A DNA stretch of 64,000 nucleotides from Acidobacteriota bacterium (GCA_003223325.1 QHYS01000057.1:62001-126000), one strand, 5' to 3'. Counted from the first letter of the stretch, positions 1 to 64,000 are shown. Translations and numbers: made by a program. Notes: generated by a model not told the origin, from the letters alone.

Positions 1-429
1 GTGCAGTACGATCACAATTTCGGGCCCTATCCTTATACTTTGCCCAATGATGCCGAGCGCGTGGTGGACGAACGCTCGCCCGTCGTGTTCGTTGACCCGA
101 AAAGCCCGGTGCTCACCTGGCCCAACCAGATCAACCAATCGGATTTTGCTGGCTGGGTCGAGGAACGAGGGCACAGCTTCCTAAAAACATGGGACCCGCA
201 ATACGTCGCGCCGCTCGAAACCCATGATGCGGATCAAAAGCTACAGAAAGGTGGTTTGGTTTACGCACGATATGGGCGGGGAGTCTACGTCTACGTGGCC
301 TTCGCGTTGTATCGGCAATTGCCGGACGGCGTCGCGGGCGCGTATCGGCTCTTTGCCAATTTACTGAGCTTGCCGCGCAATCCGGCGCTCAAGCAGCCCT
401 CCGGCGCTAACAACAGCGCCCGCCGCTAG
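1..429 (+). CDS. PIG-L family deacetylase, C-terminal part (5' end outside window)
   Basis: The reading frame is open from the first base, so the gene starts before the window. The visible 142 residues resemble the C-terminal accessory domain of large acidobacterial/Bacteroidetes PIG-L (LmbE-like) N-acetylglucosaminyl deacetylases: a P-N-x-I-x-x-x-D-F-x-G-W-V-x-E-R-G segment near residues 41-56 and a G-G-L-V-Y-A-R-Y-G-R-G-x-Y-V-Y segment near 84-98. It ends with R-Q-L-P-x-G-V-x-G-A-Y-R-L-F-A-N-L and a short polar tail. The catalytic zinc-binding domain would lie upstream and cannot be seen. The assignment rests on family memory of this tail, so the enzyme class is moderately sure and its substrate is unknown. 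Confidence 0.65.
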   Translation: MQYDHNFGPYPYTLPNDAERVVDERSPVVFVDPKSPVLTWPNQINQSDFAGWVEERGHSFLKTWDPQYVAPLETHDADQKLQKGGLVYARYGRGVYVYVAFALYRQLPDGVAGAYRLFANLLSLPRNPALKQPSGANNSARR

Positions 430-963
430 CCATTTTCGAAATCCGCGAATCCGCCTCCACATATTCACACTCGATCAAGTAGTCCCTTGGGGCCGATCCT
501 TCCAAGACGAGCATTTGCCTGAATCCTTCCATCGTCTGGCGATTCTCGAATTGTGCCCGATGTCAGAATTTTTCCGCTGCTTACTCTAGACGGCCGCCCG
601 TCATCTTACGTCACCGTGATCTCGGACCAACTCCGCGGGGTTTGTGAAATCTCGATTGAGACCGTGCCGTACGAATTTCAGCGCGGCGGAAACCAAATGA
701 TGCGAATTCGCGCACTTATGTAAGCGTGCCTCGGAAGGCGCGTTTTCGGGTAGTGCTCATTTGAATTTCGACAGAATCTAGGAACTCAAATTGGGGCGCT
801 ACCCCTTTTCGGCGGACTTATTGCATTGCTACTGAATGTGGTAGACTCCGCCGAGACCGGCCCGCGGAGCAAAACCAGGGTGGCCGAGGCCTAGTAATCT
901 TCTACTTCCTTGCTCCCGGTCAGGAACCAGCAACTCAGCACTCCGAAATAGGGAGGCTTAACT
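430..963. other. Intergenic stretch with one weak small ORF
   Basis: No recognised gene lies here. One small open frame, 553-723 (GTG start, 56 codons), has plausible composition (start V-P-D-V-R-I-F-P-L-L, end M-R-I-R-A-L-M) but no clear ribosome site and no family I recognise. The last 130 bases lead into dctA and include a TAGACT-like -10 near 842 and a GGGAGG ribosome site at about 949-954. Confidence 0.3.
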
Positions 964-2319
964 ATGGCTATGCATGATGCTGAATCGGCAACCCGCGGCG
1001 CGAATTCCCGCAAAAAGCCCTTCTATCGAACTCTCTGGGGCCAGGTGCTCATCGGCGTAGCGATCGGCATCATTCTGGGCTGGAAGTGGCCGCACACGGC
1101 CATCGCCATGAAGCCGCTCGGGGACGCCTTTATCCGCGTCATCTCCATGATCATCACGCTGGTCATCTTTTGCACCATCGTGACCGGCATTGCTGGCATG
1201 GGAGACCTGAAAAAGGTGGGGCGCATCGGCGGCAAGGCCCTGCTCTATTTCGAAGTCGTCTCCACGATTGCGCTGCTGATCGGCCTGGTGGTGGGCAACC
1301 TGGTTCAGACGGGCGCGGGTTTCAACGCCGATCCCGCCAAACTCAATGCCGCCGCAGTGGCCAGTTACGCGGGCGCGGCGAAAACGGCAACCGTCACGGA
1401 CTTTCTCATGCACATTATCCCTACGACTGTGGTGGATGCTTTTGCCCGCGGAGACATCCTGGAAGTGGTTTTCGTTTCCGTCCTGTTTGGCTTGGCCATG
1501 TCAGTGATGGGCAAGCGCGTCAAGCCCCTGGTGGACACCATCGAGGGATTGACGCAGGCTGTCTTCGGCGTGGTGAATCTGGTAATGAAGGCTGCTCCGA
1601 TTGGCGCTTTTGGCGCCATGGCCTTCACCATAGGCCAGTACGGCCTTCGATCGGTGATTCCGCTGGCGAAGCTCATCAGCGCGGTTTGGATCACGTCGAT
1701 CCTCTTTGTGCTTGTGGTGCTGGGAGCGATTTGCTGGGCCTCCGGTTTCGGAATCATCAGATTCCTTTCTTATATCAAGGAAGAGATCGTCCTGTGCCTC
1801 ACCTTGAGCTCTTCCGAGCCGGCGCTGCCTACATTGATGGAAAAGATGGAGAGCCTCGGCTGCTCGAAGGCTCTGGTCGGCCTGGTCGTGCCCACCGGCT
1901 ACACTTTCAATACAGATGGCAGCAGCATCTACATGACCCTGGCCGCCCTTTTTGTGGCCCAGGCCACCAATATTCATCTCACCGTCGGACAGCAATTAAC
2001 GATTTTTGCCGTCGCCGTCCTGACGTCCAAGGGCGCGAGCGGCGTGCAGGGTGCGGCCTTCATTGCCCTGGTCGGCACGTTAATGGTGATACCCACCATT
2101 CCCGTTGCGGGCATGGCATTGATTCTGGGTGTCGACCGCTTCATGAGCATGGCCCGGGCGACCACCAACATGATTGCCAACGGAGTCGCCACAGTAGTGC
2201 TGGCGCGGTGGGAGCATGAGCTCGACCGCGCTACTTTGCGGCGCAACCTGGGCCTGCCCTTCGCGGTGGCCACGCTTCCGTTGGAACCGGCGACGGCGCA
2301 AAGAAAGTCTCTCGGTTAG
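964..2319 (+). CDS. dctA: C4-dicarboxylate/cation symporter, DctA-like (SDF family)
   Basis: Inner-membrane secondary transporter expected to import succinate, fumarate or malate with protons or sodium. Length (451 aa) matches DctA. Hydrophobic segments fill the protein. Signature SDF regions are present: [11 protein letters not shown] near residue 281 (re-entrant hairpin 1), [12 protein letters not shown] near 312, L-T-S-K-G-A-S-G-V near 352 (hairpin 2) and [11 protein letters not shown]-x-x-x-N near 390-404. The start at ATG 964 has GGGAGG 9 bases upstream; a second in-frame ATG lies 6 bases later. It stands alone, with no two-component dctBD genes beside it. The family is sure; the exact substrate is inferred. 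Confidence 0.9.
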
Positions 2320-2391
2320 GATGCCACCTCCTCATCGACGCTTCCTTGCCGCAGCGATGCGGGCCAAGTTTGAACTGCGGGAAAGCTCTTC

Positions 2392-3231
2392 GTGAAGCCC
2401 GAACCAGTCCTCTTCACATTTCATAAAATCCGAAAGCAGAGCGAGCAGGGCAGCGTGGAAGCTTGGCGCGCTTTGCTCGATTTCTATGGCCCTCTATTTT
2501 TTCGCCTGCTGGAGATCCACGGAGCAATCCCGATTCGAGAGGCCTCCCCGATTGTGAGGAAAATGCTGGCGGAGCTAACGGCCAACGGCTTTGAGCGCCT
2601 CCGTGCCAGTTCCCGCCAATCCGAACGCGAATTTCTGGGAGATCTCCGTGCGCTGTTGCTCGGAGTGGCACTCGACTCTGTCACATCTCAAAAGTCTGAG
2701 GTCCAGCGGACCGGTGCCTTCGAAACTGAAAAAGTCGCTAGGTTGCTCGACGGCCTTCCGCTGCTCCACAAGGAGATGCTCTTTTTCAGACTCGCGGGTT
2801 ATGGCGAAAATAGTCTCGAACGCGTTATGCGCCTCTCGCCGCGCGTGGCCGAAAAGGCCTTCGAGCGTCTCGTCGAGGAATACCGGGCAGCGGTTCGCCA
2901 GACCGAGCAAGACCGGTGCCCCTGGCCCGCCGCGTGGCTCGCATTTCTAAAGCAGGCTCGCGCCCTGAAGACGGAAAGCTGCACTCCCGCGCACGAGTTG
3001 GTGCGCATTCACGATGGACAGGTGAGCTGGTATGACAAAGAGCCGGTGGAGAAGCACGTTTCCGGCTGTTTGCATTGCCTGGAGGCGTGGACAGGATTGC
3101 GCGAGGTCGGCTATTGGCGACGCGCTGCCGACCCGCTTTGCGCGTCCCAGATCGCGCAACTACTCGAAGCCATTCCCCTGGAAAAGCCGCCCGCGAAAAA
3201 GAAGTCGCTCTTCGAGCGTCTGCGCTCTTAG
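2392..3231 (+). CDS. Sigma-factor-like protein with C-terminal zinc-finger (ZAS-like) motif
   Basis: The 279-aa protein starts with GTG. Its first ~170 residues are helical and charged and recall an ECF sigma layout: a segment ending near E-R-L-R-A-S, a loop, then helices with L-S-P-R-V-A-E-K-A-F-E-R-L at about 147-159, which looks like a sigma region-4 helix-turn-helix. Near residues 222-229 is H-V-S-G-C-L-H-C, the H-x3-C-x2-C motif of zinc-associated anti-sigma domains. I read this as a sigma-like and anti-sigma-like segment in one chain. Function is not established. It lies 72 bases after dctA on the same strand but shows no sign of being coupled to it. Confidence 0.5.
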   Translation: MKPEPVLFTFHKIRKQSEQGSVEAWRALLDFYGPLFFRLLEIHGAIPIREASPIVRKMLAELTANGFERLRASSRQSEREFLGDLRALLLGVALDSVTSQKSEVQRTGAFETEKVARLLDGLPLLHKEMLFFRLAGYGENSLERVMRLSPRVAEKAFERLVEEYRAAVRQTEQDRCPWPAAWLAFLKQARALKTESCTPAHELVRIHDGQVSWYDKEPVEKHVSGCLHCLEAWTGLREVGYWRRAADPLCASQIAQLLEAIPLEKPPAKKKSLFERLRS

Positions 3232-3241
3232 CAACTCACCG

Positions 3242-3856
3242 CTAAGAACCGTGCTTCCAGGTGCTCCGCTGGAAGAGCCAATCGAAAATCGGCAGGAAGA
3301 CGTTGTAGCGGCCCTCGAAGCCGCCATGGTGCAAAAGGTGGTGATTTCTCGCCAGGTGAAGCCATCCCGGAAGCCAGCCCCCCAGATGGAAACGCCAGTG
3401 AATCTCTTCGTAAGCGATGAAATAAAGCGTGAAGCCCGCAAAGATTCCGACTGCCAGCGCGATGTGCAGGAAAAGCTCCAGTGCGAAAATTGGGAGCGCG
3501 TTCAACACAAACACCAGCACCACAACCAAGGGCGACGTGGCGAAGTTGACGTAGCGCGGCTCTTCGGGCGCCCCCGCTGTCTCGTGGTGAAGCCCATGCC
3601 GCTCGACCAGGAATCCTTGCCCCCAATGCAGGAAAAATCGGTGTAGGACATATTCAAATGCATTGGCATAGAGAATTCCCGTCAGAAATCCGGCCACGAG
3701 GTGCAGCGGCTTCCATGCGCGGGCGCCGAAAGGAACGAGCTTGAGAATCAGGGCCACGAGGACGGAGTCGATCAGAAGAGCCGTAATTGCATTGACACGC
3801 TTGACGCGGCGGGCGCGGGCAATTTCAGCGGCTCGGGACTCGACTTGGTCAGCCAT
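3242..3856 (-). CDS. Fatty-acid hydroxylase/sterol desaturase family membrane protein
   Basis: Di-iron membrane oxygenase family. Counting from the longer GTG frame at 3877, the histidine clusters are H-R-F-F-L-H (79-84), H-G-L-H-H (94-98), E-x-x-H-W-R-F-H (157-164) and H-x5-H-H-L-L-H-H (174-184), which are the iron ligands of this superfamily. Hydrophobic segments flank them. I choose ATG 3856, which has TTTGGAG 6 bases upstream, over GTG 3877, which overlaps the glnD stop. The gene directly follows glnD and probably shares its transcript. The substrate (fatty acid, hopanoid, carotenoid or sphingolipid-like lipid) cannot be told from sequence. Confidence 0.8.
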   Translation of the reverse strand: MADQVESRAAEIARARRVKRVNAITALLIDSVLVALILKLVPFGARAWKPLHLVAGFLTGILYANAFEYVLHRFFLHWGQGFLVERHGLHHETAGAPEEPRYVNFATSPLVVVLVFVLNALPIFALELFLHIALAVGIFAGFTLYFIAYEEIHWRFHLGGWLPGWLHLARNHHLLHHGGFEGRYNVFLPIFDWLFQRSTWKHGS

Positions 3857-3873
3857 GGGAAACTCCAAAGAGC

Positions 3874-6507
3874 TCACCCCTCGGCAAGCAGCCGAACGCG
3901 TAGTTGCTCCTGCGCATCCGGCCTGAGCTTCGCGCCGCCGAATGTAAGATAAAAAGTATCCAGCGCGCGCTGGCCCTCGGTATCGATCAGGGCCACTTCG
4001 ATATTGCAGCCAAAATTCGCCAGCGTTGAGCTCAAGTGAAAAAGCAATCCCGGCCGATCTTGCGTGACGATCTCCATCAGCGTCGAATGCGGAGAACTGC
4101 TGTCGTCAAAACGGATCTGCGTCGGCACGCTGACTTTCGGCTGGGGCTTCGATTGCGCGCCGGCCCTGCCGCGCAGCAGCGTCTCGCGCGAAATGGCCCC
4201 GGTGAGCACATCCTCGATGCTCTTCTGTAAGCGCAGCAGTTCTGAAGGATTCAGTTCCAAAGTTTTGTGTGGGTCGGTGAAATGGAATGTGTCCACGACC
4301 ACCCCCGCGGCGTTGGCAAACGCTTCCGCCTTCCATATGTCCATTCCCCAGGATGCCAGTGTTCCGCTGACGCCGGCAAAAAGGAACGGCCTGTCGGTTG
4401 CCAGCAGCGTCAGTGCATAGATCTGGCGGCGATGGTCGATGCGCAATTGTACATTATTCTCCTTTAGCTTCCGCGCCATCGGGAAATGCGAGGCAATCTC
4501 TTCGGCGGAATGCGCGAAGAGGTAACGGCGGGGCAGGCCTTCGAGGAAAGACGCCAGTTCCTCGCGCGAAGCTGTCGAGGAGACCAGCGGGAAAATGCGA
4601 TCAACAAACTGCAAATCGCCTGACTCGGCGTGGAACCGCTCTTCATCCAGGCTGCGGCTCAGATAGTTGGCGGTAAGGACATAGAGCTGCCACAGCGATT
4701 GGGCCTTCCAAGGAGTCAGCGCCTCGGGATTGACCGCCCGGATATCCGCGTAGGTGAAAAGGCAAAGCAGCTTCAGGCGTTCCGGCGTGCCCACCTCTTC
4801 GGCGAAGACGCGGATCGTCTCCAGATCGAAAATGTCTCGACGTAAGAGATTGGCGGACATGGCCAGATGGTCCCGAATGAGAAAGCGCACGGTATCGGCC
4901 TGCTCAGGCTTCAGATCCAGGCGCGCGAATACGTTTTCAATCGCATCCAGGCTGCCGGCCACATGGTCCCCGCAGGGCATTCCTTTGCCAACATCATGAA
5001 AAAGCAGCGAAAGGAAGAGAAGCTCCGGTTCCTCCAACTCTGAAAAAAGATTGGCGAACGGGCGCTCCCAGTTTTTCTCCGCCTCCCGCAAGCGGTGAAT
5101 GTTTTCGATGGCCATGAAGGAGTGCGCATCCACCGTATAGTGATGATAATAATCGCGCACCACGAGCGAATCGATGACGGCAAATTCGGGAAACAAACGC
5201 ACCAGCAATCCCGAGCTATGCATGGCGCGCAGCGCTTCGGCGGCATGGGGAGCCAGCAAAATTTCGCGAAGATTGCTCCACAGACTGGGGAGAGCCGCTC
5301 CCGAATCGAATATGGAAGGCAGTGCTTCGTGGATTTGGTCCTCGGCTTCGCGGCTGAGCCTGGCTCCGTGCTTGGCGACATATCGGAAGACGTCCAAAAG
5401 ACGCTGCGGCTCATGAACACCCGACGGCTCCAACAAGCTGAGGCGCGTGCCTGCTACATAGAATCCGGAATCCAACAGGCTCGATTTCCATCCCAGGAAG
5501 CCGCGAAGCTTGGCCGGCGCGGGAAGTGTTTCGTCAAGGAGTTGCGTACACAGGGCGTAAACCGCGCGCGCGTGCCGGAAATAGATGCGCATCCACTCCG
5601 CCGGGTCGATGGCTCGCCCATTTTCCACTCCAATCCCGCGCGCTGCCGCAGCCGCCTGCAACTCGTAAGAAAGCGCGTTATCGTGGCGTCCCTGCCGGTA
5701 ATGCAGGAAGCAGCGCGCCGCAGCCAGGAACTCGAATGCCTTATCCATGTCCTGGAGCGCCTTGGCCGGCCAAATATCTTCCGGGGTTGCCCACATTCCC
5801 GCTTTTTCCATCTTGGAAATCAATCCCACCCACCAGGCCACGTGGTAATCGCGCAAGCCGCCCGGCGAATTCTTGAGATTGGGCTCCAGGTGAAAGATCG
5901 TGTCGCCTTCTTTTCTGTGCCTCTGCTCGGTCAGCTCGGCGAGATCGCGCAGCAAATCGGACCATCCTCCGGCGATCATATGGGGAAGGGCCCTATTGCG
6001 CAGACGTTCAAAGAGCCCGCGGTCGCCCTCAAGATAGCGGCTATCGAGGACGGAGATGTTGAACTCGGGATTGTCCGGCTGAAATTTTTCGCACTCGCTC
6101 AAAAATCGATGCGTAGGGCTGACCCGAAGTCGCAAGTCCCATAGCGCCCGGCAGATCGCCTGGGTCCCTTCTCGATAACGGCTCTCGATACTGGCATCCT
6201 CCCAGAGAAACATCAGATCGACATCCGAATGGGGAAATAGTTCCCTGCGGCCATAGCCTCCCAGCGCTACAAGGCAGAGCTTCCTCAGGTCGTTCAGTTC
6301 AGGCGCGAGAAATTCACGGCTGAGGTCGAGAATGACGCGGTCCAACAACGCGGCGCGGCCCTGAGTCGCCACGCGGCCGTTCGAAGATGCACGGAACTCA
6401 CGCTCGATTCTGGCGAACTCTTCCGCGTAGAAGTCGCGGAGAACGGTAAACGGTGTAGAGGGTATGCCCACTGCAGTGGCTCGAAGCGTTTCGAAGACTT
6501 GATCCAA
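3874..6507 (-). CDS. glnD: [Protein-PII] uridylyltransferase / uridylyl-removing enzyme
   Basis: Bifunctional sensor that uridylylates PII under nitrogen limitation and removes UMP when glutamine is high. The 877-aa length is normal for GlnD. Domains in order: nucleotidyltransferase with G-G-Y-G-R-R-E-L-F-P-x-S-D-V-D-L near residues 82-98; a PII-uridylyltransferase helical region; an HD hydrolase domain with F-H-D-V-G-K-G near 500; and two C-terminal ACT domains (starting near residues 700 and 805). The start is TTG 6507 with AGAGGA upstream, so it is less certain. It lies 15 bases downstream of the broken glnB gene, its protein substrate, and upstream of a lipid hydroxylase gene. Confidence 0.95.
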   Translation of the reverse strand: MDQVFETLRATAVGIPSTPFTVLRDFYAEEFARIEREFRASSNGRVATQGRAALLDRVILDLSREFLAPELNDLRKLCLVALGGYGRRELFPHSDVDLMFLWEDASIESRYREGTQAICRALWDLRLRVSPTHRFLSECEKFQPDNPEFNISVLDSRYLEGDRGLFERLRNRALPHMIAGGWSDLLRDLAELTEQRHRKEGDTIFHLEPNLKNSPGGLRDYHVAWWVGLISKMEKAGMWATPEDIWPAKALQDMDKAFEFLAAARCFLHYRQGRHDNALSYELQAAAAARGIGVENGRAIDPAEWMRIYFRHARAVYALCTQLLDETLPAPAKLRGFLGWKSSLLDSGFYVAGTRLSLLEPSGVHEPQRLLDVFRYVAKHGARLSREAEDQIHEALPSIFDSGAALPSLWSNLREILLAPHAAEALRAMHSSGLLVRLFPEFAVIDSLVVRDYYHHYTVDAHSFMAIENIHRLREAEKNWERPFANLFSELEEPELLFLSLLFHDVGKGMPCGDHVAGSLDAIENVFARLDLKPEQADTVRFLIRDHLAMSANLLRRDIFDLETIRVFAEEVGTPERLKLLCLFTYADIRAVNPEALTPWKAQSLWQLYVLTANYLSRSLDEERFHAESGDLQFVDRIFPLVSSTASREELASFLEGLPRRYLFAHSAEEIASHFPMARKLKENNVQLRIDHRRQIYALTLLATDRPFLFAGVSGTLASWGMDIWKAEAFANAAGVVVDTFHFTDPHKTLELNPSELLRLQKSIEDVLTGAISRETLLRGRAGAQSKPQPKVSVPTQIRFDDSSSPHSTLMEIVTQDRPGLLFHLSSTLANFGCNIEVALIDTEGQRALDTFYLTFGGAKLRPDAQEQLRVRLLAEG

Positions 6508-6522
6508 GTGTACTACGTTCCT

Positions 6523-6811
6523 CTAGAGGGCTCCTTCCCCTCTCTCCTCATCACGAATGCGGATGGCCTCATCCACCTTGGAAAGGAAAATCTTGCCGTC
6601 GCCAATTTTCCCGGTTCTGGCAGTCTTCAAAATCGTTTGCACGGCACCGTCAACCAGATTATAGGGCAGCACCATTTCGATTTTTATCTTTGGAAGTAGG
6701 TCCACTTCGTATTCTCGGCCGCGATAGGTTTCCGTATGGCCCTATCTGATGTAGGGCTTCCTTCACCGATTCGAAGCGGGAAGGCTGGATGATAGCTTCA
6801 ATCCGCATCAT
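6523..6811 (-). pseudogene. glnB: Nitrogen regulatory protein PII, broken by an internal deletion
   Basis: Translation from ATG 6811, preceded by a strong GGGAGGAG site, gives M-M-R-I-E-A-I-I-Q-P-S-R-F through L-H-Q-I, the first beta-alpha unit of PII. At about 6740 the frame is lost. One frame over, the protein resumes at G-H-T-E-T-Y-R-G-R-E-Y-E-V-D-L-L and runs to the normal end (T-G-K-I-G-D-G-K-I-F, I-R-I-R-D). Compared with E. coli GlnB, the 16 residues from the second strand through the start of the T-loop are missing; about 50 bases are lost, which causes the shift. The uridylylation tyrosine (second Y of Y-R-G-R-E-Y) is still encoded. As it stands the gene cannot make a working PII unless this is an assembly error. 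Confidence 0.85.
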
Positions 6812-7100
6812 CGACTGTCTCCTCCCTCGATCAATTGAAACTCATCAATCGTTTGAAGATGTGCACCTACATCCCATCCTGGCTGCCAGCACGGACTACG
6901 ATTCAAAATCGTATCCTACTTCCCCGCGCTGCGACAGGTCCAAGCTTGCTCGTGTTCACCGAAAACCCGTGGTCCATTTATAAAATTTCTGTACATGCTT
7001 CCCGGTGCCATCTTTCACGCGCTAAAGATAGCGATGCGCTCTACCACTGGCAACATTAGTCTTTGTAAGAATCGAGCGACGCTGCGAGGCGGCGACGGCC

Positions 7101-8798
7101 TCATTCGGCGGCAAATAAATCGGTAACCGCGCCAAGGCTGCTGCTGGAAACCAGATGGCGATACTTTGCCAGCACACCCGAAGTGTAGCGCGGCGCCGGA
7201 GCTTTCCACGCGCTTCGCCTGCGCTCCAGTTCTTCTGCCGAGACGTGGAGCTCGAGCCTGTGTGATTGGGCATCGATGGTAATCGAATCGCCGTCGCGCA
7301 CCAGTCCAATCGCGCCGCCAACGGCGGCTTCTGGAGCCACGTGCCCTACGACCAAGCCGTGCGTGCCGCCGGAAAAACGGCCGTCCGTGATCAGGCCAAC
7401 CGAACTACCCAATCCGGCGCCCACCAGCGCGGACGTCGGAGCCAGCATCTCCCGCATCCCCGGGCCGCCCTTCGGCCCTTCATAACGAACCACGATGACA
7501 TCGCCCGGCAGTATTGTCTTCGAGAGAATCGCGGCGAGGCAGTCCTCTTCGGAATCGAACACACGTGCGGGCCCGGTTATTTTTTCGGCTGTGGAAATCT
7601 TGGCCACCGCTCCTTCGGCAGCGAGATTGCCTTTCAAAACGACGAGGTGACCTTCGGGCGCAACGGGCTTCTCCCAGGAATGAATTACGTCTTGGCCCTT
7701 GCGGGGCTCGGTCGGAACATCTTGGAGGGTCTGGGCAACCGTTTTGCCGCTGATGGTGACCGCATCACCATGCATCACGCCGTGCGCGAGCAGAATCTTC
7801 ATCACCTGCGGAATGCCGCCCGCGGCGTGTAGTTCCGTGGTGACGTACTTGCCCGAGGGCTTCAAGTCGCAAAGCACCGGCACGCGTTTGCGAATTGTTT
7901 CAAAGTCTTCCAGGACCAATGGAACGCGCGCGGCCCTGGCGATGGCGAGCAAGTGAAGAACGGCATTCGTGGAGCCGCCGATGGCCATTACCACGGCAAT
8001 CGCGTTCTCGAAAGCTTTGCGCGTAATGATGTCGCGCGGCAGCAGTTGGCGGCTGATCGCATTCGCGAGCACGCGCGCGGATTCGGCCGCACTCTCTTTT
8101 TTCTCCTCATCCTCGGCCGCCATGGTCGAGGAATAGGGCATGCTCATGCCCATCGCTTCGATTGCGGAGGACATGGTGTTGGCCGTAAACATCCCGCCGC
8201 AGGAGCCGACTCCCGGGCAGGCATGGCGCTCGACTTCCAGCAACTCGCCCTTGTCAATTCGCCCGGCGCTGAATTCCCCCACCGCCTCGAAAGCGCTCAC
8301 CACGGTCAGATTTTTGCCATCCAGATGGCCGGGCTTGATCGTGCCGCCATAAACAAAGATCGAGGGGATATTCAGGCGCGCGATGGCCATCATCGCGCCG
8401 GGCATGTTTTTGTCGCAGCCGCCGATGGCCACCAGGCCATCCACCTCCGCCGCGCCGCAAACCGTTTCGATCGAATCCGCAATCACCTCGCGCGAGACCA
8501 GGGAATACTTCATCCCCTCCGTGCCCATGGAGATGCCGTCGCTCACCGTGATGGTGCCGAAAATCTGCGGCATGGTTCGCGCTTTGTGCAGCGAATGCAC
8601 GGCGCGTTCCGCCAAATCATTGAGCCCGGCGTTGCAAGGAGTGATGGTGCTGTAGCCGTTGGCTACGGCGACGATCGGCTTATCGAAATCGCCGTCGCCG
8701 AAGCCCACTGCGCGCAACATCGCGCGATTGGGAGTCCGTTCGAAGCCTTCGGTAACGAGCCGGCTTCTTCTGTTGAATCCGCTCGCGGTATCAGTCAT
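7101..8798 (-). CDS. ilvD: Dihydroxy-acid dehydratase
   Basis: Converts 2,3-dihydroxy-isovalerate or -methylvalerate to the 2-keto acid in valine, leucine and isoleucine synthesis. The 565-aa length fits. The iron-sulfur cysteines are visible at about 55 (T-P-C-N-A-G-L-N), 128 (G-G-C-D-K-N-M-P-G) and 200 ([12 protein letters not shown]), the pattern of [2Fe-2S] IlvD enzymes. The C-terminal G-R-F-S-G-G-T-H-G and G-H-V-A-P-E-A motifs are present. It is downstream of ilvC on the same strand but separated by 180 bases that contain a palindromic repeat, so it may have its own promoter. Confidence 0.95.
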
Positions 8799-8843
8799 GG
8801 CAATTTGAAGTTACATCGAAACAGCAGCGGCAACCACTGAAGC

Positions 8844-8963
8844 TGTCATTCCGAGGAGTCCGCCCAGCGCCCTCTCGCACAGATTTGCCTGCGGCAGACG
8901 ACCAGGAATCTGCTTTGTTTTTTTGTAAAACAGCAGACCCCCGCTACGCTCGGGATGACAACA
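8844..8963. repeat. Dispersed palindromic intergenic repeat, copy 1
   Basis: The unit begins TGTCATTCCGAG and ends CTCGGGATGACA, which are inverted copies of each other. Inside are GGAATCTGCTTT and CAGCAGACCCC arms around a T-rich centre. Related units lie at 12463-12548 and 39001-39070. The long fold may stop or stabilise the ilvC transcript before ilvD. Confidence 0.7.
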
Positions 8964-8978
8964 AAATAGGTGTCCCGC

Positions 8979-10058
<1,080 letters not shown>

Positions 10059-10676
10059 TCAGACCGAGCCGGGGTGCTCCGCCTCGACCAGCGCATTCGC
10101 GCCGCTCGGTCCTGGACCTGTTTTTTGCTCGCTTCGCCCGATGTCATCCTGCGCCGGCTTCGGCGAGGAACTCTCTGCGCGCTCCTGCACTCCGCGCCTC
10201 ATGACCACCTGGCCCGTGCGCACCATCTCCAAAATGCCGAAGGGGCGAAGCACGTCCACCAGAGCGTGGATTTTATCCTCTGCGCCGGTAATTTCAATGA
10301 TTAAGGAACGTGGCGCCAGGTCCACGACCCGCGCCCGGAAAACGCGCACGATCTCCATCAGCCGGTGCCGCGACTCTTCCGACGCCACCACCTTAATGAG
10401 CGCCAGGCTCCGCGAAATCGTGGTGGCGTGCGTGACGTCTTCCACCGACAGCACGCTCACCAGCTTGTAGATATTCGCCTCGACGCGATGAGCCGCCCCT
10501 TCCCCGATGGACGAGACGATTGTCATGCGCGAAATGTTGGGGCGCTCGGTGTGTCCGACGGTCAGCGATTCGATGTTGTATCCGCGGCGCCGGAAAAGCG
10601 AGGCAATGCGGTTGAGAACGCCCGGCTTGTTCTCCACATAGACGACGAATGTGTGTGTTTTTTCGCGCTCAGTCAT
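10059..10676 (-). CDS. ilvN: Acetolactate synthase regulatory (small) subunit
   Basis: Regulatory subunit that binds IlvB and confers valine feedback sensitivity. An ACT domain spans roughly residues 8-85, with E-N-K-P-G-V-L-N-R-I-A and R-R-G-Y-N-I-E-S-L-T-V-G. The C-terminal IlvN domain follows (V-V-D-L-A-P-R-S-L-I-I-E-I-T-G). At 205 aa it is longer than the usual ~165; the extra ~40 residues form a polar tail (S-S-S-P-K-P-A-Q ... P-G-P-S-G). Its ATG overlaps the ilvB stop by 8 bases, indicating translational coupling. Confidence 0.93.
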   Translation of the reverse strand: MTEREKTHTFVVYVENKPGVLNRIASLFRRRGYNIESLTVGHTERPNISRMTIVSSIGEGAAHRVEANIYKLVSVLSVEDVTHATTISRSLALIKVVASEESRHRLMEIVRVFRARVVDLAPRSLIIEITGAEDKIHALVDVLRPFGILEMVRTGQVVMRRGVQERAESSSPKPAQDDIGRSEQKTGPGPSGANALVEAEHPGSV

Positions 10677-12411
10677 CCGTCGGCCTTTCCACCAGAGGAG
10701 TCGGCCGCCGGATCATAGCGTGTAAATCGGCCCCTGCCGGCACCATGGGGTAGACCGAATCTTCCTGTTCCACGCGAAAATCGATGAGGGCTGCCCCGGC
10801 ATGAAAGCGCGACGTATGCAGCGCGGGTACGACTTGCGAGCGCTCGCTCACCATAAGCCCCGGAATTCCGTAAGCCTCGGCCAGCTTCACGAAATCAGGA
10901 CTCAGCAGCGGCGTTCCCGCATACCGGCCCTCGTAGAAAAATTCCTGCCATTGCCGGACCATGCCCAGATAGCCGTTGTTGATGATGGCGATCTTGACGT
11001 TCAGCTTTTCCTGAACGATGGTCGCCAGCTCCGCCATCGTCATCTGAAAACCGCCGTCTCCGGCAACCACCCAAACTTCTGCGTCCGGCCGCGCGAACTT
11101 AGCCCCAATTGCCGCTGGCAGAGAAAAACCCATAGTCCCGAGGCCGCCCGACGTAATCAACGAGCGCGGTTTTTCGTGGTGGTAATACTGCGCCTCCCAC
11201 ATCTGGTGCTGCCCGACGTCGGTGACAATGATGGCTTCCCCTTTTGTCTCGCGCCAAAGGTCATTGATCACGTGCGCGGCGTAGAGGTGTCCATTATCGG
11301 GAAGATTCTGGATGTCGCGGACTGCCGAATCCTGCTTCGAGACATGGACCTGCGACCACCATTCCGAATGACGGTTCGGTTTCACCAGCGGGAGCAGCCG
11401 CTCGAGGACTTCGCGCAGGTCGCCGATCAGCGGCACGTCCGCATGCACGTTCTTGTTGATTTCCGCCCGGTCGATCTCCACGTGGATTTTCTTGGCTTTT
11501 TGCGCATAGGTGTTGAGCTTGCCGGTCACGCGGTCATCGAAGCGCATCCCCAGCGCAATCAAAAGATCCGATTCCTGAATGGCCTGGTTGACCCAGGCCT
11601 CTCCGTGCATCCCCATCATCCCCAGATTCAGCGGATGCGAAGCCGGGAAAGCGCCCAGGCCGAGGAGCGTCAAAGCCACAGGAATATCGGCGGTCTCGGC
11701 AAGCCGGCGGACTTCTTCTCCTGCGCCCGAGAGAATGATGCCGTGCCCTGCCAGAATCACGGGGCGTTGCGATTCATTGATCAACACAGCCGCCTCGTTC
11801 AGTTTCGCCGGCGCGGGAAAGAAATCGGGCACTTGCCGATGCGCCCGGGGCGCGGCCGCCTCCCAATCGAACTCACAGGAGCCGAGCTGTGCGTCTTTGG
11901 TGATGTCCACCAGCACGGGGCCCGGCCGGTCGGAAGCGGCGATCTGGAAGGCTTCGCGCAGGCTGATGGCGATTTCGTCGGCGCGGGTCACCAGATAATT
12001 GTGCTTGGTGATAGGGAGAGTGATACCGGTGATGTCGGTCTCCTGGAAGGCGTCACTGCCGAGAACAACGCTGCCAACCTGGCCGGTGATGCACACGATA
12101 GGAGATGAATCCATCATTGCCGTCGCGATGCCCGTGACCATGTTGGTCGCCCCGGGACCCGACGTCGCCAATGCCACGCCCACACGGCCGCTCGCCCGTG
12201 CGTATCCGTCGGCCATGTGCGTAGCGCCTTGTTCGTGCCGCACCAGCACGTGGTGGACGCGCGATTTGGTCAGAGCATCGTAGGTTGGAAGAATGGCGCC
12301 ACCGGGATATCCGAAGACGTGCTCCACTCCGAGACGCTCCAGGCATTCCCAGATAATCTCGGCGCCAGCAAGCTTCCGTGGTTTCGCGCTCTGGGACGAT
12401 GTCTCGTTCAT
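10669..12411 (-). CDS. ilvB: Acetolactate synthase catalytic (large) subunit
   Basis: Thiamine-diphosphate enzyme making acetolactate or acetohydroxybutyrate, the first common step of branched-chain synthesis. Visible motifs: V-F-G-Y-P-G-G-A-I-L-P near the N-terminus, the catalytic Glu in V-R-H-E-Q-G-A, and the ThDP motif G-D-G-G-F-Q-M ... N-N-G-Y-L-G-M. The open frame extends to 12552, but its first ~35 codons read through a dispersed repeat (I-P-G-F-A-G-D-D), so the real start is downstream. ATG 12411 (M-N-E-T-S-S) gives about 580 aa; ATG 12441 is the alternative. Neither has a well-spaced ribosome site. Confidence 0.93.
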   Translation of the reverse strand: MNETSSQSAKPRKLAGAEIIWECLERLGVEHVFGYPGGAILPTYDALTKSRVHHVLVRHEQGATHMADGYARASGRVGVALATSGPGATNMVTGIATAMMDSSPIVCITGQVGSVVLGSDAFQETDITGITLPITKHNYLVTRADEIAISLREAFQIAASDRPGPVLVDITKDAQLGSCEFDWEAAAPRAHRQVPDFFPAPAKLNEAAVLINESQRPVILAGHGIILSGAGEEVRRLAETADIPVALTLLGLGAFPASHPLNLGMMGMHGEAWVNQAIQESDLLIALGMRFDDRVTGKLNTYAQKAKKIHVEIDRAEINKNVHADVPLIGDLREVLERLLPLVKPNRHSEWWSQVHVSKQDSAVRDIQNLPDNGHLYAAHVINDLWRETKGEAIIVTDVGQHQMWEAQYYHHEKPRSLITSGGLGTMGFSLPAAIGAKFARPDAEVWVVAGDGGFQMTMAELATIVQEKLNVKIAIINNGYLGMVRQWQEFFYEGRYAGTPLLSPDFVKLAEAYGIPGLMVSERSQVVPALHTSRFHAGAALIDFRVEQEDSVYPMVPAGADLHAMIRRPTPLVERPTDD

Positions 12412-12462
12412 CTCCAAAGACTCATTGGCATGGTTTGGCATTTGCTGAAGATACAGTTTGGT

Positions 12463-12548
12463 GTCATCCCCAGCGAAGCCAGGGATCTGCTTTTCGCCAA
12501 CGGCAGGAAGAAAGCAGATTCCTCGTCGCTGCACTCCCCGGATTGACA
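12463..12548. repeat. Dispersed palindromic intergenic repeat, copy 2
   Basis: It begins TGTCATCCCCAG, ends GGATTGACA, and has inner inverted arms GGGATCTGCTTT and AAAGCAGATTCC. It is related to the units at 8844 and 39001. It sits immediately upstream of ilvB and explains the false N-terminal extension of that reading frame. Confidence 0.65.
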
Positions 12549-12644
12549 ACAACCCTTTTACGCAAGCTGCTCCCTCATAAATAACAGATTTTCTGATTGC
12601 GAGTCCAATTTATGTTTCTGGCAGACACTATAAGTGCCGCTTAT

Positions 12645-12691
12645 GCTTGGATCTCTCCAAGCCGAAGTGCTGCGACCCGTTCCGCTTCGGC
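12645..12691 (-). promoter_or_regulatory. Overlapping hairpins in the presumed ilvB leader
   Basis: Two inverted repeats share two bases: GCCGAAG (12661-12667) with CTTCGGC (12685-12691), and GCTTGGA (12645-12651) with TCCAAGC (12656-12662). On the minus strand they lie about 240 bases before ilvB. They could form alternative folds, as in attenuation, but no T-run follows and I see no leader peptide. Function is inferred only. Confidence 0.3.
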
Positions 12692-12953
12692 ACCAACCCC
12701 AATCAGTCCGTTGCCCACAGATAGAGATTGAGCATTATAGCGAAACCATCCCGCCGCCGCTTGGGCGTAACGATCCTACTCTGGCGCTCGTCTAACGGAA
12801 TGAGACGCATTGTCTGCTACACTGAGGGCTAGGCCTCTGCCCGGGATGAAAGTGAGCAGATTGCTTGGATCCGCAGAAAAGGGTGCGGTTCGAAGTGCTC
12901 ACCTGATTTGGATCTAAATCACAATAGATCGAAGTCAGCCATTTGAGAGGGTC

Positions 12954-14381
12954 ATGCACGAGAAAACTACAGCACCTCCCACGCGCTCGGTGCAACTCCA
13001 TCCGGACGATCCCGATAACAAGCCGGGCAAGAAGCGGTCGTCGACCCGTCCCATCGGGATCCTTCTTCTGTTCGCCGTTTTGGCTGGAGGCTTTTTCGTT
13101 TGGCGCAGTACCCACAAACCTCAAACCACCGCGGCCGCGGGTCGCGGTCGAGGCGACCGCAATGGCGATCTCAACGCGCGTGTGCCTGTCGCTGTAACCG
13201 CGGCGCAGCGGCGCGATCTGCCCGTCTATCTGGACGGGCTTGGCTCGGTCGAAGCGTTTAATACCGTTACAGTGAAGAGCCGCGTAGATGGCCAAATGAT
13301 GGAGGTGCGCTTCAAGGAGGGCCAGGAGGTACATCAGGGCGATTTACTTGCGATTATCGATCCCAGACCATTCGAGGTGGCCTTGGCCCAGGCGCAGGCG
13401 AACCACGCCAAGGATCAGGCGCAGCTGGCGGATGCGAAACTTATAGCCCAGCGCGATGGCCAACTCCTCAAGGACGGAATTATCCCGCAGCAGCAGTACG
13501 ATACGCAGGTGGCACTGACCAATCAACTTCAGGCAGCGGTTGCCGCCGATCAAGCCCAGATTGATAGCGCCAAACTGAATATCGACTACGCGCATATCAC
13601 TGCCCCCATCGACGGGCGCGTAGGCTTGCGGCTGGTTGATCCTGGCAACATCGTTCACGCCTCAGACCAGAACGGCCTTCTGGTGATCACTCAAATGCAA
13701 CCCATCGCGGCTATCTTCACGCTTCCTGAAGATAACCTGGCTGCCGTAAACAACCGCATGCGATCCGGCGCGACCCTGCAAGTATTGGCCCTGAGCCGCG
13801 ACAATGGAACGGAAATCACCTCGGGCACCCTGCTCACCATAGACAACCAAATCGATCAGACCACCGGCACCTTTCGCCTGAAGGCCGTCTTCGACAATAA
13901 GGATCGTGCTTTGTGGCCCAATCAATTCGTGAATGCGCGGCTGCTGATCGACACCAAGAAGAATGCCACCATCATTCCCGCGGCCGCCATTCAGCGCGGC
14001 GATCAGGGTACCTTCGTGTATCGCGTAAAGTCCGACAACAGTGTCGAGGTTGTGCCCGTCACCGTCGGAATAACCGAAGGTACGCTCTCTTCGATTGATA
14101 GCGGCCTTTCCCCCAACGATCTCGTGGTTACTGACGGGCAGGATCGCCTGCGCGCCGGAGTGCGTGTCGATCCGCGGCCCGATACACGGCCAAACGGTAC
14201 GGCGAATTCTCCCACGAATGCGCAAAATTTGTCCCCAGCGCGAGGCCGTCAATTCCAGCCCCCGCCCGGCTCTCAGTCGTTCGCGGGCCCAGGTTCACAG
14301 GGCAATCAGCCGAGCGGCTCGTCCGATAACTCACCAGGATCTCGATCGGGAAACAGGAATCGCCGCAACCCGCAGCAATGA
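12954..14381 (+). CDS. mdtA: RND efflux periplasmic adaptor, MdtA-like
   Basis: Membrane-fusion protein that links an inner-membrane RND pump to an outer-membrane channel. The 475-aa chain has a cytoplasmic N-terminus, one membrane anchor at about residues 35-51 ([13 protein letters not shown]), a biotinyl-lipoyl-like half ([10 protein letters not shown] ... [12 protein letters not shown]), an alpha-hairpin, then the second half ([13 protein letters not shown]) and beta-barrel. The MdtA-type sequence E-A-F-N-T-V-T-V-K is clear. A GAGAGG site lies just upstream of the ATG. The tail is Ser/Asn/Gly/Arg-rich. Its stop overlaps the next start (ATGA). Confidence 0.9.
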
Positions 14382-17300
14382 GTCCGTCTCGTATTTTCAT
14401 TCTCCGTCCGGTGGCCACCACGCTTTTGATGGCGGCGGTGATGCTCGCCGGTTTTGTGGCCTACGGCCAATTGCCGGTTTCCGCGCTGCCACAAGTGGAT
14501 TATCCGACCATTCAGGTGCTCACGTTCTACCCCGGTGCCGGTCCCAGCGTGATCGTATCTTCGGTCACGGCTCCCCTCGAACGGCAATTTGGACAGGTGC
14601 CAGGACTGAAGCAGATGACTTCGACCAGCACCTTCGGCGCGTCTTTGATCACTTTGCAGTTCGATCTCGAGCAAAATATCGACGTTGCGGAACAGCAAGT
14701 ACAAGCCGCCATCAATGCCGGCGGCACTTTTCTTCCGACCGACCTTCCCAATCCGCCGATTTACAGCAAAGTGAATCCGGCAGACGCGCCCATCCTGACT
14801 TTGGCGCTGAGCTGCGAGACTATGCCCCTCCAGAAGGTGGAGGACTTGGCCGATACCACCCTGGCCCAGAAGATCTCGCAACTCCCGGGCGTCGGTCTCG
14901 TGACCATCAGCGGCGGCCAGAAACCGGCCGTGCGCGTACAGGCCAATCCCGCCACACTGGCCTCCTATGGGTTAAGTCTGGAAGACCTGCGCATCGCCTT
15001 GGCCAATGCCAATCAAGATCAGGCCAAGGGCAATATTGACGGTCCGCGGCAGGCTTTTACGATTGGCGCTAACGATCAGATCTTCAGCAGCGTGCAATAT
15101 AAGCCCATCATCGTCGGGTATAAGAACGGCGCGCCGGTGCGCGTCACAGACGTCGCCAATGTCATCGACGGCGTCGAAAACACCAGCCAGGCCGCCTGGT
15201 TCAATGACACTCCGGCGGTCATCCTGAATATTCAGCGGCAGCCCGGCGCCAACATCATCAACGTCGTCGATCGCATCGAAGCGCTTTTGCCCACACTCCA
15301 GGCCTCTCTGCCGCCTGCCGTTCAAGTTTCTATTCTGACCGACCGGACCACCACGATTCGCGCCTCCGTTAAGGACGTGCAATTCGAGTTGATGCTGACC
15401 GTAGCCCTGGTTGTCATGGTCATTTTCCTCTTCCTGCGCAATCTCTCCGCTACGGTAATTCCCAGCGTAGCGGTTCCCTTGTCCATCGTAGGCACATTCG
15501 CGGCCATGTATCTGCTTGGATTTTCGCTCGACAACCTGTCCCTGATGGCCCTCACGATCTCCACCGGTTTCCTCGTCGACGATGCCATCGTCATGATCGA
15601 GAATATCGACCGCTATCTCGAAGACGGGTATTCACCTCTTGACGCCGCTCTCAAGGGCTCCGGACAGATTGGTTTCACCATCATTTCGCTGACCGTCTCG
15701 CTCATCGCCGTACTGATTCCTCTGCTTTTCATGGGCGATATCGTGGGCCGCCTGTTCCGCGAATTTGCCATCACCCTGAGCGTGGCCATTCTGATTTCGG
15801 CGGGCGTGTCTTTGACACTCACTCCCATGATGTGTGCGAAGTTGCTGCGCCATCGCCCCTTGGCCCAGCAGGGGAAGTTCTATCGAGTTTCTGAACGCTG
15901 GTGGCGATGGGTGATCGACCGCTATGCCGGCAGCCTTCGCGTCGTGCTGCGGCACCAAACCGTGACGCTCTTCATAACGCTGGGTACATTGGTCTTGACC
16001 TTGTATATGTACGTGGTTGTGCCCAAGGGCTTCTTTCCGGTGCAGGACACCGGCGTGATCCTGGGCATCTCTCAAGCCCCGGAGACTACCTCGTTCGACG
16101 GCATGTCGGAAAAGCAACGGCAACTCGCGCATGTAATCCTCGAAGACCCCGATGTGGTGAGCCTCTCCTCCTTTATCGGTGTGGATGGCACGAACATGAC
16201 CCCGAACAGCGGGCGCATTCAAATTAACCTTAAGCCTCGCGAAGAACGGTCCTCCGACGTCACGCAGATCATCCGCAGGCTCTCCGACAAGCTGGAATCG
16301 GTTGAGGGCATCACGTTGTACATGCAGGCCGTCCAGGACCTCACCGTGGAAGATCGCGTGAGCCGCACGCAATATCAGTACAGCCTGGAAGCCGCCGACC
16401 CCAACGAGTTAGCCACCTGGGTACCCTTGCTCGTGCAAAAACTGCAGGCCCTCCCCAATCTGCGGGATGTCGCCACCGATCAGCAGAATCATGCCCTGGA
16501 AGAAGACTTGGTCGTGGATCGCGATACCGCTTCGCGCCTTGGCGTCACCACAGCCGCCATCGACAATACGCTATACGACGCCTTCGGACAGCGCCTAGTC
16601 TCCATCATGTTCACGCAGATCAACCAGTATCACGTGGTTTTAGAAGTGGCGCCCGAATTCCGGCAAAACCCGGAGGCGCTCAGGAGCCTTTACGTTAAGT
16701 CCAATACGGGAGAACAAGTCCCCCTGAGCGCCTTTACCCATTTCGAACCGAATACCGCTTCACTTACACTCAATCACCAGGGCCAGTTCCCCTCCACCAC
16801 GGTCTCCTTCAACTTGGCTCCGGGAGCTTCCCTCGGCGACGCCGTTCAGGAAATCGAAAGCGTAGGGCGCGAAATTGGCATGCCCCAGAGCATCGCCGCG
16901 AGCTTCCAGGGCACGGCCGCCGCCTTTCGCAATTCGCTGGCTAATGAAACCTGGTTGCTCCTGGCCGCCGTGGTAACGGTTTACATTGTGCTGGGAGTCC
17001 TGTATGAGAGTTACATCCATCCGCTGACGATCCTCTCAACGTTGCCGTCAGCGGGTGTAGGCGCCATTCTCGCCCTACAGCTCTTTCACCTAGATTTAGG
17101 TGTAATCGCGCTGATTGGAGTCATTCTGTTGATCGGTATCGTGAAGAAGAACGCCATCATGATGATCGACTTCGCTCTCGAAGCCGAACGAGGCGAACAT
17201 CTGCCTCCCGACGAAGCCATTTATCAGGCCTGCCTCCTGCGCTTCCGGCCCATCATGATGACCACCATGGCTGCGCTGTTCGGAGCTTTGCCGCTGGCCG

Positions 17301-17491
17301 TGGGGAGCGGTACCGGTTCCGAGTTGCGCCAGCCACTGGGCATTTGCATCATCGGAGGATTGCTGATCAGTCAATTGCTCACGCTTTACACCACTCCGGT
17401 CGTGTACATCTGGTTTGATCGCCTCGCCAGCCACTTTCGCCGAGCTCAACCGATTCCAGGGCGGCTGGAGGCCCCCCAACCTGGCGATTAG
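14378..17491 (+). CDS. mdtB: RND multidrug efflux permease, MdtB-like
   Basis: Inner-membrane proton-driven pump of 1037 aa, the usual RND length. It begins with the typical [11 protein letters not shown], then a first membrane helix and a large periplasmic loop ([11 protein letters not shown]). TM4 carries the proton-relay pair D-D in [13 protein letters not shown] near residues 405-415. A second half with its own loop follows, and R-F-R-P-I-M-M-T-T near the C-terminus. Start overlaps the adaptor stop by 4 bases. Together with the next gene it matches the MdtB/MdtC heteromeric arrangement; no TolC-like gene is present here. Confidence 0.9.
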
Positions 17492-17509
17492 CCGGAGAGA
17501 ATACTGGCG

Positions 17510-20500
17510 ATGAATATTTCTGCTCCATTCATCCGTCGTCCGGTAGCGACTTCGCTGCTCACCATTGCGCTGTTGCTGTCCGGCATCCTGGCCTACCGCA
17601 TGCTGCCCGTCTCGCCATTGCCGGACGTGGTGTATCCAGTCGTCTTCGTCTCTGCCCAATTGCCGGGAGCTAGCCCTGAAACCATGGCCTCTGCCGTGGC
17701 CACGCCGCTGGAGCGCATGTTCGGTCGTATAGCGGGCATAACCCAAATGACTTCCTCGAGCCAAGTCGGCTCGACCCAGGTTGTTTTGGTTTTTGATCTC
17801 AGCCGCGATATCGACGGCGCGGCGCGTGACGTGCAGGCGGCCATCAATGCCGCTCGCGGTCAGTTGCCAGCCAACCTTCCCAGCAATCCAAACTGGCGCA
17901 AGGTCAACCCTGCCGAGTCGCCCATCCTGGTTCTCAGCCTGACCTCCGATACGGCCACGCAGCCGCAGATGTATGACGTGGCCGATTCGATCCTTGCTCA
18001 GAAAATCGCCCAAGTTGATGGCGTCGGCTTGGTCCAGGTAGGCGGCAGCTCGCGACCTGCCGTGCGGGCCGAGGTCAATCCGCTGTTGCTCAGTAAGCTT
18101 GGTCTGGGCCTGGAAGACGTGCGCACTGCGCTCGCCAGTGCCAATGCCAACCGGCCCAAGGGCGCTCTCGTCGATAACCAACAAATGCGCGTCTTGAACG
18201 ACAATGACCAGCTTTTTGTAGCCAAACAATACGCGCCGCTGATCATTGCCTATCGCAATGGCGCGCCAGTCCGGCTCTCCGACGTCGCCTCGGTAGTGGA
18301 TTCCCAGGAGGACCTCCGCAACGCCGGTTCGGTGAATGGCAAGCCCTCTGTGCTGCTGACCGTTTATCGGCAGCCCCAGGCAAACATTATCGAGACGGTG
18401 GACGGCGTCATGGCCATCTTGCCGCTGCTGCAAGCTTCCATCCCGCCTTCGATCCGCATCGGCATAGCTCAGGACCGCACCACAACCATTCGCGCCTCCG
18501 TGCACGATATCGAGGTGACTCTGATCATCTCCGTTCTCCTCGTCATATTGGTTGTCTTTGCTTTCCTGCGCAGCATCTGGGCCACGTCCATCCCCACCAT
18601 TGCTGTGCCTCTCTCGCTGATAGGCACTTTCGGGGTCATGTATTTGGCCGGCTACACCATCGATAACCTTTCTTTGATGGCCCTGACCATCTCCACTGGC
18701 TTCGTGGTGGACGATGCCATCGTGGTCGTAGAGAACATTACTCGCTATGTGGAAAAGGGGATGACCCCGTTCGCAGCGGCGCTCGAGGGTGCGCGCGAGA
18801 TTGGCTTCACGGTGTTGTCCATGAGCACGTCGCTCGTGGCCGTCTTCATTCCCATTCTCTTGATGGGCGGGATCGTCGGCCGCATGTTCCGCGAGTTCGC
18901 CGTCACCCTGAGTGTCGCCGTAGTCATATCCCTGGTTGTCTCGCTGACCACCACACCGACCATGTGTGCCAAACTTCTGAAAGAAGAAAAGCATCGCAAG
19001 CACAACTGGCTCTACCGATTGAGCGAACGCGGCTTTGACCATCTGTATCACGCATATGCCGACAGCCTTGGCTGGGTGCTGCGAAACCGGGTTTTCGTCC
19101 TGGGTGCCACCGTAGCCACCGTCTGCCTGGCGATCTACCTCTATATCGTCGTTCCCAAAGGCTTCTTTCCTCAGCAGGACACCGGCCGCATTTTCGGCCA
19201 GGCCCGCGCCGGGGAGGATGTCTCCTTCCAAGCCATGCGGCAGAAGTTTCTGCAGTACGTCTCCATCGTTCAGGCCGATCCCGCTGTGGACAATATCAAC
19301 GGCTATACCGGCGGCCGTTCCGTAAATACGGCCAATTTCAACATCACCCTGAAGCCGCTCTCGGAACGCAAAGTCAGCGCATTCCAGGTGGTGAACCGGC
19401 TGCGTCCCAAGCTGGCCGCCATTCCCGGGGCCACTTTATTCCTCCAGCCCTCTCAGGACGTGCAAATTGGCGGCCGCCTCGGCAACGGTTCGTATCAATA
19501 CACGCTGATAGGCGATAACCTGAAGGATCTTCTCTACTGGGCCCCACTGATGGAATCGAAATTAAAGCAGGTTCCTATTCTTCAGGACGTGAATACGGAC
19601 CTGCAGAATCGCGGTCTGGAAGCCAATCTAGTCATTGACCGCGATACCGCTAGCCGCCTGGGAGTTTCGGCCAGCGCCATTGACAACATCCTTTACGACG
19701 CTTTCGGCCAGCGCCAGGTCTCGGTGATGTACGAGGGCATCAATCAGTACCACGTTGTGATGGAGGTCGATCCGAAGTTCCGGCAGGATCCTCAGGCGCT
19801 CAACGACATTTACGTTCCTTCCAGCACCGGCCGGCCTGTTCCACTCAGCGCTTTCACGCACTATGCACAATCCACGACTTGGCTCCACGTCAATCACCAG
19901 GGAGTTTTCCCTGCCGTGACCATCACCTTCAACCTCGATCCTCGTATCCCGCTGGGCGATGCCGTGGCTCAGATCCAAAACGTGGAGCGGGCCATTGGCC
20001 TGCCTGCCAGCATCCGCGCAGGTTTCCAGGGCGCGGCGCAAGCCTTCCAAAGTTCGCTGTCTACCGAGCCGCTTCTGATTCTCGCCGCCCTGGCCACCGT
20101 CTACATCGTCCTCGGAATTCTTTATGAAAACTACGTCCACCCTCTCACCATTCTGTCCACGCTGCCTTCGGCCGGTGTCGGAGCGTTGCTCGCCATCCTG
20201 GTCACCAACAGCCAGCTCGATATCATCGCTCTGATCGGCATCATCCTGTTAATCGGCATCGTGAAGAAAAACGCCATTCTCATGATCGATTTCGCCATTC
20301 AGGCCGAACGCAACGAAGGCAATAGCCCGGAACAATCCATCTACCAGGCATGTCTGCTGCGCTTTCGGCCCATCATGATGACCACTATGGCCGCGCTTTT
20401 GGGTGCCATTCCAATCGCCATCAGCCGAGGTAACGGCGCCGAAGTACGCCGGCCGCTGGGTATCGCCATTTGCGGAGGCTTGATCGTCAGCCAGATGCTG

Positions 20501-20638
20501 ACTCTGTACACCACCCCGGTTGTCTATCTGTATCTCGATCGCTTCCGTGCCTGGGCCAGCGGCGGCAAGCGCCTGCGCCGCCTGGACGCCTCCCCTTCTT
20601 CCGCCCACGCACCTTCCCCGCACTCCGCCACCGACTGA
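17510..20638 (+). CDS. mdtC: RND multidrug efflux permease, MdtC-like
   Basis: Second RND pump subunit, 1042 aa, similar throughout to the preceding gene. It starts with F-I-R-R-P-V-A-T-S-L-L and carries the G-F-V-V-D-D-A-I-V-V-V-E-N relay helix, the P-K-G-F-F-P-Q-Q-D-T-G loop and the C-terminal [13 protein letters not shown] motif. The 18-base gap from mdtB contains a GGAGAG site. In E. coli, MdtB and MdtC assemble as a mixed trimer, which the gene pairing suggests here. The 711-codon antisense frame across this region is a codon-bias shadow. Confidence 0.9.
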   Translation: MNISAPFIRRPVATSLLTIALLLSGILAYRMLPVSPLPDVVYPVVFVSAQLPGASPETMASAVATPLERMFGRIAGITQMTSSSQVGSTQVVLVFDLSRDIDGAARDVQAAINAARGQLPANLPSNPNWRKVNPAESPILVLSLTSDTATQPQMYDVADSILAQKIAQVDGVGLVQVGGSSRPAVRAEVNPLLLSKLGLGLEDVRTALASANANRPKGALVDNQQMRVLNDNDQLFVAKQYAPLIIAYRNGAPVRLSDVASVVDSQEDLRNAGSVNGKPSVLLTVYRQPQANIIETVDGVMAILPLLQASIPPSIRIGIAQDRTTTIRASVHDIEVTLIISVLLVILVVFAFLRSIWATSIPTIAVPLSLIGTFGVMYLAGYTIDNLSLMALTISTGFVVDDAIVVVENITRYVEKGMTPFAAALEGAREIGFTVLSMSTSLVAVFIPILLMGGIVGRMFREFAVTLSVAVVISLVVSLTTTPTMCAKLLKEEKHRKHNWLYRLSERGFDHLYHAYADSLGWVLRNRVFVLGATVATVCLAIYLYIVVPKGFFPQQDTGRIFGQARAGEDVSFQAMRQKFLQYVSIVQADPAVDNINGYTGGRSVNTANFNITLKPLSERKVSAFQVVNRLRPKLAAIPGATLFLQPSQDVQIGGRLGNGSYQYTLIGDNLKDLLYWAPLMESKLKQVPILQDVNTDLQNRGLEANLVIDRDTASRLGVSASAIDNILYDAFGQRQVSVMYEGINQYHVVMEVDPKFRQDPQALNDIYVPSSTGRPVPLSAFTHYAQSTTWLHVNHQGVFPAVTITFNLDPRIPLGDAVAQIQNVERAIGLPASIRAGFQGAAQAFQSSLSTEPLLILAALATVYIVLGILYENYVHPLTILSTLPSAGVGALLAILVTNSQLDIIALIGIILLIGIVKKNAILMIDFAIQAERNEGNSPEQSIYQACLLRFRPIMMTTMAALLGAIPIAISRGNGAEVRRPLGIAICGGLIVSQMLTLYTTPVVYLYLDRFRAWASGGKRLRRLDASPSSAHAPSPHSATD

Positions 20639-20922
20639 CCTCGCGGCTGGCGGGCCCAACTTTGCAAATGCGTTTGCTGGGAATTGAGACGACACGTTCG
20701 ACTCCGCGCCAACTCAAAAATGACCTTTTGCGCTGCGCCCTTTGCCCTTTCCTGATTCGCCAACGCGTTCGGTATTGCGGCTTATTATTCGGTTAGTATA
20801 TCGTTGTCCGCGTTCTCCTTGAATAATTGTCTCTCCATGCGCGCACGCCCACCGATCTGGAATCGCAACGCCTCCCAGCCGTCCCCAGTCCGACCCCTTC
20901 CTTGGCCTGCCGGTGGCGAGCG

Positions 20923-23900
20923 TTGATCACAAGCGAGCGGCTCAGGTTATTTCTATATGCAAGTCTTTTCATCGTTGCCTTGGTTCGCCCTGGTGCGAAT
21001 TTGTGGGCACAATCAGCGACGACCGGGGCGCTGCGAGGGGCCGTCGTCGATCCCACCGGTGCCGCCGTTCCAGGCGTGATGGTCACTCTTAGCAACGTTA
21101 CGACGGGGCAAGAACAAATGGCCATGACCGGCGCAAATGGCCTCTACGGATTCTCGTTGCTTCCTCCCGGAACCTATCACGTGGTTTTTTCTGCGAGGGG
21201 ATTCAAGACCTCGGTGGCGATGTCCGTAGTCGTCAATGTCTCGGAGGCCCCTGAGTTGGATGCCCAGCTCGAGACCGGAGCAGCGGAAGAGCGCGTTACC
21301 TGCCAGTGCCAGCTCAGCCAGGCGGCGACGTCCTCTAGCGGCACGTTGGTAGACAGCAAGACCCTTACGGCGGTCCCTCTCACTACCCGCAATTTAACGC
21401 AAGTGCTATCGATGTCTTCCGGTTCCGCAGCCAGTGTGAATAATGCCGGATTGATCGGAGCGGGCTCCCAGGACGTAAACGTGAACGGCAGTATCGCGGT
21501 CGGTCTTTATACAGTAGATGGCGCGGCTTCCGCCAGCACCGTGCCAAACCCCGATACGATCTCCGAATTCAAGATTCAAACTTCGCAATACGATGCCGGC
21601 TACGGCACCAAGGTACCTAACACCAATCTAGTTACCCGCTCCGGTGGAAACGATTTCCACGGAGATGTCTGGGAATTCGTGCGCAACGATATTTTCAACG
21701 CCAATGCGTTTTTCCGGAATGCCGCCGGACAACCCAAAGCGACCCTGAAACAGAACCAGTTCGGCGGCACGTTGGGCGGACCCGTTAAGAAAGATAAGGT
21801 GCTCTTCTTTGGTTCTTATCAGGGGACCCGCCAAGTGAACGGCCTGGATCCTACGGGCTCCTTATCCACGGTTATTCTTCCTCCTCTGAGCGACGATCGC
21901 TCGGCGGCCACAATCGGTTCGCAGTTCTGTCCAGCGAATAAGCCTGCGAACGTGCGGTCCGCTTACTTGACCTTTGCGGGAGGAACGCAGGTGGCCTGTG
22001 ATGGCTCGAACATCAATCCCGTGGCCCTGAAGCTGCTCCAACTGAAGCTGCCTGACGGCAGCTATTTGATATCAACGCCTCAAACCGTTTTGTCAAGCGG
22101 CCTCGGCCTCTCCTCATACAGTCTTAAATCTACCTATGACGAGAACCAATACCTCGCGAACATTTCCTATGTCATTTCCAAAAAGCATACGCTCACCGGC
22201 CGGCTCTATTACGCCACGGCTCGCACGAATCGAGCCTTCGGGTCCGCGTTCCTGCGTCCTGCCGAGACGCCGCCGACTCCGGGCTTTCCGGTGATCCTCG
22301 ACGACACGAACGTCATCAGCAGCATACAACTCAATTCGGTATTGACACCCAACATGGCCAATGAAGCGCGCATGACTTTCACCAACAATCGATCCGACCC
22401 AATGGTCACCGGCCTGCCAACAACCGCCTCCATCGGCATGACGCCGGCCAACACCTTGGCGCCGTTTTTGCCGGACATCATCATGAAGGGACCGCTGGGA
22501 GATTTTCAGGCGGGGAATGTCTACAGTGATTTTCTCAACTATAGCAAGATCTATTCTTGGGCAGACACGTTCTCCTGGACTCACGGCAGGCATACGACTC
22601 GCACGGGAGTGTTTGCTCTAAGGGAGCCTTTGGAATCGTCCAACATCGCCCTCGCTCGAGGAAGACTGGCCTTTCAAAACTTCACGGACTTGTTGTTGGG
22701 AATGAGCGCGGCGCAAAACGGCAGTCCCCAGGGACGCAGCAATGTTCAATCCATTGAAGCCAATGAAGGCTTAGGGCCGACAGGTAACGTCATACTATTG
22801 CTGCGGTTCAACCATGTCGCCGCCTTCGTGGAGGACGACATAAAAGTCAGCGGGCGTCTTACGCTCAATCTGGGCCTGCGCTGGGAATACCTGCCATCTT
22901 CATTTGGCCGAACCGGGGACCTGGGCAATGCTTTCCCGTCGCTCTTACAAACCGTGCCCATCCCGCTTGCTTCTGGCACTTATGCCGGCCTGACTGTGCC
23001 GCCTGACTACAATCCCAACCAAATTAACCCCTATACAGGCCAGCCCTTCGGGCCGCCTCCTCCCGGGGTGGTCGTACGCCCCAACGATGGTTACTATCAG
23101 AATGCCGCTCGTTGGGATGCCTTCTCTCCTCGTTTCTCATTTGCCTGGCAACCCGGCAGCAAGCAAGGCCGCCTGGCCGTGCGCAGCGGCTACGGGTGGT
23201 TCTACCAGCCTCTCAGCGACAGGGGGAATGCCACAGGTACTCCATCGGAAAATATTGAGCCGCTCGCTCAACTGATCGGTAGTTCGGGAGCGAGCAATGG
23301 TGCGTCCACACTACAAAACCCATTCCCGCCCACCATGCTGGGGTTCACGCTCCGAACACCCACCTCACATCTGGACGACCGCACGATCGGACCGAACTTC
23401 CAAAACCCTAAGTTGCAGCAATGGAACCTGAACGTGCAGTACGCTTTCTCCCGTAATTTGAGTCTCGACCTCGGTTATGTGGGATCGCACGGCAACGATC
23501 TGTTTCTCCTTTATGGTTCGAACCAGCCGTTGCTGGCAAGTCCAGGCCACCCAGTAAACTGCGGCCTACCGAATACCGCCGCCGGGTTGGGCGTCACGCC
23601 CGCTATTTTTGCCATACTAGGTGTCGATCGATCGGGCTGCGTGACCACGAACACATCCGTCAATGCCGGGCTGCGCGTCCCGATCGTTGGCGACACGCCG
23701 ACAGGCTTGCTCGCGCACCAGTATCTCGGGGGCTCCTGGTATCACAGCGCGCAGGCCACTCTGCGGCAGCAGATCTCTCGCGGTTTGAGCTTTCAGTTTG
23801 CCTATACTTTTTCCAAGGCCGAAGGCAACACAACAGTTCTCAACGACCAGCGAAATCTTGCCTTAGACTGGGCGCCTACGAATTTCGATCGCAGGCACCG

Positions 23901-24459
23901 CTCGATTACAAACTTTAGTTACGATCTGCCCGGCTTCCAAAGGAGTGGATTTGTTGGCGCCGCGTCGCGAGGCTGGTCGGTCTCTGGAATCGTTATCGTG
24001 CAAAGTGGAACGCCGATGACGCTGACCGACAAGAACGGCAGCGCTGTTTACGGTTTCGCCGGCACGGCCACGATCACAATGTGCCCCGGAGCGTCCTATC
24101 AGGATCTGTTGACCTCCGGCGCTACCACTTCTCGCTTGGACGGTTGGTTTAATAAGTCGGCAATCTGTAAGGTCGCAGCAATCGGTTCCGATGGGTCTTC
24201 GGGATACGGGACTGCGGGTCAAGGTATCGTCACCGGGCCCGGACAGTTCAATACGGATATCTCTATCGGCAAGACGACCACGGTTGGCGGCCTACGGGAA
24301 AACGCACAATTGGCTTTCCGCACGGAGTTCTACAATGCTCTCAATCACCCCCAATTCTCCAATCCCGGCACAATTCTTGGTACGGCAACCTTCGGCGTCA
24401 TCACTCAAACCTCGGTGGCGCCGCGTCTCATCCAGTTCGGTTTGAAGTACGTTTTCTAG
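20923..24459 (+). CDS. Oar-like TonB-dependent receptor with carboxypeptidase-regulatory domain
   Basis: Large outer-membrane beta-barrel typical of acidobacteria. The open frame begins at TTG 20827; I prefer TTG 20923 because it places a signal peptide (L-F-L-Y-A-S-L-F-I-V-A-L ... W-A-Q-S) at the N-terminus. Next comes a carboxypeptidase-regulatory-like domain (G-A-L-R-G-A-V-V-D-P-T-G-A-A-V-P-G ... L-L-P-P-G-T-Y), then a plug-like region with P-N-P-D-T-I-S-E-F-K-I-Q-T, and a long barrel ending Q-F-G-L-K-Y-V-F with terminal Phe. About 1178 aa from this start. It lies downstream of the efflux operon with 188 bases between, so linkage is unclear. Substrate unknown; this family is often tied to glycan or peptide uptake. 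Confidence 0.85.
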   Translation: MITSERLRLFLYASLFIVALVRPGANLWAQSATTGALRGAVVDPTGAAVPGVMVTLSNVTTGQEQMAMTGANGLYGFSLLPPGTYHVVFSARGFKTSVAMSVVVNVSEAPELDAQLETGAAEERVTCQCQLSQAATSSSGTLVDSKTLTAVPLTTRNLTQVLSMSSGSAASVNNAGLIGAGSQDVNVNGSIAVGLYTVDGAASASTVPNPDTISEFKIQTSQYDAGYGTKVPNTNLVTRSGGNDFHGDVWEFVRNDIFNANAFFRNAAGQPKATLKQNQFGGTLGGPVKKDKVLFFGSYQGTRQVNGLDPTGSLSTVILPPLSDDRSAATIGSQFCPANKPANVRSAYLTFAGGTQVACDGSNINPVALKLLQLKLPDGSYLISTPQTVLSSGLGLSSYSLKSTYDENQYLANISYVISKKHTLTGRLYYATARTNRAFGSAFLRPAETPPTPGFPVILDDTNVISSIQLNSVLTPNMANEARMTFTNNRSDPMVTGLPTTASIGMTPANTLAPFLPDIIMKGPLGDFQAGNVYSDFLNYSKIYSWADTFSWTHGRHTTRTGVFALREPLESSNIALARGRLAFQNFTDLLLGMSAAQNGSPQGRSNVQSIEANEGLGPTGNVILLLRFNHVAAFVEDDIKVSGRLTLNLGLRWEYLPSSFGRTGDLGNAFPSLLQTVPIPLASGTYAGLTVPPDYNPNQINPYTGQPFGPPPPGVVVRPNDGYYQNAARWDAFSPRFSFAWQPGSKQGRLAVRSGYGWFYQPLSDRGNATGTPSENIEPLAQLIGSSGASNGASTLQNPFPPTMLGFTLRTPTSHLDDRTIGPNFQNPKLQQWNLNVQYAFSRNLSLDLGYVGSHGNDLFLLYGSNQPLLASPGHPVNCGLPNTAAGLGVTPAIFAILGVDRSGCVTTNTSVNAGLRVPIVGDTPTGLLAHQYLGGSWYHSAQATLRQQISRGLSFQFAYTFSKAEGNTTVLNDQRNLALDWAPTNFDRRHRSITNFSYDLPGFQRSGFVGAASRGWSVSGIVIVQSGTPMTLTDKNGSAVYGFAGTATITMCPGASYQDLLTSGATTSRLDGWFNKSAICKVAAIGSDGSSGYGTAGQGIVTGPGQFNTDISIGKTTTVGGLRENAQLAFRTEFYNALNHPQFSNPGTILGTATFGVITQTSVAPRLIQFGLKYVF

Positions 24460-24565
24460 GAATTTAGGCGAAACTTCGGTAAGAAACGGCGCCCCGCTTT
24501 CGCTTTCTCGCGAACCGGCCCGGGACGATCCCGGACTTCTTCGATATTCGGTTGGTCGCCGAACG

Positions 24566-25375
24566 TCAGGGACCTGGCCGTATTGGAATGGCAGGTTTTT
24601 CGTTCAGGAAGCGCTGTCGAAAACTCAGTTCATCCGAGATAGTGTAGATCGTTTCAGTCATGATGCCATCGTTTTTCAACTTGAACGTTAGCTGTCCATC
24701 CCAGGGCTTCGTATAAGCCTTGGGATCATCGAAGGTGAAATTGAAAACCAATGTCTCCGGATCGACTCGCCTGATGCGCTCTATCATGTGGAGATCCTCG
24801 GTATGCGGGTGGCCGATGGGATCAAGCCAGGTGGAATCTTTGAAACCCACCGAATCCACCACCAGCGTATCCCCCTCCCACTTGCCAACCGACTCCCCAA
24901 ACCACGAAATGTCTGGAACCTCCGAATGTGGCCGGTTGAGGGCAATTTGCCGCCAGGATTTGTTGTATTCCCATAGTTGATAAACATAGTCGGGGGTCTG
25001 CACGATTTTGAATCTCATCGGATGAATGGAGGCGCGCGGATAACCGTCTGGGTCGGCATATCTCAACGCCGGATCGGTGGTCTTTGCAAAATCCTGATCC
25101 GGTCCCGTGGCAGGCCGCTCGGACTTCATTCGAGTAATAGCCCAGGGCGTATACGGTATATCGCCCTCCGTTCCCGGCTTTTTTTTGCCCATTGGATCTG
25201 AGGGACTCAAAGACTGAATTCCCTTCCCCAGCCAAATGCCGGAGAGATCGGGCCCTTGGGAAGCTGGCTTTTCGGCATTACTCCCGGAACACCCCGCGAC
25301 AAATCCGAGCATTCCCAACAGTGATATCCCCATCAGCGAAAAGAAAGACGAACGCAATCGCTTTCCCATTTTCAA
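24566..25375 (-). CDS. Secreted lipoprotein of unknown function
   Basis: The 269-aa protein has a lipoprotein signal peptide with lipobox V-A-G-C (Cys 29), so it should be lipid-anchored. The mature part starts D-L-S-G-I-W-L-G-K and contains Y-T-P-W-A-I and E-G-D-T-L-V-V-D-S-V-G-F near the middle. These segments recur in acidobacterial proteins encoded beside DUF6152 genes, which is the arrangement here: the next gene upstream on the same strand, 16 bases away, is such a protein. No catalytic motif is evident. The gene is convergent with the TonB receptor gene. Confidence 0.65.
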   Translation of the reverse strand: MKMGKRLRSSFFSLMGISLLGMLGFVAGCSGSNAEKPASQGPDLSGIWLGKGIQSLSPSDPMGKKKPGTEGDIPYTPWAITRMKSERPATGPDQDFAKTTDPALRYADPDGYPRASIHPMRFKIVQTPDYVYQLWEYNKSWRQIALNRPHSEVPDISWFGESVGKWEGDTLVVDSVGFKDSTWLDPIGHPHTEDLHMIERIRRVDPETLVFNFTFDDPKAYTKPWDGQLTFKLKNDGIMTETIYTISDELSFRQRFLNEKPAIPIRPGP

Positions 25376-25391
25376 GCGCCCTCCCCAACGC

Positions 25392-25775
25392 TCAGCCCCT
25401 AAGCATTTCTTTGCCGTCGGCCTTGATCAACTTGATGAAGCGCCCCACGCTCCCGCCTCTCTGCGAGGGATTGAAGGTAATCTTGATGATCTCTCCCGGC
25501 TGCAGGCTCTTTCGATTCCAGCCGCGATTCGCCATCACCGGCGGCGAGTTCGCCTCGATAATCCAATGCCTCACCTTTCCCTTGTCGTCTTTGGCGTCCA
25601 AGCCGATCTCCACGTGAGGATTCGTCCATTGGAACTCCGTCACCGTCGCATCGACTGTCAGCTCTTTCGACATGTCATATAACGATGCACCTCCGTGGTG
25701 AGCACACAAAGGAAGTGTCACGAACAACGGAATCGCCAGTAGAAGTGCACCCAGGGTCAGCACCTTGGCTTTCAT
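25392..25775 (-). CDS. Secreted DUF6152-like protein
   Basis: I start it at ATG 25775, which has GGAGGG 10 bases upstream; the open frame runs back to 25853 without a better start. The product is about 127 aa. It has a signal peptide ending L-C-A-H-H-G-G-A, then a small beta-rich domain with T-V-D-A-T-V-T-E-F-Q-W-T-N-P-H-V and W-I-I-E-A-N-S-P, the pattern of DUF6152 proteins. The H-H after the signal cleavage site is characteristic. Function is unknown; the pair with the following lipoprotein gene is common in acidobacteria. Confidence 0.7.
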   Translation of the reverse strand: MKAKVLTLGALLLAIPLFVTLPLCAHHGGASLYDMSKELTVDATVTEFQWTNPHVEIGLDAKDDKGKVRHWIIEANSPPVMANRGWNRKSLQPGEIIKITFNPSQRGGSVGRFIKLIKADGKEMLRG

Positions 25776-25833
25776 CGGCACCCTCCATCTTCTTTGAAAG
25801 AACACCGGAACCACCCCAGCGACAAAACATCCG

Positions 25834-27075
25834 CTAAACCTGATCTCCTGCACGTCTCGATTCCCGCATCATGCTTCCGATAGCCACCCGCCTACAATGT
25901 CTTTTTATCGGTCGCGGAGCATTAGCTCCGTGGCTCAGAAACTTAATCGGCTCTGGATGCTTTTTTGTAAGTCTTGCTAGCTTAATCCAGTAGGCCGTGC
26001 CATTGTGTGCTGGCGGCGGTGGCGTGCCTGGTCCAGCTTGCGGCGGCGGCAACGGAGCAATGGGCATGGCTGGCTGCGGGTCATCGACCGTGTTGGCGAT
26101 GAACATTCCCGGCTGCGTGTACTCCTGACCGCTCAGCAATGAGAAATGTAACTGCCAGAGATCCTCAAGCCCCGGCGAAGAATGAACCGTCTGCATCGTC
26201 TCCGGCTCGCCGCCTTTGCGCGTGCCGTCGTTCATAATGGCCACGCGCGGATGCAGCGCGTGTACCAGCACGGGCGAATTGGAGCTTGCCTGTCCATGGT
26301 GCAGACCCAAGAGGACATCGACGCTGCCGAGCCGGTTATTCGGGCACATCAGCTCGAACTCCTTGTTCTTGGTCAAATCACCCAAGTGCGCAGTGCGAAA
26401 TTTGCCGTAGGTAATGAAAATGCCCACCGATTGTGGGTCCTCGGCATTGTTTTCTCCTGGCTTGAAATTGGCGCAGTAGGAATTAGGCCCGCCTGCGCCG
26501 GGCATCGCCTTGATCAACTCCCCCGCGGAAGTCACCACGGTCACATCAACGCTACCCATGCGAATCTTGTCGCCCGGTTTCGCCACCGTGTGCTTGGCGT
26601 CGGCGATGAGCTGCGGATACATCTTCTGCAAGAAATCATCGGCGGCCTGGCCGGGCTGGACGTTTGGGCCATGGTCGATGAATTCGCGGACGGGGATCTG
26701 CGGAGCGAGCTCCGCCAGCCCTCCGAAGTGGTCGCCGTGCCAGTGTGTAATGATCAGATGATCGATCTGTTTAAGCCCAGCATCTTTGACCGCCGCCATG
26801 ATGCGGCCGGCATCACGAACGGCGCCCGGCGGGACATTGCCCGTATCCATGAGCAACGATTCCCCGGAAGGCGAGACAAACAGCGTCGCATTGCCACCCT
26901 CGACGTCGATTACATAGACGTCGAACATCTTTGCAGGCTGGCTCTGCGCAATAGTGACCGAAGCAGAAAGCGCCACAGCCGTCATTAACATTAGTGTGGC
27001 GCGCATCAGAGTCGTCCTAACCAGGGATCGATACGGGCCCAGTATGGCCAAAACCTTTGCCGCTCTCGTATTCAT
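25834..27075 (-). CDS. Secreted metallo-beta-lactamase-fold hydrolase (ComEC-like MBL domain)
   Basis: Start chosen at ATG 27075 with GGGAGA upstream; about 413 aa. A signal-like hydrophobic segment (M-L-M-T-A-V-A-L-S-A-S-V) precedes the fold. The zinc motif T-H-W-H-G-D-H is at about residues 110-116, followed by L-G-D-L-T and the late L-G-L-H-H-G motif. It matches the stand-alone ComEC/Rec2-like MBL hydrolases secreted by acidobacteria. The last ~50 residues look unlike the family: after A-Y-W-I-K-L the frame runs into an inverted repeat (CGGAGC/GCTCCG at 25915-25930), so the natural C-terminus may have been lost. Substrate unknown. Confidence 0.75.
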   Translation of the reverse strand: MNTRAAKVLAILGPYRSLVRTTLMRATLMLMTAVALSASVTIAQSQPAKMFDVYVIDVEGGNATLFVSPSGESLLMDTGNVPPGAVRDAGRIMAAVKDAGLKQIDHLIITHWHGDHFGGLAELAPQIPVREFIDHGPNVQPGQAADDFLQKMYPQLIADAKHTVAKPGDKIRMGSVDVTVVTSAGELIKAMPGAGGPNSYCANFKPGENNAEDPQSVGIFITYGKFRTAHLGDLTKNKEFELMCPNNRLGSVDVLLGLHHGQASSNSPVLVHALHPRVAIMNDGTRKGGEPETMQTVHSSPGLEDLWQLHFSLLSGQEYTQPGMFIANTVDDPQPAMPIAPLPPPQAGPGTPPPPAHNGTAYWIKLARLTKKHPEPIKFLSHGANAPRPIKRHCRRVAIGSMMRESRRAGDQV

Positions 27076-27315
27076 GGTGAGTCTCCCTGCGGGCACAACC
27101 ATCGCGCCCGTCCGTGACAATTTGCCCGTGTGCGGAGGTGCGATTGTCGCCTATCGCTTGCGGGTAGGGTAACACGAGCCACCGCTTCGTACACCTACCG
27201 CCGGTAAATTCGGGTAAATTCGTTGTGTCGGTGGGATGAGAAGCGTAGGATGCCCGAGCCGGGGTTTTGAATCCATTCCGGCGACGAATCTATTCCGGCC
27301 AAGGGAGCAACGTTT

Positions 27316-27885
27316 ATGAATTTAATCAAGATCGTCTTGGTAGTTGCTCTGAAGACGCTCGTGGGAGTTGGCGTCGCGGTCTTGTTGTGCGGTCGTGCGA
27401 ACGCGCAGGAGTCTGGGAGCGCAGCCGGGGCTGGGAACAGAGAAGGACCCGCGAACACTCAGGGATTGGTGACGCAGCGCAATCTATCTCTGCCGATGGC
27501 CAAGACCATTGCCGAAGCCGCCCTGGCGGCGTGCCGTGAGAAGGGTTACCACACCGCAGCAGCCGTCGTGGATCGCGCAGGACAGGTGTTGGTCATCCTG
27601 CGCGACGAACAAGCCACGCCGCAGGTGGCCGAGATGGCCCGGCGCAAAGCCTACACGGCGCGCATGTTCCGCACCACTACACTCGAGTTTCAGAAGCGCA
27701 CCGCAGACAATCCGGCGTACGCCGCGCAACGCAACCTCCCCGATATCCTGGCCCTGAGTGGCGGAGCTCCGATTAAGGTGGGCGAAGAGACGGTTGGCGC
27801 CGTGGGAAGCGCAGGATCCACTCTGGAGCAGGATGACGCCTGCGCCAAGGCAGGCATCGCCAAGGTGGCCGACCTGCTGAAGTAG
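27316..27885 (+). CDS. Secreted GlcG/HbpS-like (heme-binding domain) protein
   Basis: The 189-aa protein has a signal peptide ending near A-N-A-Q-E. The rest is a GlcG/HbpS domain: L-P-M-A-K-T-I-A-E-A-A-L-A-A-C, A-A-V-V-D-R-A-G-Q-V-L-V, A-R-R-K-A-Y-T-A-R-M-F, and G-A-P-I-K-V-G-E-E-T-V-G-A-V-G-S-A-G at the C-terminal half. AAGGGAG precedes the ATG by 9 bases. Members bind heme or act as accessory proteins, often near oxidoreductases or transporters. Here the next gene is an MFS transporter, with an 86-base gap on the same strand. Confidence 0.8.
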   Translation: MNLIKIVLVVALKTLVGVGVAVLLCGRANAQESGSAAGAGNREGPANTQGLVTQRNLSLPMAKTIAEAALAACREKGYHTAAAVVDRAGQVLVILRDEQATPQVAEMARRKAYTARMFRTTTLEFQKRTADNPAYAAQRNLPDILALSGGAPIKVGEETVGAVGSAGSTLEQDDACAKAGIAKVADLLK

Positions 27886-27971
27886 GCGACTCAGATGGAA
27901 ATCGCGAGTGAAGTGACGCTCGCCAAAGAACGAATGACCTTACAAAAGCCTGGCATGAACTGGGGCCGCTC

Positions 27972-29207
27972 ATGAGTGTAGTACAAAATTCTGCAGTCAA
28001 GAGTTTGGCGGTACCCGCACAGTTGTCTGACCAGTCGCAGTGGGTGGCCATCGTTTGTGGGTGCATCGTGGCCTTCGCCTATTCCGCCAACTACACCAAT
28101 CACGCCCCTCTGGCGCTCCCTCTGATGCGCGAATTCGGGTTCAATCAGGCTCTGGCCGGCTTTCTGACCACGGGCATCTTTGCGACTCACGCCCTCATGC
28201 AGATACCCGGCGGACACCTGGTTGACCGGCTCGGCGCCAAGCGCGTGCTTTTGTGCGCCCTCGCCTGGGTGACGCTCGGCAACCTGGGGATGGCGTCTGC
28301 CGGCGCGTATTGGCAGTTGCTCCTTTGCAAGATTTTCACCGGTCTCGGCACCGGGGTCTGCTTTGTAGGGGGCGCACGCTACGTGCACGCGGCAGCCCGG
28401 GCCGGACCCTGGCTGAACTTGGCGCAGGGACTTTTTGGCGGTTCCGTCCAGCTCGGAGCGGGATTCGTGATTTTGGCAGTCCCGAGACTTTACCTTTTGG
28501 CCGGATGGCGCGCGACGTTTTTCGTATCCGCCGGAATGGCCCTTACAGCGGCGATCATCTGGCTGGCCGCAGCACCGAACGTCACCTCCGGCGCCGCTCC
28601 ACCCGGACGGTTCGGCGAGATGCTACTGGCGCCTCAGCTCTGGTTGCTGGGACTTGTGCAAATGGCTAGCTTCGGCCTCTCCGTAGTGGTGGGGTCATGG
28701 GTGGTGGTCCTTCTGACGAAAGCTCTGAAAGTTCCCGCAACTCAGGCCGGGCTGATCGGATCGTTGGTCCTGTTGCTGGGCATCGTGTCGCGGCCGCTCG
28801 GAGGCATGCTCCGCCGGCATCTGGGCATTCGTCCCTTGTTCATCAGCAGTCTTTTGATCATCGCTTTGGGCTGTTTCGCCTTCGTGTTGTCCTCAATTTC
28901 TTTGGGCATCGCAGTGGTGGCGGTGGTGCTGATTGGCATGGGTGTCGGCCTGCCCTACGCCGCGATGTTCTCGCGTGCGGGGGCGCTGTTTCCAGGCCGG
29001 GCCGGAGCGGCCATGGGGCTCGTGAACATGCTGGGAATTTTCATGATCCTGGGCGGCGCTCCGCTTGTGGGGCACCTAGCAGACTTGTCGGGCACCTTCC
29101 GGACAAGCTTTGTTGTGCTCGGGGGATTTTCGCTGTTGGTGTGCGCCGCGGTTCCTCTTATCGATCGCGACGAACCGGTACTTTCTCCGCGCGTATCGCC
29201 GTTTTGA
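27972..29207 (+). CDS. Major facilitator superfamily transporter
   Basis: The 411-aa chain is strongly hydrophobic, with about 12 membrane segments. The MFS loop signature G-G-H-L-V-D-R-L-G-A-K-R lies between TM2 and TM3 (about residues 80-91), and a second-half copy near L-G-G-M-L-R-R-H-L-G-I-R. Overall it resembles the NarK/CynX-type anion-nitrate branch by feel, but the substrate cannot be assigned. It sits between the GlcG-like gene and a broken hydrolase gene on the same strand. Confidence 0.85.
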   Translation: MSVVQNSAVKSLAVPAQLSDQSQWVAIVCGCIVAFAYSANYTNHAPLALPLMREFGFNQALAGFLTTGIFATHALMQIPGGHLVDRLGAKRVLLCALAWVTLGNLGMASAGAYWQLLLCKIFTGLGTGVCFVGGARYVHAAARAGPWLNLAQGLFGGSVQLGAGFVILAVPRLYLLAGWRATFFVSAGMALTAAIIWLAAAPNVTSGAAPPGRFGEMLLAPQLWLLGLVQMASFGLSVVVGSWVVVLLTKALKVPATQAGLIGSLVLLLGIVSRPLGGMLRRHLGIRPLFISSLLIIALGCFAFVLSSISLGIAVVAVVLIGMGVGLPYAAMFSRAGALFPGRAGAAMGLVNMLGIFMILGGAPLVGHLADLSGTFRTSFVVLGGFSLLVCAAVPLIDRDEPVLSPRVSPF

Positions 29208-29279
29208 GAAGTACCAGGCGAGATTCTGAACGAGAACTCCATCCGGTCACGGATCACCTAGCGACAGGAGGAAGAAATC

Positions 29280-30480
29280 ATGAAGATGAGGACATCGACT
29301 GCGGTGCTCTCAGGGATAGCTGCAGTTCTGGTGAGCGGCTGGCTCGGAGCGAAAGCTCAGGAGGGCGTCGGAGCTGCCCATCACGCATTGATCGTGACCT
29401 TTTCCACCGCTGACATTGGGCGCCAAGGTCATTTTTATGTGGGCGGCCATTATGCTGGGGAACCAGGCAAGGAAACCATGGACGGTGCCATGTACGTTGA
29501 GGTGTGGGTCCCCAAGGCCATCCGGCACCCTTATCCGATACTATTCATCACCGGCGGCGGAGGCCAGGGAGCCTACAGCTTGCTGCAAACGCCAGACGGG
29601 CGGCCCGGCTGGGCGTATGACTTCGTCAGCCAGGGCTATACGGTTTACATGATGGACTATCCGGGGCAAGGACGTTCTGCCTATGTCCCCGGGGGTCTCG
29701 ACGGCAACTTAGTCCCGCCCCCGTTCAGGTCCACTGATGGAGGAAGTCTGGACAGGCGGCCGGCCACCATCGTCTGCGGCGAGCAGTTGGCCGCAGGCAA
29801 AGAAGTATAGGCAATGGCCGAGCGACGCGCCGAATAAAGGCAAGATGGGCGACCCCGTGTTTGATTATTTCGCTAAGACCGAACTCCCCGTAGTGGCGAG
29901 CCCAAACCAAGAGAAACGTACTGCGGACGCGCTGGTGCAATTGGCGGATATGATCGGCCAGCCGGTCATCTTGATGCTCAACTCCGGGGCAGCAGCAGCC
30001 GGCTGGCAGGTCGCAGATGCGCGCCCCAAGCTGGTCAAGGGCATCGTCGCTGTAGAACCGGTCGCGCCGCCGGTTGAGAACGCGGAAAGGGGCGCGACCG
30101 GTCCGGGTCGTGTATGGGGCCTCACGAATCTGCCGGTGCACTATGATCCCCCAATCAACGAAGCAGCCGAATTGCAAACCATTCGCCAGGACAAGCCAGA
30201 CGCGCCGGACCTGCTCCCGTGCTGGATTCAGAAGGAGCCCGCGCACAAACTCGCAAACCTGGAAACCATTCCGGTGCTCGATGTGTCCGGAGAGGCCAGT
30301 TATCACCGTCCGTACGCCCATTGCGTGGCCAAGTGGCTCAATCAGGCAGGTGTAAGGGCCACCTTTGTGAAACTCGAAGATGTCAGGCTGCCCGGTAATG
30401 GTCACCAGATGATGTCCGAAAAGAACAGCGCCGGCGTCGCCAAGTACCTTCAGGGCTGGATCGAAAAGAACGTGCACTGA
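29280..30480 (+). pseudogene. Secreted alpha/beta hydrolase split by a one-base frameshift
   Basis: Two overlapping frames make one protein. The first (ATG 29280, GGAGG upstream) has a signal peptide and Y-P-I-L-F-I-T-G-G-G-G-Q-G ... M-M-D-Y-P-G-Q-G-R-S, the oxyanion and early strands. At a run of five C (29718-29722) the frame should shift by removing one C, giving V-P-P-R-S-G-P-L-M-E-E-V-W. It then continues through the nucleophile region (L-N-S-G-A, where homologues have H-S-x-S-G), A-D-A-R-P-K-L-V-K-G-I-V-A-V-E-P and the C-terminal His in G-N-G-H-Q. Total about 400 codons. The homopolymer makes a sequencing error plausible. RBS and frame on both sides look like a working gene. Confidence 0.8.
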
Positions 30481-30529
30481 GCAAAATCTCACCGGTTGCA
30501 CGTTTTCGGATGGCGGAGTTTCGCCTTAG

Positions 30530-31434
30530 CTACTGGGCCTCTGCGTAGACCAGCTTCACGTCGGCGGCAATCCGCTCGACGTTTGCAAAATCCGGATGCT
30601 TCGCATGAAGCTCCGTAGTCAGCAGCATTCCGGCTTCTTGAGCTCGAGAGCGCGCCCCTGAAGCTCCTGCAGCATCGCACGTTGTTTGGCGATCAGCGAG
30701 CCGTCTCCGAGTTCGCCATGATCCGGCACGATCAGGCGCGGCTTCAGGGGCTCGACCTTATCCAGGACTGCCAGCCAGCCTTTCATCGTTGCCTCGCCAT
30801 CGGGCATGATCGGAAAAAGCTTGCTCTGCACGATATCTCCGGGAATCAGCACGCTATCCTCTTCGACGAAGACCAGCATGTCTCCCTTGGTGTGCGCCGC
30901 TCCCAGGCAGAAGAGTCGCGCGCTCACGCCGCCGAGATCGAGTTTCATCTCGCCGTCAAGCAGAATGTCCGGCGTTCGCAGCTTCACGTCCTGCAGCAGA
31001 TCCTTGTTTTGCTGCGACATTTCGCGAAAGCGCGCCATGTGTTGCGGGAGCCGCTGATTCAGCTCCTCCTGCTGCACCACCGGCCGAATCAGCACCGTGT
31101 GCGGCGGGAACGCCTGCTCACCGGTGGTGTGCTCGGAGTGATAGTGCGTAGTCGTGAGGTAGAGATTCTGGCCCTTCGCCAGCTTTTCCACTGCCCGCAT
31201 CACGGTGGCCCCGTTGCGCGTGCCGAGCCCCGTATCGATCACCAGCGTCCCGCGGTTTCCCACAACAATCCCAATGTTGGGAAATCCCACCAGCGCGTAG
31301 ACATGCTCGGAAACTTGCTTCAGCGTCTGCTCGGACACAAGCGGCTGCGCCAACTGTGCCCTCGCCACGCACGCAAAAATCAAGCACACCGCCGCCGCCA
31401 ATCCCGCAACCTCGCCATTTCGTGGAATCCTCAT
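30530..31434 (-). pseudogene. Secreted MBL-fold metallohydrolase with a frameshifted C-terminus
   Basis: From ATG 31434 a signal peptide (L-A-A-A-V-C-L-I-F-A-C-V-A-R-A-Q) precedes an MBL domain: V-V-G-N-R-G-T-L-V-I-D-T-G-L-G, zinc motif T-H-Y-H-S-E-H (usual Asp replaced by Glu), L-G-A-A-H-T-K-G-D and P-G-D-I-V, and V-P-D-H-G-E. The frame stops at 30619 right after A-L-E-L-K-K. One frame over, A-G-M-L-L-T-T-E-L-H-A-K-H-P-D-F continues to a stop at 30530, matching the family tail. A short deletion plus frameshift near 30640 explains this. The core domain is intact, so the truncated protein may still fold. Confidence 0.75.
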
Positions 31435-32252
31435 AACGCCGTGACCTCGCATTCCTCTAGACCGAATCTTATACACCCGACTCCCTCGTGAGTGAACTAC
31501 CTTGTCTCTGAGCGGGGCCCTTGCGTCTCAAAAAACGCTGCCACGTGCTCCAACGCCTCTTTGCAACGCCGGCTCTAAGGTCTTTCCGACTCGCTCGTTC
31601 GGGGTAGCAAAGGAGAGGCAATGGAAATCATGCCGAAGGAGCTGAAGAATCAGCAGACGCTGCGGCACGCCATCGAGAGGGCTGTAAAGCTGCGGGCTGA
31701 AACCGAACGACCGGATCGCACAAACCAAGCGGCCGTGTGCACTCGAGCGCCCGGCGGCAGTTCTAGATCCGCGAATTGGCGGCCAACACATTTCAATTCT
31801 GATTGTCGGCGTGAAACCAAACATGTTCTGCCGCAACTGTGCTGCGCGAAACCCCGGTACCGCGGGGGCTGCCACAGTTACTCTTTGCCGCCATTGCCTG
31901 GCAACGCGCCGTGGTTAAGGTCTAGATCGGTGCCATTTTATGAGGAACGTTATGCTCATCCAAAGTACAATCAGTTCAGCAACAAGCTTCAGTAGGTCGT
32001 AGCCCAGTCCGCGCACGTGTTCCTCCCGCACAGGGCGCGGATTCTACCACTTTTTTTATAAGAACCTCTCGGCACCCGCATTGTGGAAATTTCGTTCCCG
32101 ATTAGTTAGCAGCGCCCGCTCATGTGCCGCATCGTACGGACGGTGAGGTGCTGCCCAGCGAAAGCCAGACAGTGTAACGTGTCGGATTGGGAACGCTCAG
32201 GGATTTCCTGTATTTCAGCGGAAACCGAGCCCTTTGCTATGATCCCTGGATT
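31435..32252. other. Long region without a convincing gene
   Basis: A 124-codon frame (31621-31995, plus) has a protein-like start (M-P-K-E-L-K-N-Q-Q-T-L) but decays into improbable sequence. An overlapping frame encodes from ATG 31823 a 31-residue zinc-ribbon-like piece with two C-x2-C pairs (C-R-N-C ... C-R-H-C) ending at 31918. They may be remnants of one frameshifted small gene. Nothing else is recognised. Confidence 0.3.
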
Positions 32253-32615
32253 GTGACAAGTGTGCTCGTTGTAGACGATCAAAGCGTCGTTCGTCGAAAC
32301 ATCCGCTCGTTGCTCGCGGAGCAGACCGGCTGGTTACTGTCCGAAGCTGAGAATGGCAAGGTTGCTGTGGATCTCACCCGTAAGAATCGCCCCGATATCG
32401 TGGTGCTCGATCTCGTCATGCCCATAATGAATGGATTCGAAGCGGCAATCGAAATTAGGAAGATTGCTCCACGTACGAAGATAGTCTTCATCAGTAGCCA
32501 TTACGCACCCGACCAAACCTCCGCAGTTACGCGGCTGTTCGGAGCCGATTTCGTGTCAAAGTCCGAGGTCGGAAAAGAGCTCATCCCCACAATCAACCGC
32601 TTGCTGGACGTATAA
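32253..32615 (+). CDS. Single-domain response regulator (CheY-like receiver)
   Basis: Starting at GTG 32253 the product is 120 aa and consists only of a receiver domain. The acidic pair is D8-D9 (V-V-D-D-Q), the phospho-acceptor D53 (V-L-D-L-V-M-P), then the Ser switch (F-I-S-S) and Lys 103 (F-V-S-K). The open frame extends upstream to TTG 32187, adding 22 residues unlike the family; I therefore prefer the GTG. No output domain and no kinase gene adjoin it, so its partner is unknown. Confidence 0.8.
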   Translation: MTSVLVVDDQSVVRRNIRSLLAEQTGWLLSEAENGKVAVDLTRKNRPDIVVLDLVMPIMNGFEAAIEIRKIAPRTKIVFISSHYAPDQTSAVTRLFGADFVSKSEVGKELIPTINRLLDV

Positions 32616-32700
32616 GCTGTCTTAAGGATCTTAAGGACTTGACGAACGCTCCGCCGCGCAGATACCATTATTCATCCGCGCTGCAGCTGCGCGGGGCGAT

Positions 32701-32813
32701 CTTCATGCAGAGTGGCTGAGGGGTTCGGGCCCGACGACGCCACGACAACCGGACTGACGCAGTTAGCCAGTCGGCAGGTGCCAATTCCCGCCCGGTTTGC
32801 GGGGGACATGAAG
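32701..32813 (+). promoter_or_regulatory. SAM-I-type riboswitch aptamer upstream of thrC-thrB
   Basis: P1 is formed by CTTCATG (32701-32707) and CATGAAG (32807-32813). Inside are, in order, AGAGTGG, GAGGG, GGGCCCGACGACGCCACGA, CAACC, a hairpin (GACTGACG...CCAGTC), GGTGCCAATTCC (32777-32788) and a P4 hairpin (CCCGC...GCGGG). This is the conserved order of the S-box/SAM-I core, possibly the SAM-I/IV variant. A terminator-like hairpin follows at 32835. Folding was done by eye only. Confidence 0.85.
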
Positions 32814-32834
32814 CGTCGTAGGAAAGGGCTTTTC

Positions 32835-32872
32835 GCCTCGTTCCCCCACACCCGGAGCGAGGCATTTTTTTT
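32835..32872 (+). terminator. Rho-independent terminator of the SAM riboswitch expression platform
   Basis: GCCTCG (32835-32840) pairs with CGAGGC (32858-32863), followed directly by A and a run of eight T. It stands between the aptamer and the thrC start, the classic arrangement for ligand-controlled premature termination. Confidence 0.8.
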
Positions 32873-32907
32873 GGCGCGCAGGGGCCCGGCGCAGCCCGGA
32901 GACGGCT

Positions 32908-34158
32908 ATGAGCGAACACTACACGTTGCGCTGCCGGGAATGTAATCGCGACTGGGGCAATCGCCCCGGCTCGATTTGCGAAGACTGTCTCGCCCCGCTC
33001 GAAGTCAAATACGACCTCGACGCCGCGCGCGCGAGCTTCACACGCGAAAATATCGCCCGCCGCCCCGCCAGTCTCTGGCGCTATGCGGAACTGCTGCCGA
33101 TTCCCGCAGGATACAGACCCGAAATTCCCGTAGGCATGACGCCGCTGGTCTCTTCGGCAAGGCTTGGCGCGCAGATTGGCTCGCGCCGCCTCTACATCAA
33201 AAACGACGCGGTGAATTTCCCCACGCTCTCGTTCAAGGATCGCGTTGTGGCCGTGGCGCTTACGCAAGCCAAAGCCTTCGGATTCCAAACCGTGAGTTGC
33301 TCTTCCACGGGAAATCTTGCCAACGCTGTCGCAGCCCAGGCGGCGCGGCAGGGCTTCGACGCCTGGATCTTCATCCCTGCCGATCTCGAGCCCGCGAAAA
33401 TTCTGGGCACCCAGGTTTTCGGCGCGCGCCTCGTGCGCATCGCCGGAAATTACGACCAGGTGAACCGGCTCTGTTCGCAGATCGGAGAGCGTTTTCACTG
33501 GGGCTTCGTGAATATCAATCTGCGGCCCTACTATGCGGAAGGCTCCAAGACAGTGGGCTACGAAATCGCCGAACAGCTCGGCTGGCACCTCCCCGACAAC
33601 ATCGTCGTGCCTATGGCCGGCGGTTCGTTGATCACAAAGATTCATAAAGCCTTTCAGGAATTGATTGCGCTCGGAATCGTAGAATCAAAGACCGTGCGAT
33701 TCTTCGGAGCTCAAGCCACTGGTTGCTCGCCCATCTCCCGCGCCGTCAAGAACGGCAAAGACGAAATCGATCCGCAGAAACCCTCCACGATCGCGCGCTC
33801 TTTGGCCATCGGCAATCCCGCCGACGGGCTTTACGCGAGCCGCGCCATCCGCACGAGTGGGGGCTGGTCCGAAGATGTTTCCGATGAAGAGATCGTAGCC
33901 GGCATGGAGCTTCTGGCTACAAGCGAGGGAATCTTCGGGGAAACAGCCGCGGGCGTAACCGTCGGATGCGCGAAGGCGTTGATCGCGCAGGGCCGCATAC
34001 AGACTGACGAGGAAACCGTCCTCTGCGTCACCGGCAACGGCCTCAAAACTACCGACGCGCTCGCCGGCCGTTATCCTCTGGAGGACGCCATCGAGCCGCG
34101 CCTGGCCGCGTTTGAAAAGTTCATCGGACAGACCATGGCCGTTTCCGCCGTCTCGTAG
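32908..34158 (+). CDS. thrC: Threonine synthase
   Basis: PLP enzyme converting O-phosphohomoserine to threonine. The 416-aa protein begins with a zinc-ribbon-like segment (C9, C12, C24, C27; two C-x2-C pairs). The fold-type II core follows: G-M-T-P-L, the PLP lysine K110 in L-S-F-K-D-R, the phosphate-binding S-S-T-G-N-L-A-N-A and the late G-E-T-A-A-G-V-T. The short enzyme with N-terminal extension resembles the plant/Thermus type rather than E. coli ThrC. GGAG lies 7 bases upstream of the ATG. It is preceded by a SAM-type riboswitch and terminator and followed 2 bases later by thrB. Confidence 0.93.
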   Translation: MSEHYTLRCRECNRDWGNRPGSICEDCLAPLEVKYDLDAARASFTRENIARRPASLWRYAELLPIPAGYRPEIPVGMTPLVSSARLGAQIGSRRLYIKNDAVNFPTLSFKDRVVAVALTQAKAFGFQTVSCSSTGNLANAVAAQAARQGFDAWIFIPADLEPAKILGTQVFGARLVRIAGNYDQVNRLCSQIGERFHWGFVNINLRPYYAEGSKTVGYEIAEQLGWHLPDNIVVPMAGGSLITKIHKAFQELIALGIVESKTVRFFGAQATGCSPISRAVKNGKDEIDPQKPSTIARSLAIGNPADGLYASRAIRTSGGWSEDVSDEEIVAGMELLATSEGIFGETAAGVTVGCAKALIAQGRIQTDEETVLCVTGNGLKTTDALAGRYPLEDAIEPRLAAFEKFIGQTMAVSAVS

Positions 34159-34160
34159 TC

Positions 34161-35141
34161 GTGCCGCCGGATTCTGTCAGTTCAGGCGGCCGCGTTTTTT
34201 CTGCTGTCGTTCCCGCTTCTAGCGCCAATGTGGGATGCGCTTTTGATTCCGCCGCGATTGCGCTCGCCCTTTACCTTCGTGCTTCGGCCGCGCCGGCGGA
34301 ATCCGGTTTCCAGCTTAACTATCGCGGCGCGAATGCCGACCAGATTCCGCGCGATGCAAGCAATCTGCTCGTGCGAGCGATGCAGAGCGCAGCAGCCGCC
34401 ATGGGTGCCTCGCTTCCTTCCGTGCATCTCGACGTGCACAACGACATTCCGCTGGCTGTCGGTCTCGGTTCGAGCGCCGCGGCGATCATCGCCGGAGTTC
34501 TGCTCGGAGGAAGGCTCTGCGGCAGCGAGCTCCTGCCTGCGGAAACACTTCGACTCGCTATGGAAATCGAAGGCCATCCCGATAACGTCGCCGCGGCACT
34601 CCACGGCGGCTTTGTGGTGGCTGCAAAGCCGGAAGGCGATGCGAGCGCATTGGTCGCCAAGGCAAACGTTTCGCAGAACCTGGATTTCATCGCCGTGATT
34701 CCGGAAGTGTCCCTGCCTACAGAAAAGGCGCGCGCCGTGCTTCCGGCGCAGTATTCGCGTCGCGACGTTGTTGCCAACCTCCAGCGCACCGCGCTCCTCG
34801 CGGCGCGCTTCTTCTCTGGCGGCGAACTCTCGCCGGAAATATTCCGCGACGCGCTGCATCAGCCGTATCGCAGTCCCCTCGTTCCAGGCATCGCGGAATG
34901 CCTCGCGTTTCGCCATCCGGGTCTCGCGGGCGTGTTCCTGAGCGGAGCAGGCTCGGCGGTTATGGCCATTGCGCGCCACAGCGCCGGGGAAATTGGAGAC
35001 GCCTTGGTCGGCGAGTTTCGGCGGAAAGGGACCGGCGCGCGTGCTCTTACATCGAGAGCAGACAATAGCGGCGCCAAGCTTTTCGCGGGTGACTTGCGGG
35101 CCGTGGAGGCCGCTGAATCGCGCCTCAAATCCCGGCCGTAA
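34161..35141 (+). CDS. thrB: Homoserine kinase (GHMP family)
   Basis: Phosphorylates homoserine to the substrate of threonine synthase. The 326-aa protein has the N-terminal P-A-S-S-A-N-V-G-C-A-F-D-S, the ATP loop P-L-A-V-G-L-G-S-S-A-A-A near residues 95-106, E-G-H-P-D-N-V-A-A-A-L-H-G-G near 136-149, and the C-terminal G-V-F-L-S-G-A-G-S-A-V motif. It starts with GTG two bases after the thrC stop, so the two genes are almost surely co-transcribed. Its stop lies 4 bases from the convergent dapD stop. Confidence 0.93.
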   Translation: MPPDSVSSGGRVFSAVVPASSANVGCAFDSAAIALALYLRASAAPAESGFQLNYRGANADQIPRDASNLLVRAMQSAAAAMGASLPSVHLDVHNDIPLAVGLGSSAAAIIAGVLLGGRLCGSELLPAETLRLAMEIEGHPDNVAAALHGGFVVAAKPEGDASALVAKANVSQNLDFIAVIPEVSLPTEKARAVLPAQYSRRDVVANLQRTALLAARFFSGGELSPEIFRDALHQPYRSPLVPGIAECLAFRHPGLAGVFLSGAGSAVMAIARHSAGEIGDALVGEFRRKGTGARALTSRADNSGAKLFAGDLRAVEAAESRLKSRP

Positions 35142-35145
35142 ACGA

Positions 35146-35985
35146 TCAGCGAAGCAGATCTTCGAGCTGGGTGCGCAGGTCGGTCTTGGCGTCGCGGTAT
35201 TTCACGATCACCGGCGTGTAGAGCGAAAGCCCCCAGTCTTTGCCGCGTCCGTGAGAGATGGCGCGCGAGCCAGCCACGACGACGGCCTTTTCGGGGATGA
35301 TCAAAGGCTGATCGTCGCGCGCGGTCAGCACATTTCCGCTGCCGAGATCGTAGACGGGCGTAGAGCGATTCAGGATGGTTCCGGTGCCCAGAACAGCTCC
35401 GCGTTTCACGACCGTGCCTTCGTAAACGCCACAATTTCCCCCCACGAGCACCTCGTCCTCGATGATGACGGGCATCGCGCCGACCGGCTCGAGAACTCCG
35501 CCGATTTGCGCCGCCGCGGAAATATGGCAGTTCCTGCCGACCTGCGCGCAACTCCCGACGAGAGCGTGCGAATCGATCATGGTCTGTTCTCCGACGTAGG
35601 CGCCTACGTTGATGAACATCGGAGGCATGCAAGTGACGCCTTTGCCGAGAAAGCAGCCGTCCCGCAGGCTCGATCCACCCGGAACGATACGCACCGCGCT
35701 GGCGAGGGTTACGCTTTTGAGCGGATAAGTGGCCTTGTCGAAGAATGCTTGTCCCGCGCCGTTACTGGACATGGGCACGACCGCGCCCATGCGGAAGCCC
35801 AGCAGAATGCCCTTCTTCACCCAGCGGTTTACGCGCCAACCGGTCGGCGAAGTCGTATCCGGTTCGGCGGCCCGAACGCTTCCGTCGTTCAAACCATCTT
35901 TGAATTCCTGGAAAAGCCGTAGATGTTCATCGCCGTATCGGTCGGGAGGCTTATCGAAGAGCGACTCAATTTGCTCTTGCAACAT
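35146..35985 (-). CDS. dapD: 2,3,4,5-tetrahydropyridine-2,6-dicarboxylate N-succinyltransferase
   Basis: Succinylates tetrahydrodipicolinate in the succinylase branch of diaminopimelate/lysine synthesis. The 279 aa match DapD. Key segments: [16 protein letters not shown], then left-handed beta-helix hexapeptide repeats with [31 protein letters not shown] and [15 protein letters not shown]. The start overlaps the dapA end by 20 bases. Last gene of the lysC-dapB-dapA-dapD run. Confidence 0.95.
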
Positions 35986-36868
35986 GCCTGTCTCCGACGA
36001 GGCCCAAGCACTCGAGCACGCCGCGGATTTTCTCCTCGTTTTCGGGAAGCGGAGGGCACAAAGGAAGCCGCCACACCGGCTCGAGCAAACCCATCGCTGC
36101 CATGGCCGCCTTCACGGGAATCGGGCTCGATTCGATGAAATTCACCTCCATCAACGGAAGGAATCTGCGCTGCAGACGCCTCGCTTCCTCGAAATTGTTT
36201 TCCAGGCAATGACGAATGAGCTGTGTCATCTCCGCCGGAATTTCGTTGGACACCACGGATATAAGGCCCTTGCCGCCAAGAGCGATGATGGGCAGCGCGA
36301 GCGCGTCATCGCCCGAGAGGACCATAAAATCTTCCGGCAAGTGGCCGAGCATGGACGCGACTTGACTGATGTCGCCCGAAGCCTCCTTGATTCCGACAAT
36401 GTTGTCGATTTCCGCAAGCCTCCGCAGCGTGGCGGTGTCGACATTTGTGGCCGTTCGGCGGGGCACGCTATAGAGGACAATTGGCAGCGAAATCGCCGAA
36501 GCAATCGCTTTGTAGTGTTGGTGGAGTCCTGCCGGCGTGGGTTTGTTGTAGTACGGGGTTACCGAAAGGATTCCGTCCACGCCCATTGACTCCAGTTCCT
36601 TCGCCAGGGCGATCACTTCCGCTGTGTTGTACCCGCCTGCTCCGGCTAGTACGGGAACGCGGCCGCCGGCTTCTTCCATGGCGATTTCCACGATGCGCAG
36701 GTGTTCGTGTCGGCCGAGTGTGGGGTTCTCACCGGTCGTGCCGCAGGGCACGAGGAAATCAATTCCCGCATCAATCTGGCGGCGTACCAGCCTGTGAAGG
36801 GCCCGTTCATCGAGCGAAAAATCGCGCCGAAACGGAGTGACTAACGCGGTGCCGCATCCTGCAAACAT
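35966..36868 (-). CDS. dapA: 4-hydroxy-tetrahydrodipicolinate synthase
   Basis: Condenses pyruvate with aspartate semialdehyde, the committed step to diaminopimelate. The 300-aa TIM-barrel shows G-T-T-G-E near residues 43-47, Y-Y-N-K-P (106-110), catalytic Tyr 133 in V-L-Y-S-V-P and the Schiff-base Lys 161 in V-G-I-K-E-A-S-G-D. The gap to dapB upstream is 9 bases; the end overlaps the start of dapD. Operon position next to lysC supports the assignment. Confidence 0.95.
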
Positions 36869-36877
36869 TTGGCCTCC

Positions 36878-37573
36878 TCAGTGCCGGTCGAACAAAACGT
36901 CACTAAATTCAAACCAACCCTTTTTGCCGATCACCCATTTCGCGGCCGTGAGTGCGCCGCGCGCAAAGCCTTCGCGGCTACGCGCGGTGTGACGCAACGT
37001 GATCGTGTCGGCCGCGGAATCGAAACCAATTTCGTGCGTGCCTGTATGAGCGCCCGCCCGGTTCGAGCTTACATCGACGCGCCGGCTCGGATCGGCCTTT
37101 TTCATCTCCTCCACCAATTTCAGTAACGTGCCGCTCGGCGCGTCTTTTTTTGTGGAGTGATGAATTTCCCAGGCCCACGCTCCGTACTCCTTGTAAGGAG
37201 CGAACTGCCGCGACGCCTCCGAGACCAAACGTAGAAATATATTAACGCCGATGGAGAAGTTCGGACTCCATACCAATCCCGTGCGGGCCTTTTTCACGGC
37301 GGCTTTGGCGCGATCCATCTCGTCGGTCCAGCCCGTCGTGCCGATGACTGCGTTAATACCCGCGGCAGAGAGCCGCTCGATATCCGTCAAGACCGCCTCA
37401 GGAACAGAAAAATCCACGGCCACGTCGATGCCGCGAAAGCGCTCCCGCGTGATGCCCCGGCCATTTTCATTTTCGGCGATATCGAGGCGCAGCGGAACCT
37501 CAAACCCGTAATCGGAAGCAAGTTGCTCCACGAGGTGGCCCATTTTGCCGTATCCGATGATCGCCAGATTCAT
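36878..37573 (-). CDS. dapB: 4-hydroxy-tetrahydrodipicolinate reductase
   Basis: NAD(P)H-dependent reductase following DapA. The 231-aa protein has the dinucleotide motif I-I-G-Y-G-K-M-G-H at the N-terminus, V-D-F-S-V-P-E-A near 53-60, G-T-T-G-W near 78-82 and the catalytic segment E-I-H-H-S-T-K-K-D-A-P-S-G-T at 136-149. It is slightly shorter than E. coli DapB (about 270), within the range for compact bacterial forms. It starts 4 bases after the lysC stop. Confidence 0.94.
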   Translation of the reverse strand: MNLAIIGYGKMGHLVEQLASDYGFEVPLRLDIAENENGRGITRERFRGIDVAVDFSVPEAVLTDIERLSAAGINAVIGTTGWTDEMDRAKAAVKKARTGLVWSPNFSIGVNIFLRLVSEASRQFAPYKEYGAWAWEIHHSTKKDAPSGTLLKLVEEMKKADPSRRVDVSSNRAGAHTGTHEIGFDSAADTITLRHTARSREGFARGALTAAKWVIGKKGWFEFSDVLFDRH

Positions 37574-37577
37574 TTCT

Positions 37578-38957
37578 TTAATCGAAAAAGGCCGGATCCG
37601 CGCCGCGAAAAAATTCCTGGTGCAAGAGTTTCACCGTTCTCTCCGCATCACAAGCCGCAACGACGAAACCAAGATTCAGCAGCGATGCGCCCTGCGAAAT
37701 CATGCGAATATTGATCCCCCGCAAAGCGCCAAAGGCGCGAGCAGCCACGCCAGGCGTATGCCGCAGATTATCCCCGACGATGCAAACGATGGCCTGGTCC
37801 CTTTCGACGCTGACCTCGGAAAATTCTTGCAGAGCCTGGCAGATTTCGCCGAGTCGCGCCGGATCGTCTATGGTCAAGGAGACACTGACTTCGGAACTCG
37901 CCAGCATGTCCACGGCGGCTTCCGCGCGGCTGAAGATCTCGAAAATGCGATAGAGAAACCCATGCGCCATGAGCATGCGCGTGGAGCGGATATTGACGAT
38001 GTGAATCCCGCGCTTGCAGGAGATCGCTTTGATGACATTGGAGCAGGGCACCGCCTCGGCAACGATTCGCGTGCCCGAGACATCCGGACGCCGCGAGTTC
38101 AGCACCACGACGGGAATATTCTTTTCGATCGCAGGCAGCAAGGTCGAAGGGTGCAGCACCTTAGCGCCGAAATAGGCGAGCTCCGCCGCCTCCGCGAAAG
38201 AGATCGTTTCAACGCGGCGCGCTTCAGGCACAAGTTTCGGATCGCAGGTCATGACGCCGTCAACATCGGTCCAAATCTGAATCTCCTCGGCAGCGATACC
38301 GGCGCCGATTATGGCAGCGCTGAAGTCGGAGCCTCCGCGGCCGAGTGTGGTGGTCACGCCGCTTTCGGCGGCGCCGATGAACCCTCCGAGCACCGGCACT
38401 TTGCTTTGGCTGACGAGCGGCAAAATCTGATCTCGCGCGCGAGCGTAGGTCTGGGAGTATAACGGCGTAGCCGCTTTGTGGCGCGCATCGGTGAGCACCA
38501 CGCAGCGTGCATCCACATGCGCGGCGTTGATACCAAGATGGGGAAACACAAGGGCGATCAAGCGGCTCGACAGGCGTTCTCCATAGCTCGAGAGAGCATC
38601 GACGAATTCGGGACCGAATTCACCGAGAACCGCCAATTGCCCGAGCAAGTCAGCCATTTCTTGAAAATGGCAGTCGAGAGTCCCCCGGAGTTCGCCCTGA
38701 CTCGACACCGGAAGCAACAAGCCGATTTCGCGCTCGTGCATTTCCCTCAGGGCGTGCAGCCTTTCGAGCAGTCGATTTCCCTCGGGCCCGCCGGCGACCG
38801 CCTCCTCACCCAAAGTCAAGAGCTGCTGGGTGGTCTTGCCCATGGCTGAGACCACCACAACGGGTTCGCGGGCGAGCGCTCGCCTGACGATTGCCGCCAT
38901 GCGTTCCACCGCGGGAGCCGATTCGAGAGACGAGCCGCCAAATTTCATTACAATCAT
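37578..38957 (-). CDS. lysC: Aspartate kinase
   Basis: Phosphorylates aspartate, the entry to lysine, threonine and methionine. I start at ATG 38957 (AGGAT about 10 bases upstream): M-I-V-M-K-F-G-G-S-S, the universal aspartokinase start. The open frame runs to 39035, but those codons lie mainly in a dispersed repeat. About 459 aa: the kinase domain includes T-T-L-G-R-G-G-S-D-F-S-A and W-T-D-V-D-G-V-M-T-C-D-P, followed by two ACT domains, as in monofunctional LysC. It lies in a dap gene run with a lysine riboswitch further upstream. Confidence 0.93.
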   Translation of the reverse strand: MIVMKFGGSSLESAPAVERMAAIVRRALAREPVVVVSAMGKTTQQLLTLGEEAVAGGPEGNRLLERLHALREMHEREIGLLLPVSSQGELRGTLDCHFQEMADLLGQLAVLGEFGPEFVDALSSYGERLSSRLIALVFPHLGINAAHVDARCVVLTDARHKAATPLYSQTYARARDQILPLVSQSKVPVLGGFIGAAESGVTTTLGRGGSDFSAAIIGAGIAAEEIQIWTDVDGVMTCDPKLVPEARRVETISFAEAAELAYFGAKVLHPSTLLPAIEKNIPVVVLNSRRPDVSGTRIVAEAVPCSNVIKAISCKRGIHIVNIRSTRMLMAHGFLYRIFEIFSRAEAAVDMLASSEVSVSLTIDDPARLGEICQALQEFSEVSVERDQAIVCIVGDNLRHTPGVAARAFGALRGINIRMISQGASLLNLGFVVAACDAERTVKLLHQEFFRGADPAFFD

Positions 38958-39000
38958 GCCGCGATCATCCTTTGCCCAACGTGCAGAATCTCTGAAAAAA

Positions 39001-39070
39001 GCTGATCCCTCGGTCCTCCGCCCCAATACGGGCAAAACCGGCGCGTATTGGGGACCCCGGTCGGGATGAC
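39001..39070. repeat. Dispersed palindromic intergenic repeat, copy 3
   Basis: The unit begins GCTGATCCCTCGG and ends CGGGATGACA, with an inner inverted repeat CCCCAATACG / CGTATTGGGG (39021-39052). It is related to the copies at 8844 and 12463. It lies between dapE and lysC and explains the false upstream extension of the lysC frame. Confidence 0.6.
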
Positions 39071-39095
39071 AACGTGCCTTCTATGATCAACAAGA

Positions 39096-40109
39096 TCATG
39101 TAAGAGCCAGAAGCTTTTTCACCATCTGCTGATAGATGGCGCTCGCCGCCACAAGCTCTTTCTTAGATACGCGCTCTTCGCTCGTATGCGCCACGTGGAT
39201 AGTGCCGGGACCAAGTAAATAAGGCTTGCCCCAGCTATTGCCGAATACGGGCACGTCCGTCGTATAGGCAACGATGGAAGTCTCAAACCCATCGAGGCGG
39301 TCCAAGCGAATCTCCGGGATGCACAGAACTTCGCGGACCTCGGCTCGATCACCAACTGCACCGATCACGGCTTCCCGAACCGGCGCGGCATCGCCGACCA
39401 ACCGAATGGCGATTTCGGCCATTGCCGAGTCTGGAATCACATTGGGTGCTCGCCCCCCGGAAATGACGCCGATGTTCAAAGTGCTCCGGCCGAGCACAGG
39501 GTCTTCCGGCAAAGCGATCCTGCGAATCTGCTGGAGCGCATCGAGAAGCTTTTCAATGGCCGAGTCGCCCAACTCGGGATGGGCAGAGTGCGCCAGTTTG
39601 CCGCGGGCTTCGACTTCGCAGCGCAGCAGACCCTTGGTGGCTAGCGCCAGTTTATTTTCCGTTGGTTCTCCGTTTATCAAGAAGCGCGAGCCTCGCGGGT
39701 TCCGAGCGGCGGCGTAAGCTCCGGCGCTGTTGCGCTCTTCGCCAACTACAAAAAGCAAACCGAAATCACGCACGCCGCCCTCGAGCAGGCCCTCCGCGGC
39801 TCCGATCATGGAGGCCATAATGCCCTTAGCGTCCGCGGAGCCGCGTCCCCAGATAGAGTCGGCATCTTCTCGCGAGGGGAAAAAGGGAGGAACGGTGTCC
39901 ATATGAGTCGACAGCGTAACCACCAGATCTCCCCAATGAGCGAATACATTGAAGCGATCGGCCTCGATGGGCCACCGTTCGAGCTGTCCCGCAAAACGGG
40001 CGCTTAAAGGGGCGAGGGTATTTAGCAGGAACTCTCCTACCGCTGCCTCGTGGTTGGTCACAGATTCGATATCCACGAGCTTGCGCGTAAGCTGGAAAAT
40101 GTCGGTCAT
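39096..40109 (-). CDS. dapE: M20 family amidohydrolase, probable succinyl-diaminopimelate desuccinylase
   Basis: Zinc peptidase-family deacylase of about 338 aa. Metal and catalytic motifs: S-T-H-M-D-T-V-P (metal His and catalytic Asp), G-R-G-S-A-D-A-K-G (bridging Asp) and V-V-G-E-E-R-N-S (catalytic Glu pair), then the dimerisation domain and a late T-I-H-V-A-H. M20 members include DapE, ArgE and LysK, which are hard to tell apart; the neighbouring lysC-dapBAD genes and upstream lysine riboswitch favour DapE. ATG 40109 or GTG 40115 could be the start. Confidence 0.8.
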   Translation of the reverse strand: MTDIFQLTRKLVDIESVTNHEAAVGEFLLNTLAPLSARFAGQLERWPIEADRFNVFAHWGDLVVTLSTHMDTVPPFFPSREDADSIWGRGSADAKGIMASMIGAAEGLLEGGVRDFGLLFVVGEERNSAGAYAAARNPRGSRFLINGEPTENKLALATKGLLRCEVEARGKLAHSAHPELGDSAIEKLLDALQQIRRIALPEDPVLGRSTLNIGVISGGRAPNVIPDSAMAEIAIRLVGDAAPVREAVIGAVGDRAEVREVLCIPEIRLDRLDGFETSIVAYTTDVPVFGNSWGKPYLLGPGTIHVAHTSEERVSKKELVAASAIYQQMVKKLLALT

Positions 40110-40401
40110 GTTCACCCCAGCACCCGTAAAAGCGACGCGTGCCGGGGACCCCGCTCCTTTGTCCGACTACACGCAAAAAACGGCGTGCTGTGGAAACCCC
40201 AGTAGGACTCCTCGGAACGTTTCCCAAGCTACAAACGGTCCAACTAACTTCGGCTAAATACGGATGGAGACAGAGAAGGAAGGACGAATGACAAACTGCG
40301 GTCTTCACTTCCCGATAGCGCTCCATCGGTGAGCTGCGAAAGCTCTCTGCTTCGCGAAAAGCGCAGCCTGCGGATAGCCCTTCGCGTTAAGCGACTTTCG
40401 C

Positions 40402-40600
40402 CATAAGCAAACAGATGACAGTAGACGAGTCTTAGCCTCGTCTCCCAACCGGCGCGGAGCGCGCCTCGGCGACGATTTCGGCGGAACCTTAGGCAGGAAC
40501 AGGTGTTAGCTGCGTCCCGGCCCCTTTGGCGCGGGCCTCCAAAAGCGCCTCGGAAAAGCCGGCCCGGCTACTGATGGCCTCCGCACCTCTATCAAGAGCC
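40402..40600 (-). promoter_or_regulatory. Lysine riboswitch (L-box) upstream of dapE-lysC-dapBAD
   Basis: Read on the minus strand: GATAGAGGTGCG (from 40593), ATCAGTAG (40575-40568), AAGG...GCCGAA near 40500-40480, GGTTGGGAGACGAG (about 40451-40438) with its paired arm ACTCGTCT, then ACTGTCA (40422-40416). The order and spacing match the Thermotoga and Bacillus lysine riboswitch core. A promoter with TTGACA ends just before it. Downstream GC-rich hairpins (40320-40400) could be the expression platform. P1 pairing is not certain by eye. Confidence 0.8.
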
Positions 40601-40605
40601 GTTAA

Positions 40606-40635
40606 AAGCTAGCAGCTTGCGGGAAGAGGTGTCAA
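40606..40635 (-). promoter_or_regulatory. Sigma-70-type promoter for the lysine riboswitch transcript
   Basis: On the minus strand the -35 box TTGACA (40635-40630) is followed after 18 bases by TAGCTT (40611-40606) as -10. Transcription would begin near 40600, exactly where the riboswitch core begins. The -35 is perfect and the -10 weak. Confidence 0.6.
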
Positions 40636-40639
40636 GCCA

Positions 40640-40661
40640 GCGAATCCGACCTTGGATTCGC
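40640..40661. repeat. Perfect 8-bp inverted repeat upstream of the lysine-operon promoter
   Basis: GCGAATCC and GGATTCGC are separated by 6 bases. It lies directly upstream of the -35 box on the minus strand. It could be an operator or a fold ending an antisense transcript (A-rich tract at 40674-40680); nothing decides. Confidence 0.35.
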
Positions 40662-40870
40662 ATCTGAACCGCCCAAAAAATCATTGAACTAGCGCAATTA
40701 ACTTGAGATGATTAGCCCTCATCCGGTTCAGCCAAGTGGTCTGGCTATCGCACCGCCCCAACGCCCGATACTCGCGCTCGAGAGGCGCGCGCCGGGGCCC
40801 CGGTCCGCAGTGATGCGTATCGAAACTGCGATAATTTTCGGTCCGTCTAACAAGTTTGGAGGAAGTGACC

Positions 40871-41419
40871 ATGAACTCTACTAGATTTCGCGAGCTCCTC
40901 TGGCTTGCTCGCATTGCCTTCGTGATCATCGCCTGGCAGCCCGCGGCGCTGCGCGCTCAAGCAGCCAAGAGCGCTGCGCCGACTGGTGGGCAGTTCAACG
41001 TCGTTAAAGAGATTATGGATCATAAAGATACGCTCCAGTGGAAGCCGGCGGGCAACGGAATTCCGGCCGACGTATGCACGATCCTTCTAGTCTGCAACGG
41101 AACGACTAAAGTGATTGCGCTTCCCCGGGCAACCGAGGGCGGCCAGCCAGTGGGACGAGGGGTCTACCTGACGCAGGACGACAAAAAAGCGGAGGTGCTC
41201 GTGCTCGAACGTCAGACGCCCGTAGACACGTACTTTTTCCTGCTTACTTCTCAGGGGACATTGGCGAAGGCGGCGTACGCGCAGGTCAACAGCAGGTCCT
41301 GGGTGCCGGTCGGCATGGCGCTTGCGGGTTCCGTGTTCGATAAGGATAAAGTCGTGTGGCACAACTGGGCGTCGAAGCTGGGCACAGCGGCAGCTGCGGA
41401 CAAGAAACCAGAGTCCTGA
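40871..41419 (+). CDS. Secreted protein of unknown function
   Basis: From ATG 40871, with a strong GGAGGAAG site upstream, the product is 182 aa. A signal peptide (L-A-R-I-A-F-V-I-I-A-W ... A-L-R-A-Q-A) is followed by a compact domain with two cysteines close together (D-V-C-T-I-L-L-V-C-N-G) and E-V-L-V-L-E-R-Q-T-P-V-D-T-Y-F-F-L. The tail is Ala/Lys-rich. No family recognised. It lies alone between the lysine operon promoter and a convergent LysR gene. Confidence 0.7.
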   Translation: MNSTRFRELLWLARIAFVIIAWQPAALRAQAAKSAAPTGGQFNVVKEIMDHKDTLQWKPAGNGIPADVCTILLVCNGTTKVIALPRATEGGQPVGRGVYLTQDDKKAEVLVLERQTPVDTYFFLLTSQGTLAKAAYAQVNSRSWVPVGMALAGSVFDKDKVVWHNWASKLGTAAAADKKPES

Positions 41420-41523
41420 ACCCGGAGTCTGAACCTGGATTCGGAATTGCCCCTCGTATAGTTCCGAAGAAGAACCCCAAAAAGCAGATCCTTCCGTGCA
41501 CCCGAGTGCGTTCCTTGACGGAG

Positions 41524-42459
41524 TTAGGCGGAGGTATCGGCCTTGCCGTTTTTACTACTTTCGGGCTTGCCATCCAGCTTGCTATCAGCACCGCGGATCA
41601 ATTCCACGAAAGCGCTAGCCGCGCGGGGCAAATGGCGGTCGCGGCGGTAGATCAATCCCAGTTCGCGCCACAATTCAACGTCCTTGATAGGAATGAGCTT
41701 CACTCGGCCGGCGCGGACGTCGTCTTTGGTGAAACCTTCGCTGATCAGAGATACACCAAGATTCGCGCCGACGAAAAGCTTGATCATCGTCACGCTGGGC
41801 AATTCCATAACAATGCGTAGGTCGGCCACATAGGGACGGAAAACTTTGTCAAGCACCTGGCGCGTAAAGCCGGTCTTGGGAAAAATCAGCGGCTGGCCGG
41901 CGATATCCTTGGCGCTGACTTCCTTTTGCTTGGAGAGCGGATTTTTCGTGCTGACCATCAGCATCACGCGATCGCGATAAATGGAGTGCACTTTGAGGCT
42001 GGGCGATTTCACCGGCAGAGTCACAATGCCCAGATCGATGGTGCCGTCTTCCACGCGCTGCAGAATTTTGTGGCTGAAATTGCGGTAGATGCTGATCTGC
42101 ACGTCGGGAAACGTGCGATGGAACCGGGAGAAAACTTCCGGCAATACGTAGAGGCAGGTGGCCTCGTTCGCGCCGATGGCCAGAATGCCACGGGGCATCT
42201 CCGATTGATCGGCCACGGCGCGCAGCGATTCCTGACGCAGCGATAGGAAGCGCGCCGCATATTCAAACAGCACTTCTCCCGCCGGAGTCAGCCGAACGGT
42301 CTTGCCCATGCGCCCGAACAGCTTTTCGCCGTACTCCTGTTCGAGCTGGCGAATTTGGGCGCTAACGGCGGATTGCGAACGGAAAACCTTGCGGCCGGCT
42401 AGGGAAAAACTGCCGTGCTTAGCCACTTCAACAAAGGTATTGAGCTGATCGAAATCCAT
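41524..42459 (-). CDS. LysR-family transcriptional regulator
   Basis: The 311-aa protein has an N-terminal winged helix-turn-helix (residues 1-60; L-N-T-F-V-E-V-A-K-H-G-S-F and S-Q-S-A-V-S-A-Q-I-R-Q-L-E) and a two-lobed substrate-binding domain (I-G-A-N-E-A-T near 95; G-A-N-L-G-V-S-L-I near 235). It resembles CysB/CbbR-like members in general shape only. The C-terminus has a charged 20-residue tail. No divergent target gene adjoins its start, so its regulon is unknown. Confidence 0.88.
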   Translation of the reverse strand: MDFDQLNTFVEVAKHGSFSLAGRKVFRSQSAVSAQIRQLEQEYGEKLFGRMGKTVRLTPAGEVLFEYAARFLSLRQESLRAVADQSEMPRGILAIGANEATCLYVLPEVFSRFHRTFPDVQISIYRNFSHKILQRVEDGTIDLGIVTLPVKSPSLKVHSIYRDRVMLMVSTKNPLSKQKEVSAKDIAGQPLIFPKTGFTRQVLDKVFRPYVADLRIVMELPSVTMIKLFVGANLGVSLISEGFTKDDVRAGRVKLIPIKDVELWRELGLIYRRDRHLPRAASAFVELIRGADSKLDGKPESSKNGKADTSA

Positions 42460-42882
42460 CTTACGTGGCCCGCAATTCTAGCGGAAACGGCGGGCAAATT
42501 CATCTTCCGCTGTTTCGCATTCACTGACTCCTAATCCGATGGCTGACGAGCTCGTCTGCAGTCTGCAGATCTTCCGATTCTACGCAAATCCTATAAAATA
42601 GCGGGCAGGGCCTCAGATGGAAGAGCAGGCTTCCTAATCGGGCGGTCGGTCTCCGCCCCCCCTTGTTTTCTGTAGGTTGGAGTTGGTTCTAGCAGGTGGG
42701 CGTAAGAGGCGAAGCGGGTCGGGTTGCAGGTCATTTGCGAGAAGAATGCGAGAAGTGAGCCTCACTCACCGCGTGCATTTACAGCTTGCGCATAATATTT
42801 GCAACGATGGGTTTCACGATGCCCAATGAGGAGGATATTTATTTACGCAGTAACAGGTACTCCGTCAAGCTGGCAAACGGTC
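42460..42882. other. Intergenic region without a recognised gene
   Basis: No open frame of substance and no RNA motif recognised. It holds the LysR gene promoter side (minus) at the left and the end of the PilZ gene at the right. An inverted repeat TCCGTCA/TGACGGA spans 42867-42899 and overlaps the PilZ stop; it lacks a T-run. Confidence 0.4.
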
Positions 42883-43425
42883 TTAGTGACGGAGTTTCCT
42901 CATCATGTCTTGCCCTTCCGCTTCGGTGAGCACCCCCTTTCGCATTAGCGCCAGAATAAGTGCAGAAATCACATTGGGTATTTCGCCGCCAACCTTATCT
43001 TTGGTACCCTCTCCGGCACTCCGAGGCGGCTCTGTAGGCAACTTCCCGCCCAATTCCGCGATCCAGTTCCCGAGGACCTGCTTTTGCTCCGCCTGGGCCG
43101 CGACGAAGGCCAAACCCATGCCTACGCCGAATTTCATGTTGGTGACCTTTGCTTGCGCGTCAAACGAGTGCGCGCCTCTAGTGATCCTGATTTGTACGGC
43201 CGTCGATACCAGAAGAGGGCTAAGGGTGTCCACATAGCAGCCGCCTAAGGAGAGATCACTCACGCGCCCCTTAATTCTCGTTCCAGACTGAACCTCCACG
43301 ACCTCTACATCCGCATTAAATGGGAACCTCGGAAAACGACGGCGCTCCTGCTTTCTATCTCGAATGCTCCGGCGAGTAGCGTCGTCTTCGGCGCTGGTTA
43401 TTCGTTCAGCAGGATCGTCCGACAT
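42883..43425 (-). CDS. PilZ-domain protein
   Basis: From ATG 43425 the protein is 180 aa; TTG 43443 is possible. The PilZ domain runs from about residue 28 with R-R-F-P-R-F-P-F-N-A-D-V-E-V and D-L-S-L-G-G-C-Y-V-D-T, the R-x(n) and D/N-x-S-x-x-G motifs used for cyclic di-GMP binding. The C-terminal region (P-N-V-I-S-A-L-I-L-A-L-M-R-K-G-V-L-T-E-A) looks like a short helical module. Members regulate motility, polysaccharide or attachment. No partner gene is adjacent. Confidence 0.8.
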   Translation of the reverse strand: MSDDPAERITSAEDDATRRSIRDRKQERRRFPRFPFNADVEVVEVQSGTRIKGRVSDLSLGGCYVDTLSPLLVSTAVQIRITRGAHSFDAQAKVTNMKFGVGMGLAFVAAQAEQKQVLGNWIAELGGKLPTEPPRSAGEGTKDKVGGEIPNVISALILALMRKGVLTEAEGQDMMRKLRH

Positions 43426-43479
43426 TGTATTTCGTGGTGACAATTACAAACGTATGTTGAATTAGTGCCACTTTGCCTG

Positions 43480-43779
43480 TTATCTCCGGCATGGACAACA
43501 GCAAGCGAACATTCTTGCTTCGGGATAGTACACTTGATTCTTAGATGCGCGATACCTCTTCTGTAGTGGAATCAGAAGCTGAGCCCAGGATGCGCCAAAG
43601 AGCCCGCCGCGGTGGAGCATAAGAACAGGCTGCCCTGTTCCCACTTCGAGGACGTACATTGGTTGCTGAGCCGACCTGATCCGCACAAGCCGAGAACGGA
43701 CTACAAGGTGATACCGAGACAGCAGTCGCTGTTCGGCCTTCTTGAACCGATCAGCTTCTGGTCCCACCGGAAGTGGCAC
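43480..43779 (-). pseudogene. N-terminal remnant of an alpha/beta hydrolase
   Basis: The 99-codon frame encodes the lead of an alpha/beta hydrolase: A-E-Q-R-L-L-S-R-Y, then V-L-E-V-G-T-G-Q-P-V-L-M-L-H-R-G-G and F-G-A-S-W-A-Q-L-L-I-P-L, matching the cap-leading strand and oxyanion loop (family H-G-G is here H-R-G-G). After R-Y-R the sequence becomes unrelated, and no nucleophile, acid or His region follows. It marks the left edge of the degraded region. Confidence 0.55.
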
Positions 43780-44466
43780 GCACCGGCTCGGCTGATCGCT
43801 CGCTCCACGCAGCCTCCGACCGCTTTAGAGCGATTAGACTAGCCTTCAAGCCGAGTCCAGGAATTTCTCGACGGTTCATCGTTTAAATCTCCCTGCGCAG
43901 ACCCAGGCATGGGGAACGTGGGCGAGGCACAGCGAGGTTCAGGGGCTTGGTCTCCTCAAATCAAAAGGCCGTCACGGTACCCAGGGCGGCTATCTATCGC
44001 AACAGAGGCTCGGGCGTCAAGCTGGGAACTGCGGCTTCACGGCGCTCTCTGGTAAGCTTTCGGTAGACATGCGTAGCCGCGCGGATTTCTCAGCGGCCAG
44101 GTGGGGCTCCGGCTCTCGCCAGCGTTTCATAGTAATTCCCCGGCATCCAGGCCGCAGGGTCGCGCGCCACCTCCGCAGCGTCTTTCTGGAGTTCCGTCAG
44201 GTAGACCAGGGAATTGGCGCCCTTCAATTCGCATCGCGTGGTTGAGTCTTTCGGCTTTCTGAGCTTCGGTAGCGCGACCCATAAGTCAACATATATGCAA
44301 CCGTCTGTGGCGGGCATGGCACAAATACGAGCCGATCAGCGATACTTCAATACGTGATCAAAACTGAAGTTATCTTTTGCTTCTGAAGGAGTGAGCGCTC
44401 CGTCTTGCGGGGGACATTTTTCTGAGCACGGTCAAATCCAAATCCTCTCGCGACGGCCCTTGCCCA
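43780..44466. other. Degraded stretch with one doubtful small ORF
   Basis: Between the hydrolase remnant and the recombinase remnant. A 75-codon minus-strand frame (44090-44317; ends Y-Y-E-T-L-A-R-A-G-A-P-P-G-R) has natural-looking composition but no recognised family and no clear ribosome site. It could be the tail of a lost gene. Confidence 0.25.
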
Positions 44467-44799
44467 TCACGTGGTGGGCTGAGGATGGAGGACCAGATCA
44501 GCTAAGCTCAGCCCGACCAACTCTGACACACGCAACCCGCCGGCAAAGGCTAAGTGGAGCATCGCACGGTCCCGCAACCCGTCCCGGGAACTCGGGTCAG
44601 GAACATCCAGTAAGGCTTGAATTTCTTCACGATTGAGATAGCCGATGATCACCTCGTCGGTCTTCTTCACCGGGACGGCACGAATTCGGCGGGCTTGCTC
44701 AAGACACGACGGTAGGCGGTATTCCAAAAACCGGAAGAACGTCTTGATAGCGGCCAATCTTGCGGCAGATCGTCCCTGATCGCCGATGGACGAAACGTA
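44467..44799 (-). pseudogene. Tyrosine recombinase/integrase fragment
   Basis: The frame is open from about 44799 and encodes the end of a SAM-like core-binding domain (A-A-I-K-T-F-F-R-F-L-E-Y-R), then the start of the catalytic domain: L-N-R-E-E-I-Q-A-L-L-D, R-D-R-A-M-L-H-L-A-F-A-G-G-L-R-V-S-E-L with the first catalytic Arg. It stops at 44467, before the H-x-x-R and Tyr motifs, and lacks a proper N-terminus, so it is a remnant. Similar integrases occur in Tn554-like elements. Confidence 0.65.
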
Positions 44800-45665
44800 C
44801 TACTAAGCTGCAACGTTCGTACTCTTGCGACTAGATGATGTGTTATTCGAGACTGATGTTCACACGCACTTGTGACGGTCAAGCCGGTCGCCTTCCCGTG
44901 CGGTGGGTTACCATGATGGCCATTGAAAAGATAATTTCAAGAGCATCTAGGGGAGATGACACGCAGTTTGAATGCCACGTGGACAAAGAGATTTGGGTCG
45001 TGTCACTCCACTTCGACGCGGCGCTGATTGCTTCAAGAAGCTCTCGATGTCTTTACCGTAGTAAAGGAGGCGATCGCCATATCGGAGGCGATCACGGTAT
45101 GGGCTGGGAGTTTAGAAGCGATGAGAAGGGTAGGCATTGGAAAGTCGTAACCAATCCAGCGTTGGTTAATCTGCTCGACTGCCTTCATTTTGCATGTCTC
45201 CGAAAAGATGAAACCGAAAGTGCCGCGCCCCAAAGCAGAAGATCGCGACGGGAAGGTGAGCTTTCCACTTTGCCTATCGAAACGCTTGAGCCACAAAGCT
45301 TCCGCCAGCCGAATCGATGCGCATCTTACGCGGAGGGGTTCGGAAAGCTTTAGAGCTAGTGTTCTCCAAACCACCTTTCCCCGTGTCGCACCGATTCCAA
45401 CCTTCAACTCTCGCGAAATTTTCTTCCGAGTTTTTCATGTCGCTTCGCGACATCCACGAAGCATGAAAATGCGATCGAGATTGGCTTATGATTCGCTCGC
45501 CTGCGCAGGAAGAAGGCCGATCTTGCTTGGAGCATAAAGCCCGCTTCCGAGTTTGGCCTGGACATCGCTCCGAACCCCAAATTGTCGCCTGGCTTCCACG
45601 AGAGCACGCGGAGCAGATTGTTTCACCTTTCGATGTCCTCCGGCGCAGGGAGAAGGGAGAGAAGG
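44800..45665. other. Region upstream of the split IS110 gene, no recognised coding sequence
   Basis: Several overlapping frames on both strands (44835-45353 plus, 45033-45407 minus, 45190-45537 plus) have no family resemblance and mutually exclude each other. The last ~100 bases end in a purine-rich tract with GGGAGAAGGGAGAGAAGG before the transposase ATG at 45666. The left end and non-coding part of the IS110 element should lie here, but I cannot place its boundary. Confidence 0.35.
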
Positions 45666-45711
45666 ATGGAGAACATTCTCGCTTGCTGTGCCGGGTTAGA
45701 TGTGCACAAAG
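45666..45711 (+). pseudogene. IS110 transposase, 5' fragment
   Basis: Fifteen codons with the G-L-D-V-H-K motif that holds the first acidic catalytic residue, preceded by a purine-rich GAGAAGG ribosome site. The frame then runs into the inserted element. It belongs with the larger fragment at 49022-50215. Confidence 0.8.
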
Positions 45712-45719
45712 CTTGCGCT

Positions 45720-47773
45720 TCATATTGCACCTTGTCCCGATTTGATAGCGGTCGGTTTACGGCCGCCACGCCCTTTGATAATCGTGACACCCCGAAGTGG
45801 CTCATAGAAAGAATCGCAGCGGGGATTGCAATCGATACGCCGCAACAGACCGGACCGCGCCCACCCATGCAGGGTCGTTTCGGAGACTCCTAAGGTCTTG
45901 CTCATCTCTTTCGCCGTCAACAGGCCTTGTTCGCGCAACCGGTCGAACCGGCTCTTGAGGTGATAGACCGTACGAATATGCACGATCTTCCTTACCGTAA
46001 ACGGCTGGCTTTGCCAAGTCCGATGTCCCCGCTGATTGAGAATTTCCGCCACTTCACGATCACAGTGCTCGTTCAACAAAACGTCGACCTCCGCCACGAC
46101 CTCCGGCTTGTTTTTGCGAATCTGCGCCATGGGCAACGGTCGATCGACGGTCAGCGTCCGCGTAGCGCCTCCTCGCAAGCGTACGTGTACGGTGATGTTA
46201 TCAGCCTTAATCAGGGTCACGTCTTCGATGAGCAACCTTAGCATCCGTTTCCTCTCACGCGCCTCGAGTTCCGGATCATTCCAGATGCGCGGAAAATCAG
46301 TAGCGAGCGAGAGGACTTTCTGGCGCACCTCTTCCTCAGTCAAGCGGCGCTGCTGCTCGGTATGCCGCTCGTAGTCTTCCTGCGCCGCGGCGTGAGCGCG
46401 CAATTTCTCATTCCACTCGGCCTCCAGGGAGCCGGCCACGAGGCGATGGTCGGGATCGACGCTCATGTATCGCCGACGGGCTAACTCGGCCTCGTACCGT
46501 GCTCGCTCCACCTGTTGCCGACGCAGCGCGTCGGTTTCGGCACAACGCGCTTCCACTTCCTGTGCGACGGCGAGCGCCACCTCGAGTGTCAGCGGCTGTA
46601 CCAACTCGAGCAAGAGATCGCTCACCGCTCGATCCACAATGTTGCCCGCACACGCTGACATACTTTCGAGCCTCGGTGGATCGAGGCTTCTTGGCAGACG
46701 TAAGTGATTGCAATTTTTTCTTTTGCACTCCAGTAATGCACCCCCATGCGTTCCCCGCAGAGACCGCACAGCACGCGTCCCTGCAATAAAGCCGGTCCCT
46801 CTCGCGCCGGCCCCCATCTGCGCGTGCTGCTGAACGCCAAAGTATTTTCGGCCAGGCGCTTCTGATTCGCCTCAAATCGATCCCAACTGATGTAGCCCGG
46901 ATGCACGTCGCGGATCAGAAACTGCCATTCCTCCTGGGGCACTTTGAGTGAGACGGACTTTCCATCCGGCTTTCGGCGCCTGCGTGTGCGGCCATAGACG
47001 AAGGCGCCGGCATATCGGGGGTTGTGCAGAATTTGGACGATACGGGTGTGGTCGACCCGGCCCCAGTGCAGTTCGCCCTTCTGGGCTCCCTCGTGAATTC
47101 GCCGAGGAAACCGCAGATCTTCCTCGCGAAAATAGCGGACGGTCTGCATGGCCGAACCAGTGCGCTCAAAGGTGTCGAAGACCAATCGTATGGCGGACTG
47201 GACTTCCCGATCCGGATCGATCCCCATGCTTCCGTCCGGCAGGTAAACCAAACCAATCGGTGGTCTCATCTCGAGCTCGGCGCGGCGCGCTTTATTGAGT
47301 ACGCCGCCACGCATCCGCGCCTTCAGAAAATGCAGTTCCGCCTGGCTCAGTTCTCCCTTCAAACCGAGAAGAAGCTTGTCATTGAATGTCGCGGGATCGT
47401 AGAGGCCGTCCTCATCCAGGATCAAAGTGCCGGCGATTTCGCACAACTCCATCAGGCGGTGCCAATCCGCGCAGTTCCGCGCCAACCGGGAGACCTCCAG
47501 CCCCATGATGATCCCGGCCTTGCCGAGCGCCACTTCACTGACCAGTTGTGGGAATCCGTCGCGGCCAGCCGCGTGAGATGCGGTTTTACCGAGATCACAA
47601 TCAATCACATGGAGGTGCTCAACCGGCCAGCCGAGCGCCACCGCCCGCTCGCGCAGCGCGTACTGACGCTGCGTGCTCTCGGTGTTCTCCAACACCTGGC
47701 GAGGCGTCGACTGACGAATGTAGAGATACGCATCCCGCTCCAGATGGGCGTTCGTGACTTTCCGTTCAGGCAT
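45720..47773 (-). pseudogene. Large serine recombinase, split by a one-base deletion
   Basis: N-terminal half (ATG 47773): resolvase catalytic domain with Y-I-R-Q-S-T-P-R-Q (nucleophile Ser) and G-L-E-V-S-R-L-A-R-N; recombinase domain with I-L-H-N-P-R-Y-A-G-A-F-V-Y-G-R; zinc ribbon with C-G-L-C-G-E-R. After C-Q-R-V at about 46645 the frame is lost. Adding one base gives P-G-N-I-V-D-R-A-V-S-D-L-L-L in the next frame, followed by a coiled coil and a MerR/Xis-like helix-turn-helix (L-T-A-K-E-M-S-K-T-L-G-V-S-E-T-T-L-H-G-W). About 680 residues if repaired. ATG overlaps the upstream small gene. Read as inactive unless the indel is an error. Confidence 0.85.
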
Positions 47774-48044
47774 GCACGGAATCCTTTCCCCGATGGAGAA
47801 TCCACCCCGCCATCATCTGAACCAGTTCCCTGGAGACCTCCGAAGGAATCGGCGATCGGCCCGCAGGAGCTGGCGAAGGCCAAGAATCTAGCACCTGCCT
47901 TGAGGCACTGGCCCAAGCCAACATTCCATGGCGAAGCAAAACGGTAGGGCCTCGGGTTGCCCCGGACTGGTCCGCAGGGTCGATGAGGTAAGGACGCAAC
48001 GCTTCGTACGCTGCCGCTGCATCGCCGGGAATCGAAGACTTCAA
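47766..48044 (-). CDS. Small protein of the serine-recombinase element
   Basis: About 92 aa from TTG 48044, whose TTGA overlaps the stop of the helix-turn-helix gene; the frame also continues upstream, where it overlaps that gene. Visible: S-S-I-P-G-D-A-A-A-A-Y-E-A-L-R-P-Y, L-L-R-H-G-M-L-A-W and the end S-R-E-L-V-Q-M-M-A-G-W-I-L-H-R. Its stop overlaps the recombinase ATG by 8 bases, so translation is coupled on both sides. No family recognised; an accessory DNA-binding or directionality role is only a guess from position. Confidence 0.65.
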   Translation of the reverse strand: MKSSIPGDAAAAYEALRPYLIDPADQSGATRGPTVLLRHGMLAWASASRQVLDSWPSPAPAGRSPIPSEVSRELVQMMAGWILHRGKDSVHA

Positions 48045-48517
48045 GTTTGCTGACGCGGTTTTTTTTTGCGCCGCGCCAGAGCTCGCTCGAGACTGCGTCT
48101 GTGGACGGTAATGGCAAAACGTTCTTGAATAGCTTTCACGCACTGAACGGTGGTGAGCTGGCGTTCTGACTCCCGCAAACTGACCACGTAGTCCAGAACT
48201 TCGGCGCTCAGCTTGTGTCCACCCTTCGGCCCCCGCCGAGCCGGCAATAGGCCGGCCAGTCCAGATCGTTGGAAAGACGCTTGGGCCTGATAAAACGTGG
48301 GGCGCGAAACGCCAAAAGCGGCAGCGGCCTCGAGAATCGACATCTGTTCGGCAGTGTGGCGTCGCAGCATCTCGTAGCGGGCCTGCAGAAGATCGCGGGG
48401 ATCGAAGAAGAGGTTCTGTTGGAACAGGGGATCGGTCACGGTGTCCGCATGAGGATTGAGCGTGCCAGTCTGTTTCAGTTCTTCGGCCTTCTGGTCGCGC
48501 GGGCTGCGTTTGGGCAT
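48041..48517 (-). CDS. Helix-turn-helix protein of the serine-recombinase element
   Basis: From ATG 48517 (M-P-K-R-S-P-R-D-Q) the product is 158 aa. A helix-turn-helix like those of IS630/IS481 transposase N-termini is clear: S-I-L-E-A-A-A-A-F-G-V-S-R-P-T-F-Y-Q near residues 62-79, then G-L-A-G-L-L-P-A-R-R-G-P-K-G-G-H-K. A second helical segment with T-V-Q-C-V-K-A-I-Q-E-R-F follows, and the tail is very basic (R-R-K-K-K-P-R). There is no catalytic domain, so it is probably a DNA-binding partner. The upstream part of the open frame (to 48820) lacks protein character. Confidence 0.75.
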   Translation of the reverse strand: MPKRSPRDQKAEELKQTGTLNPHADTVTDPLFQQNLFFDPRDLLQARYEMLRRHTAEQMSILEAAAAFGVSRPTFYQAQASFQRSGLAGLLPARRGPKGGHKLSAEVLDYVVSLRESERQLTTVQCVKAIQERFAITVHRRSLERALARRKKKPRQQT

Positions 48518-48704
48518 CTGGATGGTGTTCGCTATGTAATAATAATTAAGCCTCACATAGAATGTCAAGCAAAATCGAAAGCCCCAGGATCCTGGTGCAT
48601 GTTGGCGATATACAGAGGAAGTTAAGAGGAGTCCCTGATCCGCGTGGAAGCGCCCCTCCGACCCATGCGGCGGATTTATTTTGACATATGAGGCGTAATT
48701 ACAT

Positions 48705-48947
48705 TTACACATTTGGATGACTCCCTTCCCCCCGCTTCTGCCGATCCAGCCCCTCCCGCAGCTCCAGAAGATCATCCACGCGGAATGCAGAACGACCGGC
48801 GGAAATTCGGGTGAATGCATCGATCGGAAACAGGTCCGTGATATTGACTAGAAAGGACTTCAGTCGCCCGTCGGGGCCGTAGTAAAAAACACGGTCCTCT
48901 CCCCAACTGAGGTGTCGGGCGACCATTTCATATTCATTCCCCACCAA
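48705..48947 (-). CDS. DUF5372-like protein of the serine-recombinase element, 5' end unclear
   Basis: The 80-residue stretch matches my memory of DUF5372: W-G-E-D-R-V-F-Y-Y-G-P-D-G-R-L, I-T-D-L-F-P-I-D and S-A-G-R-S-A-F-R-V-D-D-L-L-E-L. In the same frame further upstream lies R-F-R-I-T-H-P-F-H-P, the expected family start, but no ATG or GTG precedes it. The only upstream ATGs (49021 at the element end, 48997) are in another frame, suggesting one more indel. GTG 48947 is the first in-frame start. Function unknown; the family is found beside recombinase genes. Confidence 0.6.
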   Translation of the reverse strand: MVGNEYEMVARHLSWGEDRVFYYGPDGRLKSFLVNITDLFPIDAFTRISAGRSAFRVDDLLELREGLDRQKRGEGSHPNV

Positions 48948-49021
48948 CGGATGAAAGGGATGGGTGATGCGGAATCGACCGGCGGATTTACCGGCATGGC
49001 CTGTAGTTGCTGATATTCCAT

Positions 49022-50215
49022 AAAGAGTCAGTCGAAGCCTGTGTGCGGCAAATCGAACCGAGCGGTCGCGTGCATAGTGAGACTCGCCACTGGGGAACGA
49101 TGACTCGAGACCTTGTGGCGATGGCTGATTGGCTGGCGGCCGAAGGAGTTAGGAATGTAGCCATGGAGTCCACCGGAGTGTTTTGGAAGCCGATTTTCAA
49201 CATCTTGGAAAACCGCTTCACGGTGTTGCTGGTGAATGCGCGCCATCTCAAACAGGTGCCGGGGCGCAAGAGTGACGTTCGGGATTGCCAATGGATTGCG
49301 CAATTGCTGCAATGTGGACTGCTGAAGGGCAGCTTCATTCCCCCGCGTCCGCAGCGCGAGTTGCGGGACCTCACGCGACACCGGACCCAGTTGGTGGAAG
49401 AAAAGACGCGCACTATCACTCGAATTCAAAAAGTCCTGGAAGATGCCAATATCAAGCTGGCCTCGGTGGCCACCGATGTAATGGGCGTTTCCGGCCGGGC
49501 CATGATTCAACGATTGATGGAAGGAGAGACCGACCCCCACAAGCTCGCGGATCTGGCGCAGCGCCAATTACGCGGGAAGATTCCCGAGCTGGAGAAAGCC
49601 CTGGAGGGGAAGCTGACCGATCATCATCGCTTCTTGCTGAAGCTGCTCTGGAAAGAACTAGCCCAACAGGAGGAGTTGATCGCCGAGCTGGACGCCAAAA
49701 TCGAGGAGCACACACGCCCTTTCGCGGCTGAGATCGGCCGCCTAGACGCCATCCCCGGGGTCGATCAGCGCGTGGCCCAGGTCCTGCTGGCTGAAGTGGG
49801 AGCCGACATCAAACCGTTCCCGAGCGATCAGCATTTATCTTCGTGGGCGGGGATGTGTCCGGGCAATGAAGAAAGCGCCGGGAAGCGGAGAAGAAGACGC
49901 ATCACGCCGGGCAACCGCTGGCTTAAGAAAACCTTAGCACAAGCGGCTTGGGCCGCGAGTCGCACAAAGAACACCTACTTGGCTACCCAGTATCGCCGCG
50001 TGGCGGGTCACCGTGGGAGGAAGCGCGCCCTGATTGCCGTGGGCCATTCGATGCTGGTGATTTTCTACCACATGATGAGCTCAGGGGCGACCTACGCCAA
50101 CTTAGGCGGCGATTTTTTCGACCGCCTCGAACCGGAGCGTCTGACCCGTTATTACGTCAAGCGCCTGGAACGCCTCGGCCACAAGGTCACGCTCGAAACC
50201 AACATTGCCGCCTGA
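49022..50215 (+). pseudogene. IS110 transposase, main 3' fragment
   Basis: Continues from codon 15 of the 45666 fragment. It retains A-M-E-S-T-G-V-F-W-K-P (catalytic Glu), D-V-R-D-C-Q-W-I-A-Q-L-L (catalytic Asp pair), a coiled-coil linker and the C-terminal Transposase_20 domain with I-P-G-V-D-Q-R-V-A, W-A-G-M-C-P-G and E-S-A-G-K (the reactive Ser of that half), ending at 50215. An open frame begins at TTG 49007 inside the inserted element, but the protein would lack the first DEDD Asp and so should be inactive on its own. Confidence 0.85.
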
Positions 50216-50349
50216 CCTGAACAAAATTTTCGGAGCAGAACTTAGTAGTGATTCATTGACATGATTCCTTTTTCGGTATACACCTTTGGAAATCGATTCG
50301 GAATTATTCGGGCAAACGATTCTCCTAGCAGTGTTTTCTGATGCCTGTT

Positions 50350-50365
50350 TGGCACGGTTCTTGCC
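50350..50365 (+). promoter_or_regulatory. Sigma-54 promoter
   Basis: TGGCACGGTTCTTGCC matches the -24/-12 consensus, with GG (50351-50352) and GC (50363-50364) exactly ten bases apart. Transcription would start near 50376, just upstream of the NtrC-type gene. That suggests autocontrol or control by another sigma-54 activator. Confidence 0.75.
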
Positions 50366-50386
50366 TTAGTGGGAAGAAGCATTGAC

Positions 50387-51784
50387 GTGGAAGGTAAAGC
50401 CAAGCCCGCCAGCTTCAAAACGAGTGCCGCCGGCTTGTCCATCCTAATCGTAGACGACGAGGATGCGACACGGGAGTTGTGCCGCGATATCGCCTTGGAA
50501 ATGGGCCTGGAAGTACACACGGCCTCTACCACGAGCGAGGCGCTCGACACGTTGGAGCAGTCGCCCGTCGACATCGTCGTCACCGACCTTCGGGTACCAC
50601 AGCTGGGAGGACTCGAGCTTCTGAAGCGCATCAACTCGAGCCAGCCGAATACCTCGGTGATGATGCTCACCCAATACGGAACGATAGAAACTGCCGTGGC
50701 AGCCACGAGGCTGGGAGCTCGGGACTATGTCACCAAGCCTTTTCACGTAGCGGAACTGCGAGCCAAGATCGAGCGGCTGATTCAGAGTGTCGAACTGGAC
50801 CACGAAAATCGGATTCTTCGCGAGCAATTGCGAACGCGGCCCGGCTTTGGCGCCTTAGTCGGCCTCTCCACGAAAATGCAGCGCGTCTACAAAATGGTGG
50901 AGAAGGTCAGCCAACACAACTACCCGGTGTTGATTCTGGGCGAGAGCGGAACGGGCAAGGAGCTGGTGGCGCAATCGATCCATTTTCAAGGCGTGAGGCA
51001 GAATAAACCGTTCGTTCCGGTGGATTGCTCGGGTCTGGTGCCGACCCTAATCGAATCGGAACTATTTGGCTACGTGAAAGGAGCGTTTACCGGGGCCCAG
51101 CACGCTCGCGCGGGATTGCTGGAGTCGGGGAATGGCGGGACCGTTTTTCTTGACGAGATCTGCGATCTTCCCGTGGATTTACAAGCGAAATTGCTACGGG
51201 CGCTACAGGAACGCGAGATCCGGCCCGTAGGAGCGACAGACCGGGTGCGCATCGATTTGCGCATCATTGCCGCTACCAATCGCGATCTAGAATCGGCCAT
51301 TCGCGGAGGAACCTTCCGGCAGGACCTCTATTTCCGGCTGAACGTGGTGCAAATCAAATTGCCTCCGCTGCGGGAACGGAAGAGTGATATTCCGCTGCTG
51401 GTTAGTTTTTTTATGGAAAAATTCAGCGACCCACAGCGGCCTATTCGCACCATCTCTGAAGACGCCATGCGGCGGCTGATGGCTTATGACTGGCCGGGAA
51501 ACGTGCGAGAACTGGAGAATGCGGTGGAGCGCGCCGTGGCGCTGGGCTCCGGCCCCATCCTACACATCGCCGATCTTCCTTCCAACCTGCAGCAAAGCTC
51601 GAGCGAGAAGTCGCTTGAATCTAACGAACTTACGACCATCGAGGAGATGATACGGCGTGCCATTTTGCGCGCGCTGCGCGAGACCAACGGAGACAAGCTG
51701 GCCGCCGCGAGATTGCTAGGTATCGGCAAAACCACGCTGTATCGCAAGCTCAAACAATACGGTCCCGAACTTCCTGCGAACTGA
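50387..51784 (+). CDS. Sigma-54-dependent response regulator (NtrC family)
   Basis: About 465 aa. Receiver domain: V-D-D-E-D, phospho-Asp in V-V-T-D-L-R-V-P, Lys in V-T-K-P-F. AAA+ domain: Walker A G-E-S-G-T-G-K-E, the sigma-54 contact loop G-A-F-T-G-A, Walker B G-T-V-F-L-D-E, R-finger region F-R-Q-D-L-Y-F-R-L-N. A Fis-type helix-turn-helix ends the protein (A-A-R-L-L-G-I-G-K-T-T-L-Y-R-K-L). The open frame begins at GTG 50369, upstream of the predicted transcription start, so I use GTG 50387; TTG 50435 is also possible. The kinase gene 380 bases downstream is the probable partner. Confidence 0.88.
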   Translation: MEGKAKPASFKTSAAGLSILIVDDEDATRELCRDIALEMGLEVHTASTTSEALDTLEQSPVDIVVTDLRVPQLGGLELLKRINSSQPNTSVMMLTQYGTIETAVAATRLGARDYVTKPFHVAELRAKIERLIQSVELDHENRILREQLRTRPGFGALVGLSTKMQRVYKMVEKVSQHNYPVLILGESGTGKELVAQSIHFQGVRQNKPFVPVDCSGLVPTLIESELFGYVKGAFTGAQHARAGLLESGNGGTVFLDEICDLPVDLQAKLLRALQEREIRPVGATDRVRIDLRIIAATNRDLESAIRGGTFRQDLYFRLNVVQIKLPPLRERKSDIPLLVSFFMEKFSDPQRPIRTISEDAMRRLMAYDWPGNVRELENAVERAVALGSGPILHIADLPSNLQQSSSEKSLESNELTTIEEMIRRAILRALRETNGDKLAAARLLGIGKTTLYRKLKQYGPELPAN

Positions 51785-51917
51785 CAGAGCGTTTTGCGCC
51801 GAGTGCTCACCTGTTTTACTGTATGGCAACGTTGCGCATTCCCGTCCGGGGACGTGTTTTGGCTTAATGTGTATCGGAGTGGGAATGCCGCTCCCGCCTG
51901 GGGGTCGCGGCACCTTT

Positions 51918-51963
51918 CCAAGATATTGATTCTGCAAAAAATCCAAGATGTTGACTCTGCAAA
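51918..51963. repeat. Short tandem duplication upstream of the small membrane protein
   Basis: Two 21-base copies (51918-51938 and 51943-51963) of CCAAGATrTTGAyTCTGCAAA differ at two positions and are offset by 25 bases. The near-helical spacing could suit paired regulator binding, but this is only a guess. Confidence 0.5.
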
Positions 51964-52016
51964 GAAGGTTTCGCCCGGTTGGCGAACGCTGTGCAGGAGA
52001 TTCTGCGGAGAGCGTG

Positions 52017-52133
52017 ATGATCCACAGAAAGATCTGGCTGCACGACCAAACGATAAGACTTGCTGTTGAAATTCTCACCACTTTCGTAACTGCGGCACTG
52101 ATCGGCTACTGGATCCTGCAGACTTCTCGATAA
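52017..52133 (+). CDS. Very small single-span membrane protein
   Basis: ATG 52017 has TGCGGAG 8 bases upstream. The 38-residue product has a short basic start (M-I-H-R-K-I-W-L-H-D) and one hydrophobic segment (I-L-T-T-F-V-T-A-A-L-I-G-Y-W-I-L). It lies between the NtrC-type regulator and the histidine kinase and ends 29 bases before the latter. A sensor-associated role is possible from position alone; no homologue recognised. Confidence 0.45.
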   Translation: MIHRKIWLHDQTIRLAVEILTTFVTAALIGYWILQTSR

Positions 52134-52162
52134 TCGGACGGACGCCGGACCAATGGAGTCCA

Positions 52163-53875
52163 ATGCGCCATCTTGCGCCAAATGATTCTCGCATAGCGGA
52201 AAGGAGCCGCGGCGGCGATCTTGCGACCCGGCCCAGACCGCGCTCGCCGGAGATAGGATCCCGTGCCGAAGCAGTGTTGGCGACCCTGCTCGAATCGCTG
52301 GAGTGCGGGATCCTGCTGTTCGGGCCGGGAGGGGATCTGTGGGCGGTTAATGACCGGTTCGCCGAAATTCTGGGAATCGAACCGGCGAGACTGCGGGAAT
52401 TGAGCAATTTGGAGCAGATCGTGGACATGGTGGCCAGCCAATTGGCGCACGGCGATAGCGTCGCAGCGCGCTGGCGGCAGCGGTTTCGGAGTGGAGAGGC
52501 ATTTTGGGATGAACTGGAGCTGGCAAAACCGGACCAGAAGATCGTGGAGCGCTACGCGCGCCCGGTACTCGACCGTTATAAGCAGCCAGTCGGCTGGCTG
52601 GAGGTCCATCGAGATATCACCAACCGCCGGCAAATCGAGTCTCGGTTATTCCATAGCGAGCGGCTGGCGGCGCTGGGACAAATGGTTTCCGGCGTTGCGC
52701 ATGAACTCAATAATGCGCTGACAAGCGTTTTCGGCTACGCCCAGTTGGTGCAGAAACGGACCAGAGGTTTCGAGTGGGAGGTGGAGGCCCGGCACATCCT
52801 TGAAGAAGGCGATCGCGCAAGACGTATCGCCCAAAATCTATTGCTCTTCGCACGCGGCAGCAAGAGCGAGCGTACGCCGGTGAACCTGAACGAAGTCGTA
52901 GAGCGCACGCTGCAGATCCGTGCGCACGAGCTGCGTCTGGAGAATATCAGTGTGGAGCTCGATTTGGATGAGCGGCCCCCGGAAGCGATGGCGGACGCGG
53001 CACAGATTCAGCAGGCTTTGCTCAATCTCATCGTGAACGCGGAGCAGGCCATCCGCCAAGCAAGGGAGAGCGGCCACATTTGGATTCGGACGAAACAGAT
53101 TTCCGCAGATCGCATCGCTGTGGTAGTTGCCGACGATGGACCGGGCGTTCCTCCGGAAGTGGTGTTGCGAATCTTCGATCCGTTCTTCACAACGAAGCCT
53201 GCCGGCGTGGGTACCGGCCTGGGCCTTTCGATTCTGTACGGAATCGTACGCCAGCATGGCGGCGACGTTTCTGTGGAGAACCGACCAGGAGGTGGAGCGG
53301 TGTTTACGGTAGAATTGCCGAGCGCCCCAAGCTCGTCGGCCGGAGGTGAAAGGCCGTACCTGATCCGTGCACCAAGGCCGGAAGACCAGGCCGGCAGGGA
53401 GAAGGCGCGGGGAAGCCGCATTCTGGTGGTGGAAGACGAACCCACGGTAGCGCGGCTGATCGCAGACGTCCTAGGTGAAGATGGGCACTTGGTGGACACA
53501 ATATTGGATAGCAGTCAGGGACTCGATCTGGCGCGGGCGCGACGGTACGATCTGGTGATCTGCGATTTACGCATGCCCTATCTGGACGGGCGCGCTCTTT
53601 ACCGGCAACTAGCACACGATGAAAACCCGCTCCAGCACAGGTTGATATTCGTCACCGGCGATACCCTTGCGCCGCGAACTGTAGACTTTCTGCAAAAGTG
53701 CGGCTTGCCGTACCTGGCCAAGCCGTTTCTCGTCGAAGAATTAAAAGAGGTCGTAGCCCGTAGCTTGGCACCGACAAGCATCATTCCGTCCAGTTCCCTT
53801 GACCTGATGGAACGAGAAGTGCCTCGCGACCACGAACACGCCCCCCGGCAGCATTGGAAACGCTATGAAACTTGA
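52163..53875 (+). CDS. Hybrid histidine kinase (PAS, HisKA, HATPase, receiver)
   Basis: The 570-aa protein has no clear membrane segments, so it is probably cytoplasmic. Order: PAS domain at about 33-155 (G-I-L-L-F-G-P-G-G-D-L-W-A-V-N-D-R-F); HisKA near 165-235 with H-box V-A-H-E-L-N-N-A-L-T-S; HATPase with N-L-I-V-N-A-E-Q-A-I (N box), D-D-G-P-G-V-P and G-T-G-L-G-L-S-I; then a receiver with V-E-D-E-P and phospho-Asp in I-C-D-L-R-M-P. The NtrB-like kinase core suits the NtrC-type regulator encoded just upstream. Its end overlaps the next gene by 11 bases. Confidence 0.88.
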   Translation: MRHLAPNDSRIAERSRGGDLATRPRPRSPEIGSRAEAVLATLLESLECGILLFGPGGDLWAVNDRFAEILGIEPARLRELSNLEQIVDMVASQLAHGDSVAARWRQRFRSGEAFWDELELAKPDQKIVERYARPVLDRYKQPVGWLEVHRDITNRRQIESRLFHSERLAALGQMVSGVAHELNNALTSVFGYAQLVQKRTRGFEWEVEARHILEEGDRARRIAQNLLLFARGSKSERTPVNLNEVVERTLQIRAHELRLENISVELDLDERPPEAMADAAQIQQALLNLIVNAEQAIRQARESGHIWIRTKQISADRIAVVVADDGPGVPPEVVLRIFDPFFTTKPAGVGTGLGLSILYGIVRQHGGDVSVENRPGGGAVFTVELPSAPSSSAGGERPYLIRAPRPEDQAGREKARGSRILVVEDEPTVARLIADVLGEDGHLVDTILDSSQGLDLARARRYDLVICDLRMPYLDGRALYRQLAHDENPLQHRLIFVTGDTLAPRTVDFLQKCGLPYLAKPFLVEELKEVVARSLAPTSIIPSSSLDLMEREVPRDHEHAPRQHWKRYET

Positions 53876-54488
53876 GCCTCGCATCCAGATCATCTGCGGG
53901 AACCGGCGTTTGGGCGAGTATGTCAGCGAGTTTCGCAGGGCCGCCAAGTCCTTTCACCTGCAGCCAATTGCCCGGCCGGCCGGAGCTCGGCAGTCAAACG
54001 CTGGGGTTTCCGTTTTTCTCTTAGATCAATCCGGGCTTGACGGCCAACGGGAACGGGGCTTGAAAAATGCAGCGGTCCGCCTAGCCAAAACAGCGCCAGT
54101 GGTCGTGGTCGCCGCGCCGGAGCGGCAGTCGGAATTGACGGCGCTGCTTACTTCAGGGGTGGCGGACTTCGTCGTACGAACGGGCAAATTCGTACCAGTG
54201 GCCGTCGGTTTGGTAGAACGGCGCATCCGGCTCGCGAGAATGGGTACGCGGGACTCGTCGGGTGGGGTGAACGGTGGCTGCAGCGCCGATTTCGGCGAAA
54301 TCCTTCGGCACGAGGTAAATAATCCTCTGACTGGAATTCTGGGAAATGCCGAGATGCTACTCGCGAAGCGAGATTATCTGCCGGCATCGGCAATTGAACG
54401 CTTGGAGACCATTGCACATCTCGCGGTGCGGCTGCGGGAGACGGTGCGACGGCTGAGCAGCGCTTTGGAATTGCGACTGGCAGGTTGA
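53865..54488 (+). CDS. Degenerate receiver fused to a HisKA segment, no ATPase domain
   Basis: The 207-aa protein starts within the end of the hybrid kinase gene. The N-terminal ~125 residues follow a receiver-like beta-alpha rhythm (I-Q-I-I-C-G-N-R, V-S-V-F-L-L-D-Q-S-G, V-V-V-V-A-A-P) but lack the acidic pair and conserved Lys. Residues ~140-205 form a HisKA dimerisation helix pair with H-box L-R-H-E-V-N-N-P-L-T-G-I-L-G. No HATPase follows. It could accept or relay phosphate from the kinase above, or act as a dominant dimer partner. That role is inferred. Confidence 0.7.
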   Translation: MKLEPRIQIICGNRRLGEYVSEFRRAAKSFHLQPIARPAGARQSNAGVSVFLLDQSGLDGQRERGLKNAAVRLAKTAPVVVVAAPERQSELTALLTSGVADFVVRTGKFVPVAVGLVERRIRLARMGTRDSSGGVNGGCSADFGEILRHEVNNPLTGILGNAEMLLAKRDYLPASAIERLETIAHLAVRLRETVRRLSSALELRLAG

Positions 54489-54531
54489 TCATAAATTCGA
54501 AAGGCCACTCGCGATTCAAGACCGGGAGGGA

Positions 54532-54816
54532 TTACAAAACTGATTCTTCAGCAGCTTCTTCTCGATTATCGCTCAGGGCGGATCTTGGATCTGCTTGTTT
54601 TGCAATTCCCGAACGCCAATTCGAAAGGTTATGCGCATAGATCACGATACACAGCAGATTGCCGGGAAGAAAGCCGTACTGCGCTGTCTGGACGCCAATG
54701 ACGCAAATGACGAGACTATTTATCGCCGCGATGATCCAGCCGTACCATAATCGCTTTCCAATAAGAATTGTAGAGAGGATTGTCAGTAGGCATGAAATAT
54801 AGTCAAGATTAAGCAT
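54532..54816 (-). CDS. Small integral membrane protein
   Basis: 94 aa with about three hydrophobic segments (I-S-C-L-L-T-I-L-S-T-I-L-I, W-I-I-A-A-I-N-S-L-V-I-C-V-I-G-V, F-L-P-G-N-L-L-C-I-V-I-Y-A). The W-I-I-A-x-x-N-S and Y-A-H-N-L-S-N-W-R segments recall PnuC-like half-transporters or short phage/host membrane proteins I have seen without a named function. The C-terminal tail is acidic. It faces the signalling cluster tail to tail. Function unknown. Confidence 0.55.
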   Translation of the reverse strand: MLNLDYISCLLTILSTILIGKRLWYGWIIAAINSLVICVIGVQTAQYGFLPGNLLCIVIYAHNLSNWRSGIAKQADPRSALSDNREEAAEESVL

Positions 54817-54890
54817 GTCGTTGCTCTTAACGGGCCCTTTCTGTATTCATTCCTGGATACATTCTAAGAAAGTGCCAGGGACAGGCGATA

Positions 54891-54917
54891 CTGTACCTCC
54901 GGCCAAGTGAGGTACAG
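54891..54917. repeat. Perfect 9-bp inverted repeat
   Basis: CTGTACCTC and GAGGTACAG flank a 9-base spacer. It is preceded by GTGCCAGGGACAGGC (54873-54887), a string common in REP-like sequences near RAYT transposases. It may be a REP unit or an operator; no transposase is nearby. Confidence 0.4.
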
Positions 54918-55022
54918 TTGCCACGAATTTAGAACTCCAAAGGGCGACACAATCGACTGGCTCTGTCAGCGTTCCTTCTCAAGGTCGTTTGTCGTGCGGC
55001 GAAAGCTCCCGCCCGCGCCCCA

Positions 55023-55417
55023 GTGACTGTCAATCCGTCCGTAGCCATTCGTTACTACCAAAAGCTAGGCTTCGGAGCCCCTTTTCTCGCGTTCCTCCTA
55101 AACCTCTTTCCGAAAGTAGTTTTCTTCACATTCTTTTCTTTCAAGCCAGCGACGCCGCAGATGGAATCTCTCTTTCAGCAGAACTTCCAATCCGTCACCG
55201 AACGATATACCGCGGCCGTACGGCAACTGAAGTCCGGGACGACCGTCGTTTCCAGCAAAGACCTCAACACAGGCAAAGCAACTGCGCAGGACGAATATCC
55301 TCCGGTTTTATTCGAGTTCGACTCAGGGTCAAGGGTATGCAAAGCAAAGAAGGAAGGTGGTGGAAGAAGACCCAGGAAGAGTTGGCCCAATTGGAGGGCA
55401 CCACGGACCGGGAATAG
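55023..55417 (+). pseudogene. Small hypothetical protein gene with a frameshift
   Basis: From GTG 55023 the frame encodes a hydrophobic start (F-L-A-F-L-L-N-L-F-P-K-V-V-F-F-T-F-F) and a helical part (M-E-S-L-F-Q-Q-N-F-Q-S-V-T-E-R-Y-T-A-A-V-R) up to F-D-S-G-S-R-V near 55330. A neighbouring frame then gives K-G-M-Q-S-K-E-G-R-W-W-K-K-T-Q-E-E-L-A-Q-L and stops at 55417, a natural continuation. One indel joins them. No family recognised; confidence in the whole reading is modest. Confidence 0.4.
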
Positions 55418-55615
55418 CAAAAGAAGAGGATCTCCGCCGGTGGGTTACCGATCAGGAATGGAAGCTCCATGGCAGGCCGCTCACCTGTACTTATGGCCGG
55501 TAAGAAAATCTCTCCTTTCGATCAGGTTATATGATTCGTCGCTCACGACTGCCGAAAACGTTGCTGGCCGCCCGGCCGCTGTTTAGGCTTGGTTGTAGAA
55601 GTCGCGGCCCGGCTA

Positions 55616-56338
55616 ATGAACAACTCAAAACTCATCGTTCTGCTTCTTCTAGCCTTCCCAATCGGTCTCGTTTCACGTCCTGCGCACGCCCAGGATCCAT
55701 CCGGAACGATTCTAATCACGGGATGCAAATCGGGCAGTGCCGTACGCGGCTATAAACATCCGGGCGGGGCGATAAGGGCATACGCGCACTTCACTTGCGG
55801 CAGTTCGGTTTACGTTTGGAACGCAACCGCGAAGACGGCGCTCGTTCAGCAAGGGTCTACGGTTGCCTACGTTGCGAGCAAATACATTTTAGGCGCGGGC
55901 ACGAACGGCCAGGAGAGCCCTGTGGCGGTGCGAACCTTCTTGCAAGGCATAGCTGAAGGCCTGCAATTGCGGGATGCTTCTGCCAGCTCAGCTCGCAGGC
56001 AACTGGTGCGGAGTTGTCTGGCCAGCCGAGGCTGCCGGGTGGAGGCTTGGTCGCATTTAGCTTGGACGCGAATCAAGCAGCCGAACCAACTCATCGAATC
56101 TCCAGATTCAACTCTCCGACTCTTCGCTGGTGGCATTTACTATAGCGCTTTCGTCGTAAATCCCCCCGTTCGGTTCAGAGATCGTCCGGTCCCGAGCGTC
56201 AACTCGCCCGTGTTTGTGGTCGACGGCGGAGGATTGAGCCTCGCGATCGTAAACAATGCCTGCTACACGCTAGGCACGGACGGCAAGTGGGCCGCGGCGG
56301 GCGCGAGCGCAGTCCAGTCTGCAGCTGCAATGCAGTAG
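55616..56338 (+). CDS. Secreted protein of unknown function
   Basis: From ATG 55616 the product is 240 aa: signal peptide L-I-V-L-L-L-L-A-F-P-I-G-L ... A-H-A-Q-D, then a beta-rich part with paired cysteines (T-G-C-K-S-G-S ... F-T-C-G-S-S-V-Y-V-W), a middle with S-C-L-A-S-R-G-C and a C-terminal A-I-V-N-N-A-C-Y-T-L-G. The even number of cysteines fits an exported, disulfide-bonded protein. The upstream 9 codons of the open frame have no better start. No family recognised. Confidence 0.6.
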   Translation: MNNSKLIVLLLLAFPIGLVSRPAHAQDPSGTILITGCKSGSAVRGYKHPGGAIRAYAHFTCGSSVYVWNATAKTALVQQGSTVAYVASKYILGAGTNGQESPVAVRTFLQGIAEGLQLRDASASSARRQLVRSCLASRGCRVEAWSHLAWTRIKQPNQLIESPDSTLRLFAGGIYYSAFVVNPPVRFRDRPVPSVNSPVFVVDGGGLSLAIVNNACYTLGTDGKWAAAGASAVQSAAAMQ

Positions 56339-56454
56339 GTGATCGCCTTTAGACTGGCGCTGATACCTGCATCGTTCCGCAAAATCCCCTAACGAATGGT
56401 CGAGTGCGCTGTTTTCGCTCTTTCGGACCTGGCACAAGACCAGAAAGGGCCCCC

Positions 56455-58146
56455 CTAATTGAGGCACTTCGCCTGCGGGGCGGGTGACAGATCCGACCCA
56501 ACCATCAAGGGAACGATGGTGATATTTTGCCCGAAAGTCCTAGGAGTGACACAGTGAAACTGCGCGAGCTGCTGCGGCAGCTGCGCAATGAGATTGCCTC
56601 CCCATCCTGCTTGGAAAATCCAAACCCGATCCCCAGGTTTCAACCCATGGGTACCGACCACCTTCTCGAATGGAGCCGCAAGACCTTCCGGCCTTAAGTA
56701 CCAGAAAGCGAGTGGAACGATCAAATGCCCCTGGCAACTGAATTGATCGAAGATCGCACGAGACCAACTCATAAAAGAAGGCTCCTCGACTCCGCAGTAA
56801 TAATAGGCAAGGGACAGACCGCTTTCCTGGTCTGTCAAGATGAGATCGCCTTTGGGGATCGACTCATGCACATAACTCACTGCATCGGTCATCAGCTCTC
56901 GTTTTTGATTTGCTTTGCTGATACCTGGTTCTGAGGTTATCCCATACAAATTCGATACTGCCATAAGCAGAGTGGCAACTAAGAGTCCGGCCCACAGCCT
57001 TTGGCGGCAAATGGCTGCAAACACGAAGCTCGCTGCCGCGATTGCAAAGGGGGCAAGGACTATAGTGTGGCGGCTAGCCACAAAAGGATAAGTCCCAGCG
57101 ATGGCCGCTGCCCAGACCGCAGCAAACGGAACCAGAAGCTGAATACCGATATGCCTAGAGACCTGTTTCCGAGAGGTGAACACAAAGTCCCGGAAGAATA
57201 AAAACGCGACGCCGGCGATAAAGCAAGTAAGCACAGCTGCAGCGACATAACGCTGCGGAAACATATATTGAAAAATGTTCCAGGTATTCTGGCCGGTAAA
57301 GTGAAAAATGCCTTCCTGATTGAACTTAAAAAATGTAATGCCGAAGGAGGTCGCCCAAACCCCAAGATTGTTCCTGATCTTAGATATATGCGTTACGTAC
57401 AGGAAGAGATAAATTGCCAATGCTCCCGTTTGCCCCATGGCCCAAGCACTCACGATTTTCCGCGGGCACTCGGAGTCCGCGATTGTCGCTAACGCGTAAA
57501 CACCCATGGTGAGGACAAAGAAAGCAGCGGAGTAATGGGAGAGAATTGCCAAATAAAGAAAAAGGGAGAAACGCCACATGGTAGAGACGGATTTTTCCGC
57601 GAACGCTCGCTCGAGGAAGTAGAGAGCTGCAGCCATGCAAAACAGCAATAGCGCGTATTCTCGGACTTCAGCGGACAGAGCGATCAAAGTAGGCGAAAAC
57701 GCCGCAACAAACAGGGCGATCAAGCTGGCTGGGCCGCCGAAAAGCGGCTGAATCCATTTGAAGATGAACCAGCAAAAGGCCGTTCCGGCCAAGACCGAGG
57801 GGAGGCGAAGCGCCAAGTCGGAGTGGCCCGCAAAATGACAAAGATACAGCAATAAATAGAGCAGCGGCGGATGGGCATTCGTTAGACTGGCCTTGTAAGC
57901 AAGAAGGAGGGAAGGTTCATTGATCATAAAATAATGAAGCACTTCGTCGGGATTGAAGTAGCTTCGATTGGCCGCGACTATCCTGGCTACAAAACCGGCG
58001 GTCGTCACCGCGAGCGCAATTGCCTGGAGGTGATCGTGAAGCCATCTCTCAGCGAGGCCGGCATGAAAGGCGTCGGCCTGAGGCAGTCCGGATCCGACCT
58101 CCCGCAGTGAATTCTTTTCCACATCGATTGTGGTGTTGAGGTTCAT
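56455..58146 (-). CDS. Membrane glycosyltransferase, GT39/ArnT-like
   Basis: ATG 58146 overlaps the methyltransferase stop (ATGA); the longer open frame upstream is rejected. The 563-aa protein has many membrane segments and a luminal N-terminal motif N-P-D-E-V-L-H-Y near residue 75, the acidic catalytic loop of GT-C enzymes that use lipid-linked sugars. F-V-A-A-F-S-P-T-L-I-A-L-S-A-E-V-R-E-Y-A is the typical second region. The soluble C-terminal part contains D-L-I-L-T-D-Q. It probably transfers a sugar from a polyprenyl phosphate carrier; the acceptor is unknown. The adjacent GT2 could make that donor. Confidence 0.82.
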   Translation of the reverse strand: MNLNTTIDVEKNSLREVGSGLPQADAFHAGLAERWLHDHLQAIALAVTTAGFVARIVAANRSYFNPDEVLHYFMINEPSLLLAYKASLTNAHPPLLYLLLYLCHFAGHSDLALRLPSVLAGTAFCWFIFKWIQPLFGGPASLIALFVAAFSPTLIALSAEVREYALLLFCMAAALYFLERAFAEKSVSTMWRFSLFLYLAILSHYSAAFFVLTMGVYALATIADSECPRKIVSAWAMGQTGALAIYLFLYVTHISKIRNNLGVWATSFGITFFKFNQEGIFHFTGQNTWNIFQYMFPQRYVAAAVLTCFIAGVAFLFFRDFVFTSRKQVSRHIGIQLLVPFAAVWAAAIAGTYPFVASRHTIVLAPFAIAAASFVFAAICRQRLWAGLLVATLLMAVSNLYGITSEPGISKANQKRELMTDAVSYVHESIPKGDLILTDQESGLSLAYYYCGVEEPSFMSWSRAIFDQFSCQGHLIVPLAFWYLRPEGLAAPFEKVVGTHGLKPGDRVWIFQAGWGGNLIAQLPQQLAQFHCVTPRTFGQNITIVPLMVGSDLSPAPQAKCLN

Positions 58147-58889
58147 CCCTGAATCATCTCCGCAGGCACTTGACGGCCCGCACGGAATGGGATCTGGCCG
58201 CACGGTGTGGCTGTGACGACGAACTGATAGGCGAACATGGTTTTCCACGAACGTGTCAGTGCGTAATGAAGGGCGTGGAGCGGCGCGAAGGCTTGTTGTG
58301 CCATCAACGGTAATGCCAGTTGGATTGGCAATGGAGTAGCAGTCACGTCGAGAACTCGGCAGGAAGCTTCGTTCATCATCCTTCTCACAGTTCGTAGCGT
58401 GAAGAAATGGAGATGGGTCTTATCGAGGATGCCACGGTCTGTGGAGTCAAAATTCCCCAAGAGCAGGTTGAGACGAATGATCCAGTTCGCGATATTCGGG
58501 ACAGAGACTACGACTTTGCCTGAATCTGTTAGTGCAGGGAGGGATCTGCGCAAGACTGCCGCGGGATCGCGCAGATGTTCCAAAACATCTGCGAACAGAA
58601 TGTAGTCGAACTCGCGGCAATACGGAAAGCTGAAGGTTTCGATATCGTCGACATGCAGAAGGTCGTAATAGGCGCCAGCCTCTTCTGCTGCGGCAGCATC
58701 GCTCTCGATTCCAATGACATGATGACCTCTTTCGCCCAAGATCTTTCCCAGGTAGCCCGACGCACAGCCGACGTCGAGAATGCGGACTGGGTTCCGCTCC
58801 TGCTCAAGTTTTCTCAAGATCCAGTAATGGCTGCTGTACTTGAAATTCTTAAACGCGTAGCCACCCTGTGGTTCTACCGAAGGAGTCAA
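58143..58889 (-). CDS. SAM-dependent methyltransferase (class I)
   Basis: 248 aa. Motif I is R-I-L-D-V-G-C-A-S-G-Y-L-G (36-48); the acidic end of beta-2 is G-I-E-S-D-A; motif post-II lies near F-D-Y-I-L-F-A-D-V-L-E-H-L. N-terminal Y-S-S-H-Y-W-I-L-R and the later L-D-K-T-H-L-H-F-F-T segment are typical of Methyltransf_23/UbiG-like enzymes in polysaccharide and glycolipid clusters. It overlaps both neighbours by 4 bases, so the three genes are translated as one unit. Substrate unknown, probably a sugar or lipid-linked glycan. Confidence 0.85.
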   Translation of the reverse strand: MTPSVEPQGGYAFKNFKYSSHYWILRKLEQERNPVRILDVGCASGYLGKILGERGHHVIGIESDAAAAEEAGAYYDLLHVDDIETFSFPYCREFDYILFADVLEHLRDPAAVLRRSLPALTDSGKVVVSVPNIANWIIRLNLLLGNFDSTDRGILDKTHLHFFTLRTVRRMMNEASCRVLDVTATPLPIQLALPLMAQQAFAPLHALHYALTRSWKTMFAYQFVVTATPCGQIPFRAGRQVPAEMIQG

Positions 58890-59671
58890 GACACTCTCCT
58901 ATAGCGGGAATGGAGCGATTGGAATTGTCTGAATTCAACGAGCGAGATCTTGTGCAGAAGGAAACGGCCCAGGAGAATGAGGATGCTCAAGCCGTAAATC
59001 ACACTGTCGAAGAAACTGGCGCTGGAGGCCGCGGGGAAATACTTGGTCGGAACCGGTACCTCTTGGATCCGAAATCCGAGATGAGTCGCCTGGACGAGCA
59101 TTTCCTGATCGAAGACAAAGCTATCAGAATTGAACGAAAAGGGAATCTGTTCGAGAGCCCGCCGACAATAAGCCCGGTAGCCGGTATGATATTCAGCCAA
59201 GCTGAGGCCCAGCGTCCAGTTTTCCAGCTTGGTCAGAAACCGGTTACCAACGTACTTCCACCAGGGCATGCCTTGCTGGAGTGCGTTCCCCGCCAAGAAT
59301 CGGGAACCTAGTACAACATCGGCTCGCCCCGTCTTGATGGGAGCGACGATTTCCGGCAAGAGTGTAGGATCGTACTGGTAATCGGGGTGAAGCATGACCA
59401 CGATGTCCGCCCCCTCTTTCAGAGCTTCCGCGTAGCATGTTTTCTGATTGGCGCCGTAACCATAATTACGTGTGTGAACGAACACAGTGAGATGCAATTG
59501 ACAAGCAATCTCCAGAGTTTTGTCGGTACTGCCGTCGTCAACGAGAATGATCTGGTCTACAACTTTGTGGGGAATAGCCTCATAGGTAATTTTGAGCGTT
59601 TTCGCCGCATTGTACGCAGGCATGACTACGATGATTTTCGCCCGGTTCCATTGCTCGCCGTAAGCTGCCAT
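58886..59671 (-). CDS. Glycosyltransferase family 2 (polyprenyl-phosphate sugar synthase-like)
   Basis: 261 aa GT-A fold enzyme: V-V-M-P-A-Y-N-A-A-K-T-L near residues 15-26, the first D-D pair I-L-V-D-D-G-S-T-D, T-R-N-Y-G-Y-G-A-N-Q and the donor-binding Asp region V-V-M-L-H-P-D-Y-Q-Y-D. Its size and R-F-L-A-G-N and Y-H-T-G-Y-R-A segments match DPM1-like enzymes that make polyprenyl-phosphate sugars. First gene of the GT2-methyltransferase-GT39 operon; the stop overlaps the next ATG. Confidence 0.87.
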   Translation of the reverse strand: MAAYGEQWNRAKIIVVMPAYNAAKTLKITYEAIPHKVVDQIILVDDGSTDKTLEIACQLHLTVFVHTRNYGYGANQKTCYAEALKEGADIVVMLHPDYQYDPTLLPEIVAPIKTGRADVVLGSRFLAGNALQQGMPWWKYVGNRFLTKLENWTLGLSLAEYHTGYRAYCRRALEQIPFSFNSDSFVFDQEMLVQATHLGFRIQEVPVPTKYFPAASSASFFDSVIYGLSILILLGRFLLHKISLVEFRQFQSLHSRYRRVS

Positions 59672-60153
59672 AGTTTCTCACCTGTGCCATTAAACTCATG
59701 ATTATTTCTGGTGTCGATTACGCGCGGGCTTTGCGGTGTCTTAGAGGCTATTAACCGCTAGCAAGCATGCAAATGCGTAAGCGCAAGGTATAGGGACATG
59801 TTTCCATGGGCGAGTGTCGTAGTGAGATTTCGCGAGATGCAGCGAGACCCCAGATGTTTGGCGGGTTGAGTTTTGAAGGCTAACTCTCAGCTCCCTGTCG
59901 GCGGCGGCGAACATGAACCTGGACGGTGGCTCCGATCCTTGAAGAGTACGTGCGATCGGAAATTGCACTGGCTTTGACGATGGCGAGTGCGAACGTTACG
60001 TGCCCTTTGGCCGATTGGTCCTCGCCTGCCATTTAGGCTCGGGTCAGTAGGGTGCTCGATATCGAGAGCAAAAAATCGACTGAACGGCAGGGCAGTTTCG
60101 GACGGCAGAATCCTGTAGGATCAGTCCGAAGACGTCGTGTATTGGACAGCGGA
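59672..60153. other. Intergenic region, promoter side of the glycan operon
   Basis: No convincing coding frame or RNA motif. A 75-codon minus frame (59741-59968) has unlikely composition. The HD-GYP gene ends at the right edge and the GT2 gene starts at the left, so a promoter for the glycan operon must lie here, but I could not pick clear boxes. Confidence 0.35.
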
Positions 60154-61113
60154 TCACACGAGAACTTCGGGGACTTCCAACCTTTGCTTGCGGAATGCCG
60201 CCTCAAAGGCGTTCACGATTCGCGGATCGAAGTCGGTCCCCGACGCCTTTACGATCGTGTCTCGTGCCTCGAACGGTGAAAGCCCTTTGCGATAGGGACG
60301 ATCGCTAACCAGGGAGTCGTATACGTCAGCCACACTGATGACCATAGCCTCGACGGGTATCTGTTCGGCTTTCGTGGGATGATATCCCGACCCGTCAAAC
60401 TTGTCATGGTGCGCCAGAATAATCGGCAGAACGCGTCGCAGCGATCCCCCCACGGGGCTAAGCATCTCCACACCGCGCTCGACATGGGTTCTAATCTCCT
60501 TCATCTCGTCGTCGGTCAAGCGCGCGGCCTTATAGAGAACTTCACGGCTGATTTCCAGCTTGCCGACATCATGCAAGAGTGCGGCCGCACGAACATCTTC
60601 GATCTGGTCCTCCCTCAGGCCTAGTTCGAGGGCAATTTGGGTAGCGTATATAGACACGCGGTAGGAGTGATTTTGGGTGAACTTGTCGTTAGAAATCATC
60701 TGACTCAGGATTTGCAGGACGCCGAAATAAGTCTCACGCAGCTCGCGCATGCGTTGTTGGCTATGCTCGTGGAGAGTACCTGTGGCGTAAGCGAAGATCA
60801 CGAGAAATCCGGCCCAGATCGCCAGATCTGACCACCCGAGCAGATCTTCAGCGGGAATGGGGCCGTGATTGAAAAGCGAGGGGTGCATCACATTTACCCA
60901 GGTCACGAAAAGAATCGTGGCCACGGCAGCTTGTACCGCTCGAGTCCGGCCAAAGTAGTACACGGCGAAAAGCGTTGGCAGATTGTAAAAGGTTAAAACC
61001 AGCCGCTGGCCTTCGACAAAGAAATTTACCAGTGCCGCTGACGCGACAATGGAAAAAATCAAAACCAGCTCTTTATTTACTTGTGCCAAGTGGGAGATCC
61101 ACTTGCCCTTCAT
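60154..61113 (-). CDS. Membrane HD-GYP domain phosphohydrolase
   Basis: Start ATG 61113 has a near-perfect AGGAGG site; the frame open to 61269 is rejected. About 319 aa. The N-terminal 120 residues hold three to four membrane segments (E-L-V-L-I-F-S-I-V-A-S-A, L-F-A-V-Y-Y-F-G-R, L-A-I-W-A-G-F-L-V-I-F). The HD-GYP domain follows: N-H-S-Y-R-V, A-A-L-L-H-D-V-G-K, H-V-E-R-G, H-H-D-K-F-D-G-S-G-Y-H and D-V-Y-D-S-L. The usual G-Y-P is G-Y-H here. Such domains degrade cyclic di-GMP or related dinucleotides. Confidence 0.85.
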   Translation of the reverse strand: MKGKWISHLAQVNKELVLIFSIVASAALVNFFVEGQRLVLTFYNLPTLFAVYYFGRTRAVQAAVATILFVTWVNVMHPSLFNHGPIPAEDLLGWSDLAIWAGFLVIFAYATGTLHEHSQQRMRELRETYFGVLQILSQMISNDKFTQNHSYRVSIYATQIALELGLREDQIEDVRAAALLHDVGKLEISREVLYKAARLTDDEMKEIRTHVERGVEMLSPVGGSLRRVLPIILAHHDKFDGSGYHPTKAEQIPVEAMVISVADVYDSLVSDRPYRKGLSPFEARDTIVKASGTDFDPRIVNAFEAAFRKQRLEVPEVLV

Positions 61114-61277
61114 ACGTCCTCCTAGGGAGAGCGAGAGAATGACGAAGTTGCAAGAGGTCCAGCTTGGCCCGAAAAGGAGGAAGCCGCTATAGTACTTGTG
61201 AGTTTTCGTGCCGGTTGGGTAAATAACTCCGCAGGTATGCGCAAGCAGCCACTTTGGGCGGCTCGCCACGCTTACTG

Positions 61278-62024
61278 CTACTTCAAGTCCTTGTCCGCTC
61301 CGCGAATTTTGCGCACCAGCATAAGGATCGGATCGTAGAACTGATCCACGACCCGTTCTTTGAGGGGAATGATGGCGTTATCCGTGATGTGGATTTCTTC
61401 GGGGCAGACCTCAGTACAACATTTGGTGATATTGCAAAATCCCAAGCCGAGCTCATCTCTCAAAAGCTGCGCCCGAGACTTACCATCGACCGGATGCATC
61501 TCCAGTCCCGCTACGCGGACAAAAAAGCGCGGCCCGGCAAACTGCTCGAATTTATCGTGATCGCGCAAGACATGGCATACGTTCTGGCAAAGAAAGCATT
61601 CGATACATTTGCGGAACTCCTGCACTCGATCCACGTCCTCTTGGTAAACCTTCCAGTCCGTGCCTGGTCGGGGCGTAAATGGCGGAATCTTCTTGTTCAC
61701 CTTGTAGTTCCAAGAAACGTCCGTAACCAGGTCCTTCAGTATCGGAAAAGATTTCATCGGAAAGACGGTGATGGGCTTGTCTGGCGGCAGTGCATCCATA
61801 CGGGTCTTGCACATCAGCCGCGGGCGGCCGTTGACTTCGGCCGAACACGAGCCGCACTTCGCCGCTTTACAATTCCAGCGCACCGCCAAATCTGGCGCCA
61901 GATGTCCCTGGATGTAGTGGATGGCGTCGAGTACGACCATTCCGGGAGCCACGGGGACACGGTACTGCTCCGTTTTGCCGCCCTGGCGGTCTCCCCGAAA
62001 AACTTCCAAAATCGCCTCGGCCAT
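61278..62024 (-). CDS. sdhB: Succinate dehydrogenase/fumarate reductase iron-sulfur subunit
   Basis: 248 aa. N-terminal [2Fe-2S] domain: C-K-A-A-K-C-G-S-C-S ... L-M-C-K. C-terminal clusters: C-I-E-C-F-L-C-Q-N-V-C (first [4Fe-4S]), C-N-I-T-K-C-C-T-E-V-C-P-E ([3Fe-4S] and remaining ligands). It carries electrons from SdhA to quinone. A strong GGAGG lies 6 bases before the ATG. Last gene of the operon, 23 bases after sdhA. Confidence 0.95.
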   Translation of the reverse strand: MAEAILEVFRGDRQGGKTEQYRVPVAPGMVVLDAIHYIQGHLAPDLAVRWNCKAAKCGSCSAEVNGRPRLMCKTRMDALPPDKPITVFPMKSFPILKDLVTDVSWNYKVNKKIPPFTPRPGTDWKVYQEDVDRVQEFRKCIECFLCQNVCHVLRDHDKFEQFAGPRFFVRVAGLEMHPVDGKSRAQLLRDELGLGFCNITKCCTEVCPEEIHITDNAIIPLKERVVDQFYDPILMLVRKIRGADKDLK

Positions 62025-62047
62025 CAGTTTCCTCCGCGACTAGTCTT

Positions 62048-63766
62048 CTACTTTTCCTCGGAAAGAATCTTTTGCAACTCCTTAGGTAGGGTGGGAACAA
62101 GCTCCTGGCGAAGCGCCATGGACCCGCCTTGCGAGGAGATAATATTGTTCTGCTGTCCCCACACAGTGTCCAGTGACGGATAGTCGATGCGGCTGTGCGC
62201 TCCGCGGCTTTCGCGCCGCGCCAAGGCGCTTCGCGTGACCGCTTCTGAAATCGTCAGCATCGACTTCAAGTCCTGCGCCAAGTGCCAACCCGGGTTAAAA
62301 AGACGCGATCCCTGCACCTGAGCACGCTTGACACGCGCCTTCAGCTTCTCCAATTCGTTCAACGCCCGGCGCAGGTCCTCTTCATTGCGGAAGATTCCCA
62401 CCAGCTTTTGCATCGTATCTTCCAAATCCCGATGGATCTGAAAGGGGGATTCGCCACTTACATTCTGAAACGGAGCCAGCATTTCTTGCTCGGCCCCTTC
62501 GATCTGCGCTGAATCAATCGACGGCTGACTGATTTTTTTAGCGCATTGGGCGGCCGCCAAACCCGCCCGCCTTCCGAAGACCAGTAGGTCAGAAAGCGAA
62601 TTGCCTCCCAGGCGGTTTGCGCCATGGAGTCCGGCTGCAACTTCGCCTGCGGCGAACAACCCCGGCACCGTCGCTGCTGCAGTTTCTGGATCGACGCGCA
62701 CTCCCCCCATCATGTAGTGGCAAGTGGGTCCCACTTCCATCGGACCTTTGGTGATGTCCACGTCCGCCAATTCGAGGAACTGGTGATACATGCTGGGGAG
62801 TTTCTTCTTTACGTATTCCGCGGGCTTATGAGAAATATCCAGGAACGCGCCGCCGTGTTCCGAGCCGCGGCCTTCACGTACTTCGGTATAGATGGCACGT
62901 GCTACGACGTCGCGTGTGGATAACTCCATCCGCTTCGGATCGTACTTCTCCATGAAGCGTTCGCCAGCCTTGTTCCGAAGAATGCCCCCCTCTCCGCGGA
63001 CCGCCTCGGTAACCAGAATGCCTTGCACGCCCGGCGGCCACACCATGCCCGTGGGATGGAATTGAACGAACTCCATATCCTTCAGCTCGGCCCCGGCATC
63101 GTACGCGAGAGCCATTCCATCCGCCGTGTATTCCCAGGAGTTCGAAGTAACTTTGTAGATCTTTCCAAGCCCGCCCGTTGCTAGCACGACGGACTTGGCC
63201 TTAAAGACAACGAAGCGGCCCTGTTCGCGCCAATAGCCGAAGGCACCGGCAACTCGATCGCCGTCTTTAAGTAAGCGTGTGACGGCGAACTCCATGTACA
63301 CGTCGATACCCAAACTGACGCCGCGATCCTGCAGCGTGCGGATCATCTCCAGGCCGGTGCGGTCGCCCACATGACACAAACGCTTGTATGTATGCCCGCC
63401 AAAGGCCCGTTGAAGGATCAGCCCGTCGGCAGTGCGGTCGAAAAGCGCGCCCCATTGCTCAAGTTCGCGAATACGGTCAGGAGCTTCTTGCGCATGGAGC
63501 TGGGCCATGCGCCAATGGTTAAGGAACTTGCCGCCGCGCATGGTGTCGCGGAAATGCGTTCGCCAGTCATCTGCACGGTCCACATTAGCCATGGCTGCTG
63601 CGATGCCACCTTCCGCCATGACGGTGTGAGCCTTACCAAGCAGGGATTTGCAAACCACGCCGACCGACGCTCCCTGACCCAACGCCTCGATAGCCGCGCG
63701 CAGACCGGCGCCACCCGCACCAATAATCAAGACATCATGTTCGTGTGTTTCGAACTTTGTAGTCAC
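62048..63766 (-). CDS. sdhA: Succinate dehydrogenase/fumarate reductase flavoprotein subunit
   Basis: GTG 63766 overlaps the stop of the membrane-anchor gene (GTGA); the longer open frame upstream reads the anchor gene out of frame. About 572 aa. FAD-binding L-I-I-G-A-G-G-A-G-L-R-A-A at the N-terminus; the H-T-V-M-A-E-G-G-I segment that binds flavin covalently in this family; catalytic R and H in the T-G-M-V-W-P and C-H-Y-M-M-G-G-V regions; G-A-N-R-L-G-G-N-S-L near 385. Sits between the anchor and sdhB genes, the usual C-A-B order in many acidobacteria. Confidence 0.95.
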   Translation of the reverse strand: MTTKFETHEHDVLIIGAGGAGLRAAIEALGQGASVGVVCKSLLGKAHTVMAEGGIAAAMANVDRADDWRTHFRDTMRGGKFLNHWRMAQLHAQEAPDRIRELEQWGALFDRTADGLILQRAFGGHTYKRLCHVGDRTGLEMIRTLQDRGVSLGIDVYMEFAVTRLLKDGDRVAGAFGYWREQGRFVVFKAKSVVLATGGLGKIYKVTSNSWEYTADGMALAYDAGAELKDMEFVQFHPTGMVWPPGVQGILVTEAVRGEGGILRNKAGERFMEKYDPKRMELSTRDVVARAIYTEVREGRGSEHGGAFLDISHKPAEYVKKKLPSMYHQFLELADVDITKGPMEVGPTCHYMMGGVRVDPETAAATVPGLFAAGEVAAGLHGANRLGGNSLSDLLVFGRRAGLAAAQCAKKISQPSIDSAQIEGAEQEMLAPFQNVSGESPFQIHRDLEDTMQKLVGIFRNEEDLRRALNELEKLKARVKRAQVQGSRLFNPGWHLAQDLKSMLTISEAVTRSALARRESRGAHSRIDYPSLDTVWGQQNNIISSQGGSMALRQELVPTLPKELQKILSEEK

Positions 63767-64000
63767 AGGATTGTGATGTCCCGCAGCACTCCGGCCGCAA
63801 CCAGCCGGATGTAAAGATCGGTGAGGCCGACAGAAATCAAGCTGCACCAGGCATAGAGCATGTGCCTCTCGTTGAGAATGCTAATCCCTCGCCACCCTGC
63901 GTGCCGCGAAGATCCAAACGAGGCACAGGAGAAGCAATCGACTTTCCCGCCAATCAGATGGCGCAGAGAGTGGCAGGAAAGCGTGTAGGTCGAAAGCAAA
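63763..64000 (-). CDS. sdhC: Succinate dehydrogenase membrane-anchor subunit, C-terminal part
   Basis: The frame is open to the window edge, so only the last 78 or so residues are visible. They contain S-C-H-S-L-R-H-L-I-G-G-K-V-D-C-F-S-C, N-E-R-H-M-L-Y-A-W and L-T-D-L-Y-I-R-L, which I recall from the short anchor proteins upstream of acidobacterial sdhA; the histidines are candidate heme ligands. Its stop overlaps the sdhA GTG. The symbol is by role; it could equally be named SdhD or a hypothetical anchor. Confidence 0.7.
   Translation of the reverse strand, partial: LLSTYTLSCHSLRHLIGGKVDCFSCASFGSSRHAGWRGISILNERHMLYAWCSLISVGLTDLYIRLVAAGVLRDITIL

Follow-up and report, generated by a model that had tools for sequence, protein, structure and literature searches.

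A serine-recombinase element inside an Acidobacteriota IS110 gene, and a family found in genes of other mobile elements

The window analysed here is a 64,000-nucleotide stretch of an Acidobacteriota genome (QHYS01000057.1:62001-126000), in which an IS110 transposase gene is interrupted at codon 15 by a 3314-bp element. We consider it very likely that this element is a compact transposon moved by its own large serine recombinase (LSR), and that its family is specialised as a parasite of other mobile elements; recombination itself is inferred. Near-identical copies of the family were observed in different target genes, and all 34 distinct insertion sites that we delimited lie inside transposase or IS66 tnpB genes, i.e., genes of other mobile elements.

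The interrupted IS110 gene and the element within it

An earlier note on this DNA had split the IS110 gene into a piece at 45666-45710 and a continuation from 49025 onward, 3314 bp apart at a shared AAAG. We reproduced these coordinates. AAAG is present at 45708-45711 and again at 49022-49025, a spacing of exactly 3314 bp, and the reading frame E-S-V-E-A-C-V-R picks up again at 49025. The IS110 identity of the right part is supported by NCBIfam (E=5e-78) and by both Pfam IS110 domains. An Rfam search of the IS110 region for known RNAs gave no match. The host gene is laid out as follows.

45435..50239, plus strand: whole interrupted IS110 copy including the insert, approximate extent; set by where DNA homology to other IS110 copies of this genome stops (left, L008; right, L009/L010/L014)
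45666..45710, plus strand: IS110 transposase codons 1-15 (MENILACCAGLDVHK), left part of the interrupted host gene; read from the sequence and from comparison with L008
49022..50215, plus strand: IS110 transposase, remaining 397 codons, right part of the interrupted host gene (NCBIfam NF033542, Pfam PF01548/PF02371)

The same genome contains an uninterrupted IS110 copy (L008), located at the end of contig C112. Its DNA matches the window at 45435-45709 with 88% identity and then directly at 49019-49474 with 94% identity. The two matching stretches overlap by just 5 bp, and the junction reads ...GTGCACAAGGAGTCGG... L008 is a direct empty site for the insertion. Since this same-genome copy runs across the junction uninterrupted, the join between the two IS110 halves is not due to chance. 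The earlier note had inferred from the window that cutting out the insert restores the gene at codon 15, and had proposed a search for an intact copy joined at that codon; L008 is such a copy.

The element and its genes, all of which are on the minus strand, are as follows.

45708..49021, minus strand (all genes): whole element, 3314 bp, made up of one AA core copy and 3312 bp of unique sequence; based on the empty site L008, an 86%-identical relative in another gene (L021), and units of 3248-3392 bp in 38 copies
45720..46817, minus strand: ORF with the C-terminal part of the LSR (homology from about 46650 to 45720) and a C-terminal HTH_17-like region; HTH_17 is below the curated cut-off; L021 comparison
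46622..47773, minus strand: N-terminal part of the LSR, with Resolvase, Recombinase and zinc-ribbon domains (Pfam PF00239, PF07508, PF13408); frameshift near 46648 relative to the intact L021
47766..48143, minus strand: small conserved ORF that overlaps the start of the LSR, its own start being uncertain; homologues in L021, L107, L111 and L114
48041..48517, minus strand: HTH protein, 158 aa, HTH_28/HTH_32 (Pfam, NCBIfam); all-helical model of low to moderate confidence
48705..49019, minus strand: DUF5372 (Y4bD/Y4pK family) protein, start uncertain (Pfam PF17342, E=3.5e-21; homologue alignment)

The earlier note placed only recombination-type genes on the opposite strand of the insert. The strand was correct, but the two LSR ORFs that it took for separate genes are a single LSR: comparison with L021, whose LSR is intact at 694 aa, shows that a 1-base deletion near 46648 has broken the frame. 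There is also a further small ORF at 47766-48143, which has no match in Pfam or NCBIfam. A programmed frameshift was considered and rejected, as no slippery sequence was seen by eye and the L021 frame is intact. With this frameshift in its LSR, the copy in the window has probably lost activity, judging from sequence alone. The stop codon of the LSR is 8 bp in from the element's left end, so the insert does reach as close to that end as had been described. It is also true that databases present only loose genes: NCBI annotates separate proteins, labelled DUF5372 / Y4bD-Y4pK family, helix-turn-helix, hypothetical, and recombinase family protein.

In the LSR, the Resolvase catalytic domain comes first, followed by the Recombinase and zinc-ribbon domains; this order, and the 694 aa of the intact L021 protein, fit a large serine recombinase of about 450-700 aa. 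The motifs YVRQS and EVSRLAR are invariant in the family alignment, and the window copy has YIRQS. By Pfam and NCBIfam, the HTH protein is similar to the part of IS481/IS630/ISNCY transposases that binds DNA, but it has no DDE domain. AlphaFold models of the HTH protein (pLDDT 66) and of DUF5372 (pLDDT 49) were each built from only two sequences and are too weak to use; the best PDB match of the HTH model, TnsB transposase, was not significant (E=0.056).

Element ends, core dinucleotide and target sites

The relative L021, in another Acidobacterium (QHYI01000011.1), has 86% DNA identity to the element over 3.35 kb. It sits in a different gene, which we read by sequence as an IS21 istA (DR/KGKVES), and its homology to the window stops at the same two ends. 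Since these ends recur in another gene, they are real and the unit is mobile. Sinorhizobium fredii NGR234 carries copies that are 99.9-100% identical over 3.32-3.33 kb, inserted in an ISNCY gene and in two kinds of IS21 gene. There too, homology ends at the element ends, and the junctions have AA in common and nothing longer. Ends were compared in this way in S. medicae, Microvirga sp. VF16, Caballeronia and Burkholderia savannae as well.

Altogether, 38 copies from Acidobacteriota and Proteobacteria were delimited at both ends. They represent the 34 distinct sites, and every one of these has the AA core. For elements with several copies, alignment fixed the ends, and in singleton copies the right junction was taken as the AA that continues the frame. 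Several copies were left uncalled because the flank was too short or rearranged. The crossover core, which lies inside AAAG, was fixed by aligning the near-identical NGR234 copies at different sites. AAAG and AG were rejected as the core because some sites, such as GACAA/CGC and TACAA/GCG, share AA alone. The boundaries proposed in the earlier note thus hold in their spacing and at both ends, with the shared AAAG narrowed to AA. Its suggested comparison of outer ends in other carriers of the same genes gave matching ends in L021 and the 38 delimited copies. Neither of the outcomes that it said would refute it, homology continuing past the ends or intact IS110 relatives not joining at this codon, was seen. 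The window has the following end and target features.

45708..45709, no strand: left AA core copy, positions 1-2 of the interrupted Lys codon; AA common to both junctions, 34/34 distinct sites
49022..49023, no strand: right AA core copy; near-identical NGR234 copies and 34/34 sites, as for the left core
45719..45731, plus strand: LSR-side conserved end motif TTCAYAYTGCACC, containing the LSR stop codon; present next to this stop codon in almost every member of the family
49003..49021, plus strand: DUF5372-side conserved end motif (GCAGTTGNNGACTT-like), beside the right core; alignment of 38 right ends
49024..49036, plus strand: right half of the target motif (attB) AGAGTCAGTCGAA, with the Glu codon GAA at +11..13 from the core; alignment of 34 target sites

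The host genes at the distinct sites are IS21 (22), ISNCY (4), IS3 (4), IS110 (1), IS66 tnpB (1), IS4 (1) and an ISNCY/IS3 chimera (1). Representative one-side pieces of IS110, ISNCY, IS3, IS21, IS66 TnpB and IS4 were tested by NCBIfam or Pfam; at all other IS21, ISNCY and IS3 sites, the family was assigned by reading the flanks in translation. On the IS21 NCBIfam model (294 positions), left pieces run up to 226 and a right piece begins at 227. A Glu codon (GAR) is found at +11..13 from the core in 32 of the 34 sites; the two without GAR at +11 are the IS4 site and one IS21 site with a shorter motif. The core takes up positions 1-2 of a Lys or Asn codon, or, in the IS4 site, lies within a Glu codon. 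In the DDE transposases (IS21, ISNCY, IS3), we take the Glu of this K/N-(G/A)-x-x-E motif to be the third catalytic residue. GAR occurs at the same distance in IS110 (HKESVE) and in IS66 TnpB (YKRLEE). These are not DDE enzymes, and the shared spacing points to an LSR that recognises DNA instead of tracking homology between host genes. The target logo contains about 24 bits outside the core, uncorrected for ancestry; this value is inflated by shared ancestry because 22 of the 34 sites are IS21 genes. The window copy fits the family pattern in its four genes, both end motifs, AA core and K/N-x-x-x-E target, with its LSR frameshifted. An insertion-site rule covering the whole family goes beyond what the earlier note had contained.

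We examined a second sample of 14 further LSR copies, from plasmid regions that had not contributed to the rule. Thirteen of the 14 had a C-end that could be placed, and all 13 have AA 11 bp before the end motif. Their flanks (13/13), in the same phase, were read by eye as IS21-like transposase or IS66 TnpB-like. A copy on a Rhodococcus plasmid is among those fitting the rule. The fourteenth copy has an annotated transposase and istB on its flanks. We also trained a weight matrix on ten acidobacterial sites and scanned the unrelated 536-kb rhizobial plasmid pNGR234a. IS21 transposase genes, identified by eye, were the top four of 53,898 AA sites, and the next dozen ranks were further transposases and occupied sites mixed with non-transposase sites (also by eye). 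The motif is enriched in transposases without being exclusive to them, and selection probably does part of the work: because middling matrix scores include non-transposase sites, selection against other insertions probably contributes. On the LSR tree, clade E (17 rows) forms one side of a branch with support 100/100, and target type follows LSR clade.

Proposed mechanism and alternatives

By analogy with characterised LSRs (general knowledge), we propose that the LSR would free the element as a circle, an inferred intermediate whose joined ends would form attP, about GCAGTTGNNGACTTNNNNN-AA-NNNTTAYGCTTCATACTGCACC. For NGR234, the circular junction is predicted to be GGACTTGAAAG-AA-GGAGCGGACATC. 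This attP would pair with an attB-like target, about CCGCRNGAC-AA-RGSNAARGTSGAR; both strands would be cut around the AA dinucleotide, and the element would integrate with no duplication beyond the 2-bp core. Strand exchange and activity are likewise inferences. In the affected DDE transposases, the recognised half-site would be the DNA encoding K/N-(G/A)-x-x-E, and the element therefore lands antisense within transposase genes from several unrelated families, breaking them. IS66 tnpB and IS110 genes have a similar DNA motif despite their non-DDE proteins. Host ISs serve the element as multi-copy, dispensable, travelling landing sites. Any of the HTH protein, DUF5372 or the small ORF could be a directionality factor or regulator; their roles are inferred, and there is no evidence favouring one of them.

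The most serious alternative is that the LSR has loose target specificity and that IS genes, being dispensable and abundant, are simply where insertions survive while others are purged by selection. The middling matrix matches outside transposases are consistent with this, as is the existence of multi-targeting LSRs (PMC10083194). We nevertheless regard it as unlikely. One motif and one codon phase recur across IS21, ISNCY, IS3 and IS110, and also in IS66 TnpB; the Glu codon keeps its fixed distance in 32/34 sites; and sister clades have other, sharply defined sites. Dispensability alone predicts no single fixed codon.

The remaining alternatives have much less support. An intervening element of the skin or fdxN kind, excised under certain conditions, would reactivate the transposase, and clean excision would indeed leave the gene in frame again; the LSR scores best in NCBIfam against XisF, though far below cut-off (79.5 vs 375 bits). 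The variable targets, the several copies per genome, the lack of a fixed host gene and the broken LSR of the window copy make this reading very improbable. That every copy lies in IS genes could also reflect a single insertion into an IS and passenger status thereafter, a reading still harder to maintain and already contradicted by near-identical elements in different IS families of one strain (NGR234) with homology stopping at the element ends. The genome is in 377 contigs, and in so fragmented an assembly a chimeric contig might be suspected; such an artefact is already contradicted by the recurrence of these ends in a second, independent genome (L021) as well as in complete plasmids, and we give it almost no weight. 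A transposon moved by its own LSR into a DNA motif within genes of other mobile elements remains our preferred explanation.

Known systems, distribution and significance

NGR234 contains a cluster (recombinase family protein, small ORF, HTH, DUF5372) that we take to be y4bA-D / y4pH-K. The assignment of these names to the cluster is tentative, and the NCBI name Y4bD/Y4pK on a homologue in the DUF5372 position supports it. Its genes are homologous to those of the window element and in the same order, with the same end motifs and core, and its LSR is 55% identical to that of L021. An intact NGR234 LSR lies at L107:4983-7067. This four-gene cluster belongs to the same family. It differs in being known as annotated genes alone; no open-access paper was found on the cluster as an element, its ends or its target.

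TndX/TnpX recombinases likewise use a 2-bp core. Some group II introns prefer other mobile elements as sites, through RNA-guided retrohoming, and IS607 TnpA has an N-terminal DNA-binding domain and is partnered with TnpB. The present family resembles such introns in using dispensable mobile DNA as a landing site but differs in enzymology, with apparent protein-DNA recognition of a motif common to unrelated transposases. IS607 is a small serine-recombinase transposon without terminal inverted repeats or target duplication (PMC6188088). In contrast, the recombinase here is about 694 aa, its catalytic domain comes first, and there is no IS607-type TnpB. The TndX-like / Cp36 multi-targeting LSRs are alike in having many sites per genome (Durrant et al. 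2022, PMC10083194). According to that paper, DUF4368 marks most members of the TndX-like multi-targeting clade, whereas Pfam did not detect DUF4368 on either LSR part here. The passages searched in its main text report no preference for transposase motifs. Searches for literature on this family, its element ends or targeting of transposase active-site codons found none; they covered open-access papers only and are weak evidence. The enzyme class, multi-targeting LSRs (PMC10083194) and the genes as database entries are already known. The element, its ends and its targeting rule are apparently undescribed.

Family members occur in Acidobacteriota, Proteobacteria and Actinomycetota. At E<=0.001, 28 of 89 genomes in the window's family contain LSR relatives, many of which are distant; across the phylum, 20 of 396 genomes have them at E<=1e-60. 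The LSR matches 386 plasmid records, mainly rhizobia. No homologue was present in 50,697 phage records, and viral contigs (IMG/VR) yielded almost nothing: two distant LSR matches and one DUF5372 fragment, whose contig (L191) appears chimeric and was dropped. Because the LSR is absent from phage records and nearly absent from viral contigs, it is not a phage integrase, and a prophage was rejected on the same grounds and because the element carries only four genes.

More distant sister LSR elements occupy different conserved sites, again in mobile-element genes. These are the IstB P-loop (GP[P/S]-G-x-G-K; one sister clade, L180, L181 and L103), an IS3-type YN..RPH motif (L183-L188), group II intron-type reverse transcriptases (L057 and L100 at GIP; L058 and L059 at DADIR), IS66 TnpB (L102) and IS66 transposase (L083). 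Pfam confirmed IstB, rve, RVT_1, TnpB_IS66 and DDE_Tnp_IS66 for representative targets. The L057 target piece had no significant Pfam match, its GIP type being identified by sequence reading, and three sister elements (L060, L081, L104) have flanks without a readable gene. We lean towards viewing these as an LSR-transposon superfamily in which each clade is specialised on the DNA encoding one invariant mobile-element protein motif: the DDE catalytic Glu and IS66 TnpB WYK/RLEEG (clade E), the IstB P-loop, IstB S-x-R-Y-E, IS3-type YN..RPH, or group II intron-type RT motifs. Such elements would be dedicated hyperparasites and natural transposon silencers.

A widespread, apparently undescribed transposon family has now been delimited. 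For its LSRs, attP, attB and core can now be predicted, and these enzymes may serve DNA integration. Its targeting rule is simple: read the DNA that codes for the active site of transposases, which they can hardly alter. The family illustrates concretely how mobile elements can be parasitised by other mobile elements, and it is a possible brake on IS activity.

Rearranged and interrupted copies

At locus L053 (G014:C598, 1-5001), the element separates the left part of an ISNCY from the right part of an IS3, and the ISNCY part is in turn joined behind an IS3 left part. These mixed flanks may reflect either recombination between occupied sites or misassembly. The element copies in P. phymatum pBPHY02 (L112) and in CP140952.1 have themselves been broken by further ISs, one seen as an IS4 family transposase, the other as the IS5-like ISRm4-1, which adds a third level of nesting. 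One S. medicae copy (L157) lacks the first bases of its C-end, the LSR-side end of the element, and the adjoining core is missing too.

In Microvirga lotononidis (NZ_CP141049.1), two element copies (L175 and L176) carry an identical frameshift in the LSR near residue 415, and their host genes are two different IS21 genes. The common frameshift looks as if an already broken copy had been mobilised in trans.

Variation in gene structure and neighbouring ORFs

The HTH protein of Sinorhizobium medicae NZ_CP140899.1 (L117:3253-3993) is annotated as a single longer CDS extending to the LSR start. Based on this annotation, the small ORF and the HTH gene appear to be joined in one CDS there.

By eye, we noted a tyrosine recombinase-like fragment at 44467-44757 (minus strand) of the window, and three tyrosine-recombinase-like ORFs at L021:3601-6717, after the 86%-identical element copy in QHYI01000011.1.

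Predicted vacant targets

High motif scores at positions 23517, 190801, 373863, 161022 and 32238 of Sinorhizobium fredii NGR234 plasmid pNGR234a (NC_000914.2) fell in intact IS21/ISNCY transposase genes. We predict that these five uninterrupted genes are empty targets for the element.
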